DNA of 46,930 bases from an uncultured Bacilli bacterium (GTDB taxonomy: Bacteria; Bacillota_I; Bacilli_A; RF39; UBA660), in contig CANRCC010000011.1 of assembly GCA_947629025.1 (NCBI GenBank), forward strand, positions 1 through 46,930, read 5' to 3'. Shown here piece by piece: positions 1-46,930 of the stretch. The notes beneath the pieces are model-generated. The model was not told where the DNA came from. It did not search any database and worked only from the letters and a program-made list of their open reading frames with translations. The first letter of the stretch is position 1. Each line of letters opens with the position of its first letter. Made by a program: the position numbers and the translations under genes.

Positions 1-88
1 CTATATAAAAAATATAAAAAAATATATAGAAAGGAGGCAGTAAAAAATAGTTGACAATAAGTTTTAAAAACCGACCATTTAGTATATA

Positions 89-117
89 AAGTCCTTATGA
101 TTGAGGACTTTTTTTTA
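89..117 (+). terminator. Intrinsic terminator
   Basis: Stem AAGTCCT/AGGACTT with a short loop, followed by a T8 run on the plus strand. It would end a transcript entering from left of the window. The stem overlaps the stop codon of the convergent restriction endonuclease gene; on the minus strand the T tract is poor, so it is probably one-directional. Positions 1-88 hold no gene I can support. Confidence 0.7.
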
Positions 118-858
118 TATCATGGTCCAACATTATTTCATCAAAGATATAGTCTAAATAATCTTTATGTATGTTAAAACATGTACCATGATCATATATT
201 TGTCCTATTCTTTTACCACTTTTAAATGTACCAATAGAAAAAGAAATTCTAACATAGCCTTTTTCAATGGCCATTAAAAATTTAGAAAAATCGGTTAATT
301 TATAAAATTTATAACTGGTAAATTTATAATAAATTTCTCCAAGTTCATATTTTCTATCACCTTTCACCATTAACAGATAGTTTAATTTTCTTTCTAATTT
401 TTCTTTTATTATATCAAATGACCAAGAAATATTATTATCAATAATATCTCCATTGTTATTAAATATTAATAACAATATTTTTTTATTTAAGTAATCAATT
501 TTTAATTTGCAAAATCTATCTTTACCGATAGAAATTTTTTTTGAAGCGTATAATGAAACATTAAATGATTTAAAACCACTAGAATCTATTGTATATCCGT
601 ATGTTTCATAAATTCTTTTAATTTCAAATAAATAACTATCTGGTGTTGCACAAAACAAACTTATATAATTTTCTCTTTTTGATATTTTTGTTTTGATTTC
701 TATTCCCATATAATCAGCAATCTCAAAATTATTTATTGGAATATTGAGTAGCTGTTCAAATAGAAAGCCCGCAGAACCATTTCCTTTTTTACTACTTTTT
801 ATCCAATTTTTTTCAATTATTTTATCGCAATTAAATTTTAGTTCGTATAAATTATTCA
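95..858 (-). CDS. MvaI/BcnI-type restriction endonuclease
   Basis: Predicted type II restriction endonuclease of 254 aa in the MvaI/BcnI family, whose characterised members cut CCWGG or CCSGG as monomers. The N-terminal GSAGFLFE stretch (residues 28-35) and the catalytic pattern Asp49...Glu54-x-Lys56 (DYMGIEIKTK) match that family. The ATG at 858 is preferred because GGAGGTG lies 3 nt upstream of it; an in-frame ATG 13 nt further upstream overlaps that ribosome binding site. No DNA methyltransferase is visible in the window, so protection may come from elsewhere in the genome. It diverges from an XRE regulator across a 154-bp gap. The specific cut site cannot be read from sequence. A decayed, inactive copy is possible, although the catalytic residues look intact. 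Confidence 0.75.
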
Positions 859-984
859 TAAGCACCTCCATAAGATATATAAGCCATAAACCATAAAAAA
901 ACCTCTAAAAAAATATAAATTTTGTTAATTTTATGGAAAAAAATCAAAATATCGTCTTATACTAGGTGTATATAAATTAAAAAT

Positions 985-998
985 TTAAGTATACTTAA
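985..998. promoter_or_regulatory. Palindromic operator candidate upstream of the XRE regulator
   Basis: TTAAGTATACTTAA is a perfect 14-bp palindrome 14 bp upstream of the regulator's start codon, in the divergent promoter region shared with the restriction endonuclease. A second imperfect dyad (TATAC..GTATA) lies about 25 bp further upstream. Such dyads are typical autoregulatory sites of XRE proteins; binding is inferred. Confidence 0.45.
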
Positions 999-1012
999 GT
1001 TATGGTGATGTT

Positions 1013-1312
1013 ATGATAAAAGAAGGAAAAACAAAAGAATATGAAATTAGAGAATATTTTTCATTAAATCTAAAATGGTATAGATTTAATAGAGGATATA
1101 CTCAAGAAAAGTTAGCTGAATTGTCAAATTTAACCCCTAAATACGTTAGTGATTTAGAAAGAGGAAAGTTTTCTCCAAGTCTAGCAAAAATTGGTGCATT
1201 AGCAAAAGCATTAGACATTGAACCTTACCTTTTATTAAAGCCTGATCATATAGATGATGCAGAAAAATTGGCAAAAAGAATAAATAGTAGAATTCAAAAA
1301 AGTGTATTATAG
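1013..1312 (+). CDS. XRE-family helix-turn-helix regulator
   Basis: DNA-binding regulator of 99 aa. A Cro/C1-type HTH occupies about residues 17-75 (LKWYRFNRGYTQEKLAELSN, then YVSDLERGKFSPSLAKIGALAKAL), followed by a short basic tail. GGTGAT lies 4 nt before the ATG. Being divergent from a restriction endonuclease, it could act as a controller (C) protein timing nuclease expression. No classical C-box is recognised, however, and solitary XRE genes are common. A perfect palindrome just upstream suggests autoregulation. Family assignment is secure; role is inference. Confidence 0.85.
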   Translation: MIKEGKTKEYEIREYFSLNLKWYRFNRGYTQEKLAELSNLTPKYVSDLERGKFSPSLAKIGALAKALDIEPYLLLKPDHIDDAEKLAKRINSRIQKSVL

Positions 1313-1381
1313 AATAATATCAAATATATTTCATATACTAATTAAAGAAATTATGTTATAATAATCTTATTGGAGGAATAT

Positions 1382-1717
1382 ATGGAAAAAGAAGAAAAGA
1401 AATACACTTGTAATGAGTGCAGTGATAATTGTGAGTGCGATGAGCATTGTGATCATAATCACGATGGTGCTAATGATGGGCCAATAATTGTAGAAATGGA
1501 AGCATTAGACGGTGAAAAAGTAAAAGTAGAAATAGTTGCTACTTTTGATGATTCCGGTAAAACTTATGCTATAGCTAACGATTTAGGTAATAATGATAAT
1601 TCTTATATCTTTGAGGTTAGAACAACTAAAGATGGTGATATGCTTATAAGCATTGAAGATGAGAAAGAATTTGAAAGATTATGCAAAGTTGTTGATGAAT
1701 TATCAAATAACAGTTGA
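1382..1717 (+). CDS. DUF1292 (YrzB-like) protein with Cys/His-rich N-terminus
   Basis: Small acidic protein of 111 aa. Residues from about 35 to the end follow the DUF1292 pattern (VEMEALDGEKVKVEIVATF, a YIFEV strand and a closing DEKEFERLCKVVDEL helix). The first 25 residues hold a dense C-x2-C-x3-C-x-C-x3-C-x2-H-x-H array that could bind a metal; this is not part of the usual domain. The ATG at 1382 is chosen because GGAGG sits 5 nt upstream; a TTG at 1370 overlaps that ribosome binding site. DUF1292 proteins have no established biochemical function. The -35 box of the tRNA promoter overlaps its TGA stop. Confidence 0.8.
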   Translation: MEKEEKKYTCNECSDNCECDEHCDHNHDGANDGPIIVEMEALDGEKVKVEIVATFDDSGKTYAIANDLGNNDNSYIFEVRTTKDGDMLISIEDEKEFERLCKVVDELSNNS

Positions 1718-1743
1718 CTTTTAAAAAAATATTATGATATAAT
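1714..1743 (+). promoter_or_regulatory. Promoter of tRNA-Ala
   Basis: TTGACT (1714-1719) and TATAAT (1738-1743) with an 18-bp spacer; the -35 box overlaps the TGA stop of the DUF1292 gene. The mature tRNA begins about 30 bp downstream. Confidence 0.8.
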
Positions 1744-1773
1744 CATCTTGCAATTGATTTTGCAAGATATTAT

Positions 1774-1850
1774 GGGGCTTTAGCTCAGCTGGCTAGAGCA
1801 TCTGCCCTGCACGCAGAGGGTCAGGGGTTCGAATCCCCTAAGCTCCACCA
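1774..1850 (+). tRNA. tRNA-Ala(UGC)
   Basis: Complete cloverleaf with encoded CCA. The acceptor GGGGCTT pairs with AAGCTCC (one G.U), the anticodon stem TCTGC/GCAGA encloses loop CCTGCAC with anticodon TGC, and the T arm is AGGGGTTCGAATCCCCT. It has its own promoter and a short terminator, so it is a single-gene transcript. Its downstream flank is duplicated near 2539, suggesting that the 3' side served as an insertion site. Confidence 0.97.
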
Positions 1851-1853
1851 GAT

Positions 1854-1913
1854 TGATACCAAACTCGGACTTTTATAGTTCGAGTTTTAAAAAGTTTAAA
1901 TTTATGATAAAAT
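1854..1913 (+). repeat. 60-bp direct repeat, left copy (tRNA-Ala flank)
   Basis: Begins TGATACCAAACTCGGACT just after the tRNA CCA and recurs at 2539-2598 in the same orientation; by eye 54 of 60 positions match. The two copies enclose a 0.63-kb segment with an oriT-like repeat, a HIT-like gene and a 34-bp repeat. It could be a target duplication or attachment site of an inserted segment, or the product of an old tandem duplication. Confidence 0.8.
1862..1888 (+). terminator. Terminator of tRNA-Ala
   Basis: Hairpin AACTCGGAC/AGTTCGAGTT (nine pairs, one G.T) ending in TTTT. It lies inside the 60-bp direct repeat. The T tract is short, so termination may be partial. Confidence 0.6.
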
Positions 1914-1937
1914 ATTTATGGATTTGAAATTGATATA

Positions 1938-1974
1938 TTTGTCAATTTAGAAAACACACTTGCATATTGACAAA
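1938..1974 (-). repeat. 'O' repeat, left copy: oriT-like inverted repeat
   Basis: Arms TTTGTCAAT (1938-1946) and ATTGACAAA (1966-1974) are perfect inverted repeats. Read on the minus strand the loop contains AAGTGTGTTTTCT. The 34-bp core 1939-1972 recurs in opposite orientation at 46050-46083 with a single mismatch. An inverted repeat around GTGTGTT resembles the published pMV158 MobV origin of transfer (nick GTGTG/TT), and a MobV relaxase gene lies next to the other copy. Function as an oriT or nick site is inference. Confidence 0.6.
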
Positions 1975-2001
1975 TTAATATGCATGATGAGGAGGATAGT
2001 T

Positions 2002-2427
2002 ATGGGTAATTTAGACTTTATGAGTAAATTCAAACCAGAAGCTAGATGTATTAAAGAATTTGAATATTGGATAGTTTGTATTAGAAAAAAACAAGCAACA
2101 TTGGGAGATGCTGTAATTCTTCTAAAACGAGAAACACCATCTGTTGCTGATATGCTTCCAGAAGAAGGAGCAGAATTTCCTAAAGTTATTAAATGGTATG
2201 AAGAAGTATGTACTAAGAAATTTGGTGCTATAAAGTTTAATTATCTTATAATGATGATGAAAGATTATTTTGTTCATTATCATGCATTTCCAAGATATGA
2301 CAAAGGTGTAAGTTTATTCAATATGGAATGGACAGATAGTGATTGGCCTGGAGCAATAAATTTTAAAGGTGGTATTGAACTTACTGAAGAAAAATTAAAT
2401 GAAATAAAAAATTATATGACTGAATAA
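2002..2427 (+). CDS. HIT-like protein with degenerate histidine triad
   Basis: Protein of 141 aa resembling HIT (histidine triad) nucleotide hydrolases of the diadenosine-tetraphosphatase/galactose-1-P uridylyltransferase superfamily. The segment FNYLIMMMKDYFVHYHAFPR fits the HIT signature, but the first triad His is Phe90; His92 (the usual nucleophile) and His94 remain. A following EWTDSDWPG stretch also matches bacterial homologues. The ATG at 2002 is used because GAGGAGG lies 7 nt upstream; a TTG at 1960 falls inside the O repeat. It is the only gene between the O and R repeats of the 0.7-kb segment, so it looks like cassette cargo. Activity with the altered triad is uncertain. Confidence 0.6.
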   Translation: MGNLDFMSKFKPEARCIKEFEYWIVCIRKKQATLGDAVILLKRETPSVADMLPEEGAEFPKVIKWYEEVCTKKFGAIKFNYLIMMMKDYFVHYHAFPRYDKGVSLFNMEWTDSDWPGAINFKGGIELTEEKLNEIKNYMTE

Positions 2428-2501
2428 GAAGGTTGATTAAAAATAAAAAATATTATATTTAGACAAAGAAATTTATAAAATTATTTAAACAAATAGTTAT
2501 A

Positions 2502-2535
2502 AAAAAGTTGTCGTACTCCTTCCTTTAGGGCACCA
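2502..2535 (+). repeat. 'R' repeat, left copy (34 bp)
   Basis: Runs from AAAAAGTTGTCGTACT to TTTAGGGCACCA and recurs in opposite orientation at 42087-42120 (32 of 34 identical). Both copies end in CCA and are followed by a hairpin built from GTTCGA and TCGGAC elements. It marks the distal end of the 0.7-kb HIT segment, as the other copy marks the left end of the CHAT cassette. I see no cloverleaf, so I do not call it a tRNA. Confidence 0.75.
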
Positions 2536-2538
2536 AAA

Positions 2539-2598
2539 TGATACCAAACTCGGACTATTATAGTTCGAGTTTTAAAATGTTTGAAGTTATGGTATAAT
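2539..2598 (+). repeat. 60-bp direct repeat, right copy
   Basis: Second copy of the tRNA-Ala downstream flank, immediately after the CCA-like end of repeat R. Unlike the left copy it ends in a good TATAAT (2593-2598), so the duplication also carries the likely -10 box of the following GNAT gene. Confidence 0.8.
2547..2573 (+). terminator. Terminator-like hairpin after repeat R
   Basis: AACTCGGACT/AGTTCGAGTT stem plus TTTT, the duplicate of the tRNA-Ala terminator; it would end the HIT-like transcript. Confidence 0.5.
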
Positions 2599-2624
2599 TG
2601 CATTTAAGATACAGGAGGATTAAT

Positions 2625-3116
2625 ATGCTAACTGATAATTTTGAATTAATAATTTTTAATTTAGAAAATAAAGAACATTTAATATTCCTTGATAAAATGA
2701 TTAATTCACCAAATAGTGAACTAATAAGTAGTGATTTAAAAAGATTTGTTGAAAGAAATATTAAAAAAAATAAAGAAGACAATATAACAAATTGTTATAT
2801 TGTTAAATATAATAATGAATTAATAGGATTATCTTTTCTAAACTATCATCCAAAAGAAAAAAGGAATAATGAAATCTTATTAGAAGAAATAGAGATAGGA
2901 TTTGGTTTATTACCTGAATTTAGAGGAAAAGGATTAGGTTCATTATTTGAAAAAGAATTTAGTGAATATTTACTTAATTTATATCCTCAATTTAATGAGA
3001 TAGTTGCAAGAGTCGAAGAAGATAATATCAGTTCTATTAATGCACTAAAAAAGGCAGGATTTGAACGTTATAAAGATGATGAATATCATTATAAAAAAAA
3101 TAGATATGAGCATTAA
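2625..3116 (+). CDS. GNAT-family N-acetyltransferase
   Basis: Acyl-CoA-dependent N-acetyltransferase of 163 aa; the substrate is unknown. The acetyl-CoA pyrophosphate-binding motif A is clear (LLPEFRGKGLGSLFEKEFSE), preceded by the EIEIGFG beta-4 strand and followed by VARVEEDNISSINALKKAGF, the RimI-like C-terminal half. The ATG at 2625 has AGGAGG 6 nt upstream. TATAAT at 2593-2598 lies within the duplicated 60-bp repeat. It stands alone and is convergent with the RodA gene. Confidence 0.85.
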   Translation: MLTDNFELIIFNLENKEHLIFLDKMINSPNSELISSDLKRFVERNIKKNKEDNITNCYIVKYNNELIGLSFLNYHPKEKRNNEILLEEIEIGFGLLPEFRGKGLGSLFEKEFSEYLLNLYPQFNEIVARVEEDNISSINALKKAGFERYKDDEYHYKKNRYEH

Positions 3117-3160
3117 AATGAATAATAAAAAGATAGAAAAATGTAGACTTTTAAAAATTG

Positions 3161-4285
3161 TTATTTATTAAAATGCTTATTTTTATTATTTATGTTCAAT
3201 ACGATTCCTAATATCATCATATAACTAAGTAAACTTGAACCGCCATAACTAATAAAAGGTAAAGTAATACCTGTAATAGGAAGTAAGCCAATATTCATAC
3301 CTATATTTTGTACTTGTTGAAATATTAACATTGCAATAATACCAGAAATTATATATTTATATTGATTATCAGAATTTATACCTACTCTAATTATTTGCAT
3401 ATCAAAATATATAATTAAACTTATCAATATTATACTTCCAAAAAATCCAAAATTTGAAGAAAAAACAGAAAATATAAAATCAGTTTGTGGTTCTGGGAAA
3501 TAAATTGGCGTATTATTTAAACCATATCCAAATAAACCAGCACTACCAGTTGCCGCAAGCGCATTCGTAAGTTGCATTCCAGATCCATCTGACCAGTCTA
3601 ATAATCTATCCATTCTGTAGAAAAAGTTTGTACCAAATATATCTATAAATAAGTCTTGTTTAACGAAAAATAAATATAAAAAAGCTGCAAGTAATATTGC
3701 TATAATTCCAAAGAATGATACGAACCATCTATATCTTATTCCATATATAAAAAGCATAATAAAAGTTATTGAAAAATATATAAATACTATACCTGTATCA
3801 GGTTCTAAAAATGTAAGAATTGCAGGTATAAGTGTTATTATAAGACATTTAAAAATAACTCTTATTTCATTTTGAAAATTCTTCGATAAATTTTTTTTAC
3901 TATTTTCATCTAAAATTTTTGCTATTTCAAGAATTAAAAATATTTTCATAAATTCACTTGGCTGAATTGATCCAATTCCAGGAATATTAAACCAACACTT
4001 CGCACCATTTGATTCGGTACCAAAAATTAAAACTAAAACTAAGGTTAAGATACCAAATATATATAGTATGTAAGAATATTTATATAAAAAGTTACCCTTA
4101 GATTTACTAAATAAAATTAGGCATATATATCCGAGAATATACCACAATATTTGTTTGATAAAAAGATTATTATATGATTGAGATAACATTTTTTGTGAAC
4201 TATATATTGAAATAATACTTACAATTGTAAATAAAAATAAAGGAATAATTAATTTTAAGTTATCTTTCCATTTTATGCTTACCAT
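3161..4285 (-). CDS. RodA/FtsW/SpoVE-family peptidoglycan polymerase
   Basis: SEDS-family integral membrane glycosyltransferase of about 374 aa with roughly ten membrane segments. It polymerises lipid II during elongation, division or spore cortex synthesis together with a class B PBP. Family signatures are IGSIQPSEFMKI, the EPDTG motif with its conserved Asp, and the C-terminal LLPITGITLPFISYGGSS. RodA is favoured over FtsW because there are no long cytoplasmic tails, but SpoVE cannot be excluded in a spore-former. The ATG at 4285 is preferred for a GGTGAT 4-5 nt upstream; two further in-frame ATGs upstream lack a site. It is divergent from the small gene at 4370. No partner PBP is adjacent. 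Confidence 0.85.
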   Translation of the reverse strand: MVSIKWKDNLKLIIPLFLFTIVSIISIYSSQKMLSQSYNNLFIKQILWYILGYICLILFSKSKGNFLYKYSYILYIFGILTLVLVLIFGTESNGAKCWFNIPGIGSIQPSEFMKIFLILEIAKILDENSKKNLSKNFQNEIRVIFKCLIITLIPAILTFLEPDTGIVFIYFSITFIMLFIYGIRYRWFVSFFGIIAILLAAFLYLFFVKQDLFIDIFGTNFFYRMDRLLDWSDGSGMQLTNALAATGSAGLFGYGLNNTPIYFPEPQTDFIFSVFSSNFGFFGSIILISLIIYFDMQIIRVGINSDNQYKYIISGIIAMLIFQQVQNIGMNIGLLPITGITLPFISYGGSSLLSYMMILGIVLNINNKNKHFNK

Positions 4286-4369
4286 ATAAATCACCATTTT
4301 TATTATAGACAAAATAATGGTAAATATTTGTCTTTTTATGCATAAAATTAATAAAAAGGATGTGAATTT

Positions 4370-4690
4370 ATGAGAAAAATTTTGCCAAGTTTATACAAGG
4401 GTAAGGTAACGAGTACTAGTAAAAATCAAAAACAAGTAATATTAAATAAAACAGAAGATAATCATAATGAAGATTTAGAGGAAAAATCTACAGGTAAGAG
4501 TGTTAATAAACAAATAAAAGATATATTTAATTCACCAGGATATGTATATAAAGCGAATGTTTCAATTACAATGAATGATGGAGAAATAATAAAAAAAACT
4601 ATCATTGGGAGAACCAACAATAGTCTTATAACAATGGATGACGAACTTATAGATGTCAATAAAATAACTCAAATTGATTTTCTTGATTAA
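4370..4690 (+). CDS. Small protein, possibly CotO-like spore coat component
   Basis: A 106-aa protein I do not firmly recognise. The N-terminal half is basic and polar, apparently disordered. The C-terminal half (about residues 60-106) reads as a small beta domain ending VNKITQIDFLD, reminiscent of the C-terminus of CotO coat proteins. Its stop codon overlaps the convergent coat gene by 4 nt (shared TTAA), and that neighbour is a CotY/CotZ protein, which fits a spore coat locus. AAAGGATGTG precedes the ATG. The CotO link is a weak inference. Confidence 0.5.
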   Translation: MRKILPSLYKGKVTSTSKNQKQVILNKTEDNHNEDLEEKSTGKSVNKQIKDIFNSPGYVYKANVSITMNDGEIIKKTIIGRTNNSLITMDDELIDVNKITQIDFLD

Positions 4691-5085
4691 ACATTTTCTA
4701 TAAATGTATCACCCAAACATCTTATACTACATATACATTCTAGATTCATTGTAAAGAATGATTCTGTAGCAGTATAAGTGCCATCTTCGTTTGCTATTAA
4801 AACTCTAAATGTTGCACAACAATTATCTATTTTTTCTACTCTAAATACTGTAGAAGTAGCAGTAGGATCTACAACTCTTTGAGTAGGTGCACTCCATGGA
4901 GTTACTCCATTACTCATACAAGTATATAGCATTACAGGTCGTGTATTGTAGTATAGACATGAGAATTGTCCTAAACTAGGTTTATCACAACTTTCTATAC
5001 AATCTTCTTCTCTATCAGCATTTTTTTGTAGTAAATAAATAACTTTTAATATATCACTAATACAATTGCAATTATTTTTACACAT
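4687..5085 (-). CDS. CotY/CotZ-family spore coat protein
   Basis: Cysteine-rich coat/exosporium protein of 132 aa. In Bacillus, CotY and CotZ form disulphide-linked sheets in the crust of the spore. Features seen: the CKNNCNCISDILKVIYLLQ start, a CIESC pair, the FRVEKIDNCCATFRVL core and the terminal LECICSIRCLGDTF, giving about twelve Cys overall. The ATG at 5085 sits 9 nt after AAAGGGG; a GTG at 5097 is an alternative giving four more residues. In relatives expression is late mother-cell (sigma-K/GerE); I cannot see such a promoter with confidence here. This is the strongest sporulation marker in the window. Confidence 0.85.
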   Translation of the reverse strand: MCKNNCNCISDILKVIYLLQKNADREEDCIESCDKPSLGQFSCLYYNTRPVMLYTCMSNGVTPWSAPTQRVVDPTATSTVFRVEKIDNCCATFRVLIANEDGTYTATESFFTMNLECICSIRCLGDTFIENV

Positions 5086-5158
5086 AATGTCTTCCACCCC
5101 TTTATTATATTTTCTATTATAGAATATTCATTCATTAGTTAAAAGTGTAGGTATTTGC

Positions 5159-5186
5159 TTGTTTTTTTGATAAAATATAGTATAAT
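5159..5186 (+). promoter_or_regulatory. Promoter of the EIIB-like gene
   Basis: TTGTTT (5159-5164) and TATAAT (5181-5186) with a 16-bp spacer, ending 18 bp before the start codon. Confidence 0.55.
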
Positions 5187-5203
5187 TATAATAGGTGATA
5201 AAA

Positions 5204-5524
5204 ATGAGTTTTAATTATCAATATTTAATAATTTTAGCAGTGCTTTTATTTATAGTAATAATAGTATTAAAAGCAAACAAGAAAGATTTTCATATCGAGG
5301 CTAATAAATTAGTCGACTATTTAGGCGGAAAAGATAATATTATTGCTATGGAAGTTAATATGTCAAGATTCAAAGTTACAGTAAAAGATGTTACAAAGGT
5401 AAATAAAGATGCAATTCAAAAATTAGGTGCTAAAGGTATTGTAGAAATTGAAAATCAGTTAAAGATAATTTTAGGACCAAATGCAAAAAATTTATTAAAA
5501 TATATAGACGATTTAAAACGATAA
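5204..5524 (+). CDS. Membrane-anchored PTS EIIB-like domain lacking the active Cys
   Basis: A 106-aa protein with one N-terminal membrane segment (about residues 7-22) joined to a glucose-type PTS EIIB fold (residues 30-100: VDYLGGKDNI...RFKVTVKD...LGAKGIVEI...KIILGPNAK). In genuine EIIB the motif is CITRLR, with Cys carrying the phosphate. Here that position is Asn52 (VNMSRFKV), so phosphotransfer is not possible by the known route. A structural or regulatory role is likely; no EIIC or EIIA gene is nearby. The ATG at 5204 has AGGTGA 5 nt upstream. A strong terminator follows. Confidence 0.8.
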   Translation: MSFNYQYLIILAVLLFIVIIVLKANKKDFHIEANKLVDYLGGKDNIIAMEVNMSRFKVTVKDVTKVNKDAIQKLGAKGIVEIENQLKIILGPNAKNLLKYIDDLKR

Positions 5525-5554
5525 TCTTCAAAAAGTATCGTTTTTCTTTTTTTT
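5517..5554 (+). terminator. Intrinsic terminator
   Basis: Stem AACGATA/TATCGTT overlapping the stop codon of the EIIB-like gene, then TTTTTCTTTTTTTT. Confidence 0.85.
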
Positions 5555-5608
5555 TCGACATTTTTTGTATATAAAATTATATAAAATGTTAAAAAGGAGG
5601 AATAAACA

Positions 5609-6826
5609 ATGTATTATAAAGAACTTATAAATATAATAATATTATTATTTCCATTAACATGTTATATAATATATCTTGGACAAAATAAATATAGTAGTAG
5701 AAAGGATAAGCAAAACAAAGATTTATTTTTAGACTTAGCACTTTTAACTTCGTTATACTTATATATAAAGTATGTAATTAACACTAACAATTATAATATG
5801 ATAATTTTAATGAACATTCCATTACTTATATCAATCATAAAAGAAAGAAAGGTAACTACTATAATATTGTCAACCTTTATAATAATAACTTATCATTTAT
5901 ATTTTAATTATGGAATAATACATTTATTATCTGAATATATATTATATTATTTATTATGTAACATGACTAAGGATAAGAAAAATATAATAAAAATTGTCTT
6001 ATATTTTACTATAATAAAAATATTTATACCAATATTATATACATCGCAAATAATTATAGCAGATAGATTAGTATTTTTAATATTATCAATTCTTGTACTG
6101 TATTTATTCCAAATTGGTGAATCTATTATGGATATGAATTTGGATATAAAAAAGTTGAAAAAGGATAAAATAATTAATGACTCAATATTTAAGATAACTC
6201 ATGAAATTAAAAATCCAATCGCAGTATGTAAGGGTTATCTTGATATGTTTGATGCAAATGACATAGAAAAAAGTGAAAAATATTCTAAGGTAATAAAAGA
6301 TGAGATTGAAAGGACACTCGAATTATTAAAAGATTTCTTAAATTTCTCAAAAATAGATATTCAAAAAGAAGAAATTGATATATCAATGTTATTAGATGAA
6401 ATTTATGATAAATTTTGTAACTATATTCAAGCATCAGGTATAAATCTTGAATATCAAAATATAGATGATGAAATATATGTTGATGGTGATTATAAAAGAT
6501 TAAAACAAGTATTAATAAATTTAATAAAAAATTCAATGGAGGCAATAAAAGAAAAAAATAATTCAAATGGTAATATAAACTTAACTGGAAAAATAGAAAA
6601 TAGTGATTATGTAATAACATTACTTGACAATGGTGTTGGAATTGATTCAAATACAATGAAAGATATATATAAACCGTTTTTCACGACAAAACAAGATGGT
6701 ACAGGTTTAGGAGTATGCTTTAGTAAAGAGGTAATAGATGCGCATAATGGAGATATAAAATATTATACAGATTTTGGAAAATGGACAAAAGTTATAATTA
6801 AGTTACCATTAAAAAATAGTGATTAA
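5609..6826 (+). CDS. Membrane sensor histidine kinase (KinB-like)
   Basis: Sensor kinase of 405 aa. Residues 1-170 form about six hydrophobic helices with no PAS or extracellular sensor domain. The HisKA H-box is KITHEIKNPIAVCKGYLDMF (His about 199), and the HATPase part shows an N-box LKQVLINLIKNSMEAI and G-boxes DNGVGID and GTGLGV. The layout resembles the sporulation kinases KinB/KinC that feed the Spo0F-Spo0A phosphorelay. No response regulator gene is adjacent, which fits an orphan kinase. GGAGG lies 10 nt before the ATG. The signal is unknown. Confidence 0.85.
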   Translation: MYYKELINIIILLFPLTCYIIYLGQNKYSSRKDKQNKDLFLDLALLTSLYLYIKYVINTNNYNMIILMNIPLLISIIKERKVTTIILSTFIIITYHLYFNYGIIHLLSEYILYYLLCNMTKDKKNIIKIVLYFTIIKIFIPILYTSQIIIADRLVFLILSILVLYLFQIGESIMDMNLDIKKLKKDKIINDSIFKITHEIKNPIAVCKGYLDMFDANDIEKSEKYSKVIKDEIERTLELLKDFLNFSKIDIQKEEIDISMLLDEIYDKFCNYIQASGINLEYQNIDDEIYVDGDYKRLKQVLINLIKNSMEAIKEKNNSNGNINLTGKIENSDYVITLLDNGVGIDSNTMKDIYKPFFTTKQDGTGLGVCFSKEVIDAHNGDIKYYTDFGKWTKVIIKLPLKNSD

Positions 6827-6840
6827 CCAATCACTATTTT
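6813..6840. terminator. Bidirectional terminator between convergent genes
   Basis: Perfect 12-bp stem AAAATAGTGATT/AATCACTATTTT made from the final codons of both convergent genes; A and T tracts on either side allow use on both strands. Confidence 0.8.
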
Positions 6841-7721
6841 GAATTTAATCTATAAAAATTAATTGAAGGCCTATTAAATAATCTAAAATCATAATTAGAT
6901 GTTCCAATTCCACTTGATATATACATATCTGTATTATCTAATTTATAATATGGTTTATAATATTTTTTTGCACCATTTGGCGTATATAATGCACCATAAA
7001 AAGGTATAGTTACTTGTCCGTTATGAGAATGTCCTGAAAGAACTAAATCATAATTATAATCTTTTATTTTGTCATATACATCAGGAATATGCATAATATT
7101 TATTTTATATGTAGGTAATTCATTTTTAAATAATTCTTCTAAATATTTCAAATCACTTTTATAATTTGTTCCAGATAATAATATACTTTCATTTTGTTTA
7201 CTAAGTATAATTTCATATTTATCATCAAGATTAGAAAATTCAGAATTATTAAATATATCCGCATAATTATCATATAAAATATCATAATTACCAGTTACAT
7301 AATATTTACCATATGTACTATTAATACTTGATAATACTTCTATTATTTGATTTATTTCATCATCTGATAATTTTGTATTCTTATCAAAGAAATCTCCCGT
7401 AAATACCACAATATCTGCTTTTAATAAATTTATTTCTTTAGCTACATATTTTAAATTTTCAATGTTTGTTGTTCTTCCATAATGAAAATCAGAAAAATGC
7501 GCAATTTTAAGTCCATTAAAAGATTGAGGTAATTTCGTATTTTTTACGTTATATTCCTTGGTAATTAGCCCAGACGTTCCAACATATCTTGAATAAATTA
7601 CGATTATTATACAAATTAGTATAATCAAAAAAAATAACTTTCTAATAATGCCACTCTTTTTTTTATCATCTTCAATTATTTCATCAAAATCATTATCAAT
7701 TTCTTTTTTGTTCTTCCCCAT
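6834..7721 (-). CDS. YkuE-like membrane-anchored metallophosphoesterase
   Basis: Calcineurin-type phosphoesterase of 295 aa with one membrane segment (about residues 28-44) and the catalytic domain expected outside. Metal-site motifs: DFH (78-80), GDFFD (109-113) and GHSHNGQ (230-236). The third motif, normally GNHD/E, reads GNYD (144-147), so the catalytic His is Tyr. Relatives such as YkuE act on envelope substrates or UDP-2,3-diacylglucosamine-type lipids; the substrate here is unknown. GGAGG is 9 nt upstream of the ATG. It lies 4 nt behind the CPBP protease gene and is probably co-transcribed with it. Confidence 0.85.
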   Translation of the reverse strand: MGKNKKEIDNDFDEIIEDDKKKSGIIRKLFFLIILICIIIVIYSRYVGTSGLITKEYNVKNTKLPQSFNGLKIAHFSDFHYGRTTNIENLKYVAKEINLLKADIVVFTGDFFDKNTKLSDDEINQIIEVLSSINSTYGKYYVTGNYDILYDNYADIFNNSEFSNLDDKYEIILSKQNESILLSGTNYKSDLKYLEELFKNELPTYKINIMHIPDVYDKIKDYNYDLVLSGHSHNGQVTIPFYGALYTPNGAKKYYKPYYKLDNTDMYISSGIGTSNYDFRLFNRPSINFYRLNSK

Positions 7722-7725
7722 TTTA

Positions 7726-8400
7726 CTAGCCTCCTATAAATTGAATCATTAATAATACAAAATTATGTATAGAATGAATAAATATTGTAGTGAAAATATT
7801 GTTACTCTTATAGTATATATAAGATAAATCAATTCCCATAATAATATATGGAATAGCTAATAATATTTCATTTTTGTTTGTAATATCTCCAGTAGTATGA
7901 ATCATTCCAAAAATTATTCCACTTAATAAAATATAAAAATATTTATTATCAATAATGTTTCTAAAAGTTTTTCTAAAAGTTATTTCTTCAACAATTGGAG
8001 AATATATTACAGTTGAAAAAGTCATATATATAGGGAATATTTTTATATAATTTCTAACTAATTCTTCATTTTCTGATATGGGTATGTTAGTTATTTTATA
8101 TACTAACATATTAGAAATTGCCATTAATAATATTCCAAAAGCATATATTGGAATATATTTAATTATATATTTAAAACCATTACCTTTAAAGTCTTTTAAG
8201 TCTTCTTTTAATTCCTTACGATATATAACTATTACAAATACTAAATATACCAAATCAGTAAGGAGCATAAATATATTTATACTAGAATTACTCCATTTAC
8301 TAAAATTTATATTCAAAATATTCATTGTAAGAGCAATAATTATTTCATAGATAAAGTACATAAAAAACATAGAAATATTTTTAAAAAGCTTCATTTTCAT
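7726..8400 (-). CDS. CPBP-family intramembrane metalloprotease
   Basis: Integral membrane protein of 224 aa in the CPBP (Abi/CAAX protease) family. It has six to seven hydrophobic helices and the three signature motifs in order: VEEITFRKTF (EExxxR), FGMIHT (first metal His) and FIHSIHN (second His). Members process prenylated or other membrane substrates, or give bacteriocin immunity; no specific role is visible. It is first in a two-gene minus-strand operon with the phosphoesterase. The ATG at 8400 is the first of two close candidates; its ribosome binding site is weak (GATGG). Confidence 0.8.
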   Translation of the reverse strand: MKMKLFKNISMFFMYFIYEIIIALTMNILNINFSKWSNSSINIFMLLTDLVYLVFVIVIYRKELKEDLKDFKGNGFKYIIKYIPIYAFGILLMAISNMLVYKITNIPISENEELVRNYIKIFPIYMTFSTVIYSPIVEEITFRKTFRNIIDNKYFYILLSGIIFGMIHTTGDITNKNEILLAIPYIIMGIDLSYIYYKSNNIFTTIFIHSIHNFVLLMIQFIGG

Positions 8401-8459
8401 ATAAATACCATCTTTCTATTATAATTATAACAAATTATTAAAAAAATTAAATGTTTTTA

Positions 8460-8487
8460 TTGAAAAATATATATTTTATGTTATAAT
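8460..8487 (+). promoter_or_regulatory. Promoter of the rimP-nusA-infB operon
   Basis: TTGAAA (8460-8465) and TATAAT (8482-8487), 16-bp spacer. Transcription would start near 8494, immediately before the leader hairpin. Confidence 0.7.
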
Positions 8488-8500
8488 CTTATTGACAGCG

Positions 8501-8524
8501 AAGAGTGAGGGGCACCTCACTCTT
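8501..8524 (+). promoter_or_regulatory. Leader hairpin upstream of rimP
   Basis: Perfect 10-bp stem AAGAGTGAGG/CCTCACTCTT around a GGCA loop, at the very 5' end of the predicted transcript. It is followed by TTTAAATA, not a long T tract, so it is a weak attenuator at most. Hairpins of this kind commonly precede rimP/ylxS in Firmicutes. It may stabilise the 5' end or mediate feedback by NusA; both are inference. Confidence 0.55.
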
Positions 8525-8546
8525 TAAATATATAATGGAGGTAAAT

Positions 8547-8789
8547 ATGCTTGAAAAGTTAAAAGAATTATTAGAAGAGCCACTTTCTAGAGAAAATATA
8601 GAACTTGTTGATATTTATTTTGAAAAAGAAAATGGTGTTGATAATCTTTATGTAATTATTGATAAAAAACCATATGTCGACGTAGAGGTGTGTGTACTTG
8701 CAACAAATATAGTAAACCCAATTATAGATGAAGCAGATTTAATAGAAGAAAGTTATGTATTAAATGTTTGTTCAAAAGGAGGAGAATAA
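8547..8789 (+). CDS. rimP: Short RimP-like ribosome maturation factor (N-terminal domain only)
   Basis: An 80-aa protein matching the N-terminal alpha/beta domain of RimP, the 30S maturation factor: NIELVDIYFEKENGVDNLYV then VDVEVCVLATNIVNPIIDEA and ESYVLNVCSKG, where the family has LEVSSPG. Full RimP is about 150 aa with a C-terminal Sm-like domain. That domain is absent and nusA begins one base after the stop, so nothing remains in another frame. Position ahead of nusA is canonical. The ATG at 8547 is set by GGAGGT 4 nt upstream. Function as a shortened RimP is plausible but unproven. Confidence 0.75.
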   Translation: MLEKLKELLEEPLSRENIELVDIYFEKENGVDNLYVIIDKKPYVDVEVCVLATNIVNPIIDEADLIEESYVLNVCSKGGE

Positions 8790-8790
8790 G

Positions 8791-9876
8791 ATGAATGGTA
8801 CAGAATTTTTAAAAGCGCTAAAAGTTTTAGCAACTGAAAAAGGAATAAAAGAAGATGAAATTTTAGAAGCTATGGAAGCAGCACTTAATGCAGCATACAA
8901 AAAGAAAACAGGTGCAACTAATAGCAAAGTAATAATTAATAAAGACACTGGTGATATAAAAGTAATTGCATACAAAAAAGTAGTAGAAGAAATAAACATG
9001 GAAGATGATGAAGATGCACAAATTTTATTAGAAGAAATAGAAGACAAAGATTCTAATATAAAAGTAGGAGATGTAATTGAAGAAGAAGTAACTCCTAAAG
9101 ATTTTGGTAGAGTAGCAACATCTACTTGTAAGCAAGTATTTACTCAAAAAATTAGAGAAGCAGAAAGAGAAAGCATAATGAATGAATTTGATGGAAAAGA
9201 AGGAGAACTTCTAGTAGGAACTCTATCAAGAGAGGATAAACAAAATTACTATGTTGATTTAGGTAGAGCACATGGGATACTTCCAAAGTCTGAAATTATT
9301 CCAGGTGAACAATTACAAATGGGATCACAAGTTAAAGTTTATGTTGTAAAAATAGAGTTAGGCCAAAAAGGTGGACCCGTAATACTTTTATCAAGAAGTC
9401 ATTATGGTTTTGTAAAAAGATTACTAGAAAAAGAAATTCCTGAATTAAATGAGGGAATAGTAATGCTTTATAGTGTTGCAAGAGATGCAGGAAGTAGAAG
9501 TAAAATAGCTGTATATTCTGAAAATGAGAGAGTAGATGCAGTAGGTGCTTGTATAGGAGAAAAAGGAATTCGAATAAATAATATATCAAAAGAGTTAAAT
9601 GGTGAAAAAATAGATGTTGTTCAATATGACAAAGATTTAGTAACATTTATAAAAAATGCATTAAGTCCAGCTAAAGATGTAGAAGTTTATATAATGGATG
9701 AGAAAAATAGTCAAGCACTTGCAGTAGCAGATGGTGAAAATTTATCATTAGCTATTGGTAAAAAAGGACAAAATGTTAAATTAGCAGCAAGACTTACAAA
9801 ATGCAGAATCGATGTTAAAACATCAAGTCAAGTACGAGAAGAAGGAATAAATGTATATAAATATTATGAAGCATAG
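8791..9876 (+). CDS. nusA: Transcription termination/antitermination factor NusA
   Basis: NusA, 361 aa, binds RNA polymerase and nascent RNA to modulate pausing and termination. Visible parts: the N-terminal polymerase-binding domain (1-125, starting NGTEFLKALKVLATEKGI), an S1 domain (about 133-197, VDLGRAHGILP) and two KH domains with GACIGEKGIRI and LAIGKKGQNVKLAARL. Length matches Firmicute NusA without C-terminal acidic repeats. The ATG at 8791 has GGAGGAG inside the end of rimP, implying tight coupling. It is followed by rnpM after 9 nt. Confidence 0.97.
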   Translation: MNGTEFLKALKVLATEKGIKEDEILEAMEAALNAAYKKKTGATNSKVIINKDTGDIKVIAYKKVVEEINMEDDEDAQILLEEIEDKDSNIKVGDVIEEEVTPKDFGRVATSTCKQVFTQKIREAERESIMNEFDGKEGELLVGTLSREDKQNYYVDLGRAHGILPKSEIIPGEQLQMGSQVKVYVVKIELGQKGGPVILLSRSHYGFVKRLLEKEIPELNEGIVMLYSVARDAGSRSKIAVYSENERVDAVGACIGEKGIRINNISKELNGEKIDVVQYDKDLVTFIKNALSPAKDVEVYIMDEKNSQALAVADGENLSLAIGKKGQNVKLAARLTKCRIDVKTSSQVREEGINVYKYYEA

Positions 9877-9885
9877 GAGGTATTT

Positions 9886-10146
9886 ATGAAAACAAGGAAG
9901 ATACCACTTAGAACTTGCGTAGTTACAAAAGAAAAATTAGAAAAAAAAGATCTAATACGCATTGTTAAAAATAAAAATAATGAAATTTTTATTGATGAAA
10001 AAGGAAAAGCAAATGGTAGAGGTGCATATATAAAAAGAGATATTGATGTACTAAATAAAGCAAAAGAATCAAAAATATTAGATAGACATTTAGAAACAAA
10101 GGTTCCAAATGAAATATATGAGGAACTAGAGAATATAATTAAATAG
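9886..10146 (+). CDS. rnpM: YlxR/RnpM (DUF448) RNA-binding protein
   Basis: An 86-aa basic protein of the YlxR family, reported as an RNase P modulator in Bacillus. Signatures are IPLRTCVVTKEK near the N-terminus and GKANGRGAYI in the middle. AGGAGG precedes the ATG by 6 nt. The place between nusA and infB is the standard one. Confidence 0.9.
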   Translation: MKTRKIPLRTCVVTKEKLEKKDLIRIVKNKNNEIFIDEKGKANGRGAYIKRDIDVLNKAKESKILDRHLETKVPNEIYEELENIIK

Positions 10147-10167
10147 TAACCAAAGGGGGATATGGTT

Positions 10168-10713
10168 ATGGCAAGTAAAAGAGAAAACTATCTATCATGG
10201 AATGAATATTTTATGGCAAATGCTATATTAGTATCTGCAAGAAGTAAAGATCCACATAATAGAGTAGGTGCTTGCATAGTAAATGATGATAATAAAGTAC
10301 TATCTGTTGGTTATAATGGATTACCAAGAGGAATGAATGATGATAGTTTTGATTGGTTATCAACAGGAGAAAAAACTGGAATAAAAAAGAACATAAAAGA
10401 TTATTACGTTGTACATGCAGAAAGAAATGCAATCTTAAATCATCGAGGTAATACTGATGATTTAAAAGGTAGTACTCTTTATGTTACATGGTTTCCTTGT
10501 ACTGAATGTACAAAAGAAATTATACAATCTGGAATAAAAAAAGTTGTATATCTAAGAGATTATTCAAGAAAAGAAGAAACAGAAATTAGCAGAATAATGT
10601 TTCAAAATGCAGGTGTAGAAGTAGTAGCATATAATGAAGAAAAAAGTTTTGAAAGAGAAGAAGTAGAGGATATAACTGATGTTGTAATAAAAAAATTAAG
10701 ATATTTTTCATAA
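10168..10713 (+). CDS. Deoxycytidylate (dCMP) deaminase
   Basis: Zinc-dependent deaminase of 181 aa converting dCMP to dUMP for dTMP synthesis. Zinc ligands and catalytic Glu are intact: HAE at 83-85 and PCTEC at 110-114 (Cys111, Cys114), with [11 protein letters not shown], typical of dCMP deaminase/ComEB, at 48-58. The ATG at 10168 is preferred because AAAGGGGGA lies 8 nt away; an ATG at 10162 is too close. It sits between rnpM and infB, where ribosomal-protein L7Ae-like ylxQ is usually found; ylxQ is absent. Co-transcribed with infB. Confidence 0.9.
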
Positions 10714-10729
10714 GAAGGAGGAGATACCT

Positions 10730-12874
10730 ATGATGAGTGTTAAAGAATATGCACAAGATATTAATATGGATGTTGAAATTGTATTAAAAAAGGCTAAAGA
10801 GTTAGGTTTTAATGTAAATACAGAAGATGATATTTTAAATGAAAATGAGGTAATCGATTTAGATAATGTTTTAACTATGGAAGATGATTCAAAAGATGAA
10901 GTTTCATACATAGAAGAAATGACAGAAGAAAAAGATTATGATTTAGATGAAGAATTAGAAGATAAAGCAGAAGAGTTAGCGAGCGCATCACATATAAAAT
11001 TTGATGATACAGTAAAAAAACAAAAATTGAAGAAAAAAAGTGAAGTATCTAAAGAAGATATTAATGCAAAAAGAAAGCAAATGTATAAAAACAAAGAAAA
11101 ACTAACACAAAATGAGGCATCACAAGATGAAAATATTATAGTATATAAAGACGGAATGACAGTAAGTGAACTTGCTAAAGAACTTAATGTACCTGCTACA
11201 GACATAATAAAAAAACTAATGAATTTAGGTATTATGGCAAGTTTAAATAATTCATTATCTTATGATGATGTTGAAATGATAGTTATAGACTATGATAAAC
11301 AACTTAAAAGTTTTGAGTCACAAGATAAAAGTAACTTTGAAAAATTTGAAATAAATGATGATCCAAAAGATTTAAAAGAAAGACCAGCAGTAGTTACTAT
11401 AATGGGACATGTTGATCATGGTAAAACAAGTCTATTAGATTACATTAGAAATAGCCATATTACCAATGGAGAATTTGGTGGTATAACACAACACATCGGG
11501 GCATATCAAATAGAAAAGAATGGAAAGAAAATAACATTCATAGATACTCCAGGTCATGCAGCATTTACTGAAATGAGAGCAAGAGGTGCATCAGTTACAG
11601 ATATAGTTATAATTATAGTAGCGGCAGATGATGGAGTAATGCCTCAAACAGAAGAAGCAATAGATCATGCAAAAGCTGCGGGAGTACCAATTATAGTTGC
11701 TATTAATAAGATTGATAAACCAGGTGCAAATCCAGAAAAAGTAATGAATGAAATGGCAGCATATGATTTAACTCCAGAAGAATGGGGAGGAAATGTAATA
11801 TATTCTAAAATATCTGCTTTAACTGGAGAAGGTATTGATGAATTATTGGATAGTATACAATTAATATCAGAAATGGAAGAATTAAAAGCAAATCCAAATA
11901 GATATGCATCAGGTACAGTTATAGAATCAAGATTAGATAAAAATGTAGGTTCAGTAGTAACATTATTAGTTCAAAATGGTACATTAAGATTAGGAGATCC
12001 TATAGTTGTTGGTACTACATATGGTAAGGTTAGAACACTTAAAGATGATTTAGGTAGAGAAGTTGTTGAAGCTCTTCCATCTATGCCAGTAGAAATTACA
12101 GGACTTAGTGAAGTTCCATCATCTGGTGATAAATTTATGGCCTTTGAGACAGAAAAAGAAGCAAAACAAATTGCAGAAAATAGAAAAGAACAAGCAAAAC
12201 TAAAAAATAGTAAAGTTAATACAGCAGTTTCATTAGATGATTTATTTAATAAAATACAATCAGGTGTAAAAGAAATTAATGTTGTTTTAAAAACAGATGT
12301 AAAAGGAACAGAAGAAGCAGTTAAAAATGCATTATCTAAAATAGAGGTAGGAGACGTTAAAATAAAAGTAATTAGAAGTGGTGTTGGTACAATAACAGAA
12401 AGTGATATAGTATTAGCAAATGCTTCTGATGCTATAATAATTGGTTTTAATGTAAGACCAAATTCTAAAACATTAGATGTTGCAAAAGAATACAATGTTG
12501 ATATTAGATTACATAATATTATATATAAATTAGTTGAAGAAATGGAAGCAGCTATGAAAGGTATGCTTGATCCAGAATATGAAGAAAAAGTTTTAGGAGA
12601 AGCAGAGGTTAGAAAGTTATTTAAGTTTTCAAAAGTTGGTACAATCGCAGGATCTATGGTACTTGATGGTGTAATTAAAGCAAGTGCAAAAGCAAGACTT
12701 ATTAGAGATGGTGTTGTAATTTATGATGGAGCAATAAATACAATACAAAAAGAAAAAGACCAAGTTAAAGAAGTTAAAAAAGGTTTTGAATGTGGTATAA
12801 CACTTGAAAACTTTAATGATATAAAAGAAAATGATATTATAGAAGCTTATGAAATGGTTGAAATAGAAAGATAA
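10730..12874 (+). CDS. infB: Translation initiation factor IF-2
   Basis: IF-2 GTPase of 714 aa that places fMet-tRNA on the 30S subunit. Two IF2_N subdomains are visible (about 3-45 and 142-188) separated by an acidic-lysine-rich linker. The G domain carries GHVDHGKT (226-233), DTPGH (272-276) and NKID (326-329), followed by domains II, III and the fMet-tRNA-binding C-terminal domain ending [29 protein letters not shown] precedes the ATG by 7 nt. Confidence 0.97.
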
Positions 12875-12903
12875 AAAAGTTTTATTAGTAAGAGGTGACT
12901 AAT

Positions 12904-13260
12904 ATGAGTATAAAAACAGAAAGACTAGCTAATTTACTTGTAAAAGAAATTAGTGAAATAATAATGACTGAAATAAAAGATGAAGATATAAAATTTGTAA
13001 CAATAACTCATATAGATTTATCTAGTGATTTATCATATGCAAAGGTTTATTTTACTACACTAATTGATGATAAAAAAGAAAAATGTATACATGATTTAAA
13101 TGGTGCTAAAGGATTTATAAGAAATGAATTAATAAAAAGAAAAATTGAAATGAGAAAAATACCTGAACTTAATTTTATTTTTGATGAATCAATTGAGTAT
13201 GGTAATAAGATAGAAAAAATAATACAAGAAATACATAAAGAAGATGAAAATATTAGTTAA
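12904..13260 (+). CDS. rbfA: 30S ribosome-binding factor RbfA
   Basis: RbfA, 118 aa, a KH-fold factor for 16S rRNA 5'-end maturation and cold adaptation. Signatures: an N-terminal RLANLLVKEISEII helix, DIKFVTITHIDLSSDLSYAKVYF, and the closing KIPELNFIFDESIEYGNKIE. The ATG at 12904 is chosen with AGAGGTGA 5 nt upstream; a GTG at 12895 overlaps that site. Last gene of the operon; the terminator stem reuses its final codons. Confidence 0.95.
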   Translation: MSIKTERLANLLVKEISEIIMTEIKDEDIKFVTITHIDLSSDLSYAKVYFTTLIDDKKEKCIHDLNGAKGFIRNELIKRKIEMRKIPELNFIFDESIEYGNKIEKIIQEIHKEDENIS

Positions 13261-13273
13261 TCTTCTTTTTTTA
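13238..13273 (+). terminator. Terminator of the nusA-infB operon
   Basis: Stem AAGAAGAT/ATCTTCTT with a 14-nt loop spanning the rbfA stop, followed by T5 to T8. Confidence 0.8.
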
Positions 13274-13355
13274 TAAAAATTTTAATTTTATCTTTTATAT
13301 TTTTAATTTTTAAGTTATAATTAGATTGACAATAGTAGTGGGGAGTTGAAGCAGT

Positions 13356-14285
13356 ATGGATTTAATAAATCAAATTGGTATATCATATAAGGCTAATTAT
13401 CTTGTACAAGGAAACCAACTTGAACGATGTAAAACCTCTACTAAGCTTCAAGCATATAATACAGAACTTCAAATGAGATCTGATGGAAAAGACTTTGATA
13501 TAGCAAGCATATTAAAGGATTACAGAGGTAATATAATATTTAATATCCCACCTATAAATCCAGATTTAGGAAATCTAAAAAGTTTAAATGCAAAAGTAAA
13601 AAAACTTGTTGAAAATAATATAAATATGATAACTGTAAATGCATCTAATTTAACATTAGATCAGTTTGAATGGTCAATAGTTGATGAACAGAAAAAATAC
13701 TTTTTAAATATTGTAACGTCAATTGCAACATTAGCTTCAAATAAAATTGTAGTAGCAGTTGAAAATATTAATAATGATTATTTTGGTAATACAATACAAC
13801 AATTAGCAGATATAGTTACATATTCAAAAAAGATGCTAATTAAAGAATTTAAATTTAGTGAAGAAGATGCTCATAAATACATTGGTGTTTGCTTAAATAT
13901 AGATACAATAGTAAAAAATGAAGGTATACAAAATGTAGAAAAATGGTTTAGTATATTTAGTAGTAATATAAAATGTATAAAATTTTCAAATCAATCAAAT
14001 TTATATGATCAAATATTAAATATGGCATTTAACGAGTGTATAACTAAAAAATTAAATTGTCCTATATTATTTCAAACAGAAAAAGAATTAGAAGAAATTT
14101 CCAAAGATTACAAAGATTTAGATACAAAGTTAAGAAATATACTAAAAATAAATAATATAGAAATAGGACAAAATAAGATAAAACCTATTGTGGACGGTGG
14201 ATACACAAATATAATTGTCATATCAATGGTAGTAGTTACTATAGTTATTGCAATATTAATGGTGTTAGTTAAGATTAGATCATAA
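13356..14285 (+). CDS. TIM-barrel-like protein with C-terminal membrane anchor
   Basis: A 309-aa protein I cannot name. Residues 1-255 alternate beta-strand and helix as in AP-endonuclease-like/xylose-isomerase TIM barrels: NIIFNIPPINPDLGN, NINMITVNAS, KIVVAVENINNDYFGNTIQQ, YIGVCLNIDT, NIKCIKFSNQ, CPILFQTEKE. The last about 30 residues are a single transmembrane helix with a short KIRS tail, so the barrel is probably cytoplasmic and tail-anchored. The VENIN..(F/Y)GNT stretch resembles the metal-binding region of the superfamily; other metal ligands are not obvious. It has its own promoter-like TATAAT at 13316 and its own terminator, so it is monocistronic. Confidence 0.55.
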   Translation: MDLINQIGISYKANYLVQGNQLERCKTSTKLQAYNTELQMRSDGKDFDIASILKDYRGNIIFNIPPINPDLGNLKSLNAKVKKLVENNINMITVNASNLTLDQFEWSIVDEQKKYFLNIVTSIATLASNKIVVAVENINNDYFGNTIQQLADIVTYSKKMLIKEFKFSEEDAHKYIGVCLNIDTIVKNEGIQNVEKWFSIFSSNIKCIKFSNQSNLYDQILNMAFNECITKKLNCPILFQTEKELEEISKDYKDLDTKLRNILKINNIEIGQNKIKPIVDGGYTNIIVISMVVVTIVIAILMVLVKIRS

Positions 14286-14303
14286 GTTTGATCTAGTCTT
14301 TTA
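14271..14303 (+). terminator. Intrinsic terminator
   Basis: Stem AAGATTAGATCA/TGATCTAGTCTT around the stop codon of the TIM-barrel gene, followed by TTTT. Confidence 0.75.
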
Positions 14304-14373
14304 AATTTGACTATATTACTAAAATATGATATTATTAAAAGGCTTTCGTTATTAAAAAACGAGGAGGAAAATA

Positions 14374-15012
14374 ATGAAAATATTTCGGTTAATAAATAAA
14401 AAAATAATACTAACTTTTGTATTTTCAATGCTTAGTTTAGTAGCATTTTCGAGTTTTTTATCTAATTTTAATAAAGAAGATATTATTAGATTAACATCAT
14501 CTGTTAATGATGCTAGTATAAGTGAAAAAAAAGAAGCAAATAATGTTGCTGATAAGATAGATGAATATAAGAAAAATGATAATTTAACACAAAGAATAAT
14601 AGTATATGATGGAATGACAATGGAAGAGTTAACAGCAAAATTAAATAGATCACTTAAGTCAACTATGGCTAATAAGGGTGAATTATTTGCGTCATATTCT
14701 CTTCAAAGAGGTGTTGATCCATATTTGGCTATTAGTATTATGTTATTAGAAACTGGTTGTAATTGGACATGTAGTAGTTTAGTTAATAATTGTAATAATG
14801 TTGGAGGACAAAAAGGTAGTCCAAATTGTAGTAATGGTTATAGATCATATCCAACTCTTGATGATGGAATAAGAGGATTTATAGATAATCTAGCAGATAA
14901 CTATTATGCAGTTGGTTTAACTACTCCAGAAGCAATGAATCCAAAATATGCTGAAAGTAATATGTGGGCTGTTAAAGTCAATAATTATATTTCATCTGTA
15001 AAATCTAAATAG
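14374..15012 (+). CDS. Secreted/anchored glucosaminidase-type peptidoglycan hydrolase
   Basis: A 212-aa protein with an N-terminal signal anchor (about residues 8-30), a polar linker, and a glucosaminidase/lysozyme-like domain (about 85-210). The catalytic Glu is probably in AISIMLLETGCNWTCSS; NVGGQKGSPNCSNGYRSYPT and DGIRGFIDNLADNY are typical of the family (PF01832 type). Four Cys in the domain could form extracellular disulphides. It would cleave glycan strands during wall remodelling. GAGGAGG is 6 nt before the ATG. Flanked by terminators, so transcribed alone. Confidence 0.75.
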   Translation: MKIFRLINKKIILTFVFSMLSLVAFSSFLSNFNKEDIIRLTSSVNDASISEKKEANNVADKIDEYKKNDNLTQRIIVYDGMTMEELTAKLNRSLKSTMANKGELFASYSLQRGVDPYLAISIMLLETGCNWTCSSLVNNCNNVGGQKGSPNCSNGYRSYPTLDDGIRGFIDNLADNYYAVGLTTPEAMNPKYAESNMWAVKVNNYISSVKSK

Positions 15013-15038
15013 AAAAAGATTTTTAAAATCTTTTTTTA
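15013..15038 (+). terminator. Intrinsic terminator
   Basis: AAAAAGATTTT/AAAATCTTTTT hairpin ending in T7, just after the glucosaminidase stop. Confidence 0.7.
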
Positions 15039-15084
15039 TTTACCAATTTTTTCATTTATAATATAATGATAATATGGTGATTTT

Positions 15085-15954
15085 ATGAATGGATTATTAA
15101 TAGTAAATAAAGAAGAAAATATGACAAGTAGAGATGTTGTTAATGAACTATGTAAAAAATTTAATACAAAAAAGATAGGTCATACTGGAACTTTAGATCC
15201 TATGGCAAAAGGTGTATTAGTAGTAGCAATTAATAAAGGGCTAAAAATAGTAGATGAATTAACTATGTTAGATAAAGAATATATTGCTCAAGTAACACTT
15301 GGAATTGAAACAGATACATTAGATATTACAGGAAATATATTAAATAAAAGAAAACCAAAATATATAGAAAAAGAAAAAATTAAACAGGTATTAGAATCAT
15401 TTAAAGGAAGATATGATATGCAAGTTCCAAAATATAGTGCAATAAAAGTTAATGGAAGAAAATTATATGAATATGCAAGAAATAATGAAGAGGTAAAGTT
15501 ACCCATAAAACAAGTATATATAAATGATATTAAACTTATAGATGAAATTATATATAATGAAGATACAATAAAATTTAATTTTAAATGTAATGTTAGTAAA
15601 GGAACATATGTAAGAAGTTTAATTAGAGATATTTGTTTAAAATTAGATGAAATAGGTACTATGTCTGATTTGGTAAGAACAAAACAAGGAAAATTTAAGA
15701 TAGAGGATTCATTAAAATTATCACAAATAGATCAAAATACAAAACTAATAAGTCTTAAAGATTCAATTGATATACCAACTATAGAAGTAAATGAAACTTT
15801 ATATAATAAAATCAAAAATGGTTCAAAATTAAAAAATATATATGATGAAAATAAGATTGGTTTTGTGTTTAAAAACGAGTTAATAGCAATATATATTTTA
15901 GATGAAAATGATAATGAAAAAATAAAGCCAAAAAAAGTTATTGTTTATGAGTGA
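15085..15954 (+). CDS. truB: tRNA pseudouridine(55) synthase TruB
   Basis: TruB, 289 aa, makes pseudouridine 55 in the T loop of tRNAs. The catalytic Asp38 lies in IGHTGTLDPMAKGVL; VPKYSAIKVNGRKLYEYAR and GTYVRSLIRDI are further family motifs. GGTGAT precedes the ATG by 4 nt. In many Firmicutes truB follows rbfA directly; here two cell-envelope genes intervene. Confidence 0.95.
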   Translation: MNGLLIVNKEENMTSRDVVNELCKKFNTKKIGHTGTLDPMAKGVLVVAINKGLKIVDELTMLDKEYIAQVTLGIETDTLDITGNILNKRKPKYIEKEKIKQVLESFKGRYDMQVPKYSAIKVNGRKLYEYARNNEEVKLPIKQVYINDIKLIDEIIYNEDTIKFNFKCNVSKGTYVRSLIRDICLKLDEIGTMSDLVRTKQGKFKIEDSLKLSQIDQNTKLISLKDSIDIPTIEVNETLYNKIKNGSKLKNIYDENKIGFVFKNELIAIYILDENDNEKIKPKKVIVYE

Positions 15955-15955
15955 T

Positions 15956-15988
15956 AAAGTATAAAATAAACATAGTTTATACTTTTTT
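15956..15988 (+). terminator. Terminator of truB
   Basis: Stem AAAGTATAAA/TTTATACTTT followed by T7. Confidence 0.8.
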
Positions 15989-16069
15989 TATGTAAAGTAT
16001 GTCAAAAAAATATATAAAAATGTAAAATATTAATTATTAAATGCTATAATAAAAATAGAGGTGTATTGT

Positions 16070-17164
16070 ATGAAAAAAGATAGTGTAAATAAGGATACAG
16101 TTTGGTATATTAAATTTATTACTAGTTCATTTTTAGAAACTAAAATATATGAAATTCAAGTTGATGAAACAAATACAATTACTGAAAATGATAATAATAT
16201 TTTTATTACACTTACAAAAGCACGTTTTGAAAACTTGATAAACTTATTATTAGAACAAGATATATTAAAATGGAATGATAAATATGAAGATAAATCATCT
16301 AATATAAATGAAATGTGGAAATTAAAAATAGAACTTTATAATGGTGATATTATAACAAAACAGGGTATTAATAAGTATCCAGAAAATTATAAAGAGGTAT
16401 TATCAATATTAAAAAAATATGGTATTTCGACAAGTAAAAAAGACAAGAATGATAAAATAAATATATATTCTGAAGATATAAATGATTTATTTGATAGAAA
16501 TATGATTGTAAGAGGAATAAACTATTTTAATAAAGGTATAATCGATAATTTAAAAGAAAATAATAATATATATTATTCGACTCTTAAAAATATTGATAAT
16601 TATCATATAAGAATAGAGTTAAATGATAATAATGAGATTAAAAGTATGCATTGTGATTGTCCTTATGAAGGTAATTGTAAACATGAATATGCAGTTATAT
16701 TAAAGATTAAAGAAAAAAATTATAAGAGTAGTAAAGTTTCTGAAAAAGAAATAGAAAAAGAATATGAAATTTCAAAAGAAGATATTGATATAGTACTTAA
16801 TATTTTAAGAAATACTAAAAAAATAGATTGGAAAGAAGTAAAAATAAATGAAGATTACAAAAATAGACTTATCGAAAGTGGATTTGATATTAGTCAAATA
16901 AAAGTGCCTTTAGTACCTAATTATCCTAATGTTTTAATAAATTTCTTTATAATGTTAAATAAAATTGACTTTTATGATAAAAATTATTTATTTAATGTAC
17001 AGGAAATTCAAAATAATAGAATAAGTGATTTAGATATTAATGGTATTAGAACATTTCTAACATATATGTATAAACAAGAGGGATCATCAGAAGGTTTAAT
17101 CGCAAGATATATAGAAAATGGAAAGTTAATTCAATTATTGGAAAGATTAAAAGAGTTAGTTTAA
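16070..17164 (+). CDS. SWIM zinc-finger protein with DUF6508-like C-terminus
   Basis: A 364-aa protein. A SWIM zinc finger is clear near residues 195-215 (CDCPYEGNCKHEYAVILKIK, pattern CxC...CxH), preceded by a DRNMIVRGINYFNKGIID segment usual before SWIM domains. The last about 85 residues (from VPNYPNVLINFF to LIARYIENGKLIQLLERL) look like DUF6508. The N-terminal 130 residues are unassigned. SWIM domains bind nucleic acid or protein; no catalytic domain is seen. AGAGGTG 5-6 nt upstream supports the ATG at 16070; a GTG at 16061 overlaps it. Probably co-transcribed with the lipid kinase gene 23 nt downstream. Confidence 0.65.
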   Translation: MKKDSVNKDTVWYIKFITSSFLETKIYEIQVDETNTITENDNNIFITLTKARFENLINLLLEQDILKWNDKYEDKSSNINEMWKLKIELYNGDIITKQGINKYPENYKEVLSILKKYGISTSKKDKNDKINIYSEDINDLFDRNMIVRGINYFNKGIIDNLKENNNIYYSTLKNIDNYHIRIELNDNNEIKSMHCDCPYEGNCKHEYAVILKIKEKNYKSSKVSEKEIEKEYEISKEDIDIVLNILRNTKKIDWKEVKINEDYKNRLIESGFDISQIKVPLVPNYPNVLINFFIMLNKIDFYDKNYLFNVQEIQNNRISDLDINGIRTFLTYMYKQEGSSEGLIARYIENGKLIQLLERLKELV

Positions 17165-17187
17165 ATATGTTCTAATGAGGTGATTAG

Positions 17188-18108
17188 ATGAAGAAATGCG
17201 TAATTATCTATAACAAACAGAGTGGTAAAAATAAATCAGAAGATTTGATTAATAAATTTTCTGAAATGATTGAGCAATATGGTTATGAGTTACAAATTAT
17301 TTACACAAAAAGAAAAGGACATGCCTCTACAATTACAAGAGATTTACCCGATGATATAGATTTAGTAATAGCAGCTGGTGGAGATGGAACATTTAATGAG
17401 GTTATGACTGGAAATTTAAAAAGAGATAAAAAATTATTACTTGCACAATTACCACTTGGTACTGTAAATGATGTTGGAACAATGTATGGATATGGAAAAA
17501 ACTACATAGAAGATTTAGATATGTTATTAAATGGTACTGTAAAAAATATAGATGCTTGTATGATAAATAATAAGCCATTTACATATTGTGCTTGTTTAGG
17601 TAATTTTGTTAATGTATCTTATGATACTCCAAGATACTTAAAAGAAAAATATGGAAGAATTGGTTATATAATATATGGTTTTAGACAATTAAAGGGAAAA
17701 TTGAAAAATTATAATATTAAATATATTGTTGATAAAAAAGAATATAGTGGAAAATATTCTTTAATATTTATAACAAATAGTTCAAGAATCGCAGGAGTAG
17801 ATAATATATATACAGATGTTAAGTTAGATGATAATAAATTTGAAGTATTATTTTGTAAAATAAAATCAAAAGCAGCACTAATAAAGACATTATATTTATT
17901 TAAAACAAAAGATGTTAGTGAGATACCTAATTGTGAATATTTCAAAACAGATAACTTAGAAATAATTTTTGATAAAGTTCCAGATTCTTGGTGTTTAGAT
18001 GGAGAAGAGATGAAACATAAAAAAACTAAGTTTAAATTTAGTATAAATAAAGATATAAATATGCTTGTACCAAATGTAAATATTAATAAATTATTTGTGA
18101 ATAAATAG
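17188..18108 (+). CDS. Diacylglycerol/lipid kinase-like protein (YegS/DgkB family)
   Basis: Soluble ATP-dependent lipid kinase of 306 aa of the DAGK/LCB5 type. The nucleotide-binding GGDGT motif is at 64-68 (VIAAGGDGTFNEV), followed by LPLGTVNDVG, and the C-terminal beta domain includes DSWCLDGEEM. DgkB recycles diacylglycerol released during teichoic acid synthesis; YegS/BmrU have less clear substrates, and I cannot separate them here. AGGTGATTAG precedes the ATG. First of a tight three-gene run with the two membrane proteins after it. Confidence 0.85.
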   Translation: MKKCVIIYNKQSGKNKSEDLINKFSEMIEQYGYELQIIYTKRKGHASTITRDLPDDIDLVIAAGGDGTFNEVMTGNLKRDKKLLLAQLPLGTVNDVGTMYGYGKNYIEDLDMLLNGTVKNIDACMINNKPFTYCACLGNFVNVSYDTPRYLKEKYGRIGYIIYGFRQLKGKLKNYNIKYIVDKKEYSGKYSLIFITNSSRIAGVDNIYTDVKLDDNKFEVLFCKIKSKAALIKTLYLFKTKDVSEIPNCEYFKTDNLEIIFDKVPDSWCLDGEEMKHKKTKFKFSINKDINMLVPNVNINKLFVNK

Positions 18109-18117
18109 GAGTTAGTT

Positions 18118-18759
18118 ATGATGAATAGTTTAATGATTTTGTTTTTGTTATTTATAATATATTCATTTCTAGGATGGTCATTAGAAGTAATAGAAGCATT
18201 AATAAAAAAGAAAAAATTTATAAATAGAGGATTCTTAATTGGTCCATATTGTCCTATATATGGTATAGGTGTATTGACTATGATTATCTTATTATCAAAA
18301 TATTATGATGATAAATTTACATTATTTATTATGTGCATTTTATTATTTTCAGTCTTAGAATATTTAACAAGCTATATTATGGAAAAACTATTTAAAGCAA
18401 GATGGTGGGACTATTCTCATTTCAAATTTAATATAAATGGACGAATATGTTTAGAAACAATGATTCCTTTTGGATTAGCAGGACTTTTAGTTATGTATAT
18501 TATAAATCCAATGTTCTTACATATATTAAACTCACTTCCAAATGCATTATTAATTACTTTTACTATTGTAATAGGTATATTATTTATACTTGATATACTT
18601 ATATCTATAAATGTTATATCTAATTTTAGAAAAACTGCTAAAAAAGTAAAACAGGATAATACAGAAGAAATAACTAAGAAAGTAAAAGATACATTATTAA
18701 ATAAAAATTATATAAAGAGAAGATTAATAAAAGCATTTCCAAAATTAAAGATAAAGTAG
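18118..18759 (+). CDS. CmpB-type putative ABC transporter permease family membrane protein
   Basis: A 213-aa membrane protein of the ABC_trans_CmpB (PF06541) family. Signature IIYSFLGWSLEVIEALIKKKKFINRG is at the N-terminus, then LIGPYCPIYGIG and a YLTSYIMEKLFKARWWDYS segment. About five helices, then a basic cytoplasmic tail. Despite the family name, no ABC ATPase is near and a transport role is unproven. Starts 9 nt after the lipid kinase stop. Confidence 0.75.
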   Translation: MMNSLMILFLLFIIYSFLGWSLEVIEALIKKKKFINRGFLIGPYCPIYGIGVLTMIILLSKYYDDKFTLFIMCILLFSVLEYLTSYIMEKLFKARWWDYSHFKFNINGRICLETMIPFGLAGLLVMYIINPMFLHILNSLPNALLITFTIVIGILFILDILISINVISNFRKTAKKVKQDNTEEITKKVKDTLLNKNYIKRRLIKAFPKLKIK

Positions 18760-18766
18760 GGATAAT

Positions 18767-19183
18767 ATGAAAAATATGAAAAAAATAGAAAAAGAAATAA
18801 AAGAAGTAGAAAAAGAAATTGATGAGTATATTCATGATATATCTGATATAAAAATTCCAACAGATAAAGAATTTAATAAACATAAAAAAACTATAACATC
18901 TAAAGTAATAAGTTGTAATTATTTTACAGGAGTTAGCCCATCAAATGATATAGTATATGATGTTGTTTTTAAGTATACAGTTGATAATATTATATATAGA
19001 TCAAAGATGCAAACAACAAATAAATATAATGTCGGTGATGATGTAGATATATATTATTATAAGAAAGATCCTATATATACAAAAGAAATAAATGAAGATG
19101 AAGAAGAAAATAATGAATTTTTTAAAATAGTATTATTAATAGTTATTAGTTTAATATTAATATTTATAATACTTCTTACTTAA
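18767..19183 (+). CDS. Small membrane protein, DUF3592-like
   Basis: A 138-aa protein. It has an N-terminal charged coiled coil (residues 1-30), a small beta domain (about 45-105, SKVISCNYFTGV ... YDVVFKYTVDNIIYRSKM ... YNVGDDVDIYYYKKDP) and one C-terminal membrane helix. The beta domain pattern is like DUF3592 modules, in which a strand pair precedes GDxVxVYYxxxxP. Function unknown. Last gene of the lipid-kinase run. Confidence 0.6.
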   Translation: MKNMKKIEKEIKEVEKEIDEYIHDISDIKIPTDKEFNKHKKTITSKVISCNYFTGVSPSNDIVYDVVFKYTVDNIIYRSKMQTTNKYNVGDDVDIYYYKKDPIYTKEINEDEEENNEFFKIVLLIVISLILIFIILLT

Positions 19184-19207
19184 GATTATTTGAATAATCT
19201 TTTTTTT
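19182..19207 (+). terminator. Intrinsic terminator
   Basis: AAGATTATT/AATAATCTT stem with a 2-nt loop (in practice 3-4 unpaired bases) at the stop codon, followed by T7. Confidence 0.75.
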
Positions 19208-19235
19208 ATTGCGAAGAATATATTTAGGTGATACT

Positions 19236-20705
19236 ATGTTTGATTCAATTTGGAGAAAAAGTATAAGTAAAAATAATTATGATAATAAAATAGAAGATTT
19301 TAATACTGATGTTCTTATTATTGGTGGTGGACTTGCAGGAATAAGTACAGCATTTTATTTAAAAGATTCTAATATGGATGTATGTTTAATAGAAAGTAAT
19401 AAAATTTGTAGTGGAACTACTTCTTTAACTACAGGAAAAATAACATATTTACAAGATACAATATATTCACAACTTGAAAGTATGTATAATTTTACAATAT
19501 CAAAAAAATATTTAGATTCACAAATATATGCTAGTAATTTAATAAAAGAAAATATTGATAAATATAAAATAGATTGTGATTATAAGAAAAATGATTCATA
19601 TATTTTTGTTTATAATAATGAAGATAAAAAGAAAATTGATAAAGAATATAATATATTAAATAAGATGAATATAAATGTTTCTAAAATAAAAACAATACCA
19701 AATATTTTTAATAATATTTATGGTATAAAAGTATCTAATACTGCAGTATTTAATCCAGTTAAATATATAAATTTTTTAGTATCAAAACTAAATGAAAAAG
19801 TTAAAATATATGAAAATGTAAGAGCACTTGAAATAGAAAAAAGTTCATCTAAATATATAGTTAGAACAACAAGTAATGTAATAAAAGCTAAATATGTTAT
19901 TGTATGTACTCATTATCCATTTTTTGTAGTACCAGGATTAATACCATTTAAAACTCATATAGAAAAATCTCATGTAATCGCATCAAAAATAGATGAAATT
20001 CAATATTTTAATGCTATTAGTGTAGGTAATGAAGTATATTCAATCAGATATCATAAAGATAAAGATTCATATGTAATATTTGCAGGTGAAAGTTATAAAA
20101 TGTCTAATCATATTGATTATGAAAAGAGGCAAGAGGAACTTAGACTTAAATTTAGAAAAATATTTAATTTAAAGCCAAATTATGAGTGGTCTATTCATGA
20201 TATAACCTCTAATGATTTATTACCAATTATAGGTAGTGTAAACGATAATAATCCAAATCTTTTAATTGCTACTGCATTTAATAAATGGGGTATGACAAAT
20301 AGTGTACTTGCTGGTAAGATTATGTCTGATATAGTTTTAAAAAATGACAATGAATATATAGATTTATTTAATCCAAAACGAAAAATAACATTAAAAAGAA
20401 GTGAGAATTTTATAGTTGATAGTTTCAATATAAGTAAAATTTATTTATCAACCAAATTAAATAAGAATAAAAGTTTTTATAATGATAGAGTTAAATTTGA
20501 AAATATTAATGGTAAAAGTTATGGAATATATATTGATAAAAACAATAAAAAACATATAGTTAGAAATTTATGTCCGCATATGAAATGTTCTTTAATATTT
20601 AATTATATGGATAAAACATGGGATTGTCCATGTCATGGTTCAAGATTTGATATAGATGGAAATATTATAAAAGGACCAAGTGTTTATGACATAAAAAAAG
20701 ATTAA
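19236..20705 (+). CDS. FAD-dependent oxidoreductase with C-terminal Rieske domain
   Basis: A 489-aa fusion. The N-terminal DadA/glycine-oxidase-type FAD domain has GGGLAG (30-35) within the Rossmann motif and a C-terminal dinucleotide-contact region GMTNSVLAGKIMSD. The last about 75 residues are a Rieske [2Fe-2S] domain with ligands Cys446/His448 and Cys464/His467 (NLCPHMKCS, CPCHGSRFD). This architecture is common in Firmicutes and is thought to couple amine or amino-acid oxidation to a one-electron carrier; the substrate is unknown. AGGTG 5 nt upstream of ATG 19236 supports this start. Confidence 0.9.
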   Translation: MFDSIWRKSISKNNYDNKIEDFNTDVLIIGGGLAGISTAFYLKDSNMDVCLIESNKICSGTTSLTTGKITYLQDTIYSQLESMYNFTISKKYLDSQIYASNLIKENIDKYKIDCDYKKNDSYIFVYNNEDKKKIDKEYNILNKMNINVSKIKTIPNIFNNIYGIKVSNTAVFNPVKYINFLVSKLNEKVKIYENVRALEIEKSSSKYIVRTTSNVIKAKYVIVCTHYPFFVVPGLIPFKTHIEKSHVIASKIDEIQYFNAISVGNEVYSIRYHKDKDSYVIFAGESYKMSNHIDYEKRQEELRLKFRKIFNLKPNYEWSIHDITSNDLLPIIGSVNDNNPNLLIATAFNKWGMTNSVLAGKIMSDIVLKNDNEYIDLFNPKRKITLKRSENFIVDSFNISKIYLSTKLNKNKSFYNDRVKFENINGKSYGIYIDKNNKKHIVRNLCPHMKCSLIFNYMDKTWDCPCHGSRFDIDGNIIKGPSVYDIKKD

Positions 20706-20732
20706 AAAAATAAAATTAATTAGGAGGTAAGT

Positions 20733-21200
20733 ATGAAAATAGATTATAAAAAATTATTTTTATATATAATAATAACTATACTTATTGGAGTTTTTCCAAG
20801 TATATTTGTATTTAAAAATATGCAAGATTATGCACAATTAAATAAACCACCATTGTCTCCACCAGGTATTGTTTTTCCTATAGCGTGGGGAATTTTATAT
20901 GTTTTAATGGGAATATCATATTATATAGTAATGACAAAAGGTAAAAAATATAAGGAAGAAGCAAAATTAATATATTTCATACAATTAGTTGTAAATGCAT
21001 TATGGACACCAATATTTTTTGGACTTAAAGAATACTTTTTGGCATTCTCTTGGTTACTTATGCTTCTAGTACTAGTAATATTTATGGTAACGATATTCTT
21101 TAAGATAAATAAATTAAGTGCATATCTTCAAATACCATATATATTATGGTTATTATTCGCTGCATATTTAAATTTTGGAGTTTTTGTTTTAAATAAATAA
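20733..21200 (+). CDS. TspO/MBR-family membrane protein
   Basis: A 155-aa protein with five transmembrane helices. TspO signature residues are present: KPPLSPPGIVFPIAWGILYVLMG near residues 35-57, NALWTPIFFGL and AYLNFGVFVLN. Bacterial TspO binds tetrapyrroles and catalyses porphyrin breakdown or relates to stress. AGGAGG lies 7 nt before the ATG. Probably co-transcribed with the FAD/Rieske gene 28 nt upstream. Confidence 0.9.
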   Translation: MKIDYKKLFLYIIITILIGVFPSIFVFKNMQDYAQLNKPPLSPPGIVFPIAWGILYVLMGISYYIVMTKGKKYKEEAKLIYFIQLVVNALWTPIFFGLKEYFLAFSWLLMLLVLVIFMVTIFFKINKLSAYLQIPYILWLLFAAYLNFGVFVLNK

Positions 21201-21238
21201 TTTATGAATTTAAGTCCATAATAAAAATAGGTGATATT

Positions 21239-21958
21239 ATGGATTTTTTTGATAATAATATATTAAATGTAATAGTAAGAAGTATTGTTGCGATGACAAC
21301 ATTATTTTTTATGACGAAATTACTTGGTAAAAAACAAGTTTCAGAACTTAGTTTATTTGATTATGTTGTTGGGATATCAATAGGTAATTTTGCATCTGAA
21401 ATGGCAATTAATCTTGAAGCAGATTTTTTCAACGCAATGACTGCGATTATAGTATTTGGTTTAATTGCATTTTTCATATCAATACTTACAATGAAAAGTT
21501 TAAAACTTAGAAAGTTTTTTATTGGGACACCAACACTTCTTATTCAACATGGTAAAATGATATATAAAAATATGAAAAAAACAAAGTTTGATGTTAATGA
21601 TTTACTTGAAGAAGCAAGAGGAAATGGATACTTTGATCTAAGTGAAATAGAGTATGCTATGTTAGAAGCAAATGGTAAAGTTAGTTTTATGCCTAAAGGT
21701 GAATATAAAAATATTACAATAAAGGATATGGATTTAAAAGTACCAAAACAAGGATTATGCGCAAACGTTATAATAGATGGTAATATAATGAATGATAATT
21801 TAAAAAATATAAATAAAGATGAAGAGTGGCTTATGAAAAATCTAAAAATCAAAGGTAAAAAAGTTAATGAAATATTACTTGCAACTGTAGATTTAAATGA
21901 TAAATTAGTAATATACGATAGAATAAATAATGAAAAGGTTTTTAAAGTACTTGAATAA
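21239..21958 (+). CDS. DUF421 (YetF-like) membrane protein
   Basis: A 239-aa protein with three N-terminal membrane helices and a two-part cytoplasmic YetF domain. The family motif GKKQVSELSLFDYVVGISIGN is at residues 30-50, and the C-terminal part has GYFDLSEIEYAMLEANGKVS. In spore-formers some DUF421 proteins sit in the spore inner membrane with SpoVA channels; this copy lacks the DUF1657 partner domain of that subgroup. AGGTGAT precedes the ATG. Next gene is 55 nt away. Confidence 0.8.
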   Translation: MDFFDNNILNVIVRSIVAMTTLFFMTKLLGKKQVSELSLFDYVVGISIGNFASEMAINLEADFFNAMTAIIVFGLIAFFISILTMKSLKLRKFFIGTPTLLIQHGKMIYKNMKKTKFDVNDLLEEARGNGYFDLSEIEYAMLEANGKVSFMPKGEYKNITIKDMDLKVPKQGLCANVIIDGNIMNDNLKNINKDEEWLMKNLKIKGKKVNEILLATVDLNDKLVIYDRINNEKVFKVLE

Positions 21959-22013
21959 TTGACTAATATCAAAAAAATTGTTACAATATACGCTAATTTG
22001 TGGGGTGTTAGGT

Positions 22014-22739
22014 GTGTTATCAATTATTTATGAAAATATAGATTTTAGTAAACTAAAAAAACTAGATGTTAAAAGTTTAGAAAGTTCTATATATCTTGAT
22101 GAAAAAGAAAATCAAATATATAAGATATTTGAGAATGTAGATTGTTTTGAATTAAACTTAAAGTTAGAAAAACTAAAACTATTAGAAAGTAGAAAAGTTA
22201 ATAAGAATATTGTAGTTCCAAATGCAAAAATAGTAGACACAACCTTTATTGGCGTAAGAGAAGATTATATAAGTGGTGTAGATTTATGTGATGCTAATGA
22301 TGTATATAGTGATAAAGAAATATTTGAGATACTTAATGATATATCAGTTTCTATGGAAAGTATTCATAAAGATGATATAATTTTTACAGATTTGAATTTT
22401 GGAAATATAAGAATTGATAAAGAAAAAAACCATCATTTTTTAGATGTATTATCATATTCAATTGGTAAGATTCCATTTAGTTATATTTCTTATATTGCTA
22501 AAGCGTATATGGATAAAAATGGTATACGTAAGATTAAAGCAAATGCGAACACAGATAAATTAACATTTTTATTATTATGTATTAGTACACTTATGAATAA
22601 AGATTTCTTTGATATAACTATCGATGATTTTGATCATAAAATAGATGAAATACCAGGATTAAAAAAATTAAGACAGACATTTATAAATTTAAAAGAGGGA
22701 CACTATCATAATCTTCCATATTTGTATCAATTAATGTAG
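22014..22739 (+). CDS. Protein-kinase-fold protein (degenerate, start uncertain)
   Basis: About 241 aa with a truncated kinase-like core. MESIHKDDIIFTDLNFGNIRI resembles the catalytic loop (D...N) and HHFLDVLSY could be the metal-binding DFG-equivalent Asp. LDEKENQIYKIFE may be the lysine-bearing strand pair; no glycine-rich loop is visible. The start is unusual: no ATG in frame. GTG at 22014, 6 nt after GGGGTG, is my choice; GTG at 22005 is an alternative, and a nearby ATG (22030) is out of frame. The substrate is unknown; aminoglycoside/choline-kinase-like and eukaryotic-type kinases are both possible. Confidence 0.55.
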   Translation: MLSIIYENIDFSKLKKLDVKSLESSIYLDEKENQIYKIFENVDCFELNLKLEKLKLLESRKVNKNIVVPNAKIVDTTFIGVREDYISGVDLCDANDVYSDKEIFEILNDISVSMESIHKDDIIFTDLNFGNIRIDKEKNHHFLDVLSYSIGKIPFSYISYIAKAYMDKNGIRKIKANANTDKLTFLLLCISTLMNKDFFDITIDDFDHKIDEIPGLKKLRQTFINLKEGHYHNLPYLYQLM

Positions 22740-22769
22740 AAACATTCATATTTTGTGAATGTTTTTTTA
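22740..22769 (+). terminator. Intrinsic terminator
   Basis: AAACATTCA/TGAATGTTT stem after the kinase-like gene, followed by T7. Confidence 0.85.
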
Positions 22770-22803
22770 TATAATTAATGTTATAATAAATTTAGGTGGT
22801 AAT

Positions 22804-25179
22804 ATGGATTTAGAAAATATTTTAGTTGATAATTCTATTTTAGTTATTCCAAATAATATAAAAAACAAAGTTCTTCTTGAAATAAATAAAACTAAAGAAC
22901 TTTATAATGTAAAGATAATGGATATAAATGAGTTAATAACAAGATTAACTTTTTCATATGACGAAAGTGCAATTTATTATTTAATGAAGAAATATAACAT
23001 TAAATATGAGGTTTCTAAAGTTTATTTGGATAATATCAAATACGTCAAAGAAAAAAGTTACAATAATGAAAAATTAGATAAATTATGTGAGATAAAAATG
23101 GAATTAATATCTAAAAATTTACTTAAGTATGATAAATATTTTCTAAATTTCATAAATGATAAAAATGTTATAGTATATGGTTATGATTATATAAATAATT
23201 ATCAAAAAAGTATTTTGGCAAATATTAAGAATGTAAAAATAATTGATAAAAAAATTAAAAATTACAAACATGATATATATGAATTTAATATGATAGATGA
23301 TGAGGTTATGTTTGTATGTGAAAGAATAATAGATTTTATAAATTCAGGTATAGATATTAATAATATTAAGTTAATAGTAGAATCAAGTGAATATGATAAT
23401 GTTATAGATAGAATTTTTAAGCTATATAATATACCAGTAAATAGTAAAAATAAAAATATAATATATGATACAAGTATTATATCTTCTTTTATTAAGTTAA
23501 TAAAAGATAATAACATAGAAAAAACATTAGAAATAATAAAAGATACTTATAATTTAGAAAATGAGAATAATATATATATTTATAATAAACTTATTGATAT
23601 TTTAAATAAATATACATTTATATCTGATTATAATGAAGTATTAGATATGCTTATATATGACTTTAAACATACAAATAATTATAAAAAACAAAAGAGTAAT
23701 TCAATTGAAATAATAAATCTTAAAGATAATATTATTAGTGATAATGAATATGTATTTTTACTTGGATTTAATCAAGGAAATTATCCAGTAATCCATAAAG
23801 ATGAAGACTATATAAATGATTCTTTAAAAGGATATTTTTCTATTGAATCAACTAAACAATTAAATAATATAGAAAAGAAAAATTTAATAAATACAATTAA
23901 ATCAATTAAAAATTTAATCATTACATATAAACTTAAAACTCCATTTGATACTTATCAAAAAAGTTCAATAATAGAAGATTTAGACTTTAATATAATAACT
24001 GATACAAAATTAAGTAATAATTATTCAGATAAAATTAATTATATAAAATTATCTGAAAAATTAGATAATATGATTAAATATGGAGAAAAAGATGATGATT
24101 TAAATATATTATATAATAATTATAGTGATATTAAATATTTAACATTTGATAATAAATTTAAAGGAATAAATAAAGATAGTCTTATTTCTTATTTAGATAA
24201 TAAATTATTATTATCATATACTAGTGTTGATAATTATTATAGATGTTCTTTTAGATATTATTTAAGTAATATTCTTAAACTAAATCCTTTTGAGGAAACT
24301 TTTGCAATTAAAATAGGAAATATCTTTCATTATGTTTTGTCAAAATGTTTTAATGAAGATTTTGATTTTGAACAAGAATTTAATAAATCATATGATGATA
24401 ATTTACTAGATTTAAAAGATAGATTTTTCTTAAAAAAATTAAAAAAAGAGTTAATGTTTGTAATTGATACTATAAAAAATCAAAATAAGTTTTCAAGTCT
24501 TGATAAGGCATTATATGAAAATAAAGTTTATATTAATAAAGATGGAAATGTAAAATTAACATTTATGGGTATTATAGATAAATTACTATATAAAGAAGAA
24601 AATGAAAATACATATCTAGTTATTATTGATTATAAGACTGGTAATCCACATACTAACTTAAATAATACAATATATGGTATAGATATGCAGCTTCCTGTTT
24701 ATTTATATTTATCAAATAATATTAAAGAAATTAAAAATCCAAAAGTAATAGGATTTTATCTTCAAAAGATATTAAATAATGAAATTAGTAAAGTTAAAGG
24801 TAAATCATATGAAAAAATAAAAAAAGATAATTTAAAATTACAAGGTTATTCAATAAATGATGAAGAGATGCTTAAAAAATTTGATTTCACATGTAGTGAT
24901 AGTGAAGTTATAAGTTCTATGAAGATAGGTAAAAATGGATTTTATTCATATTCAAAAACTATATCTTGTGATGAAATAAATAAATTGATACAACTTACTA
25001 AAAAAAATATAGATATGGCATTTAATAATATATTATCTGCTAAATTTGCTATAAACCCTAAAAGAATAGGTAAAGAAAATATAGGTTGTAAATTTTGCAA
25101 ATATAAAGATATTTGTTATGTAAAAGAAGAAGATATAGTAAACTTAAAAGAATATGAAAATTTAGAATTTTTAAAGTAG
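22804..25179 (+). CDS. addB: ATP-dependent nuclease subunit B (AddB)
   Basis: AddB, 791 aa (shorter than the about 1150 aa of Bacillus), partner of AddA in double-strand break processing and Chi recognition. The N-terminal helicase-like half is divergent, with no Walker A visible. The C-terminal PD-(D/E)xK nuclease domain has VIIDYKTG and GIDMQLPVYLYL, and the Fe-S cluster cysteines are present as Cys481 (YYRCSF) and Cys762/765/771 (GCKFCKYKDIC). The ATG at 22804 has AGGTGGT 3 nt upstream. addA follows after 8 nt. Identity rests on the nuclease/Fe-S architecture and on that neighbour. Confidence 0.88.
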   Translation: MDLENILVDNSILVIPNNIKNKVLLEINKTKELYNVKIMDINELITRLTFSYDESAIYYLMKKYNIKYEVSKVYLDNIKYVKEKSYNNEKLDKLCEIKMELISKNLLKYDKYFLNFINDKNVIVYGYDYINNYQKSILANIKNVKIIDKKIKNYKHDIYEFNMIDDEVMFVCERIIDFINSGIDINNIKLIVESSEYDNVIDRIFKLYNIPVNSKNKNIIYDTSIISSFIKLIKDNNIEKTLEIIKDTYNLENENNIYIYNKLIDILNKYTFISDYNEVLDMLIYDFKHTNNYKKQKSNSIEIINLKDNIISDNEYVFLLGFNQGNYPVIHKDEDYINDSLKGYFSIESTKQLNNIEKKNLINTIKSIKNLIITYKLKTPFDTYQKSSIIEDLDFNIITDTKLSNNYSDKINYIKLSEKLDNMIKYGEKDDDLNILYNNYSDIKYLTFDNKFKGINKDSLISYLDNKLLLSYTSVDNYYRCSFRYYLSNILKLNPFEETFAIKIGNIFHYVLSKCFNEDFDFEQEFNKSYDDNLLDLKDRFFLKKLKKELMFVIDTIKNQNKFSSLDKALYENKVYINKDGNVKLTFMGIIDKLLYKEENENTYLVIIDYKTGNPHTNLNNTIYGIDMQLPVYLYLSNNIKEIKNPKVIGFYLQKILNNEISKVKGKSYEKIKKDNLKLQGYSINDEEMLKKFDFTCSDSEVISSMKIGKNGFYSYSKTISCDEINKLIQLTKKNIDMAFNNILSAKFAINPKRIGKENIGCKFCKYKDICYVKEEDIVNLKEYENLEFLK

Positions 25180-25187
25180 GTGATAAA

Positions 25188-28100
25188 ATGACATCATGGA
25201 CAAAAGAACAACTAAGTGCAATTAATGAAGAGGGAAAAAATATAATAGTATCTGCAGGTGCAGGATCAGGAAAAACCGCAGTTTTATCTGAAAGAGTACT
25301 TAGAAAATTAAAAGAAGGCATTAATATAAATAGTCTTTTAATATTGACATTTACAAAAGCAGCCGCAAGTGAAATGAAAGAAAGAATAAGAAAAAAAATA
25401 AAAGAAGATAAAACTTTAAAAAGCCAATTAGAGTTAATTGATGAATCATATATAACAACATTTGATAGTTTTGCACTATCCATAGTAAAAAAGTATAATT
25501 ATTTACTTAATTTATCATCATCTGTTTTTATTGTTGATGATTCTTTAATAAGTTTAAAGAAAGAATATATATTAGATGAAATATTTGAAAATAGATATCA
25601 AAAAAATGATAAATTGTTTGAAAAATTAATTGGAGATTTTTGTACAAAAGATGATGAAGAAATAAAAAATTATATATTAAAAATTAATTCAAAATTAGAT
25701 TTGAAATATGATAAGGTAGATTATCTAAAAAATTATCTATCTGTATACTTTGATAAGTGTAAAATAAAGAATGATATTGATAGTTTTATTTCAATTTTAA
25801 AAAATAAAATAGAAGAAATAGAAAATATTTTAGAAGAATTATATTTTTTAGTAGATAATAGTTATTATTGTAAGCTAAAAGATGCTCTAAACCCACTTTT
25901 TAATGCAAATAACTATCAAGATATACTACAAAATATAAGCGTATCTCTGCCAAATCTTCCACGTGGTTCATCTGATGAGGTTAAAGACCTAAAATCAAGG
26001 ATTTCAAATATACTTACAGACCTTAATAAGATGTGTAAGTATAAAGATGAAGAAGAAATATTTAATCAAATAATGGAAACTTATGATTATGTAAAGTGCA
26101 TAATAGATATAATACTAGAACTTAATGAAAAAATATATAATTATAAATTTGAAAATGACATGTTTGAGTTTAATGATATTGCTACATTTGCAATAAATCT
26201 TCTAAAAGAAAATAATACTGTAAGAGAAGAAGTAAGAAATTCTTTTAGTGAAATTATGATTGATGAATATCAAGATACAAATGATTTACAAGAAGAATTT
26301 ATTTCATTAATTTCTAATGATAATGTATATATGGTAGGTGATATAAAACAGTCTATTTATAGATTTAGAAATGCTAATCCATATATATTTAAAAATAAGT
26401 ATGATAGTTATAAAAATAATAATGGTGGATTTAAAATAGATCTTAATAAAAATTTTAGATCAAGAAAAGAAGTTTTAAATAATATAAATATCATTTTTGA
26501 TACTATTATGGATAATTTAATAGGAGGAGCTAAATATAAAGATTCTCATCAAATGATATTTGGTAATATTTCTTATGATGAAAAAGGAAGTTTAAATCAA
26601 AATAATAACTTAGAAATATATAATTATGAATATGATAATTCATCACTATTTTCTAAAGAAGAAATAGAGGCATTTATAATCGCAAATGATATAAAAAATA
26701 AAATTTCTTCTAATTATAAAGTTTATGATAAAGATGATATGATTGTAAGAAAAGCAAATTATAATGATTTTGTTATTCTTATGGATAAATCTACAAATTT
26801 TGAATTGTATAAAAAAATATTTGAATATAATGGTATTCCATTAACTATATATAAAGATGAAAAAATAACTGATGATATGATACTTTACGTACTTAAAAAT
26901 CTAATTTTATTAATATTAAAAATTTATGATAATAGTGATGATGATTATTTTAAATATTTATTTTCATCAATTTCAAGAAGCTTTTTAATAGAAATGCAAG
27001 ATGATGAGTTATTCTTATATTTTAAAAATAATAACTTTAATGATAGTGATTTATATAAAAAGTGCAAAAAAATATCAGAAAAAATAGATTATATGTCTAT
27101 AAATGATTTTGTAAAATATATAATTGATGAATTTAATTTTTACGATAATATAATAAAAATTGGAAATGTATATTCAAATATAGTAAAGTTAGATTATATA
27201 CTAAATATGACTAATGATTTTAGTAATATGGGATATACAATATCAGATTTTGCAAATCATTTAGATGAAATTGTTAATAAAGATTATGATATTAAGTTTA
27301 ATGCAAATAAAGAAAACTCTAATTCAGTAAGAATAATGACTATTCATAAATCAAAAGGGTTAGAATATCATATTTGTTATTATCCAGGCCTTTATTCAAA
27401 ATTTAATATTAAAGAATTAAATGATAAATTTATGTTTGATGATAAATATGGAATAGTAAGTCCTTCTTTTAATGAGGGTATTGACCAAACAATATATAAA
27501 GAATTACTTAAAGATAATTATATAAAAGAAGAAATATCAGAAAAAATAAGGTTATTATATGTAGGGCTTACAAGAGCAAAAGAAAAAATGATTTTAATAT
27601 GTGATTTAGATAAAGAAAAACAATTTACTAAAAAAGAAGATGGAGTTATAAAAGATTCATATAGAATGAAATATAGATCTTTTAAAGATATAATATTATC
27701 TGTTAAAAAAATACTAAATAATAACATTACAAATATAGATGTTAATAGTCTAAATATCAGTAAAGATTATATGTTAATAAAAAATACTAATTATTTAGAT
27801 TATATTGATAATAGTAATGAAAAAATAAGTATAAATAAATTAAATATAGATAGCTATGATATAGATAGTAAATCTTTCTCAAAAAAACAAAATTCTCTAC
27901 TTAATAATAAGGAAAAAGAAAATATAAATTTAGGACTTGATATGCACTATTTACTAGAGACAATAGATTTTATAAATCCAAAATTAGACAATCTTGATGA
28001 ATTTTATAAAAGCAAAGTTAATAACTTTTTAAATAATGATATATTTAATAATATTAATAAAGCAAAAATATATAAAGAATATGAGTTTATGTATGAAGAT

Positions 28101-28307
28101 GATAAAGATATTTTTCATGGTATTATAGATTTAATGCTTGTATATGATGATCATATAGACATAATTGATTATAAGTTAAAAAATATTATAGATGAAAATT
28201 ATAAAAAACAATTAAATGGCTATAAAACTTATATTGAAAATAAATTAAATAAAAAAGCTAATACTTATTTATACTCTATATTAGAAAATAAGTTGATTAA
28301 GATATAA
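25188..28307 (+). CDS. addA: ATP-dependent helicase/nuclease subunit A (AddA)
   Basis: AddA, 1039 aa, an SF1A (UvrD-like) 3'-5' helicase fused to a RecB-type nuclease. Motifs in order: Walker A SAGAGSGKT (22-30), Walker B MIDEYQDTNDLQ (about 355), GDIKQSIYRFRNA, RIMTIHKSKGLEYH, RLLYVGLTRAK, and the C-terminal nuclease FHGIIDLMLVYDDHIDIIDYKLK with QLNGYKTYI. With AddB it resects DNA ends for RecA loading and degrades unprotected linear DNA. AGGTGAT precedes the ATG inside the intergenic gap. Shorter than B. subtilis AddA (about 1230 aa). Confidence 0.95.
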   Translation: MTSWTKEQLSAINEEGKNIIVSAGAGSGKTAVLSERVLRKLKEGININSLLILTFTKAAASEMKERIRKKIKEDKTLKSQLELIDESYITTFDSFALSIVKKYNYLLNLSSSVFIVDDSLISLKKEYILDEIFENRYQKNDKLFEKLIGDFCTKDDEEIKNYILKINSKLDLKYDKVDYLKNYLSVYFDKCKIKNDIDSFISILKNKIEEIENILEELYFLVDNSYYCKLKDALNPLFNANNYQDILQNISVSLPNLPRGSSDEVKDLKSRISNILTDLNKMCKYKDEEEIFNQIMETYDYVKCIIDIILELNEKIYNYKFENDMFEFNDIATFAINLLKENNTVREEVRNSFSEIMIDEYQDTNDLQEEFISLISNDNVYMVGDIKQSIYRFRNANPYIFKNKYDSYKNNNGGFKIDLNKNFRSRKEVLNNINIIFDTIMDNLIGGAKYKDSHQMIFGNISYDEKGSLNQNNNLEIYNYEYDNSSLFSKEEIEAFIIANDIKNKISSNYKVYDKDDMIVRKANYNDFVILMDKSTNFELYKKIFEYNGIPLTIYKDEKITDDMILYVLKNLILLILKIYDNSDDDYFKYLFSSISRSFLIEMQDDELFLYFKNNNFNDSDLYKKCKKISEKIDYMSINDFVKYIIDEFNFYDNIIKIGNVYSNIVKLDYILNMTNDFSNMGYTISDFANHLDEIVNKDYDIKFNANKENSNSVRIMTIHKSKGLEYHICYYPGLYSKFNIKELNDKFMFDDKYGIVSPSFNEGIDQTIYKELLKDNYIKEEISEKIRLLYVGLTRAKEKMILICDLDKEKQFTKKEDGVIKDSYRMKYRSFKDIILSVKKILNNNITNIDVNSLNISKDYMLIKNTNYLDYIDNSNEKISINKLNIDSYDIDSKSFSKKQNSLLNNKEKENINLGLDMHYLLETIDFINPKLDNLDEFYKSKVNNFLNNDIFNNINKAKIYKEYEFMYEDDKDIFHGIIDLMLVYDDHIDIIDYKLKNIIDENYKKQLNGYKTYIENKLNKKANTYLYSILENKLIKI

Positions 28308-28383
28308 TGTAAAAAACATGTATATTTTGTGTAATAAATAGATATTATTTTAATAAAAATGGTACTATAATAATGGTGATAGT

Positions 28384-29271
28384 ATGGAAGAAATGGAGAA
28401 ATTTTTAAAATTAGATTTAATGATAAAAGATTTAATAATAAAAATTAAGCCTCCTATGTTAAATTATAATAAAGACGCTTATATTAAATATGTAGATGAT
28501 TTGTTTATAGTGTTAGATAAAATTAAAAATACATTTGATTACTTTGTTGATTATCTTGAAATGAATTCTAGCATAAAAGATTTAGTAAAGAATAAATTTA
28601 GTAATTACAAAGAGAGATTTTTAACTTGCAATTACGATTATGATAGACTAAAAAAAGAATATGAACATTCTATATCTTCAATGACACCTGGTATAATTGA
28701 TGTCGTTGGTTCTAATTTCTTTGGATATAGTTTTGATGAAAATGAAAAAGATGTATTAATGCAATGTAATACAGTAAATGATATGTTGCATGCTTTTCAT
28801 CATTATTTAATAAATAATGAAAAATTTTATGATAGGGTTCCTGTAATTGAAACAAAAATATTAAATTCAGAAAATGACGAAAAATTAATTTTATGTGGAA
28901 AAGAAAATCAAACTGCTAGAGATTTATTTAATAATTTTCCAATTGAAGTAGAAACTTCGCAGACAAATATATTATCTCTTGATAATATTATACTTATAAT
29001 GATTAGGGATTTAGTACATTGTTTATCAATAGAGATTACAAAAGAAGATGATAATTATAGAGTTAAGTATTTTATCCCAAAAGCTTGTAATATTGATAAA
29101 ATAAATACTTTAAAAGGAGTAGACAAATTAGATCCAAAAACTGATGATATGTTTAGCTTTACAAAGGGTGAGTTTGTTACAAGCGAAGATAATCTTACTA
29201 GTGAAATAGTAGAGTTTATTAAATCCGTTCCAACTGATAAAGACATTGTACATAATCTAAGAACTATATAA
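28384..29271 (+). CDS. Hypothetical protein
   Basis: A 295-aa protein I do not recognise. The N-terminal half is predicted helical; a SMTPGIIDVVGSNFFGYSF segment and an LHAFHHYLINNEKF motif stand out in the middle; the C-terminal third alternates strand and loop (FIPKACNIDKI). No signal peptide or membrane helix. GGTGAT lies 4 nt before the ATG, and an in-frame second ATG follows four codons later. It is 76 nt downstream of addA without a clear terminator between, so it may be read with addBA. Codon usage matches neighbours. Confidence 0.6.
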   Translation: MEEMEKFLKLDLMIKDLIIKIKPPMLNYNKDAYIKYVDDLFIVLDKIKNTFDYFVDYLEMNSSIKDLVKNKFSNYKERFLTCNYDYDRLKKEYEHSISSMTPGIIDVVGSNFFGYSFDENEKDVLMQCNTVNDMLHAFHHYLINNEKFYDRVPVIETKILNSENDEKLILCGKENQTARDLFNNFPIEVETSQTNILSLDNIILIMIRDLVHCLSIEITKEDDNYRVKYFIPKACNIDKINTLKGVDKLDPKTDDMFSFTKGEFVTSEDNLTSEIVEFIKSVPTDKDIVHNLRTI

Positions 29272-29273
29272 TA

Positions 29274-29302
29274 TTTACAAAAAAAGATAGTTATGTTAAA
29301 AT
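29274..29302 (+). promoter_or_regulatory. Promoter of the gltX T-box transcript
   Basis: TTTACA (29274-29279) and TAAAAT (29297-29302) with a 17-bp spacer; predicted start near 29308. Confidence 0.6.
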
Positions 29303-29307
29303 TAAGT

Positions 29308-29515
29308 CATAAAAAGCAGTGAAAAAGAGAAGTAAAATATTATATTATTTTTAGAGAGCTTATGGGTGGTGAAAATAAGTATAATAAATATTTGAAAGAA
29401 ACTTTGGAGCTTTGATACGTTTTTCAGCGTTAATGAATAAAGAGCATAGAAGTCTATGAAGTAAGGTGGTACCACGTATATGCGTCCTTACATTTAGGCT
29501 TTTTTATATTTTAAG
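29308..29515 (+). promoter_or_regulatory. T-box leader (tRNA-Glu-sensing)
   Basis: Classic T-box riboswitch upstream of glutamyl-tRNA synthetase. Stem I contains the AGAGAG and GGTGGTGAAA elements; its stem AATATTATATTA pairs with TATAATAAATATT. Directly after that stem the specifier loop reads GAA (29394-29396, Glu codon) followed by AGA. The conserved AAGGTGGTACCACG is at 29463-29476 with the tRNA-acceptor-binding TGGT at 29467-29470. GTAAGG/CCTTAC then forms the terminator, ending in T6 near 29505. Uncharged tRNA-Glu should favour the antiterminator and switch gltX on. Confidence 0.93.
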
Positions 29516-29525
29516 GAGGAATAAT

Positions 29526-31181
29526 ATGACAAATAAAGAATATGCAGATTTTTTATTACCAAATACTAAACATACATGGCAAGAATATGAAGAAATGTAT
29601 AAAGAAAGAGATTTAAAAGAAGGCGCAATTGTTACAAGATATGCCCCAAGTCCAACTGGTCTTCCACATATGGGAAATTTATTTCAATGCTTTGTAGCTA
29701 AAAGTTTTGCAAAACAAACTGGAGGAGTATTTTTTATAAGAATTGAGGATACGGATACCCAAAGAACTGTAGAAAATGGTATATCAAATATACTTAATAT
29801 TTTAAAAAACTTTGATATATCTTTTGATGAGGGTGTAATAGATGATAATAATGAAGTAGGTAATTATGGTCCATATATTCAAAGTAAAAGAAAAGATATA
29901 TACTGGGCTTATGCAAAAAAATTAATAGAAGAAGATAAAGCATATGCATCTTTTGCAAGTAAAGAAGAATTAGATGAAATAAGAAAAGAACAAGAAAAAT
30001 CAAGACAAAGACTTGGTTATTATGGAAGATGGGCAAAAGATAGATTTATTTCTAAAGAAGAAGCAGTAAAAAGAATAAATAATGGTGAAAAATATGTAAT
30101 AAGATTAAAATCACCAGGAGATTTTTATAAAACAATAATTTTTAATGACTTAATTAAAGGTAAAATAGAAATGCCAGAAAATGATATAGATGAAATAATA
30201 ATAAAAAATGATGGTCTTCCTACATATCACTTTGCTCATGCAATTGATGATCATTTAATGCATACAACACATGTAATAAGAGGTGATGAATGGGTATCAT
30301 CAACAAACAAACATATTCAATTTTTTCAAATATTAGGTTTTAAACCGCCAAAATATGCACATATTGCTCCTTTATTAAAAGATGATAATGGTACAAAAAG
30401 AAAATTAAGTAAAAGAAAAGATCCAGAAGCAGGACTTATTTATTATCATGAACAAGGAATACCAGTAGAAGCAGTAATGTTATATCTTGCAACAATTACT
30501 AATTCAAATTTTGAAGAGTGGTTAAATTGTAATAAAGATGGAAAAATAGAAGATTTTAAATTTGAATTTAAAAAGATGGGCGCAAGCGGAGGAGCTTCAT
30601 ATGATTTAGAAAAATTACTTAACATATCTAAAAATTATATTAGTAGGTTAACTAAAGATGAAGTATATAATAATGTACTTTCATATTCAAAAGAATTTGA
30701 TAAAGAATTTTATGATTTACTTGTAAAATATGAAGATTATTCAAAATCTATATTTAATATAGAAAGAGAACAGAAAAAACCAAGAAAAGATTATTCAAAA
30801 TATAGTGATATTAAAACTCAAGTATGGTATATGTATGATGAACTTTGGAATAAAGAAAATAAACAGTATGATTTTCAAAGTATAAGCGATAAAGATGAAA
30901 TAAAAAATATATTAAATACATATATAGAAAAATATTATGATGATAATGATGATAAAGATACTTGGTTTAATAAATTAAAAGAATTATCAAGTGAACTAGG
31001 TTATGCATCTGAAGTAAAAGAATATAAAAATAATCCTGAAAATTATAAAGGTCATGTAGGTGATATAAGTATGGTTCTTAGAGTCGCACTTACTACAAAA
31101 TCTATGACTCCAGACTTATATGAGATAATGAAACTACTTAAAAAAGATAGAATAAAAGAAAGATTTAATGAATTATATTAA
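29526..31181 (+). CDS. gltX: Glutamyl-tRNA synthetase
   Basis: Class I synthetase of 551 minus 20 = 531 aa from the ATG at 29526, set by AAGGAGG 7 nt upstream. The HIGH motif is PHMG (47-50, in RYAPSPTGLPHMGN) and the KMSKS motif is KLSKR. FFIRIEDTDTQRT and VIRGDEWVSSTNKHIQ are typical GluRS motifs. Slightly longer than usual (about 485 aa) through insertions in the C-terminal anticodon-binding region. Control by a T-box with a Glu specifier agrees with the assignment. Discriminating versus non-discriminating type cannot be told. Confidence 0.93.
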   Translation: MTNKEYADFLLPNTKHTWQEYEEMYKERDLKEGAIVTRYAPSPTGLPHMGNLFQCFVAKSFAKQTGGVFFIRIEDTDTQRTVENGISNILNILKNFDISFDEGVIDDNNEVGNYGPYIQSKRKDIYWAYAKKLIEEDKAYASFASKEELDEIRKEQEKSRQRLGYYGRWAKDRFISKEEAVKRINNGEKYVIRLKSPGDFYKTIIFNDLIKGKIEMPENDIDEIIIKNDGLPTYHFAHAIDDHLMHTTHVIRGDEWVSSTNKHIQFFQILGFKPPKYAHIAPLLKDDNGTKRKLSKRKDPEAGLIYYHEQGIPVEAVMLYLATITNSNFEEWLNCNKDGKIEDFKFEFKKMGASGGASYDLEKLLNISKNYISRLTKDEVYNNVLSYSKEFDKEFYDLLVKYEDYSKSIFNIEREQKKPRKDYSKYSDIKTQVWYMYDELWNKENKQYDFQSISDKDEIKNILNTYIEKYYDDNDDKDTWFNKLKELSSELGYASEVKEYKNNPENYKGHVGDISMVLRVALTTKSMTPDLYEIMKLLKKDRIKERFNELY

Positions 31182-31192
31182 GTCTTTTTTTG
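31161..31192 (+). terminator. Terminator of gltX
   Basis: AGATTTAAT/ATTAAGTCT stem (one wobble pair) formed by the last gltX codons, then T7. Confidence 0.65.
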
Positions 31193-31275
31193 TACATTTT
31201 TTGTAAAATTTTTTATTATTTACATACAAAACTAGAATTACTGTTATAATAAATTATAGAAAGGTACGTGAAAAT

Positions 31276-31800
31276 ATGAAAGAAATAGTTATTAATAAAG
31301 GAAGACTAAAACCAGAAGAGGTTACACATGTTGTTGATAAATCAAGAATAGTTCTTAGAAATGATGATGAAGAAATAGTTTTAGCTAGATTTGGTAGAGT
31401 TTATTTTTTACCAGGTGGTAAGATAGAATTTGATGAAACTCCTGCTGATACAGTAAAAAGAGAATTAAAAGAAGAAACAAATATTAATATATTACTTGAT
31501 GATATTGAGCCTTTTGTACTTGTTAAACACTATTTAAGAGACTATGAATCAGGAGATGGAGAAATAGTTAATAGACTTGTTAATACATATTATTTTACTG
31601 GATTTACAGGAAAAGATGATATTGAGTATTTTAATTTAACATTAAAAGAAAAACAAGATGATTTAAAAGCTTTCTTTATTGATATGGAAGAAGCTGTTGA
31701 ACTTTTAAAAGAATATAATAAAGAAAATCCAAAAGCTACATACTTAGCAGTAGAAACATTAAAAGTATTAGAAGAATATAATAATTTAGATTTAAAATAA
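31276..31800 (+). CDS. Nudix hydrolase
   Basis: A 174-aa Nudix protein hydrolysing a nucleoside-diphosphate-X compound. The complete Nudix box is GKIEFDETPADTVKRELKEE followed by TNI (pattern GX5EX7REUXEEXGU, final Gly replaced by Asn), preceded by VYFLPGG. Substrate unknown; the 8-oxo-dGTPase/NTP-type family is plausible. A TATAAT at 31245-31250 and AAAGGTACGTG lie upstream. It ends one base before the next gene's ATG, implying translational coupling. Confidence 0.88.
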   Translation: MKEIVINKGRLKPEEVTHVVDKSRIVLRNDDEEIVLARFGRVYFLPGGKIEFDETPADTVKRELKEETNINILLDDIEPFVLVKHYLRDYESGDGEIVNRLVNTYYFTGFTGKDDIEYFNLTLKEKQDDLKAFFIDMEEAVELLKEYNKENPKATYLAVETLKVLEEYNNLDLK

Positions 31801-31801
31801 T

Positions 31802-32233
31802 ATGAGAATTTTAGTTGATGCAGATGCTTGTCCTGTTAAAGATATTATTTTAGATATTGCAAAAAAAGAAAAACTAGAATTATATATGTATTTTGATAAT
31901 TCACACGTATATGAAGATAATTATAGTAAAGTAATAATATTAGATAAATCAAAAGATAGTGTTGATATGGCTATAATAAATGATTTAAAAGATAATGATA
32001 TAGTTGTTACACAAGATTATGGATTAGCATCTATAGTTATAAGTAAAAATGCTAAAGTTATTAATAATAATGGTTTAATATATAATAGTTCCAATATCGA
32101 TAGATTATTATTTGAAAGATTTTTAGGTCAAAAATTTAGAACAGCAAATATAAAAACTAAAAATATGAAAAAGAGAACTTATGAAATGGATAAGAAATTT
32201 AAAGAAAACTTCTTAAAACTAATAAAGTTGTAA
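31802..32233 (+). CDS. YaiI/YqxD family protein (DUF188)
   Basis: A 143-aa protein of the YaiI/YqxD family, PIN/NYN-like predicted ribonucleases. MRILVDADACPVKDII at the N-terminus, the DIVVTQDYGLASI block and the C-terminal FLGQKFR region are diagnostic. No ribosome binding site is visible; the start lies 1 nt after the Nudix stop, so coupling is expected. The biological role of the family is not established. Confidence 0.88.
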   Translation: MRILVDADACPVKDIILDIAKKEKLELYMYFDNSHVYEDNYSKVIILDKSKDSVDMAIINDLKDNDIVVTQDYGLASIVISKNAKVINNNGLIYNSSNIDRLLFERFLGQKFRTANIKTKNMKKRTYEMDKKFKENFLKLIKL

Positions 32234-32247
32234 AAGAAGTTTTTTTG
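32205..32247 (+). terminator. Intrinsic terminator
   Basis: AAAACTTCTT/AAGAAGTTTT stem, with the 5' arm inside the YaiI-like gene, ending in T7. Confidence 0.7.
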
Positions 32248-32278
32248 TTGTATAATATTTTTAGAAAAGAGGTAGATT

Positions 32279-32764
32279 ATGAGTAAAAATAAAAAAATAT
32301 TAATTATTGCAGGTGTAGTAGCAATAATAATAGTATCATTATTTGTTTCAAGAAGTTCATATGAATCACAAAAAGCAGCTGAAGAAAAAGAACAAAAGGA
32401 ACTTGCAGAATCAATTAGTAACCTAACAGTTATAGATTTAGATAAACTAGAAGAATTATTCAATAGTGAAGATACAAAAATTGTATTTTTAGGAAGTTTA
32501 ACTTGTCCACATTGCACTGCAATTAAACCAAAAATAAATGCTTTAACTAAAGATCTTGGAATTGATGTTTATTATCTTGAATTATCAGAATTAAGTAGTG
32601 ATGAAGAAAATAGACTATACTCTATGAATGATTTTCTAGCACAAGGTACTTCTATTCCACTTGTAATGGCTATTAAGAATAATGAAGTAGTTGATAGTTT
32701 TGTTGGTAATATAGAAAAAGAGGAAATAGAAACTTTCTTAAAGAAAAACTTAAATTTAGAGTAG
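32279..32764 (+). CDS. Membrane-anchored thioredoxin-like protein
   Basis: A 161-aa protein with an N-terminal signal anchor (about residues 5-24), a charged helical linker and a thioredoxin fold. The active site is CPHC (SLTCPHCTAIKPKI) and the cis-Pro loop is GTSIPLV. It most resembles bacteriocin-transport-accessory/TlpA-type extracytoplasmic thiol oxidoreductases. It may oxidise or isomerise disulphides in exported proteins such as the Cys-containing glucosaminidase at 14.4 kb (inference). AGAGGTAG precedes the ATG. Confidence 0.82.
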   Translation: MSKNKKILIIAGVVAIIIVSLFVSRSSYESQKAAEEKEQKELAESISNLTVIDLDKLEELFNSEDTKIVFLGSLTCPHCTAIKPKINALTKDLGIDVYYLELSELSSDEENRLYSMNDFLAQGTSIPLVMAIKNNEVVDSFVGNIEKEEIETFLKKNLNLE

Positions 32765-32774
32765 GTGAAAAAAT

Positions 32775-33239
32775 ATGAAAAGTGAAATATATTTAAAAAT
32801 AAGTTCTTTTATAAAGAAATATCCACTTACTGTAGCTTTTAGATTAGGGAAACATTGTAAAATAATTGAAAGACATCTAAACCCAGATGAACAAATAATA
32901 TATGCATTTCCTGCCCAAAAAAATATAAGTCCTGTAGATATATTTTGTACTTGTATTGTTGTATTTACAAATAAGAGAATAATGGTAGCGCAAAAAAGAG
33001 TTCTTCCTGGATATAGATTAAGTTCAATTACTCCTGATATGTTTAATGATTTCCAAGTTTATAAAGGTTTTATATTTGGTAGAATTGATATTGATACAAT
33101 AAAAGAAGTTGTTCAGTTTTCAAATTTAGATCCAAGAAGTTTAACAGAAGTTGAAACAAACTTATCTGAATATTTAACTAAAGAAAAACCAAGATTTATT
33201 AAAGATATGAAAGAAAATAATCAAAAAGTATTAGAATAA
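32775..33239 (+). CDS. PH-domain-like (bPH) protein
   Basis: A 154-aa protein. A central region (about 35-110) has the bacterial PH-like pattern: LNPDEQIIYAFPAQ, then VVFTNKRIMVAQKRVLPGYR and IDIDTIKEV. No membrane helix. Function unknown; such domains bind protein or lipid. TAGGTGA lies before the ATG, 10 nt after the thioredoxin-like gene, so the two are co-transcribed. Confidence 0.65.
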   Translation: MKSEIYLKISSFIKKYPLTVAFRLGKHCKIIERHLNPDEQIIYAFPAQKNISPVDIFCTCIVVFTNKRIMVAQKRVLPGYRLSSITPDMFNDFQVYKGFIFGRIDIDTIKEVVQFSNLDPRSLTEVETNLSEYLTKEKPRFIKDMKENNQKVLE

Positions 33240-33256
33240 TCTCTAATATTTTTTTA
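33230..33256 (+). terminator. Intrinsic terminator
   Basis: ATTAGA/TCTAAT stem spanning the stop codon, followed by ATTTTTTT. Confidence 0.6.
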
Positions 33257-33344
33257 TTTATAATATATGACAAAAAAGTAACACTTTAATTTTTAAAATA
33301 TTTATTTATTAATATTAATATACTACATTAGGAGTGTGATTTTT

Positions 33345-34271
33345 TTGAATATAGTAGATAAAGAATTCTTTGATTTGATTAATGAAATAAAATCATTAAG
33401 TGAAAAAGAATTATATTATCAAATAAGAAAAAACTTTGATAAAGTTCCTAATGAAATTAAAAAAAACTGTATGGACTTTTTTAATAGTTTTAATTATTGG
33501 GGAACTTTAGATATAGATAAAAATATATATGAGGAAATAGAGTTAAAAGAAAAAACATTATATAATAATATAGATGATTTTGTATGGGTATATAATCATT
33601 TAAGTGATTATAGATCTAAAAAAACGTTATATTCTATATTAAGTAATTGGTATAGATATGATTTTATTAATACACAAAAAACAAAGGAATATATGTATGA
33701 TGATTATTTTGATTTAGATATAGTAAAATGTAATAAAGATGAGGTTATAGTAGATTTAGGAGCTTATATTGGTGATACAATAATTTCTTATATGAAAAAT
33801 TATGGTACTGATTGTTATAAAAAAATATATTGTTATGAGATAACTGAAAGTATATTTGAAACATTAAAAAATAATTTAAAAGACTATGATAATATAGAGT
33901 TTAGATTAAAGGGTATTAGTGATTCAAAAGGAATGTTAAAATTAGTTAATAATGATTCTAGTTTATCAGCAAATACACTTAGTGATTGTGATAATGGTGA
34001 TGTATATGTTACTACTCTTGATGATGATATAACTGAAAAAATAACTTTAATAAAAGCTGATATAGAAGGGTTTGAGAAAAAAGCATTATTAGGAGCAAAA
34101 AAACATATTTTAAATGATCATCCTAAACTTTTAATATCAGTTTATCATAATAATGAAGATTTATGGAAAATACCAAAAATGATATATGAATTAAATAATG
34201 ATTATAAATTTTATCTTAGATATAATAGTTCTCCAATTTATCCAACAGAAATAACATTAATCGCAGTTTAA
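33345..34271 (+). CDS. FkbM-family SAM-dependent methyltransferase
   Basis: A 308-aa protein. The C-terminal 190 residues form a Rossmann methyltransferase: VIVDLGAYIGDTIISY (SAM-binding motif I), KIYCYEITESIFETLKNN, and LIKADIEGFEKKALLGAKK, the FkbM hallmark. The N-terminal 110 residues are helical and unassigned. FkbM enzymes O-methylate sugars or polyketides; the substrate here is unknown. AGGAG is 10 nt before TTG 33345, which I prefer; GTG at 33336 is too close to that site. Confidence 0.8.
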   Translation: MNIVDKEFFDLINEIKSLSEKELYYQIRKNFDKVPNEIKKNCMDFFNSFNYWGTLDIDKNIYEEIELKEKTLYNNIDDFVWVYNHLSDYRSKKTLYSILSNWYRYDFINTQKTKEYMYDDYFDLDIVKCNKDEVIVDLGAYIGDTIISYMKNYGTDCYKKIYCYEITESIFETLKNNLKDYDNIEFRLKGISDSKGMLKLVNNDSSLSANTLSDCDNGDVYVTTLDDDITEKITLIKADIEGFEKKALLGAKKHILNDHPKLLISVYHNNEDLWKIPKMIYELNNDYKFYLRYNSSPIYPTEITLIAV

Positions 34272-34274
34272 TCT

Positions 34275-34302
34275 TTGTTTTTTTTTTATTTTGTTATATA
34301 AT
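34275..34302 (+). promoter_or_regulatory. Promoter of the flippase-alr-murT-gatD operon
   Basis: TTGTTT (34275-34280) and TATAAT (34297-34302), 16-bp spacer. Start near 34309 would leave no leader for the ATG at 34310, favouring the GTG at 34331. Confidence 0.55.
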
Positions 34303-34330
34303 TATAAATATGAAGAGAGTAGGAATTAAT

Positions 34331-35965
34331 GTGAAAGAAAAAAAATCAAATTCATTTGTAAGTAATGTAATAATGTTGATGATTTCTCAAGTAATTATTA
34401 AACTTTTAGGTTTAGTTTATAGACTTGCAATCACAAATGTTAAAGGATTTGGTGATTTAGGTAATGGTTATTATTCAGCAGGATATCAAGTTTATGCGGT
34501 ACTTTTAATATTATCTTCACAAGGTATACCAGGTGCAGTATCAAAACTTGTATCTAATAAAGTAGCACAAGGAAGATATAAAGAAGCACATAGAATATTT
34601 AAAGTTTCACTATTAGTATTTGCTATTATTGGTGGTTTAGCTTCATTATTATTATTCTTATTATCTGGATTTATATCAACTAATATACTTAGTGTACCTG
34701 ATGTAAAATATGTTTTATGGGTTTTATCACCGGCAATATTCTTTGTATGCGTCTCTGCAGTTATAAGAGGATATTTTGCAGGACTAGGTACAATGAAAGC
34801 ATCAAGTATATCACAGGCACTTGAACAATTTTTTAACTGTGTTTTAACTATTACATTTGTTTATTCTTTAGTTGGAAATGAACCATATATAATGGCTGCA
34901 GGTGGTAATTTATCAACAACACTTGCAATATTAATATCATTCTCATATTTATTAATATTTTATAAGAGTAACATAAAAAAATATACAGTTGAGTCAAACG
35001 AAAAGATAGATAAATCTGTATTATCAGTAAGAAGATTATCAAAAATAATAATTTTTACTGCAATACCTCTTACAATTGGTTCAGTTATTTCTGTAGTAAC
35101 AACATTTATAGATACAGTAACTGTTAGTAATTTAATTCAAGTAGCATATAAAGGTATATTAGGAAGTAAAGCTTTACTAGAAAAAGAAGCAATGAGATTA
35201 ACGGGTATTTTATCAAAAGTAGATACACTTGTTAATCTTCCAATAGCAATTAATTTGTCATTTTATTCAGCATTAATACCTGCGATTACATCATCAATAG
35301 CAAAAAAAGACTATAAATCAGCATCAAAGAAAATATCATTTTCATTTTCAACATCACTTCTTATTGCAATACCATGCGCTATTGGATTTATAGTACTTGC
35401 AGATCCAATACTTAGAATGCTTTATCCTAATGCATCAGATGGTTGTCATATACTTCAAATAGCATCTATAACTATGATATTTGTAGCAATTAACCATACA
35501 TTACAAGGTTCATTATTTGGACTTGGAAAAATGTATACTCCAGCACTTGCATTATTATGCGGAAGTACTATAAAAATAATATTGAATTTAATATTAATAA
35601 GAAATCCAAATATAAATATATATGGAGCAGTATTAAGTTCTTTAATATGCCAAATAATAACTTTTTCTATAATATATAAAACACTAAAAAAATCCATTGA
35701 ATTTAAGATTGATATTAAAAATGGAATTATAAAACCATTATTTTCAGGTATTATAATGGGTATTAGTATTATATTACTTTATAAAGTTGTAAATAATATA
35801 ATTGGAAATAGTCTCTCTACAATAATATGTATACTATTTGGTGCAATAGTATATTTAATAGCTGTTGTAGTTTTAAAAGTATTAAGCAAAGATGAAATAA
35901 TATCTCTTCCAATGGGAGATAAAATATATAGAGTATTAGTAAAACTTAAGTTATATAAAGCATAA
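34331..35965 (+). CDS. SpoVB/MurJ-type lipid flippase (MATE/MVF superfamily)
   Basis: About 544 aa with 14 predicted membrane helices, of the polysaccharide-exporter/SpoVB branch of the MOP superfamily. N-terminal SNVIMLMISQVIIKLLGLVYR, the GNGYYSAGYQVYAVLLILSS block and SSQGIPGAVSKLVS are characteristic. Members flip lipid II (MurJ, and SpoVB for spore cortex). Neighbouring alr, murT and gatD support a peptidoglycan precursor role. GTG 34331 with AGGA 7 nt upstream is preferred over ATG 34310, which would sit at the predicted transcript end. Confidence 0.82.
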   Translation: MKEKKSNSFVSNVIMLMISQVIIKLLGLVYRLAITNVKGFGDLGNGYYSAGYQVYAVLLILSSQGIPGAVSKLVSNKVAQGRYKEAHRIFKVSLLVFAIIGGLASLLLFLLSGFISTNILSVPDVKYVLWVLSPAIFFVCVSAVIRGYFAGLGTMKASSISQALEQFFNCVLTITFVYSLVGNEPYIMAAGGNLSTTLAILISFSYLLIFYKSNIKKYTVESNEKIDKSVLSVRRLSKIIIFTAIPLTIGSVISVVTTFIDTVTVSNLIQVAYKGILGSKALLEKEAMRLTGILSKVDTLVNLPIAINLSFYSALIPAITSSIAKKDYKSASKKISFSFSTSLLIAIPCAIGFIVLADPILRMLYPNASDGCHILQIASITMIFVAINHTLQGSLFGLGKMYTPALALLCGSTIKIILNLILIRNPNINIYGAVLSSLICQIITFSIIYKTLKKSIEFKIDIKNGIIKPLFSGIIMGISIILLYKVVNNIIGNSLSTIICILFGAIVYLIAVVVLKVLSKDEIISLPMGDKIYRVLVKLKLYKA

Positions 35966-35977
35966 GGGGGAATAATA

Positions 35978-37063
35978 ATGAATGAACTTATCATAGAAAA
36001 AAAAGATTTATTACATAATATAAAAGAAATAAAATCAAGAGTTAAAACTAATGATTATACATTAATTGCAGTAGTAAAAGGTAATGCTTATGGACTTGGA
36101 ATTTTAGAATTTACTAAATTTTTAATTGAAAATGGATTTAACTTTTTTGCAGTAGCATCTATTGATGAAGCATTAACACTAAGAAAAAATAATATTAAAG
36201 AAAAAATATTATTATTAACACCATATAGTGATGAAAAATCAATAAATTTATTAATTGATAATGATATTACATTAACTATTGATTCAAAAGAATGTTTTGA
36301 TATGATAGAAAAAGTTTCAAAAAAACTAAACAAAAAAGTATGTACCCATATAAAAATAGATACAGGATTATCTAGATATGGATTTGATTATAAGAATATA
36401 AAACCTATAATAGATATTATTAGTAAAAGTAAAAATATAGAATTTGAGGGAATATATTCACATTTTTCAAATTCATTAGCAAGTAATTCATCTTTTAGTA
36501 ATACTCAATATTCTAGATTTATTAAAGTTATAGAACAGTTAAAAAAAGAAAATATAGATTTTAAATTAAAACATATATGTAATTCATCTGGATTTTTTAA
36601 ATACCCAAATATGCATCTAAATGCAGCTAGAATAGGTTCTGCATTTGTAGGACTAGCATCTGGAAATAATTCAAATCTTAAAAAAATAGGTATGTTTCAC
36701 ACTAAAATAGTAAAAATAAAAAATATAAATAAAAATGATTATGTAGGATATGCTAATTCATATAAAGCAAAGAAAAATATGATAGTAGGAATATTGCCTA
36801 CTGGATATTTTGAGGGAATAGGATTATCACTAAAAGATCAAAGATTTAAGTTCTTAAGTAAATTAAAACGAATAGTTTTAGATTTTAAATACCTATTTAA
36901 AAGTGATACTTTTTATATAAATGACTTAAAAGTATTAGGACAAGTTGGTATGCATGATGTTGTAATAGATATAACAAATAAAAATTATAGTGAAAATGAT
37001 GATATATATTTTTATGTAAGACCAGTCTTAATAGATTCAAGTGTAAAAAGGGTATATAAATAG
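35978..37063 (+). CDS. alr: Alanine racemase-like PLP enzyme
   Basis: A 361-aa fold-type III PLP racemase, expected to make D-alanine for peptidoglycan. The PLP-Lys motif VVKGNAYGLGI is at residues 33-43, HIKIDTGLSRYGFD follows, and the second-domain Tyr is kept in VGYANSY. Two normally conserved places differ: GYADG is GYFEGIG, and the C-M-D-Q substrate-site motif reads VGMHDVVID, with His in place of Asp. Activity on another amino acid (such as Ser) is possible. AAGGGGG lies 8 nt upstream. 12 nt after the flippase and 21 nt before murT, so an operon. Confidence 0.82.
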   Translation: MNELIIEKKDLLHNIKEIKSRVKTNDYTLIAVVKGNAYGLGILEFTKFLIENGFNFFAVASIDEALTLRKNNIKEKILLLTPYSDEKSINLLIDNDITLTIDSKECFDMIEKVSKKLNKKVCTHIKIDTGLSRYGFDYKNIKPIIDIISKSKNIEFEGIYSHFSNSLASNSSFSNTQYSRFIKVIEQLKKENIDFKLKHICNSSGFFKYPNMHLNAARIGSAFVGLASGNNSNLKKIGMFHTKIVKIKNINKNDYVGYANSYKAKKNMIVGILPTGYFEGIGLSLKDQRFKFLSKLKRIVLDFKYLFKSDTFYINDLKVLGQVGMHDVVIDITNKNYSENDDIYFYVRPVLIDSSVKRVYK

Positions 37064-37084
37064 TAAGTAAAGGAAGTTGTTATT

Positions 37085-38452
37085 ATGAGAAAGATATGGT
37101 TTATATTTGTACTTTGGGGTACAAAGTTTGGTTTATTACTTTGCAAGATATTTAGACAAGGCGGTTCAATGATATCTGGTAAAGTAGCAGTTATGTTTCA
37201 AAAGAATTTTGTAAAATATTTTACTGATATAGATTATGATAAAGTAATATTTGTAACAGGAACTAATGGTAAATCTACTACAACTAATCTAATTTATCAC
37301 ACATTAAAAAGTGCAGGTAAATCTGTTTGCACTAATAGTGAGGGTGCCAATATGATGAGCGGAGTAGCAACAACACTGATAAAAAATTCAAGTATATTTG
37401 GTAGATTTAATAAAGAGTTTTTAGTTTTAGAAATAGATGAAAGAAGCTTAAAAAATATATTTAAGGTATTACCTGCTAAAAATTTATGTATTAGTAATTT
37501 ACAAAAAGACCAAGTTCAAAGAAATGGTGATCCAGACTTTATATATCAAATGTTTAAAAATTCTATAAACAAAGATGTAACTTTATTTGTAAATAATGAA
37601 GAACCACGTAGTAGATCATTAGAAGATTATGCAGGTAAGAGTATATATTATAGTATAGAAAAAAATGAGAAAACATTTACAAAAAAAGATTTTTATGATG
37701 TTACAATGCCATGTCCAAAGTGTAATCATAAAATAGAATATGAGTATTATAACATAGAAAATATTGGTAAGTTTAAATGTACTAATTGTGATTATAAGAG
37801 TTTAAAAAAGACAAATGTATTAATTAAAGAAATTGATTATAATAATTATTCATTTAAGTGTGGTAAAGATACATACAAAGTAAACTATATAAATCCATTT
37901 TATATATATAATTATGCACTTACAATTGCAATATGTAAAAAATATGATATTAAATATGAAGATATTCAAAAAGGATTTGAGACATTTGTAAATCCAGCAG
38001 ATAGAAGAGAAGTATATAAATATCATGGTAAGACAATTCATTATTTAAGAATTAAACAAGAAAATCCAGAAACACTTCAAAATGCATTAGATACAATTGC
38101 AAGAGATAAAAATAAAAAAGCAATATGGATGGGATTATATGAAATAAAAGATTTTTATCCTAAATATGCAAATACATTTTATTTCTTTGATTGTGATTTT
38201 AAAAAAGTTGTTAATTCAACTGTTGAAGAATATGTATGTTTTTCTAAAACAGTATGTTATGATACAGCAAATAGAATGATATATGCAGGTGCAAATGAAA
38301 AAAAAGTTAAAGTTTATGATGTAGAAGATGACTTTGATATAATATTTGAAGATTTAGATAAGTTAAAAACAGATAATATCTATGTGATTACAGGTATGAA
38401 ACCATATAATAAAATAAAAACATTTTTTAAAAAAGGTGATAACAATGAGTAA
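37085..38452 (+). CDS. murT: MurT-like Mur ligase family protein, divergent
   Basis: A 455-aa MurT homologue. MurT with GatD normally amidates the D-Glu of lipid II to D-isoGln. Kept: an N-terminal WGTKFGLLLCKIFRQGG segment, P-loop VTGTNGKSTTTNLI (58-71), EGANMMSG, the Zn ribbon CPKC...CTNC, and DUF1727 C-domain elements. Altered: the K-N-P-A-G region reads RIKQENPETLQNA, and the Asp-rich loop that supplies the third catalytic-triad residue in characterised MurT reads LYEIKDFYPKYANTFYFF. The reading frame overlaps gatD by 8 nt. ATP activation may be kept while amide transfer is lost. Confidence 0.85.
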   Translation: MRKIWFIFVLWGTKFGLLLCKIFRQGGSMISGKVAVMFQKNFVKYFTDIDYDKVIFVTGTNGKSTTTNLIYHTLKSAGKSVCTNSEGANMMSGVATTLIKNSSIFGRFNKEFLVLEIDERSLKNIFKVLPAKNLCISNLQKDQVQRNGDPDFIYQMFKNSINKDVTLFVNNEEPRSRSLEDYAGKSIYYSIEKNEKTFTKKDFYDVTMPCPKCNHKIEYEYYNIENIGKFKCTNCDYKSLKKTNVLIKEIDYNNYSFKCGKDTYKVNYINPFYIYNYALTIAICKKYDIKYEDIQKGFETFVNPADRREVYKYHGKTIHYLRIKQENPETLQNALDTIARDKNKKAIWMGLYEIKDFYPKYANTFYFFDCDFKKVVNSTVEEYVCFSKTVCYDTANRMIYAGANEKKVKVYDVEDDFDIIFEDLDKLKTDNIYVITGMKPYNKIKTFFKKGDNNE

Positions 38453-39188
38453 TATAATTAATGTAGCGTGGATGTATCCAGATATATTTAACCTTCATGG
38501 CGAAAGAGGAAATGCAAAGGCATTTGAATTAATATCAAAGAAAATGGGAGTAAAATTAAATATTGATAGAATTGATAATATTGATGAAGAAATAGATTTT
38601 GAAAAGTATGATATTTTATTATTTAATGCTGCAGAATTAAAGACAATAAATGCAGTATTAGATATTTTAAAAAATCAAATAGATAAAATTAAAAAATATA
38701 TATCAGATAATAAAATTATCCTCTTAACTGGTACAACTGGTGCATTATTTGCAGATAAAATAACAAGACTTGATAATTCAACATTTGAGGGATTAAATAT
38801 TTTAAATATGGATGTAAAAGAAAGAAATTCAGTAATAGGTGATGATATATATTATAGAGCAAATAACATGAATATTATTGGTTCACAAATTCAGATGATT
38901 GATATTAATTTAAAAAATACAAAACCATTTGGAAAAATAAAATATGGATATGGAAATAATGGAATGCAAGATGAGGGTGCAAAATATAAAAATGTTATAT
39001 TTACAAATGCATTAGGACCTATACTAGTAAAAAATCCTTGGTTTACAGAATATTTAATTAAAGAAGCATGTAAAAATAAAGGTATAAAGTTAAATAATAA
39101 AAAGATTAAATATGATATAGAAGAAAAGTCTTTTAAAAGTACAAAAGAATTTATAAGTAAAAAAATTGAAGAAGCTAGTAAAAATTAA
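38445..39188 (+). CDS. gatD: GatD-like amidotransferase without catalytic Cys and His
   Basis: A 247-aa class I glutamine-amidotransferase fold, clearly GatD by FNLHGERGNAKAF, the FGYGNN-type motif (KYGYGNNGMQDEGAKYKN) and GPILVKNPWFTEYLIKEA. Compared with Staphylococcus GatD, the nucleophile Cys94 (ICGGYQ) is Thr95 (LLTGTTGA) and His189 (LHGPIL) is Leu190 (ALGPIL). It therefore cannot release ammonia from glutamine by the known mechanism. ATG 38445 has AAAGGTGAT 4 nt upstream within the end of murT. Probably a structural or repurposed partner of the divergent MurT. Confidence 0.87.
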   Translation: MSNIINVAWMYPDIFNLHGERGNAKAFELISKKMGVKLNIDRIDNIDEEIDFEKYDILLFNAAELKTINAVLDILKNQIDKIKKYISDNKIILLTGTTGALFADKITRLDNSTFEGLNILNMDVKERNSVIGDDIYYRANNMNIIGSQIQMIDINLKNTKPFGKIKYGYGNNGMQDEGAKYKNVIFTNALGPILVKNPWFTEYLIKEACKNKGIKLNNKKIKYDIEEKSFKSTKEFISKKIEEASKN

Positions 39189-39229
39189 TATTACAATATA
39201 TAATAACATTGTATAAGGGAGGTTTTATA

Positions 39230-40081
39230 ATGACTATTGAAGAAGCAGAAAGATTTTATAAAAAAGATATTAAAGAATACGAGTTAGAAAGAAATAAAGA
39301 ATTTATAAATTGGTTAAAAAATAAAACCAATAGTGGATATCATAACTTTATAAGTATTAAAGAATTACAAAAATTAATTAATAATATAACTGAATGGTAT
39401 GAGATTAAATATCCTGAAAGAGAATTTGAATGCTTTGAAGGCGCTAGATATATGAGTTTTCAAGATATTAAAACAATTTCTGATGTAATGGATATTAGAC
39501 AATTATTATTTAGATTATCACATAATCAATTATGTTTAATGGAATGTGGATATAGAGCAAAAGTTTGGGTAAAGTATCCAGTTTATGAAGATGATAAAGA
39601 AGTTGATTGGGAAAGCCAAATAGCTATACAAATAAATAGAAAAAATAATGAAGAACGTGAATTGTTAACTAATGTTGAAAAGTCACCATATTTTTATCTT
39701 CGTGCTAATCATATGACAGGAAAAGTATTAAAAAACCATGAAACAGATGAGTACTTAGATGGTAAAGAAGATATTATTTTAGATGAAGCATTAACAAAGT
39801 TTAATGAAAAGTTTCAAGATGAATTAGATTTTACTGAGCTTAAAGATAGTGTAAATGATCATAATAATGATATAGAGTTAAGAAACAAAGTATTACAATT
39901 AGTTGCACTTAAGTTATTATATTCAGAAAATACTATTCCTGAAAGAGGATATGAACGTGCTAAAAGATTTATAAATGAATTTAATGAAGGATTAAACCTT
40001 AATTTATCTACTGAAAAAATAGATGAAATAATGAATAGAGATTATACTAATCAAAATAAGAAATATAAATTAAATGTCTAA
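39230..40081 (+). CDS. Hypothetical protein
   Basis: A 283-aa soluble, highly charged protein that I do not recognise. N-terminal half helical (EEAERFYKKDIKEYELERNK, then EFECFEGARYMSFQDIKTIS); a middle beta-rich part (ECGYRAKVWVKYPVYED, SQIAIQINRKN); C-terminal helices (VLQLVALKLLYSENTIPERGYERAK). No membrane segment or known catalytic motif seen. GGGAGG lies 8 nt before the ATG. Marks the start of the accessory-looking region after gatD. Confidence 0.6.
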   Translation: MTIEEAERFYKKDIKEYELERNKEFINWLKNKTNSGYHNFISIKELQKLINNITEWYEIKYPEREFECFEGARYMSFQDIKTISDVMDIRQLLFRLSHNQLCLMECGYRAKVWVKYPVYEDDKEVDWESQIAIQINRKNNEERELLTNVEKSPYFYLRANHMTGKVLKNHETDEYLDGKEDIILDEALTKFNEKFQDELDFTELKDSVNDHNNDIELRNKVLQLVALKLLYSENTIPERGYERAKRFINEFNEGLNLNLSTEKIDEIMNRDYTNQNKKYKLNV

Positions 40082-40125
40082 ACTAAATAATATAGTTATG
40101 ACATTAAAATATATAAGGAGTTTGT

Positions 40126-41157
40126 ATGAGTAAGTATTATGATAAAATTAGTAAAGAAATAAAAGATTATTTTGCAATTTTAGAACCAAATTTTCCAAAA
40201 TGGCTAAATGAATATATAGATACAAAAGAACTATTACAACAGCAATATATTAGTATTACTTGTGGTACAATTTATTCAAATTTATTTGAGAGTGATTTTT
40301 TCTATTCAAATCTTGATCATTCAGTTGGTGTTGCTTTAATTATATGGCATTTTACTCATGACAAAAAACAAACTTTGTCTGGATTATTTCATGATATAGC
40401 AACTCCTGCATTTAAACATTGTGTTGATTTTTTTAATGGAGATTATATGACTCAAGAATCAACTGAGGATTTAACTACAGAAATAATAAAAAGTTCAAAA
40501 GAAATAATGACTTTATTAAAAAGAGATAATATTGAGGTATCTGAAGTTGATAATTATCATATATATCCAGTAGCGGATAATGATATACCAAAGTTATCCG
40601 CAGATAGATTAGAATATTCACTATCTAATGCATTGGTTACTTATAAATTGTTAGATTTAGAAAGTATTAAAGAAATATATAATGATATAGAAATTCAAAA
40701 AAACGAAGAAAATGAAATAGAGTTAGGTTTTAAAACTAAGAAAATAGCTAGAAATTTCGTAAAAGTAACAAGCAGATTATTTGTTATTTATCGTGAAGAT
40801 AGAACTAGGTATTCTATGCAATTAATCGCAGATATCTTAAAAAAATTAAATGAAGAAAATAAAATATCAAAAAAAGATTTATATATATTAAAGGAAAGTG
40901 AAATAATTAATATTATTAAATCATCAAAATATAAAGATATATTTGAAATATGGTTAAATGCTAAAAAAGTGAAGATTTCAAAAAATAAACCTAAAAATGT
41001 TTATTATGTTCACCATGGAGCAAAAGTTAGATATATTGATCCATTATTTAATGGGAATAGAATTTCTAAATGTTGCAAGGTAGCAAATAAGATGATAGAA
41101 AATAATTTGGCTTATGACATGAATAATTATGTATATTTAGATTTTAAAATTGATTAA
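40126..41157 (+). CDS. HD-domain phosphohydrolase
   Basis: A 343-aa protein with an N-terminal HD domain: LDHSVGVALIIWHFTHDKKQ, then LSGLFHDIATPAFKHCVDF gives the H...HD...(D) metal ligands near residues 65-105. The layout resembles HD hydrolases acting on nucleotides. The C-terminal 130 residues are unassigned. Substrate unknown. AAGGAG is 7 nt before the ATG. It follows the preceding hypothetical gene by 44 nt and may share its transcript. Confidence 0.75.
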   Translation: MSKYYDKISKEIKDYFAILEPNFPKWLNEYIDTKELLQQQYISITCGTIYSNLFESDFFYSNLDHSVGVALIIWHFTHDKKQTLSGLFHDIATPAFKHCVDFFNGDYMTQESTEDLTTEIIKSSKEIMTLLKRDNIEVSEVDNYHIYPVADNDIPKLSADRLEYSLSNALVTYKLLDLESIKEIYNDIEIQKNEENEIELGFKTKKIARNFVKVTSRLFVIYREDRTRYSMQLIADILKKLNEENKISKKDLYILKESEIINIIKSSKYKDIFEIWLNAKKVKISKNKPKNVYYVHHGAKVRYIDPLFNGNRISKCCKVANKMIENNLAYDMNNYVYLDFKID

Positions 41158-41171
41158 AAGAATAAAGGCAA

Positions 41172-41200
41172 TGACTATTTATAAATGTTGTAGTCTTTTT
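41172..41200 (+). terminator. Weak intrinsic terminator
   Basis: GACTA/TAGTC stem with a 13-nt loop then T5, just after the HD gene. The short stem makes this tentative. Confidence 0.45.
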
Positions 41201-41371
41201 CTAATTTTTATTTCTTTACACATAAAAAATTCTAAAGTTTTGTGGTTGTTTCAATTTGCCGTAAAAAGGTTTAATATTAACCAACGATATGAGGTATTTT
41301 TTAAAACAAAACTTATACGAGGTTGTGAGTAATTATTATAATAGAACGATTGTGTAAGATATCTACAATTT

Positions 41372-41905
41372 TCATTTAACAAAAATTGAATAAGGACTAA
41401 CTAATTCAGCAATCATAACTATTTTTATTTTTTTACTATTATTTTTATCTTTAATATTTTTAATAGCACAAGCTTTATCAACTCGTCCTTGTAAATATTC
41501 TGATAAATTTTTTCCTTTCGATTTACCAACTGCAATTTCATAATCTTTTAAATCAATTTCAAAATTACATTTTTGCAAATTTTTAATTACTAAAGCATAT
41601 TTTGAACCATATACATTTACTTCTGAATTAAAATTTGACCATGTATATTTATCAATAGAAAAAGATTCTGCTCTTTTTGGATCATTATTTAACTCTGAAT
41701 TAGTTGGAGTTAATAGTAAATATACTTTATTATAAGCTTTACAAAATGGTTGAACTTGATTTATTGGGTGACATAATGTTCCACCATAGCCCCAACAAGT
41801 ATAGCCATTATTAATTTCCTCTAACTTTTTTCGATTAAAAATGTCTTCTATTTTCTCATTAGCATGAGTCCCACATTTCATAATAATAACATTATCTAAA
41901 TTCAT
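41372..41905 (-). CDS. Orphan hypothetical protein
   Basis: A 177-aa protein I do not recognise. It begins MNLDNVIIMKCGTHANEKIED and contains CWGYGGTLCHPINQVQPF and YALVIKNLQKC; Cys and His are frequent but no classical finger is seen. It ends in a hydrophobic IVMIAELVSPYSIF strand. The N-terminal strand followed by CGTHANE suggests an alpha/beta nucleotide-related fold, but this is guesswork. AGGTGA sits 9 nt upstream of ATG 41905; a GTG at 41917 overlaps that site. The only minus-strand gene between 8.4 and 46 kb, with its own palindromic promoter. Confidence 0.55.
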   Translation of the reverse strand: MNLDNVIIMKCGTHANEKIEDIFNRKKLEEINNGYTCWGYGGTLCHPINQVQPFCKAYNKVYLLLTPTNSELNNDPKRAESFSIDKYTWSNFNSEVNVYGSKYALVIKNLQKCNFEIDLKDYEIAVGKSKGKNLSEYLQGRVDKACAIKNIKDKNNSKKIKIVMIAELVSPYSIFVK

Positions 41906-41925
41906 AATATAGTTCACCTATTAAA

Positions 41926-41958
41926 ATTATATCATTTATTTTGTCTTCGACAAAATAA
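41926..41958 (-). promoter_or_regulatory. Promoter with overlapping inverted-repeat operator
   Basis: On the minus strand, -35 TTGTCG (41953-41948) and -10 TATAAT (41931-41926) are 16 bp apart. The -35 and part of the spacer lie in a perfect inverted repeat, TTATTTTGTC (41936-41945) and GACAAAATAA (41949-41958). A repressor bound there would block the promoter of the orphan gene; no cognate regulator is adjacent. Confidence 0.5.
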
Positions 41959-41962
41959 TTAA

Positions 41963-42013
41963 CCCCCTAGGAATTTTGACAAGTATATCAAAATATCCTG
42001 TGGGGATTTTTTA
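41963..42013 (+). terminator. Long plus-strand terminator without an obvious gene
   Basis: Extended stem pairing CCCC.AGGA.TTTTGA with TCAAAAT.TCCT.GGGG, followed by ATTTTTT. No plus-strand gene ends in the preceding 600 bp. It may insulate the cassette from upstream readthrough. The 360-bp gap 41906-42267 otherwise holds a minus-strand hairpin, repeat R and the cassette promoter. Confidence 0.65.
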
Positions 42014-42020
42014 TTTTAAT

Positions 42021-42047
42021 AAAAAAATCATCTCTATTTAGAGATGA
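42021..42047 (-). terminator. Minus-strand terminator downstream of repeat R
   Basis: TCATCTCTA/TAGAGATGA hairpin followed, on the minus strand, by T7 (42027-42021). It would end a short transcript crossing repeat R leftwards. Confidence 0.6.
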
Positions 42048-42086
42048 AATATATTTAAGTCCGAAAAGTTCGAACAGATTCGTCAA

Positions 42087-42120
42087 TGGAGCCCTAAAGG
42101 AAGAAGTACGACAACTTTTT
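42087..42120 (-). repeat. 'R' repeat, right copy (34 bp)
   Basis: Inverted relative to 2502-2535, 32 of 34 identical (the two differences are C/T and A/T). It lies at the left border of the CHAT cassette and, read on the minus strand, is followed by a GTTCGAA/TTCGGAC hairpin and then by the terminator at 42047-42021. Confidence 0.75.
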
Positions 42121-42267
42121 GGACTAGATAATAGTTAGTAATAAGCCATTAACTAATATAAGTATAGCATACATTTATAACTTAATCACTATTTTTATTC
42201 ATTTATTTAATAAAAATTTAGAAATTAATGTTATAATATAAATAAAGAAAGTGAGGTAAGAATTAAA

Positions 42268-42882
42268 ATGCCATCACATAAGATACATATTGCCATAGCA
42301 CAGCAAGTAAATAAAAGATTAAAATTAAATAACGATGAAATATCCCTTGGAAGTGTTTTACCTGATTTAGTAAATGTAGAAAACCATGGAATTTCTCATT
42401 TTCAATATATTGATAAATATCCTCAAAATTTAGCTAATCCTGATGAATTTATTAAGCTTTATAAGGAATACATAAATAATACAATTTCTATAGGATATTT
42501 AATTCATTTACTTACTGATAGATTTTATAATGAAAAATATTATAGAAAATTTTATTTATTTGATAATAATGTACCAACAAAATTATTTTTAAATAATAAA
42601 ATAATAACTGATAAAAAAATAGGAAAAGAAATGAAAAATCATGATTTTGAAGAATATGATAAATATTTAATAAGTCATAATATGATTATTCCATTTAAAG
42701 ATAAAAAAGTTATATCTAAAATTCCAAAGTATAAGAATATACCATTTGATGAAAAATTTTTAAGTGAATATATTGATAAAAATAATGAAGAACTAAAAAA
42801 GATAAAGCTAATTATGAATTTTTGTATTGGAGTAAGAAAGAACTTGATAATATTTTTAATGAATGCATTCTATATACTATAA
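42268..42882 (+). CDS. Zinc-dependent phospholipase C-like protein, frame interrupted
   Basis: First cassette gene, 204 aa in the open frame. MPSHKIHIAIAQQV, then SLGSVLPDLV, HFQYI and SIGYLIHLLTDRFYNE resemble the His/Asp metal-site pattern of the Zn_dep_PLPC family of predicted hydrolases. At codons 176-178 the frame reads CTA AAA AAG, containing the heptamer A AAA AAG (42795-42801). In the -1 frame from 42801 it stays open for 38 codons to 42917 with a family-like helical tail (NYEFLYWSKKELDNIFNE), ending 2 nt before the next start. The zero-frame tail after the site looks unnatural. Either a programmed -1 frameshift or a one-base loss. GTGAGGTAAG is 7 nt before the ATG; TATAAT at 42232. 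Confidence 0.65.
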   Translation: MPSHKIHIAIAQQVNKRLKLNNDEISLGSVLPDLVNVENHGISHFQYIDKYPQNLANPDEFIKLYKEYINNTISIGYLIHLLTDRFYNEKYYRKFYLFDNNVPTKLFLNNKIITDKKIGKEMKNHDFEEYDKYLISHNMIIPFKDKKVISKIPKYKNIPFDEKFLSEYIDKNNEELKKIKLIMNFCIGVRKNLIIFLMNAFYIL

Positions 42883-42919
42883 ATTATATAAAAAATAATA
42901 TAGATAAGGAGTTTTAATC

Positions 42920-44089
42920 ATGATTGAGCAAAAAACTGTAAAATTTGAAAAAGATGGTGTTGTTATAGAAGGAATTACATATTTAATACCGCCAAATCCT
43001 GAAGAAGGATATAATTGTGGATATTCGATATTCGTTCCTAAAAATTGTGAACAAAATACTACTCTTATAATGCATAGCTGTAATACTGGAAATAATGTTC
43101 CGGTTCATTTAGAAGAAGCAAATGATATTGCAAAGAAAAGTACTTATGAAAGACCTAATCCAGGAATGTGGTTTGGATATGATTTAAATATGCCTGTTAT
43201 AATTCCATTAATACCAAGAGTTCAGGGTTATTATACACAAGCTTTAGGAAGTAAAGTTTTACATAATGATATATCAACTTTAATTGCTGATCAAGAAAGA
43301 AGAAGTGAAGAAGAAAAACTATCTGAACAAGAGATTAGAATGATTCAAGAACAATGCAGAGATATTCCTTCACAAGTAGCAAATATGATAAAATCTTCTA
43401 AGTTATTCTTACAAAATCTTGGCATTAATATAGATGACAAAGTAATTGCAGAAGGGTATTCTGCTGGTTCAAAGTTTGCAAATTGTTTCACAGCACTACA
43501 TCCTGAACTTGTAAAAGCTTGTATATGTGGTGGAAATAGTGGATTAGGTATTTTACCAATACCAGAATATAAAGGACAAAAATTAGATTTTCCTTTAGGT
43601 GTTGCAGACCTACCAAATTTTGATTATGAAGCATTTTGTCAAATTCCTCAATTATATTATATAGGCACAGAAGACTATAATGATCCAGCAATGTATAAAT
43701 GTGAGTTTAAAAAGGATGCTGGTGGTGAGTTTTTAAGAGATGAAGAAAAACGTTTGATTCCAATTACTGACGAAAGTGGAAGAATAATTCCTGTATTAGA
43801 TAATAATGGACGACTTCAACCTAGGTATCCAGAAAATTATACTCAACAAGAAATTGAACAAATTCATTATTTATTAGGAGAAAATCCACAAATTAGATTT
43901 ACAAATAACGAAACCATTTATACCTCATTAGGTATAAATGCAACTTTTCAAAGATTTCCTGGTACTCATAATACTGTCACCCAAAATCACAATGGTAGTT
44001 ATATTTATACAAATGAATGTGTTAAAGATTTTATAAGGAATGTTATTACCCAAGAAAAGAATCTAGGTGATTCTCCTAAAAGTATGTAA
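42920..44089 (+). CDS. Alpha/beta-hydrolase-fold protein
   Basis: A 389-aa cytoplasmic hydrolase of the esterase/depolymerase type. The nucleophile elbow is GYSAG (179-183, Ser181); an acid candidate lies in YIGTEDYNDPA and the His in GTHNTV near residue 363. The first strand region CGYSIFVPKNCEQNTTLIMH fits an N-terminal beta sheet. A lid-like insertion with LRDEEKRLIPITDESGRIIP lies between acid and His. No signal peptide, so it acts inside the cell. AAGGAG is 8-9 nt upstream; 2 nt after the shifted end of the phospholipase-like gene. A second hydrolase beside a CHAT protease suggests a cellular-damage or lipid effector. Confidence 0.75.
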   Translation: MIEQKTVKFEKDGVVIEGITYLIPPNPEEGYNCGYSIFVPKNCEQNTTLIMHSCNTGNNVPVHLEEANDIAKKSTYERPNPGMWFGYDLNMPVIIPLIPRVQGYYTQALGSKVLHNDISTLIADQERRSEEEKLSEQEIRMIQEQCRDIPSQVANMIKSSKLFLQNLGINIDDKVIAEGYSAGSKFANCFTALHPELVKACICGGNSGLGILPIPEYKGQKLDFPLGVADLPNFDYEAFCQIPQLYYIGTEDYNDPAMYKCEFKKDAGGEFLRDEEKRLIPITDESGRIIPVLDNNGRLQPRYPENYTQQEIEQIHYLLGENPQIRFTNNETIYTSLGINATFQRFPGTHNTVTQNHNGSYIYTNECVKDFIRNVITQEKNLGDSPKSM

Positions 44090-44141
44090 AAATGTTTAAT
44101 TTTATTAATTAGAAATTATGTTAAAGGAGGTTCGATTTATT

Positions 44142-45218
44142 ATGTCTTTGTTAGATATTTATGCTTCAAATGTCAAAAGAAAAAAAGATGAAGTATCTAG
44201 ATTAAAAAGAGATAGGGTTAGATATGCTAATGAGATTGGTACAGTTAGTCAAAAGATTGTTAGATTAAAAAATCAATTAAAAAATATAAAATCACAATCT
44301 TCAATCAAAAGCAAAATGAATGAAATTAGTCGTGAAGAAAAAAGAATAAGTGATAATCAAAAAAAAGTTGCAGATTATGATAAAAAAATTGCTACTAAAG
44401 AAAGGGAATTATATAAAGAAGAATTAAAACTGCAAAAAGAGCAGGAAAAAGAAAATAAACGCCAAGAAGTCAAAACTTATTATCAATTTGAAGACATTAA
44501 TAACAAGGTTGAATTTCAAAGATTAAAGCAAATACAATTAGATAATGAAATAAAAAAGTTAAAGGATAGTAAAGAAAAAATAAATATTTTATTTATCGCT
44601 TCAAATCCAGATATAATTTATACTGACGATTATGGACAAGAAAGAGAGTGTCAAAAATTAAGTTTAGACAAAGAAGCTAGAGATATTTCAGAAGCAATAC
44701 AAAAATCACCTGCTAGAGATTCGATTAACTTTGTAACTAAATGGGCAACTAGAACTGATGACTTATTTCAATATGTTAATGAAGTTAATCCTACTGTAAT
44801 TCATTTTACAGGTCACGGTACTGAAGATGGAGAATTGGTTTTTCACGACAAAAATGACAAGCCTAAGTTTGTTAGTATAGATGCAATTGTACAAATGATT
44901 AATACATTAACAGATGATTTAAGATTAGTTGTTTTTAGTAATTGTTATTCATCTAGTTTGGCAGAAGAAGTTTCTAAACAAGTCGAAGCAACTATTGGTA
45001 TGAATACTTCAGTAGGAGAAGATGAAGCAATTATTTTTGCAACTCAACTGTATTCTTCAATAGGATTTGGATATTCAATAGATAAATCATTTAAACAAGC
45101 AATTGCTAAGTTAAGAGTTGAAGGAATGTCAAAAGACGAAGCAAATATTCCTGAACTTTATGTTAAAGAAGGTTTAAATGCTGAAGATATATTTCTTATA
45201 AAAACTAAGGAGAATTAA
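44142..45218 (+). CDS. Coiled-coil CHAT-domain (caspase-like) protease
   Basis: A 358-aa protein. Residues 5-145 form a charged coiled coil; SSIKSKMNEISREEKRISDN is like the N-terminal module that in other bacteria precedes TIR or CHAT effectors. Residues 147-355 are a CHAT domain: INILFIASNP, IHFTGHGTEDG with catalytic His225, and LVVFSNCYSSSLAEEV with catalytic Cys268, then AIIFATQLYSSIGFGYSI. Both catalytic residues are intact. CHAT proteases act in defence and cell death (for example the type III-E CRISPR partner). No CRISPR or sensor gene is present, so the coiled coil may be the trigger module. AAAGGAGG is 11 nt before ATG 44142. Confidence 0.82.
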   Translation: MSLLDIYASNVKRKKDEVSRLKRDRVRYANEIGTVSQKIVRLKNQLKNIKSQSSIKSKMNEISREEKRISDNQKKVADYDKKIATKERELYKEELKLQKEQEKENKRQEVKTYYQFEDINNKVEFQRLKQIQLDNEIKKLKDSKEKINILFIASNPDIIYTDDYGQERECQKLSLDKEARDISEAIQKSPARDSINFVTKWATRTDDLFQYVNEVNPTVIHFTGHGTEDGELVFHDKNDKPKFVSIDAIVQMINTLTDDLRLVVFSNCYSSSLAEEVSKQVEATIGMNTSVGEDEAIIFATQLYSSIGFGYSIDKSFKQAIAKLRVEGMSKDEANIPELYVKEGLNAEDIFLIKTKEN

Positions 45219-45219
45219 G

Positions 45220-45303
45220 ATGAAACAAAAATATTTAAATTTAAACAATGGAAAGGTACATTTAGAAGTTGTTTCAGTAATAAAACAACTATTAAAAAAT
45301 TGA
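45220..45303 (+). CDS. 27-codon N-terminal piece of the interrupted fourth cassette gene
   Basis: Starts 1 nt after the CHAT stop with a strong AAGGAGAA 5 nt upstream, reads MKQKYLNLNNGKVHLEVVSV and a few more residues, then stops at TGA 45301. Codons TTA AAA AAT before the stop hold the heptamer A AAA AAT (45294-45300). A -1 shift there enters the 248-codon frame that follows. This is most likely the true start of the downstream protein, as that frame has no ribosome binding site of its own. Confidence 0.6.
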   Translation: MKQKYLNLNNGKVHLEVVSVIKQLLKN

Positions 45304-46046
45304 AAATAATGTCAGAAGTACATAAGCACACACATCTTATATTAAATTGCTTTGGACCTGTTGGGTCTATAGTTAGCGGTTATATTTCTGAATATATGAC
45401 TGAGCAAGAAATAAAAAGTATTAATAAAAAAATAGAAATTTTAAATAGTAAAATAAAAGATTTTGATATTTTTAAATACAAGATAGTGAATAGAATAAAA
45501 ATTAGGGATTTAATTGTAAAAGTATTATCAGAAGCAGACGATATTTTCTTAGATTTGTCTGTTGAGCTTTTATCTTTATCTGAAGATAATTTTGAGAATA
45601 TAATAGATGGTTTTATGAAATTGACAAAAAATGATATAGATGTTTTATATTATAATTTATGGAAAAAAAGAAATAATAAAAGATTTGATATTGAATCTGT
45701 AAAAAAAGAAATTAGTGATAATTTTGAATTTACTCCAGATTTAGTAATGAGTCATGTTTATAGAGTTAATAAAGATGCGTTTTACAAAAAAGAGAACAGT
45801 TTATTGATTGGAGATAGTCTAACATTAATGCCTAATCTTGAGAGTTCCATAGTATATAATGTTTTTGAAAAATTATCATATAATAATTTTATAAAATTAA
45901 CTATTTACATTCCCGATATTACACAAGATTCATTTGGAACTTATATTTGTTTTAATTTTACATATTTAGGTATTCATATATGTCAAATAATGGAGAAAAT
46001 TGAGCAAAATGAAAAATCTAGCTTATCTAATAAACACGCTAATTGA
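45300..46046 (+). CDS. Unknown protein of the CHAT cassette (main frame)
   Basis: Open frame of 248 codons beginning TTG AAA ATA ATG; the ATG at 45309 lacks a ribosome binding site. With the 27-codon piece it would give about 275 aa. The N-terminal region HTHLILNCFGPVGSIVSGYI is small-residue-rich and hydrophobic, followed by charged helices and a C-terminal region with FTPDLVMSHVYRVNKD and GTYICFNFTYLGIHICQIME. The closing pattern loosely recalls Abi-alpha/DUF4393 abortive-infection proteins, a weak impression. It ends just before repeat O. Possible regulator, membrane effector or immunity partner of the CHAT protease. Confidence 0.5.
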   Translation: MKIMSEVHKHTHLILNCFGPVGSIVSGYISEYMTEQEIKSINKKIEILNSKIKDFDIFKYKIVNRIKIRDLIVKVLSEADDIFLDLSVELLSLSEDNFENIIDGFMKLTKNDIDVLYYNLWKKRNNKRFDIESVKKEISDNFEFTPDLVMSHVYRVNKDAFYKKENSLLIGDSLTLMPNLESSIVYNVFEKLSYNNFIKLTIYIPDITQDSFGTYICFNFTYLGIHICQIMEKIEQNEKSSLSNKHAN

Positions 46047-46049
46047 TTA

Positions 46050-46083
46050 TGTCAATTTGCAAGTGTGTTTTCTAAATTGACAA
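46050..46083 (+). repeat. 'O' repeat, right copy: MobV oriT-like inverted repeat
   Basis: Arms TGTCAATTT (46050-46058) and AAATTGACA (46074-46082) flank GCAAGTGTGTTTTCT. 33 of 34 bases match 1939-1972 in opposite orientation. The loop has GTGTGTT at 46063-46069, the core of the pMV158 nick region (GTGTG/TT within an inverted repeat). It lies between the CHAT cassette and a MobV relaxase gene. Transfer-origin function is inferred. Confidence 0.65.
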
Positions 46084-46094
46084 TTTAGTATTTT

Positions 46095-46128
46095 AAAAAG
46101 GCTACGATCAAATATCGTAGTCCTTTTC
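46095..46128. terminator. Bidirectional terminator at the relaxase end
   Basis: AAGGCTACGAT/ATCGTAGTCCTT stem with T tracts on both sides; it contains the relaxase stop codon. On the plus strand it can end the CHAT cassette transcript. Confidence 0.85.
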
Positions 46129-46930
46129 TTCTAAATACAAATCCATTTCTTTTTCTTTAGATGTATCTTTTGTAATGTAATAAATATCTTTATCATTGTA
46201 TAAATTTTTATCATAACAGTCTTTAACTTGAGAAATGACTAAATCTTTTTCTTTATCTTTACCAAATAGTAGAATGTTTCTAAATATATCTCTTAATGCT
46301 TGTAATAAATTAATAATAAAATTTAAAAGTGAAGAATTTTCTCTTGTTAAGTCTTCGATTTTAAGATTTAATAAATCAAATTGTTTGTCATTTTCGTCTT
46401 TAATTAAAAGTAACTTTTTATAATAATCAATTTCTTGTTCTAACTCTTTATATAATCCTTCACTTGGAGACATATCTTTAACTGCTTGATAAGCTTTTTT
46501 AAGATAATCTAAAAACCTTTGATAGGTAGTAAAATCTAAAACATATTTATTATTAAAAGATTTCTTAACTGAATTTTGCATATCTTTTAAAAGTTGCCTA
46601 TAAACCTGATTCATTTCCCATTTGGTATTATCTAATTTTTTATCAAATATTCTTGTAACATTTTTTAATTGTCCCATAGTTAAATGTTTAATACCTGTAT
46701 TCTTTTCGCCTCTTTGAAGTTCAAAACCACATTTTGTTAATCTTTCATAATATTTATCTTGTAACTGGCATAAATGTAAATTGCTATTTATATAATGCTT
46801 TTTAGAAATAGAGTAAACTTCTTTTTTAGCACGTTTATCAAACTTTTTAACTAAAGGAACAACTACTAAATGAATATGAGGTGCTCTTTCATCTAAATGG
46901 AGAGTGGCATGGACAATTTGTTCTTTAGTA
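46108..46930 (-). CDS. MobV-family (Pre/Mob) plasmid relaxase, 5' end outside window
   Basis: The frame is open from the right edge to 46108; at least 273 residues are present and the N-terminus lies beyond the window. The metal-binding relaxase motif is clear near the edge: HLDERAPHIHLVVVPL (HxDE..PHxHxxxxP), followed by QRGEKNTGIKHLTMGQLKN, conserved in pMV158 MobM-like proteins. The C-terminal part is helical, partly coiled coil (LIKDENDKQFDLLNLKIEDLTREN). An internal Met at 46677 is not the start. MobV relaxases nick oriT and mobilise small plasmids or integrated elements with a host conjugation system. Confidence 0.9.
   Translation of the reverse strand, partial: TKEQIVHATLHLDERAPHIHLVVVPLVKKFDKRAKKEVYSISKKHYINSNLHLCQLQDKYYERLTKCGFELQRGEKNTGIKHLTMGQLKNVTRIFDKKLDNTKWEMNQVYRQLLKDMQNSVKKSFNNKYVLDFTTYQRFLDYLKKAYQAVKDMSPSEGLYKELEQEIDYYKKLLLIKDENDKQFDLLNLKIEDLTRENSSLLNFIINLLQALRDIFRNILLFGKDKEKDLVISQVKDCYDKNLYNDKDIYYITKDTSKEKEMDLYLEEKDYDI

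Follow-up and report, generated by a model that had tools for sequence, protein, structure and literature searches.

A clade of MurT-GatD pairs without the glutaminase Cys and His in gut Bacilli, and a tentative role in joining an amino acid to peptidoglycan D-glutamate

What might a MurT-GatD complex do once its glutaminase has been lost? In several pathogens MurT/GatD is essential and a drug target; to our knowledge, it has been treated as glutamine-driven in every case. The question is raised by two adjacent genes in the window, that is, the whole stretch of DNA analyzed (46,930 nucleotides, contig CANRCC010000011.1), which belongs to a Bacilli metagenome-assembled genome (MAG; G000) of 1.12 Mb and 91.5% completeness. 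An earlier note on this DNA took the pair for a complex that had been repurposed rather than left to decay. In Staphylococcus aureus, the glutaminase triad consists of GatD Cys94, GatD His189, and MurT Asp349; C94S abolishes activity and D349N severely lowers it (PMC6113224). In the window pair all three residues are replaced. The two reading frames are intact and adjacent, as previously described, and the gene order in the window genus is flippase, alr, MurT, GatD:

34310..35965, + strand: SpoVB/MurJ-like lipid flippase, upstream of alr (profile matches)
35978..37063, + strand: alanine racemase gene alr, directly upstream of MurT; the sole PF01168 gene found in the genome
37085..38452, + strand: MurT-like ligase of 455 aa, window type (PF08353, 57 bits; PF08245, 40 bits)
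38436..39188, + strand: GatD-like subunit without the glutaminase nucleophile (profile and structure matches)

The likelier start of the GatD-like gene is the ATG at 38445 (247 aa), which is preceded by AAAGGTG and overlaps the murT stop. A Pfam profile search found no PF07685 match in the protein, and its NCBIfam NF045636 score is 73, against an equivalog cut-off of 400. Among solved structures, it is closest to the GatD chains of the complexes from S. aureus and streptococci. The AF2 model (pLDDT 91.5) has a full-length GatD fold, with S. aureus GatD (6h5e) as its best structural match (Z 31.0, rmsd 1.9 over 242 residues). The class I GATase fold is also recovered through HisH (Z 18), PdxT, and others (Z 15-18). 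Within this fold, two catalytic residues are replaced:

38730..38732, + strand: Gly96 (ATG numbering) replacing catalytic Cys94 (family alignment)
39012..39014, + strand: Leu190 (ATG numbering) replacing catalytic His189 (family alignment)

The earlier note was right that Cys is lost and, when numbered from the ATG, that Leu190 stands at His189; the residue at Cys94, however, is Gly96, and the Thr95 that it named sits one position before. The assignment of this column depends on the alignment: pairwise HMMER alignment opens a gap and places Thr there, the gap-free family alignment places Gly, and neither places Cys. Thus, the window GatD lacks both the nucleophile-elbow Cys and the catalytic His of class I GATases. 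We also considered whether Cys and His at shifted positions could rebuild the active site. The sole Cys of the window GatD is unconserved and lies in the C-terminal helix, its sole His (H21, counted from the GTG) belongs to an NLHGE motif, and neither is near the site; furthermore, the GatD of one relative (L025) contains no Cys. No conserved Cys or His near the site substitutes for the lost residues in the window GatD or its relatives, and we reject this possibility. Judged from its sequence, the GatD half is predicted to be unable to work as a glutaminase by the known mechanism.

The MurT half has kept considerably more of its active site. Profile and structure searches place it nearest to MurT in the complexes solved from S. 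aureus and streptococci, although its NCBIfam NF045635 score (156 bits) falls far below the equivalog cut-off of 800. Its AF2 model is weaker than that of GatD (pLDDT 74.4), and the top six structure matches are all MurT of MurT/GatD complexes (Z 23.5-26.6). The following sites were located:

37259..37282, + strand: P-loop GTNGKSTT (G59-T66), intact (MurT sequence comparison)
37343..37351, + strand: GAN motif (G87-N89), with the acceptor-carboxylate Asn retained; equivalent of S. pneumoniae Asn85
37436..37441, + strand: Asp118-Glu119, Mg-binding pair retained; counterparts of S. pneumoniae D112/E113 and S. aureus E108
37712..37789, + strand: zinc ribbon Cys210/213/232/235, intact, with all four cysteines present
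38054..38071, + strand: KQENPE replacing the canonical KNPAG loop; conserved across the window-type subfamily
38171..38173, + strand: Asn363 replacing MurT Asp349, the third triad residue (sequence alignment)

The DQxxR loop and the ATP-binding Asn are likewise retained, and Asn85 is essential in S. pneumoniae MurT (PMC6085368). These sites bear out the earlier description of MurT, in which the third catalytic residue and the K-N-P-A-G stretch had been lost while the P-loop and zinc ribbon remained. The ligase half of the complex is predicted to be competent.

The window pair is not alone in having lost Cys and His; a large clade shares the loss. A GatD-like gene occurs in 63 of 145 genomes of the same taxonomic family. 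We examined 90 distinct MurT-GatD pairs from the class: both residues are absent in 78 and present in 12, and the Cys column is Gly in all 78 of the Cys-less GatDs. In a tree built from MurT and GatD after the motif columns had been left out, the canonical pairs cluster together as a clade (support 99), and a single change accounts for the loss of Cys and His. The Cys-less pairs comprise a main type (54 rows), a second type in which MurT has RDS in place of RDQ (12 rows), and the window type (9 rows; support 100), which sits on a long stem. The earlier note had proposed parallel loss in both subunits. The Asp-to-Asn change in MurT is indeed special to the window subfamily, but the GatD loss is one old event, and Asp349 is kept in most main-type pairs. 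Fixation of a glutaminase-dead clade over dozens of genera of gut Bacilli suggests that the MurT half can use another amine.

Its close relatives are MAGs of Bacilli or Clostridia, some of which came from deer gut. All genomes compared are MAGs or other genomes without names, and gene absences may be assembly gaps. Canonical GatDs with Cys and His were seen in only two genomes of the family (L088 in G045 and L092 in G066); these pairs cluster with those of a different family, a sign of possible replacement or transfer. Different Cys-less types can also share a genome. One member of the window's own genus (G002) carries one pair of each of the three types, and G104 carries one window-type and one main-type pair. 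The three types in G002 are better explained by different substrates than by repeated amidation.

Some relatives have genes for diamino acids in the same operons. In G104, the window-type MurT-GatD is followed, after a gap of 10 bp, by a homologue of ornithine racemase (Orr) and then by an arginase-family gene. The Orr homologue covers 350 of the 351 positions of the ornithine racemase profile and, at 442.7 bits, just misses the cut-off of 480; Orr was found in 1 of 140 family genomes. The second-type pair of G105 lies in a tight operon of EctB (diaminobutyrate transaminase), MurT, GatD, and an alr-type racemase, past which come an M23 hydrolase and a flippase; the second-type pair of G002 is arranged as MurT-GatD-EctB-ATPgrasp_ST. 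Both EctBs score above the TIGR02407 cut-off. Of 140 family genomes sampled, 3 have EctB, and each of these has a Cys-less pair; in G049 the distance between EctB and a second-type pair is 20 kb. The EctB gene of G068 adjoins an ATPgrasp_ST gene. In G159, ATPgrasp_ST and a complete MurT are fused in one 788-aa open reading frame, followed by GatD and a SpoVB-like flippase (L127:7522-9885, G159:C1). None of the Orr, arginase, EctB, or ATPgrasp_ST neighbors was present at ten canonical control loci. The neighbor families were picked after the neighborhoods had been viewed, so these rarity figures are post hoc and are suggestive rather than a pre-planned test.

Linkage of diamino-acid supply genes to the pair was observed in G104, G105, and G002. 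The window genome is not among them, and neither Orr nor EctB was found in it. Diamino-acid genes are missing from the surroundings of most of the 54 main-type pairs, whose neighbors (phenylalanyl-tRNA synthetase and a mix of other genes) offered no hint of function. In seven genomes (L130, L131, L132, L133, L134, L135, and L136), a small conserved divergent gene of 76-99 aa lies upstream of the main-type MurT; the one member tested had no Pfam match.

The genes beside the window pair had been offered as functional evidence. The alr and flippase genes do adjoin it, but they are weaker evidence than implied, since G104 carries its flippase-alr pair on a different contig from its window-type MurT-GatD. 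We also considered the window alr as a dedicated amino-acid supplier, an idea weakened by this separation and by its being the only racemase found in the genome, for which reason it is probably housekeeping. Its C-terminal domain is shortened. Its top HMMER alignment with an Alr of solved structure stops near residue 327, and the segment that usually carries the substrate-gating Tyr (Tyr354 in the Geobacillus enzyme) seems to be absent; the G104 orthologue is similar. An FkbM-type methyltransferase gene (33336-34271) lies directly upstream of the flippase gene.

We tentatively favor a reading in which the window pair works independently of glutamine as a ligase, attaching an amine, probably an amino acid and perhaps a diamino acid, to the alpha-carboxyl of peptidoglycan D-Glu. 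We infer its substrate, nucleophile, and product as follows. The MurT-type ATP-dependent ligase would still activate the D-Glu alpha-carboxyl of the stem peptide, probably in lipid-linked form. Nitrogen would no longer be drawn from glutamine, and GatD would be kept as a non-catalytic subunit needed by MurT. The nucleophile would be an amine supplied from outside, with an amino acid as the likeliest kind. For sister lineages, ornithine (probably D-ornithine) and 2,4-diaminobutyrate (DAB) are the candidates, and either would build a type B interpeptide bridge. A broader proposal, which we hold more loosely still, is that the MurT clade with a dead GatD might supply the missing enzyme that attaches the type B bridge amino acid (D-Orn, DAB, or others) at the alpha-carboxyl of D-Glu; paralogues within a genome would then be specialized by amino acid. 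The operons with ornithine racemase and arginase, or with diaminobutyrate transaminase, make the amino-acid reading directly testable.

The simplest rival is free ammonia, because a dead GatD can still support MurT. Here, D-isoglutamine would still be made on lipid II from free NH3 and GatD would play a structural part, by analogy with mammalian carbamoyl phosphate synthetase I. This would explain triad loss more simply, it is compatible with the intact ligase site of MurT, and the relatives live in the gut, an ammonia-rich habitat. Furthermore, the natural Cys-to-Gly change is that of the S. aureus C94G mutant, which loses glutamine-dependent amidation but keeps NH3-dependent amidation at pH 8.5, and in which MurT still requires GatD (PMC3266927). 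At pH 7.5, however, the S. aureus complex does not use NH3 (PMC3266927). Ammonia use also leaves unexplained why Orr, arginase, EctB, and ATP-grasp genes share operons with some of the pairs and why up to three types are present in one genome. We consider it less likely than the amino-acid reading, but it is the main rival.

Alternatively, the amine could be ligated to a carboxyl other than the D-Glu alpha-carboxyl, for example, that of a position-3 diamino acid or of a non-peptidoglycan lipid-linked polymer. The varied surroundings of main-type pairs, the recurrent SpoVB-like flippases, which could serve another polymer, and the rebuilt C-terminal loops of MurT near ATP are all in keeping with such a shift. 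Against it stand the GAN motif and the Asp-Glu acceptor residues, which are kept in the window type, and the ordinary penicillin-binding protein (PBP) complement of the genome, and we regard this alternative as improbable.

In keeping with the favored reading, the organism is predicted from its gene content to make peptidoglycan: six PBP transpeptidase matches and a MurF-like gene were found. Only two Mur ligase middle domains (MurT and the MurF-like protein) were detected in the MAG despite these six matches, and one PBP match is partial, with an in-frame TGA (G000:C22:3221-3856); the shortfall and the partial match probably reflect MAG gaps and contig ends. The idea of a wall-less organism, prompted by the two Mur ligase domains, was rejected in view of the PBP matches, the MurF-like gene, and the four Mur ligase domains of a same-genus genome.

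With all three triad residues gone, the pair might instead be a remnant, non-enzymatic or decaying, that has persisted by chance or as a scaffold. In pairwise comparisons of window-type genes, dN/dS ranges from 0.10 to 0.34 for MurT and from 0.18 to 0.53 for GatD, well below 1. These low values indicate purifying selection on both genes and hence argue against decay. Frames are also intact over a deep clade, with the Gly invariant and the P-loop intact, and we consider a remnant very unlikely. Repurposing rather than decay, as the earlier note had suggested, is supported by these ratios, by the conserved new motifs and intact ligase residues, by the three paralogous types in one relative, and by the lack of any other MurT or GatD in the window genome. 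Least probable of all is that the pair is a spare and that a canonical amidase elsewhere does the work: a copy could be missed in a MAG of this completeness, but the check suggested earlier found only one MurT_C and one GatD and no canonical second copy, single pairs are usual in relatives, and the family's only two canonical pairs are in genomes without a Cys-less pair.

A search of the open-access literature found no earlier description of a glutaminase-dead MurT/GatD and no named ligase for the D-Glu branch of type B peptidoglycan. The window pair resembles the lipid II isoglutaminyl synthase MurT/GatD of S. aureus and S. pneumoniae in its adjacent genes, both folds, ATP site, zinc ribbon, and acceptor-site residues; it differs in its replaced triad, its changed KNPAG loop, and its scores far below the equivalog cut-offs. 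It shares an identical change at the nucleophile with the laboratory mutant GatD C94G (PMC3266927), whereas here the change is natural and fixed in a clade, the His is also lost, and MurT is changed too. The MurT-like proteins of Methanopyrales and Methanobacteriales (PMC11915815) are also MurT relatives without a working glutaminase; in those orders GatD is absent, while the window GatD is kept with its catalytic residues gone. Should the amine prove to be a diamino acid, the complex would be a ligase for the D-Glu branch by which type B peptidoglycan is defined. In type B (B2) bridge synthesis, D-DAB or D-Orn is ligated to the D-Glu alpha-carboxyl, the site that MurT activates, as in the B2gamma peptidoglycan of Clavibacter, where D-DAB bridges D-Glu to D-Ala (PMC9603630).
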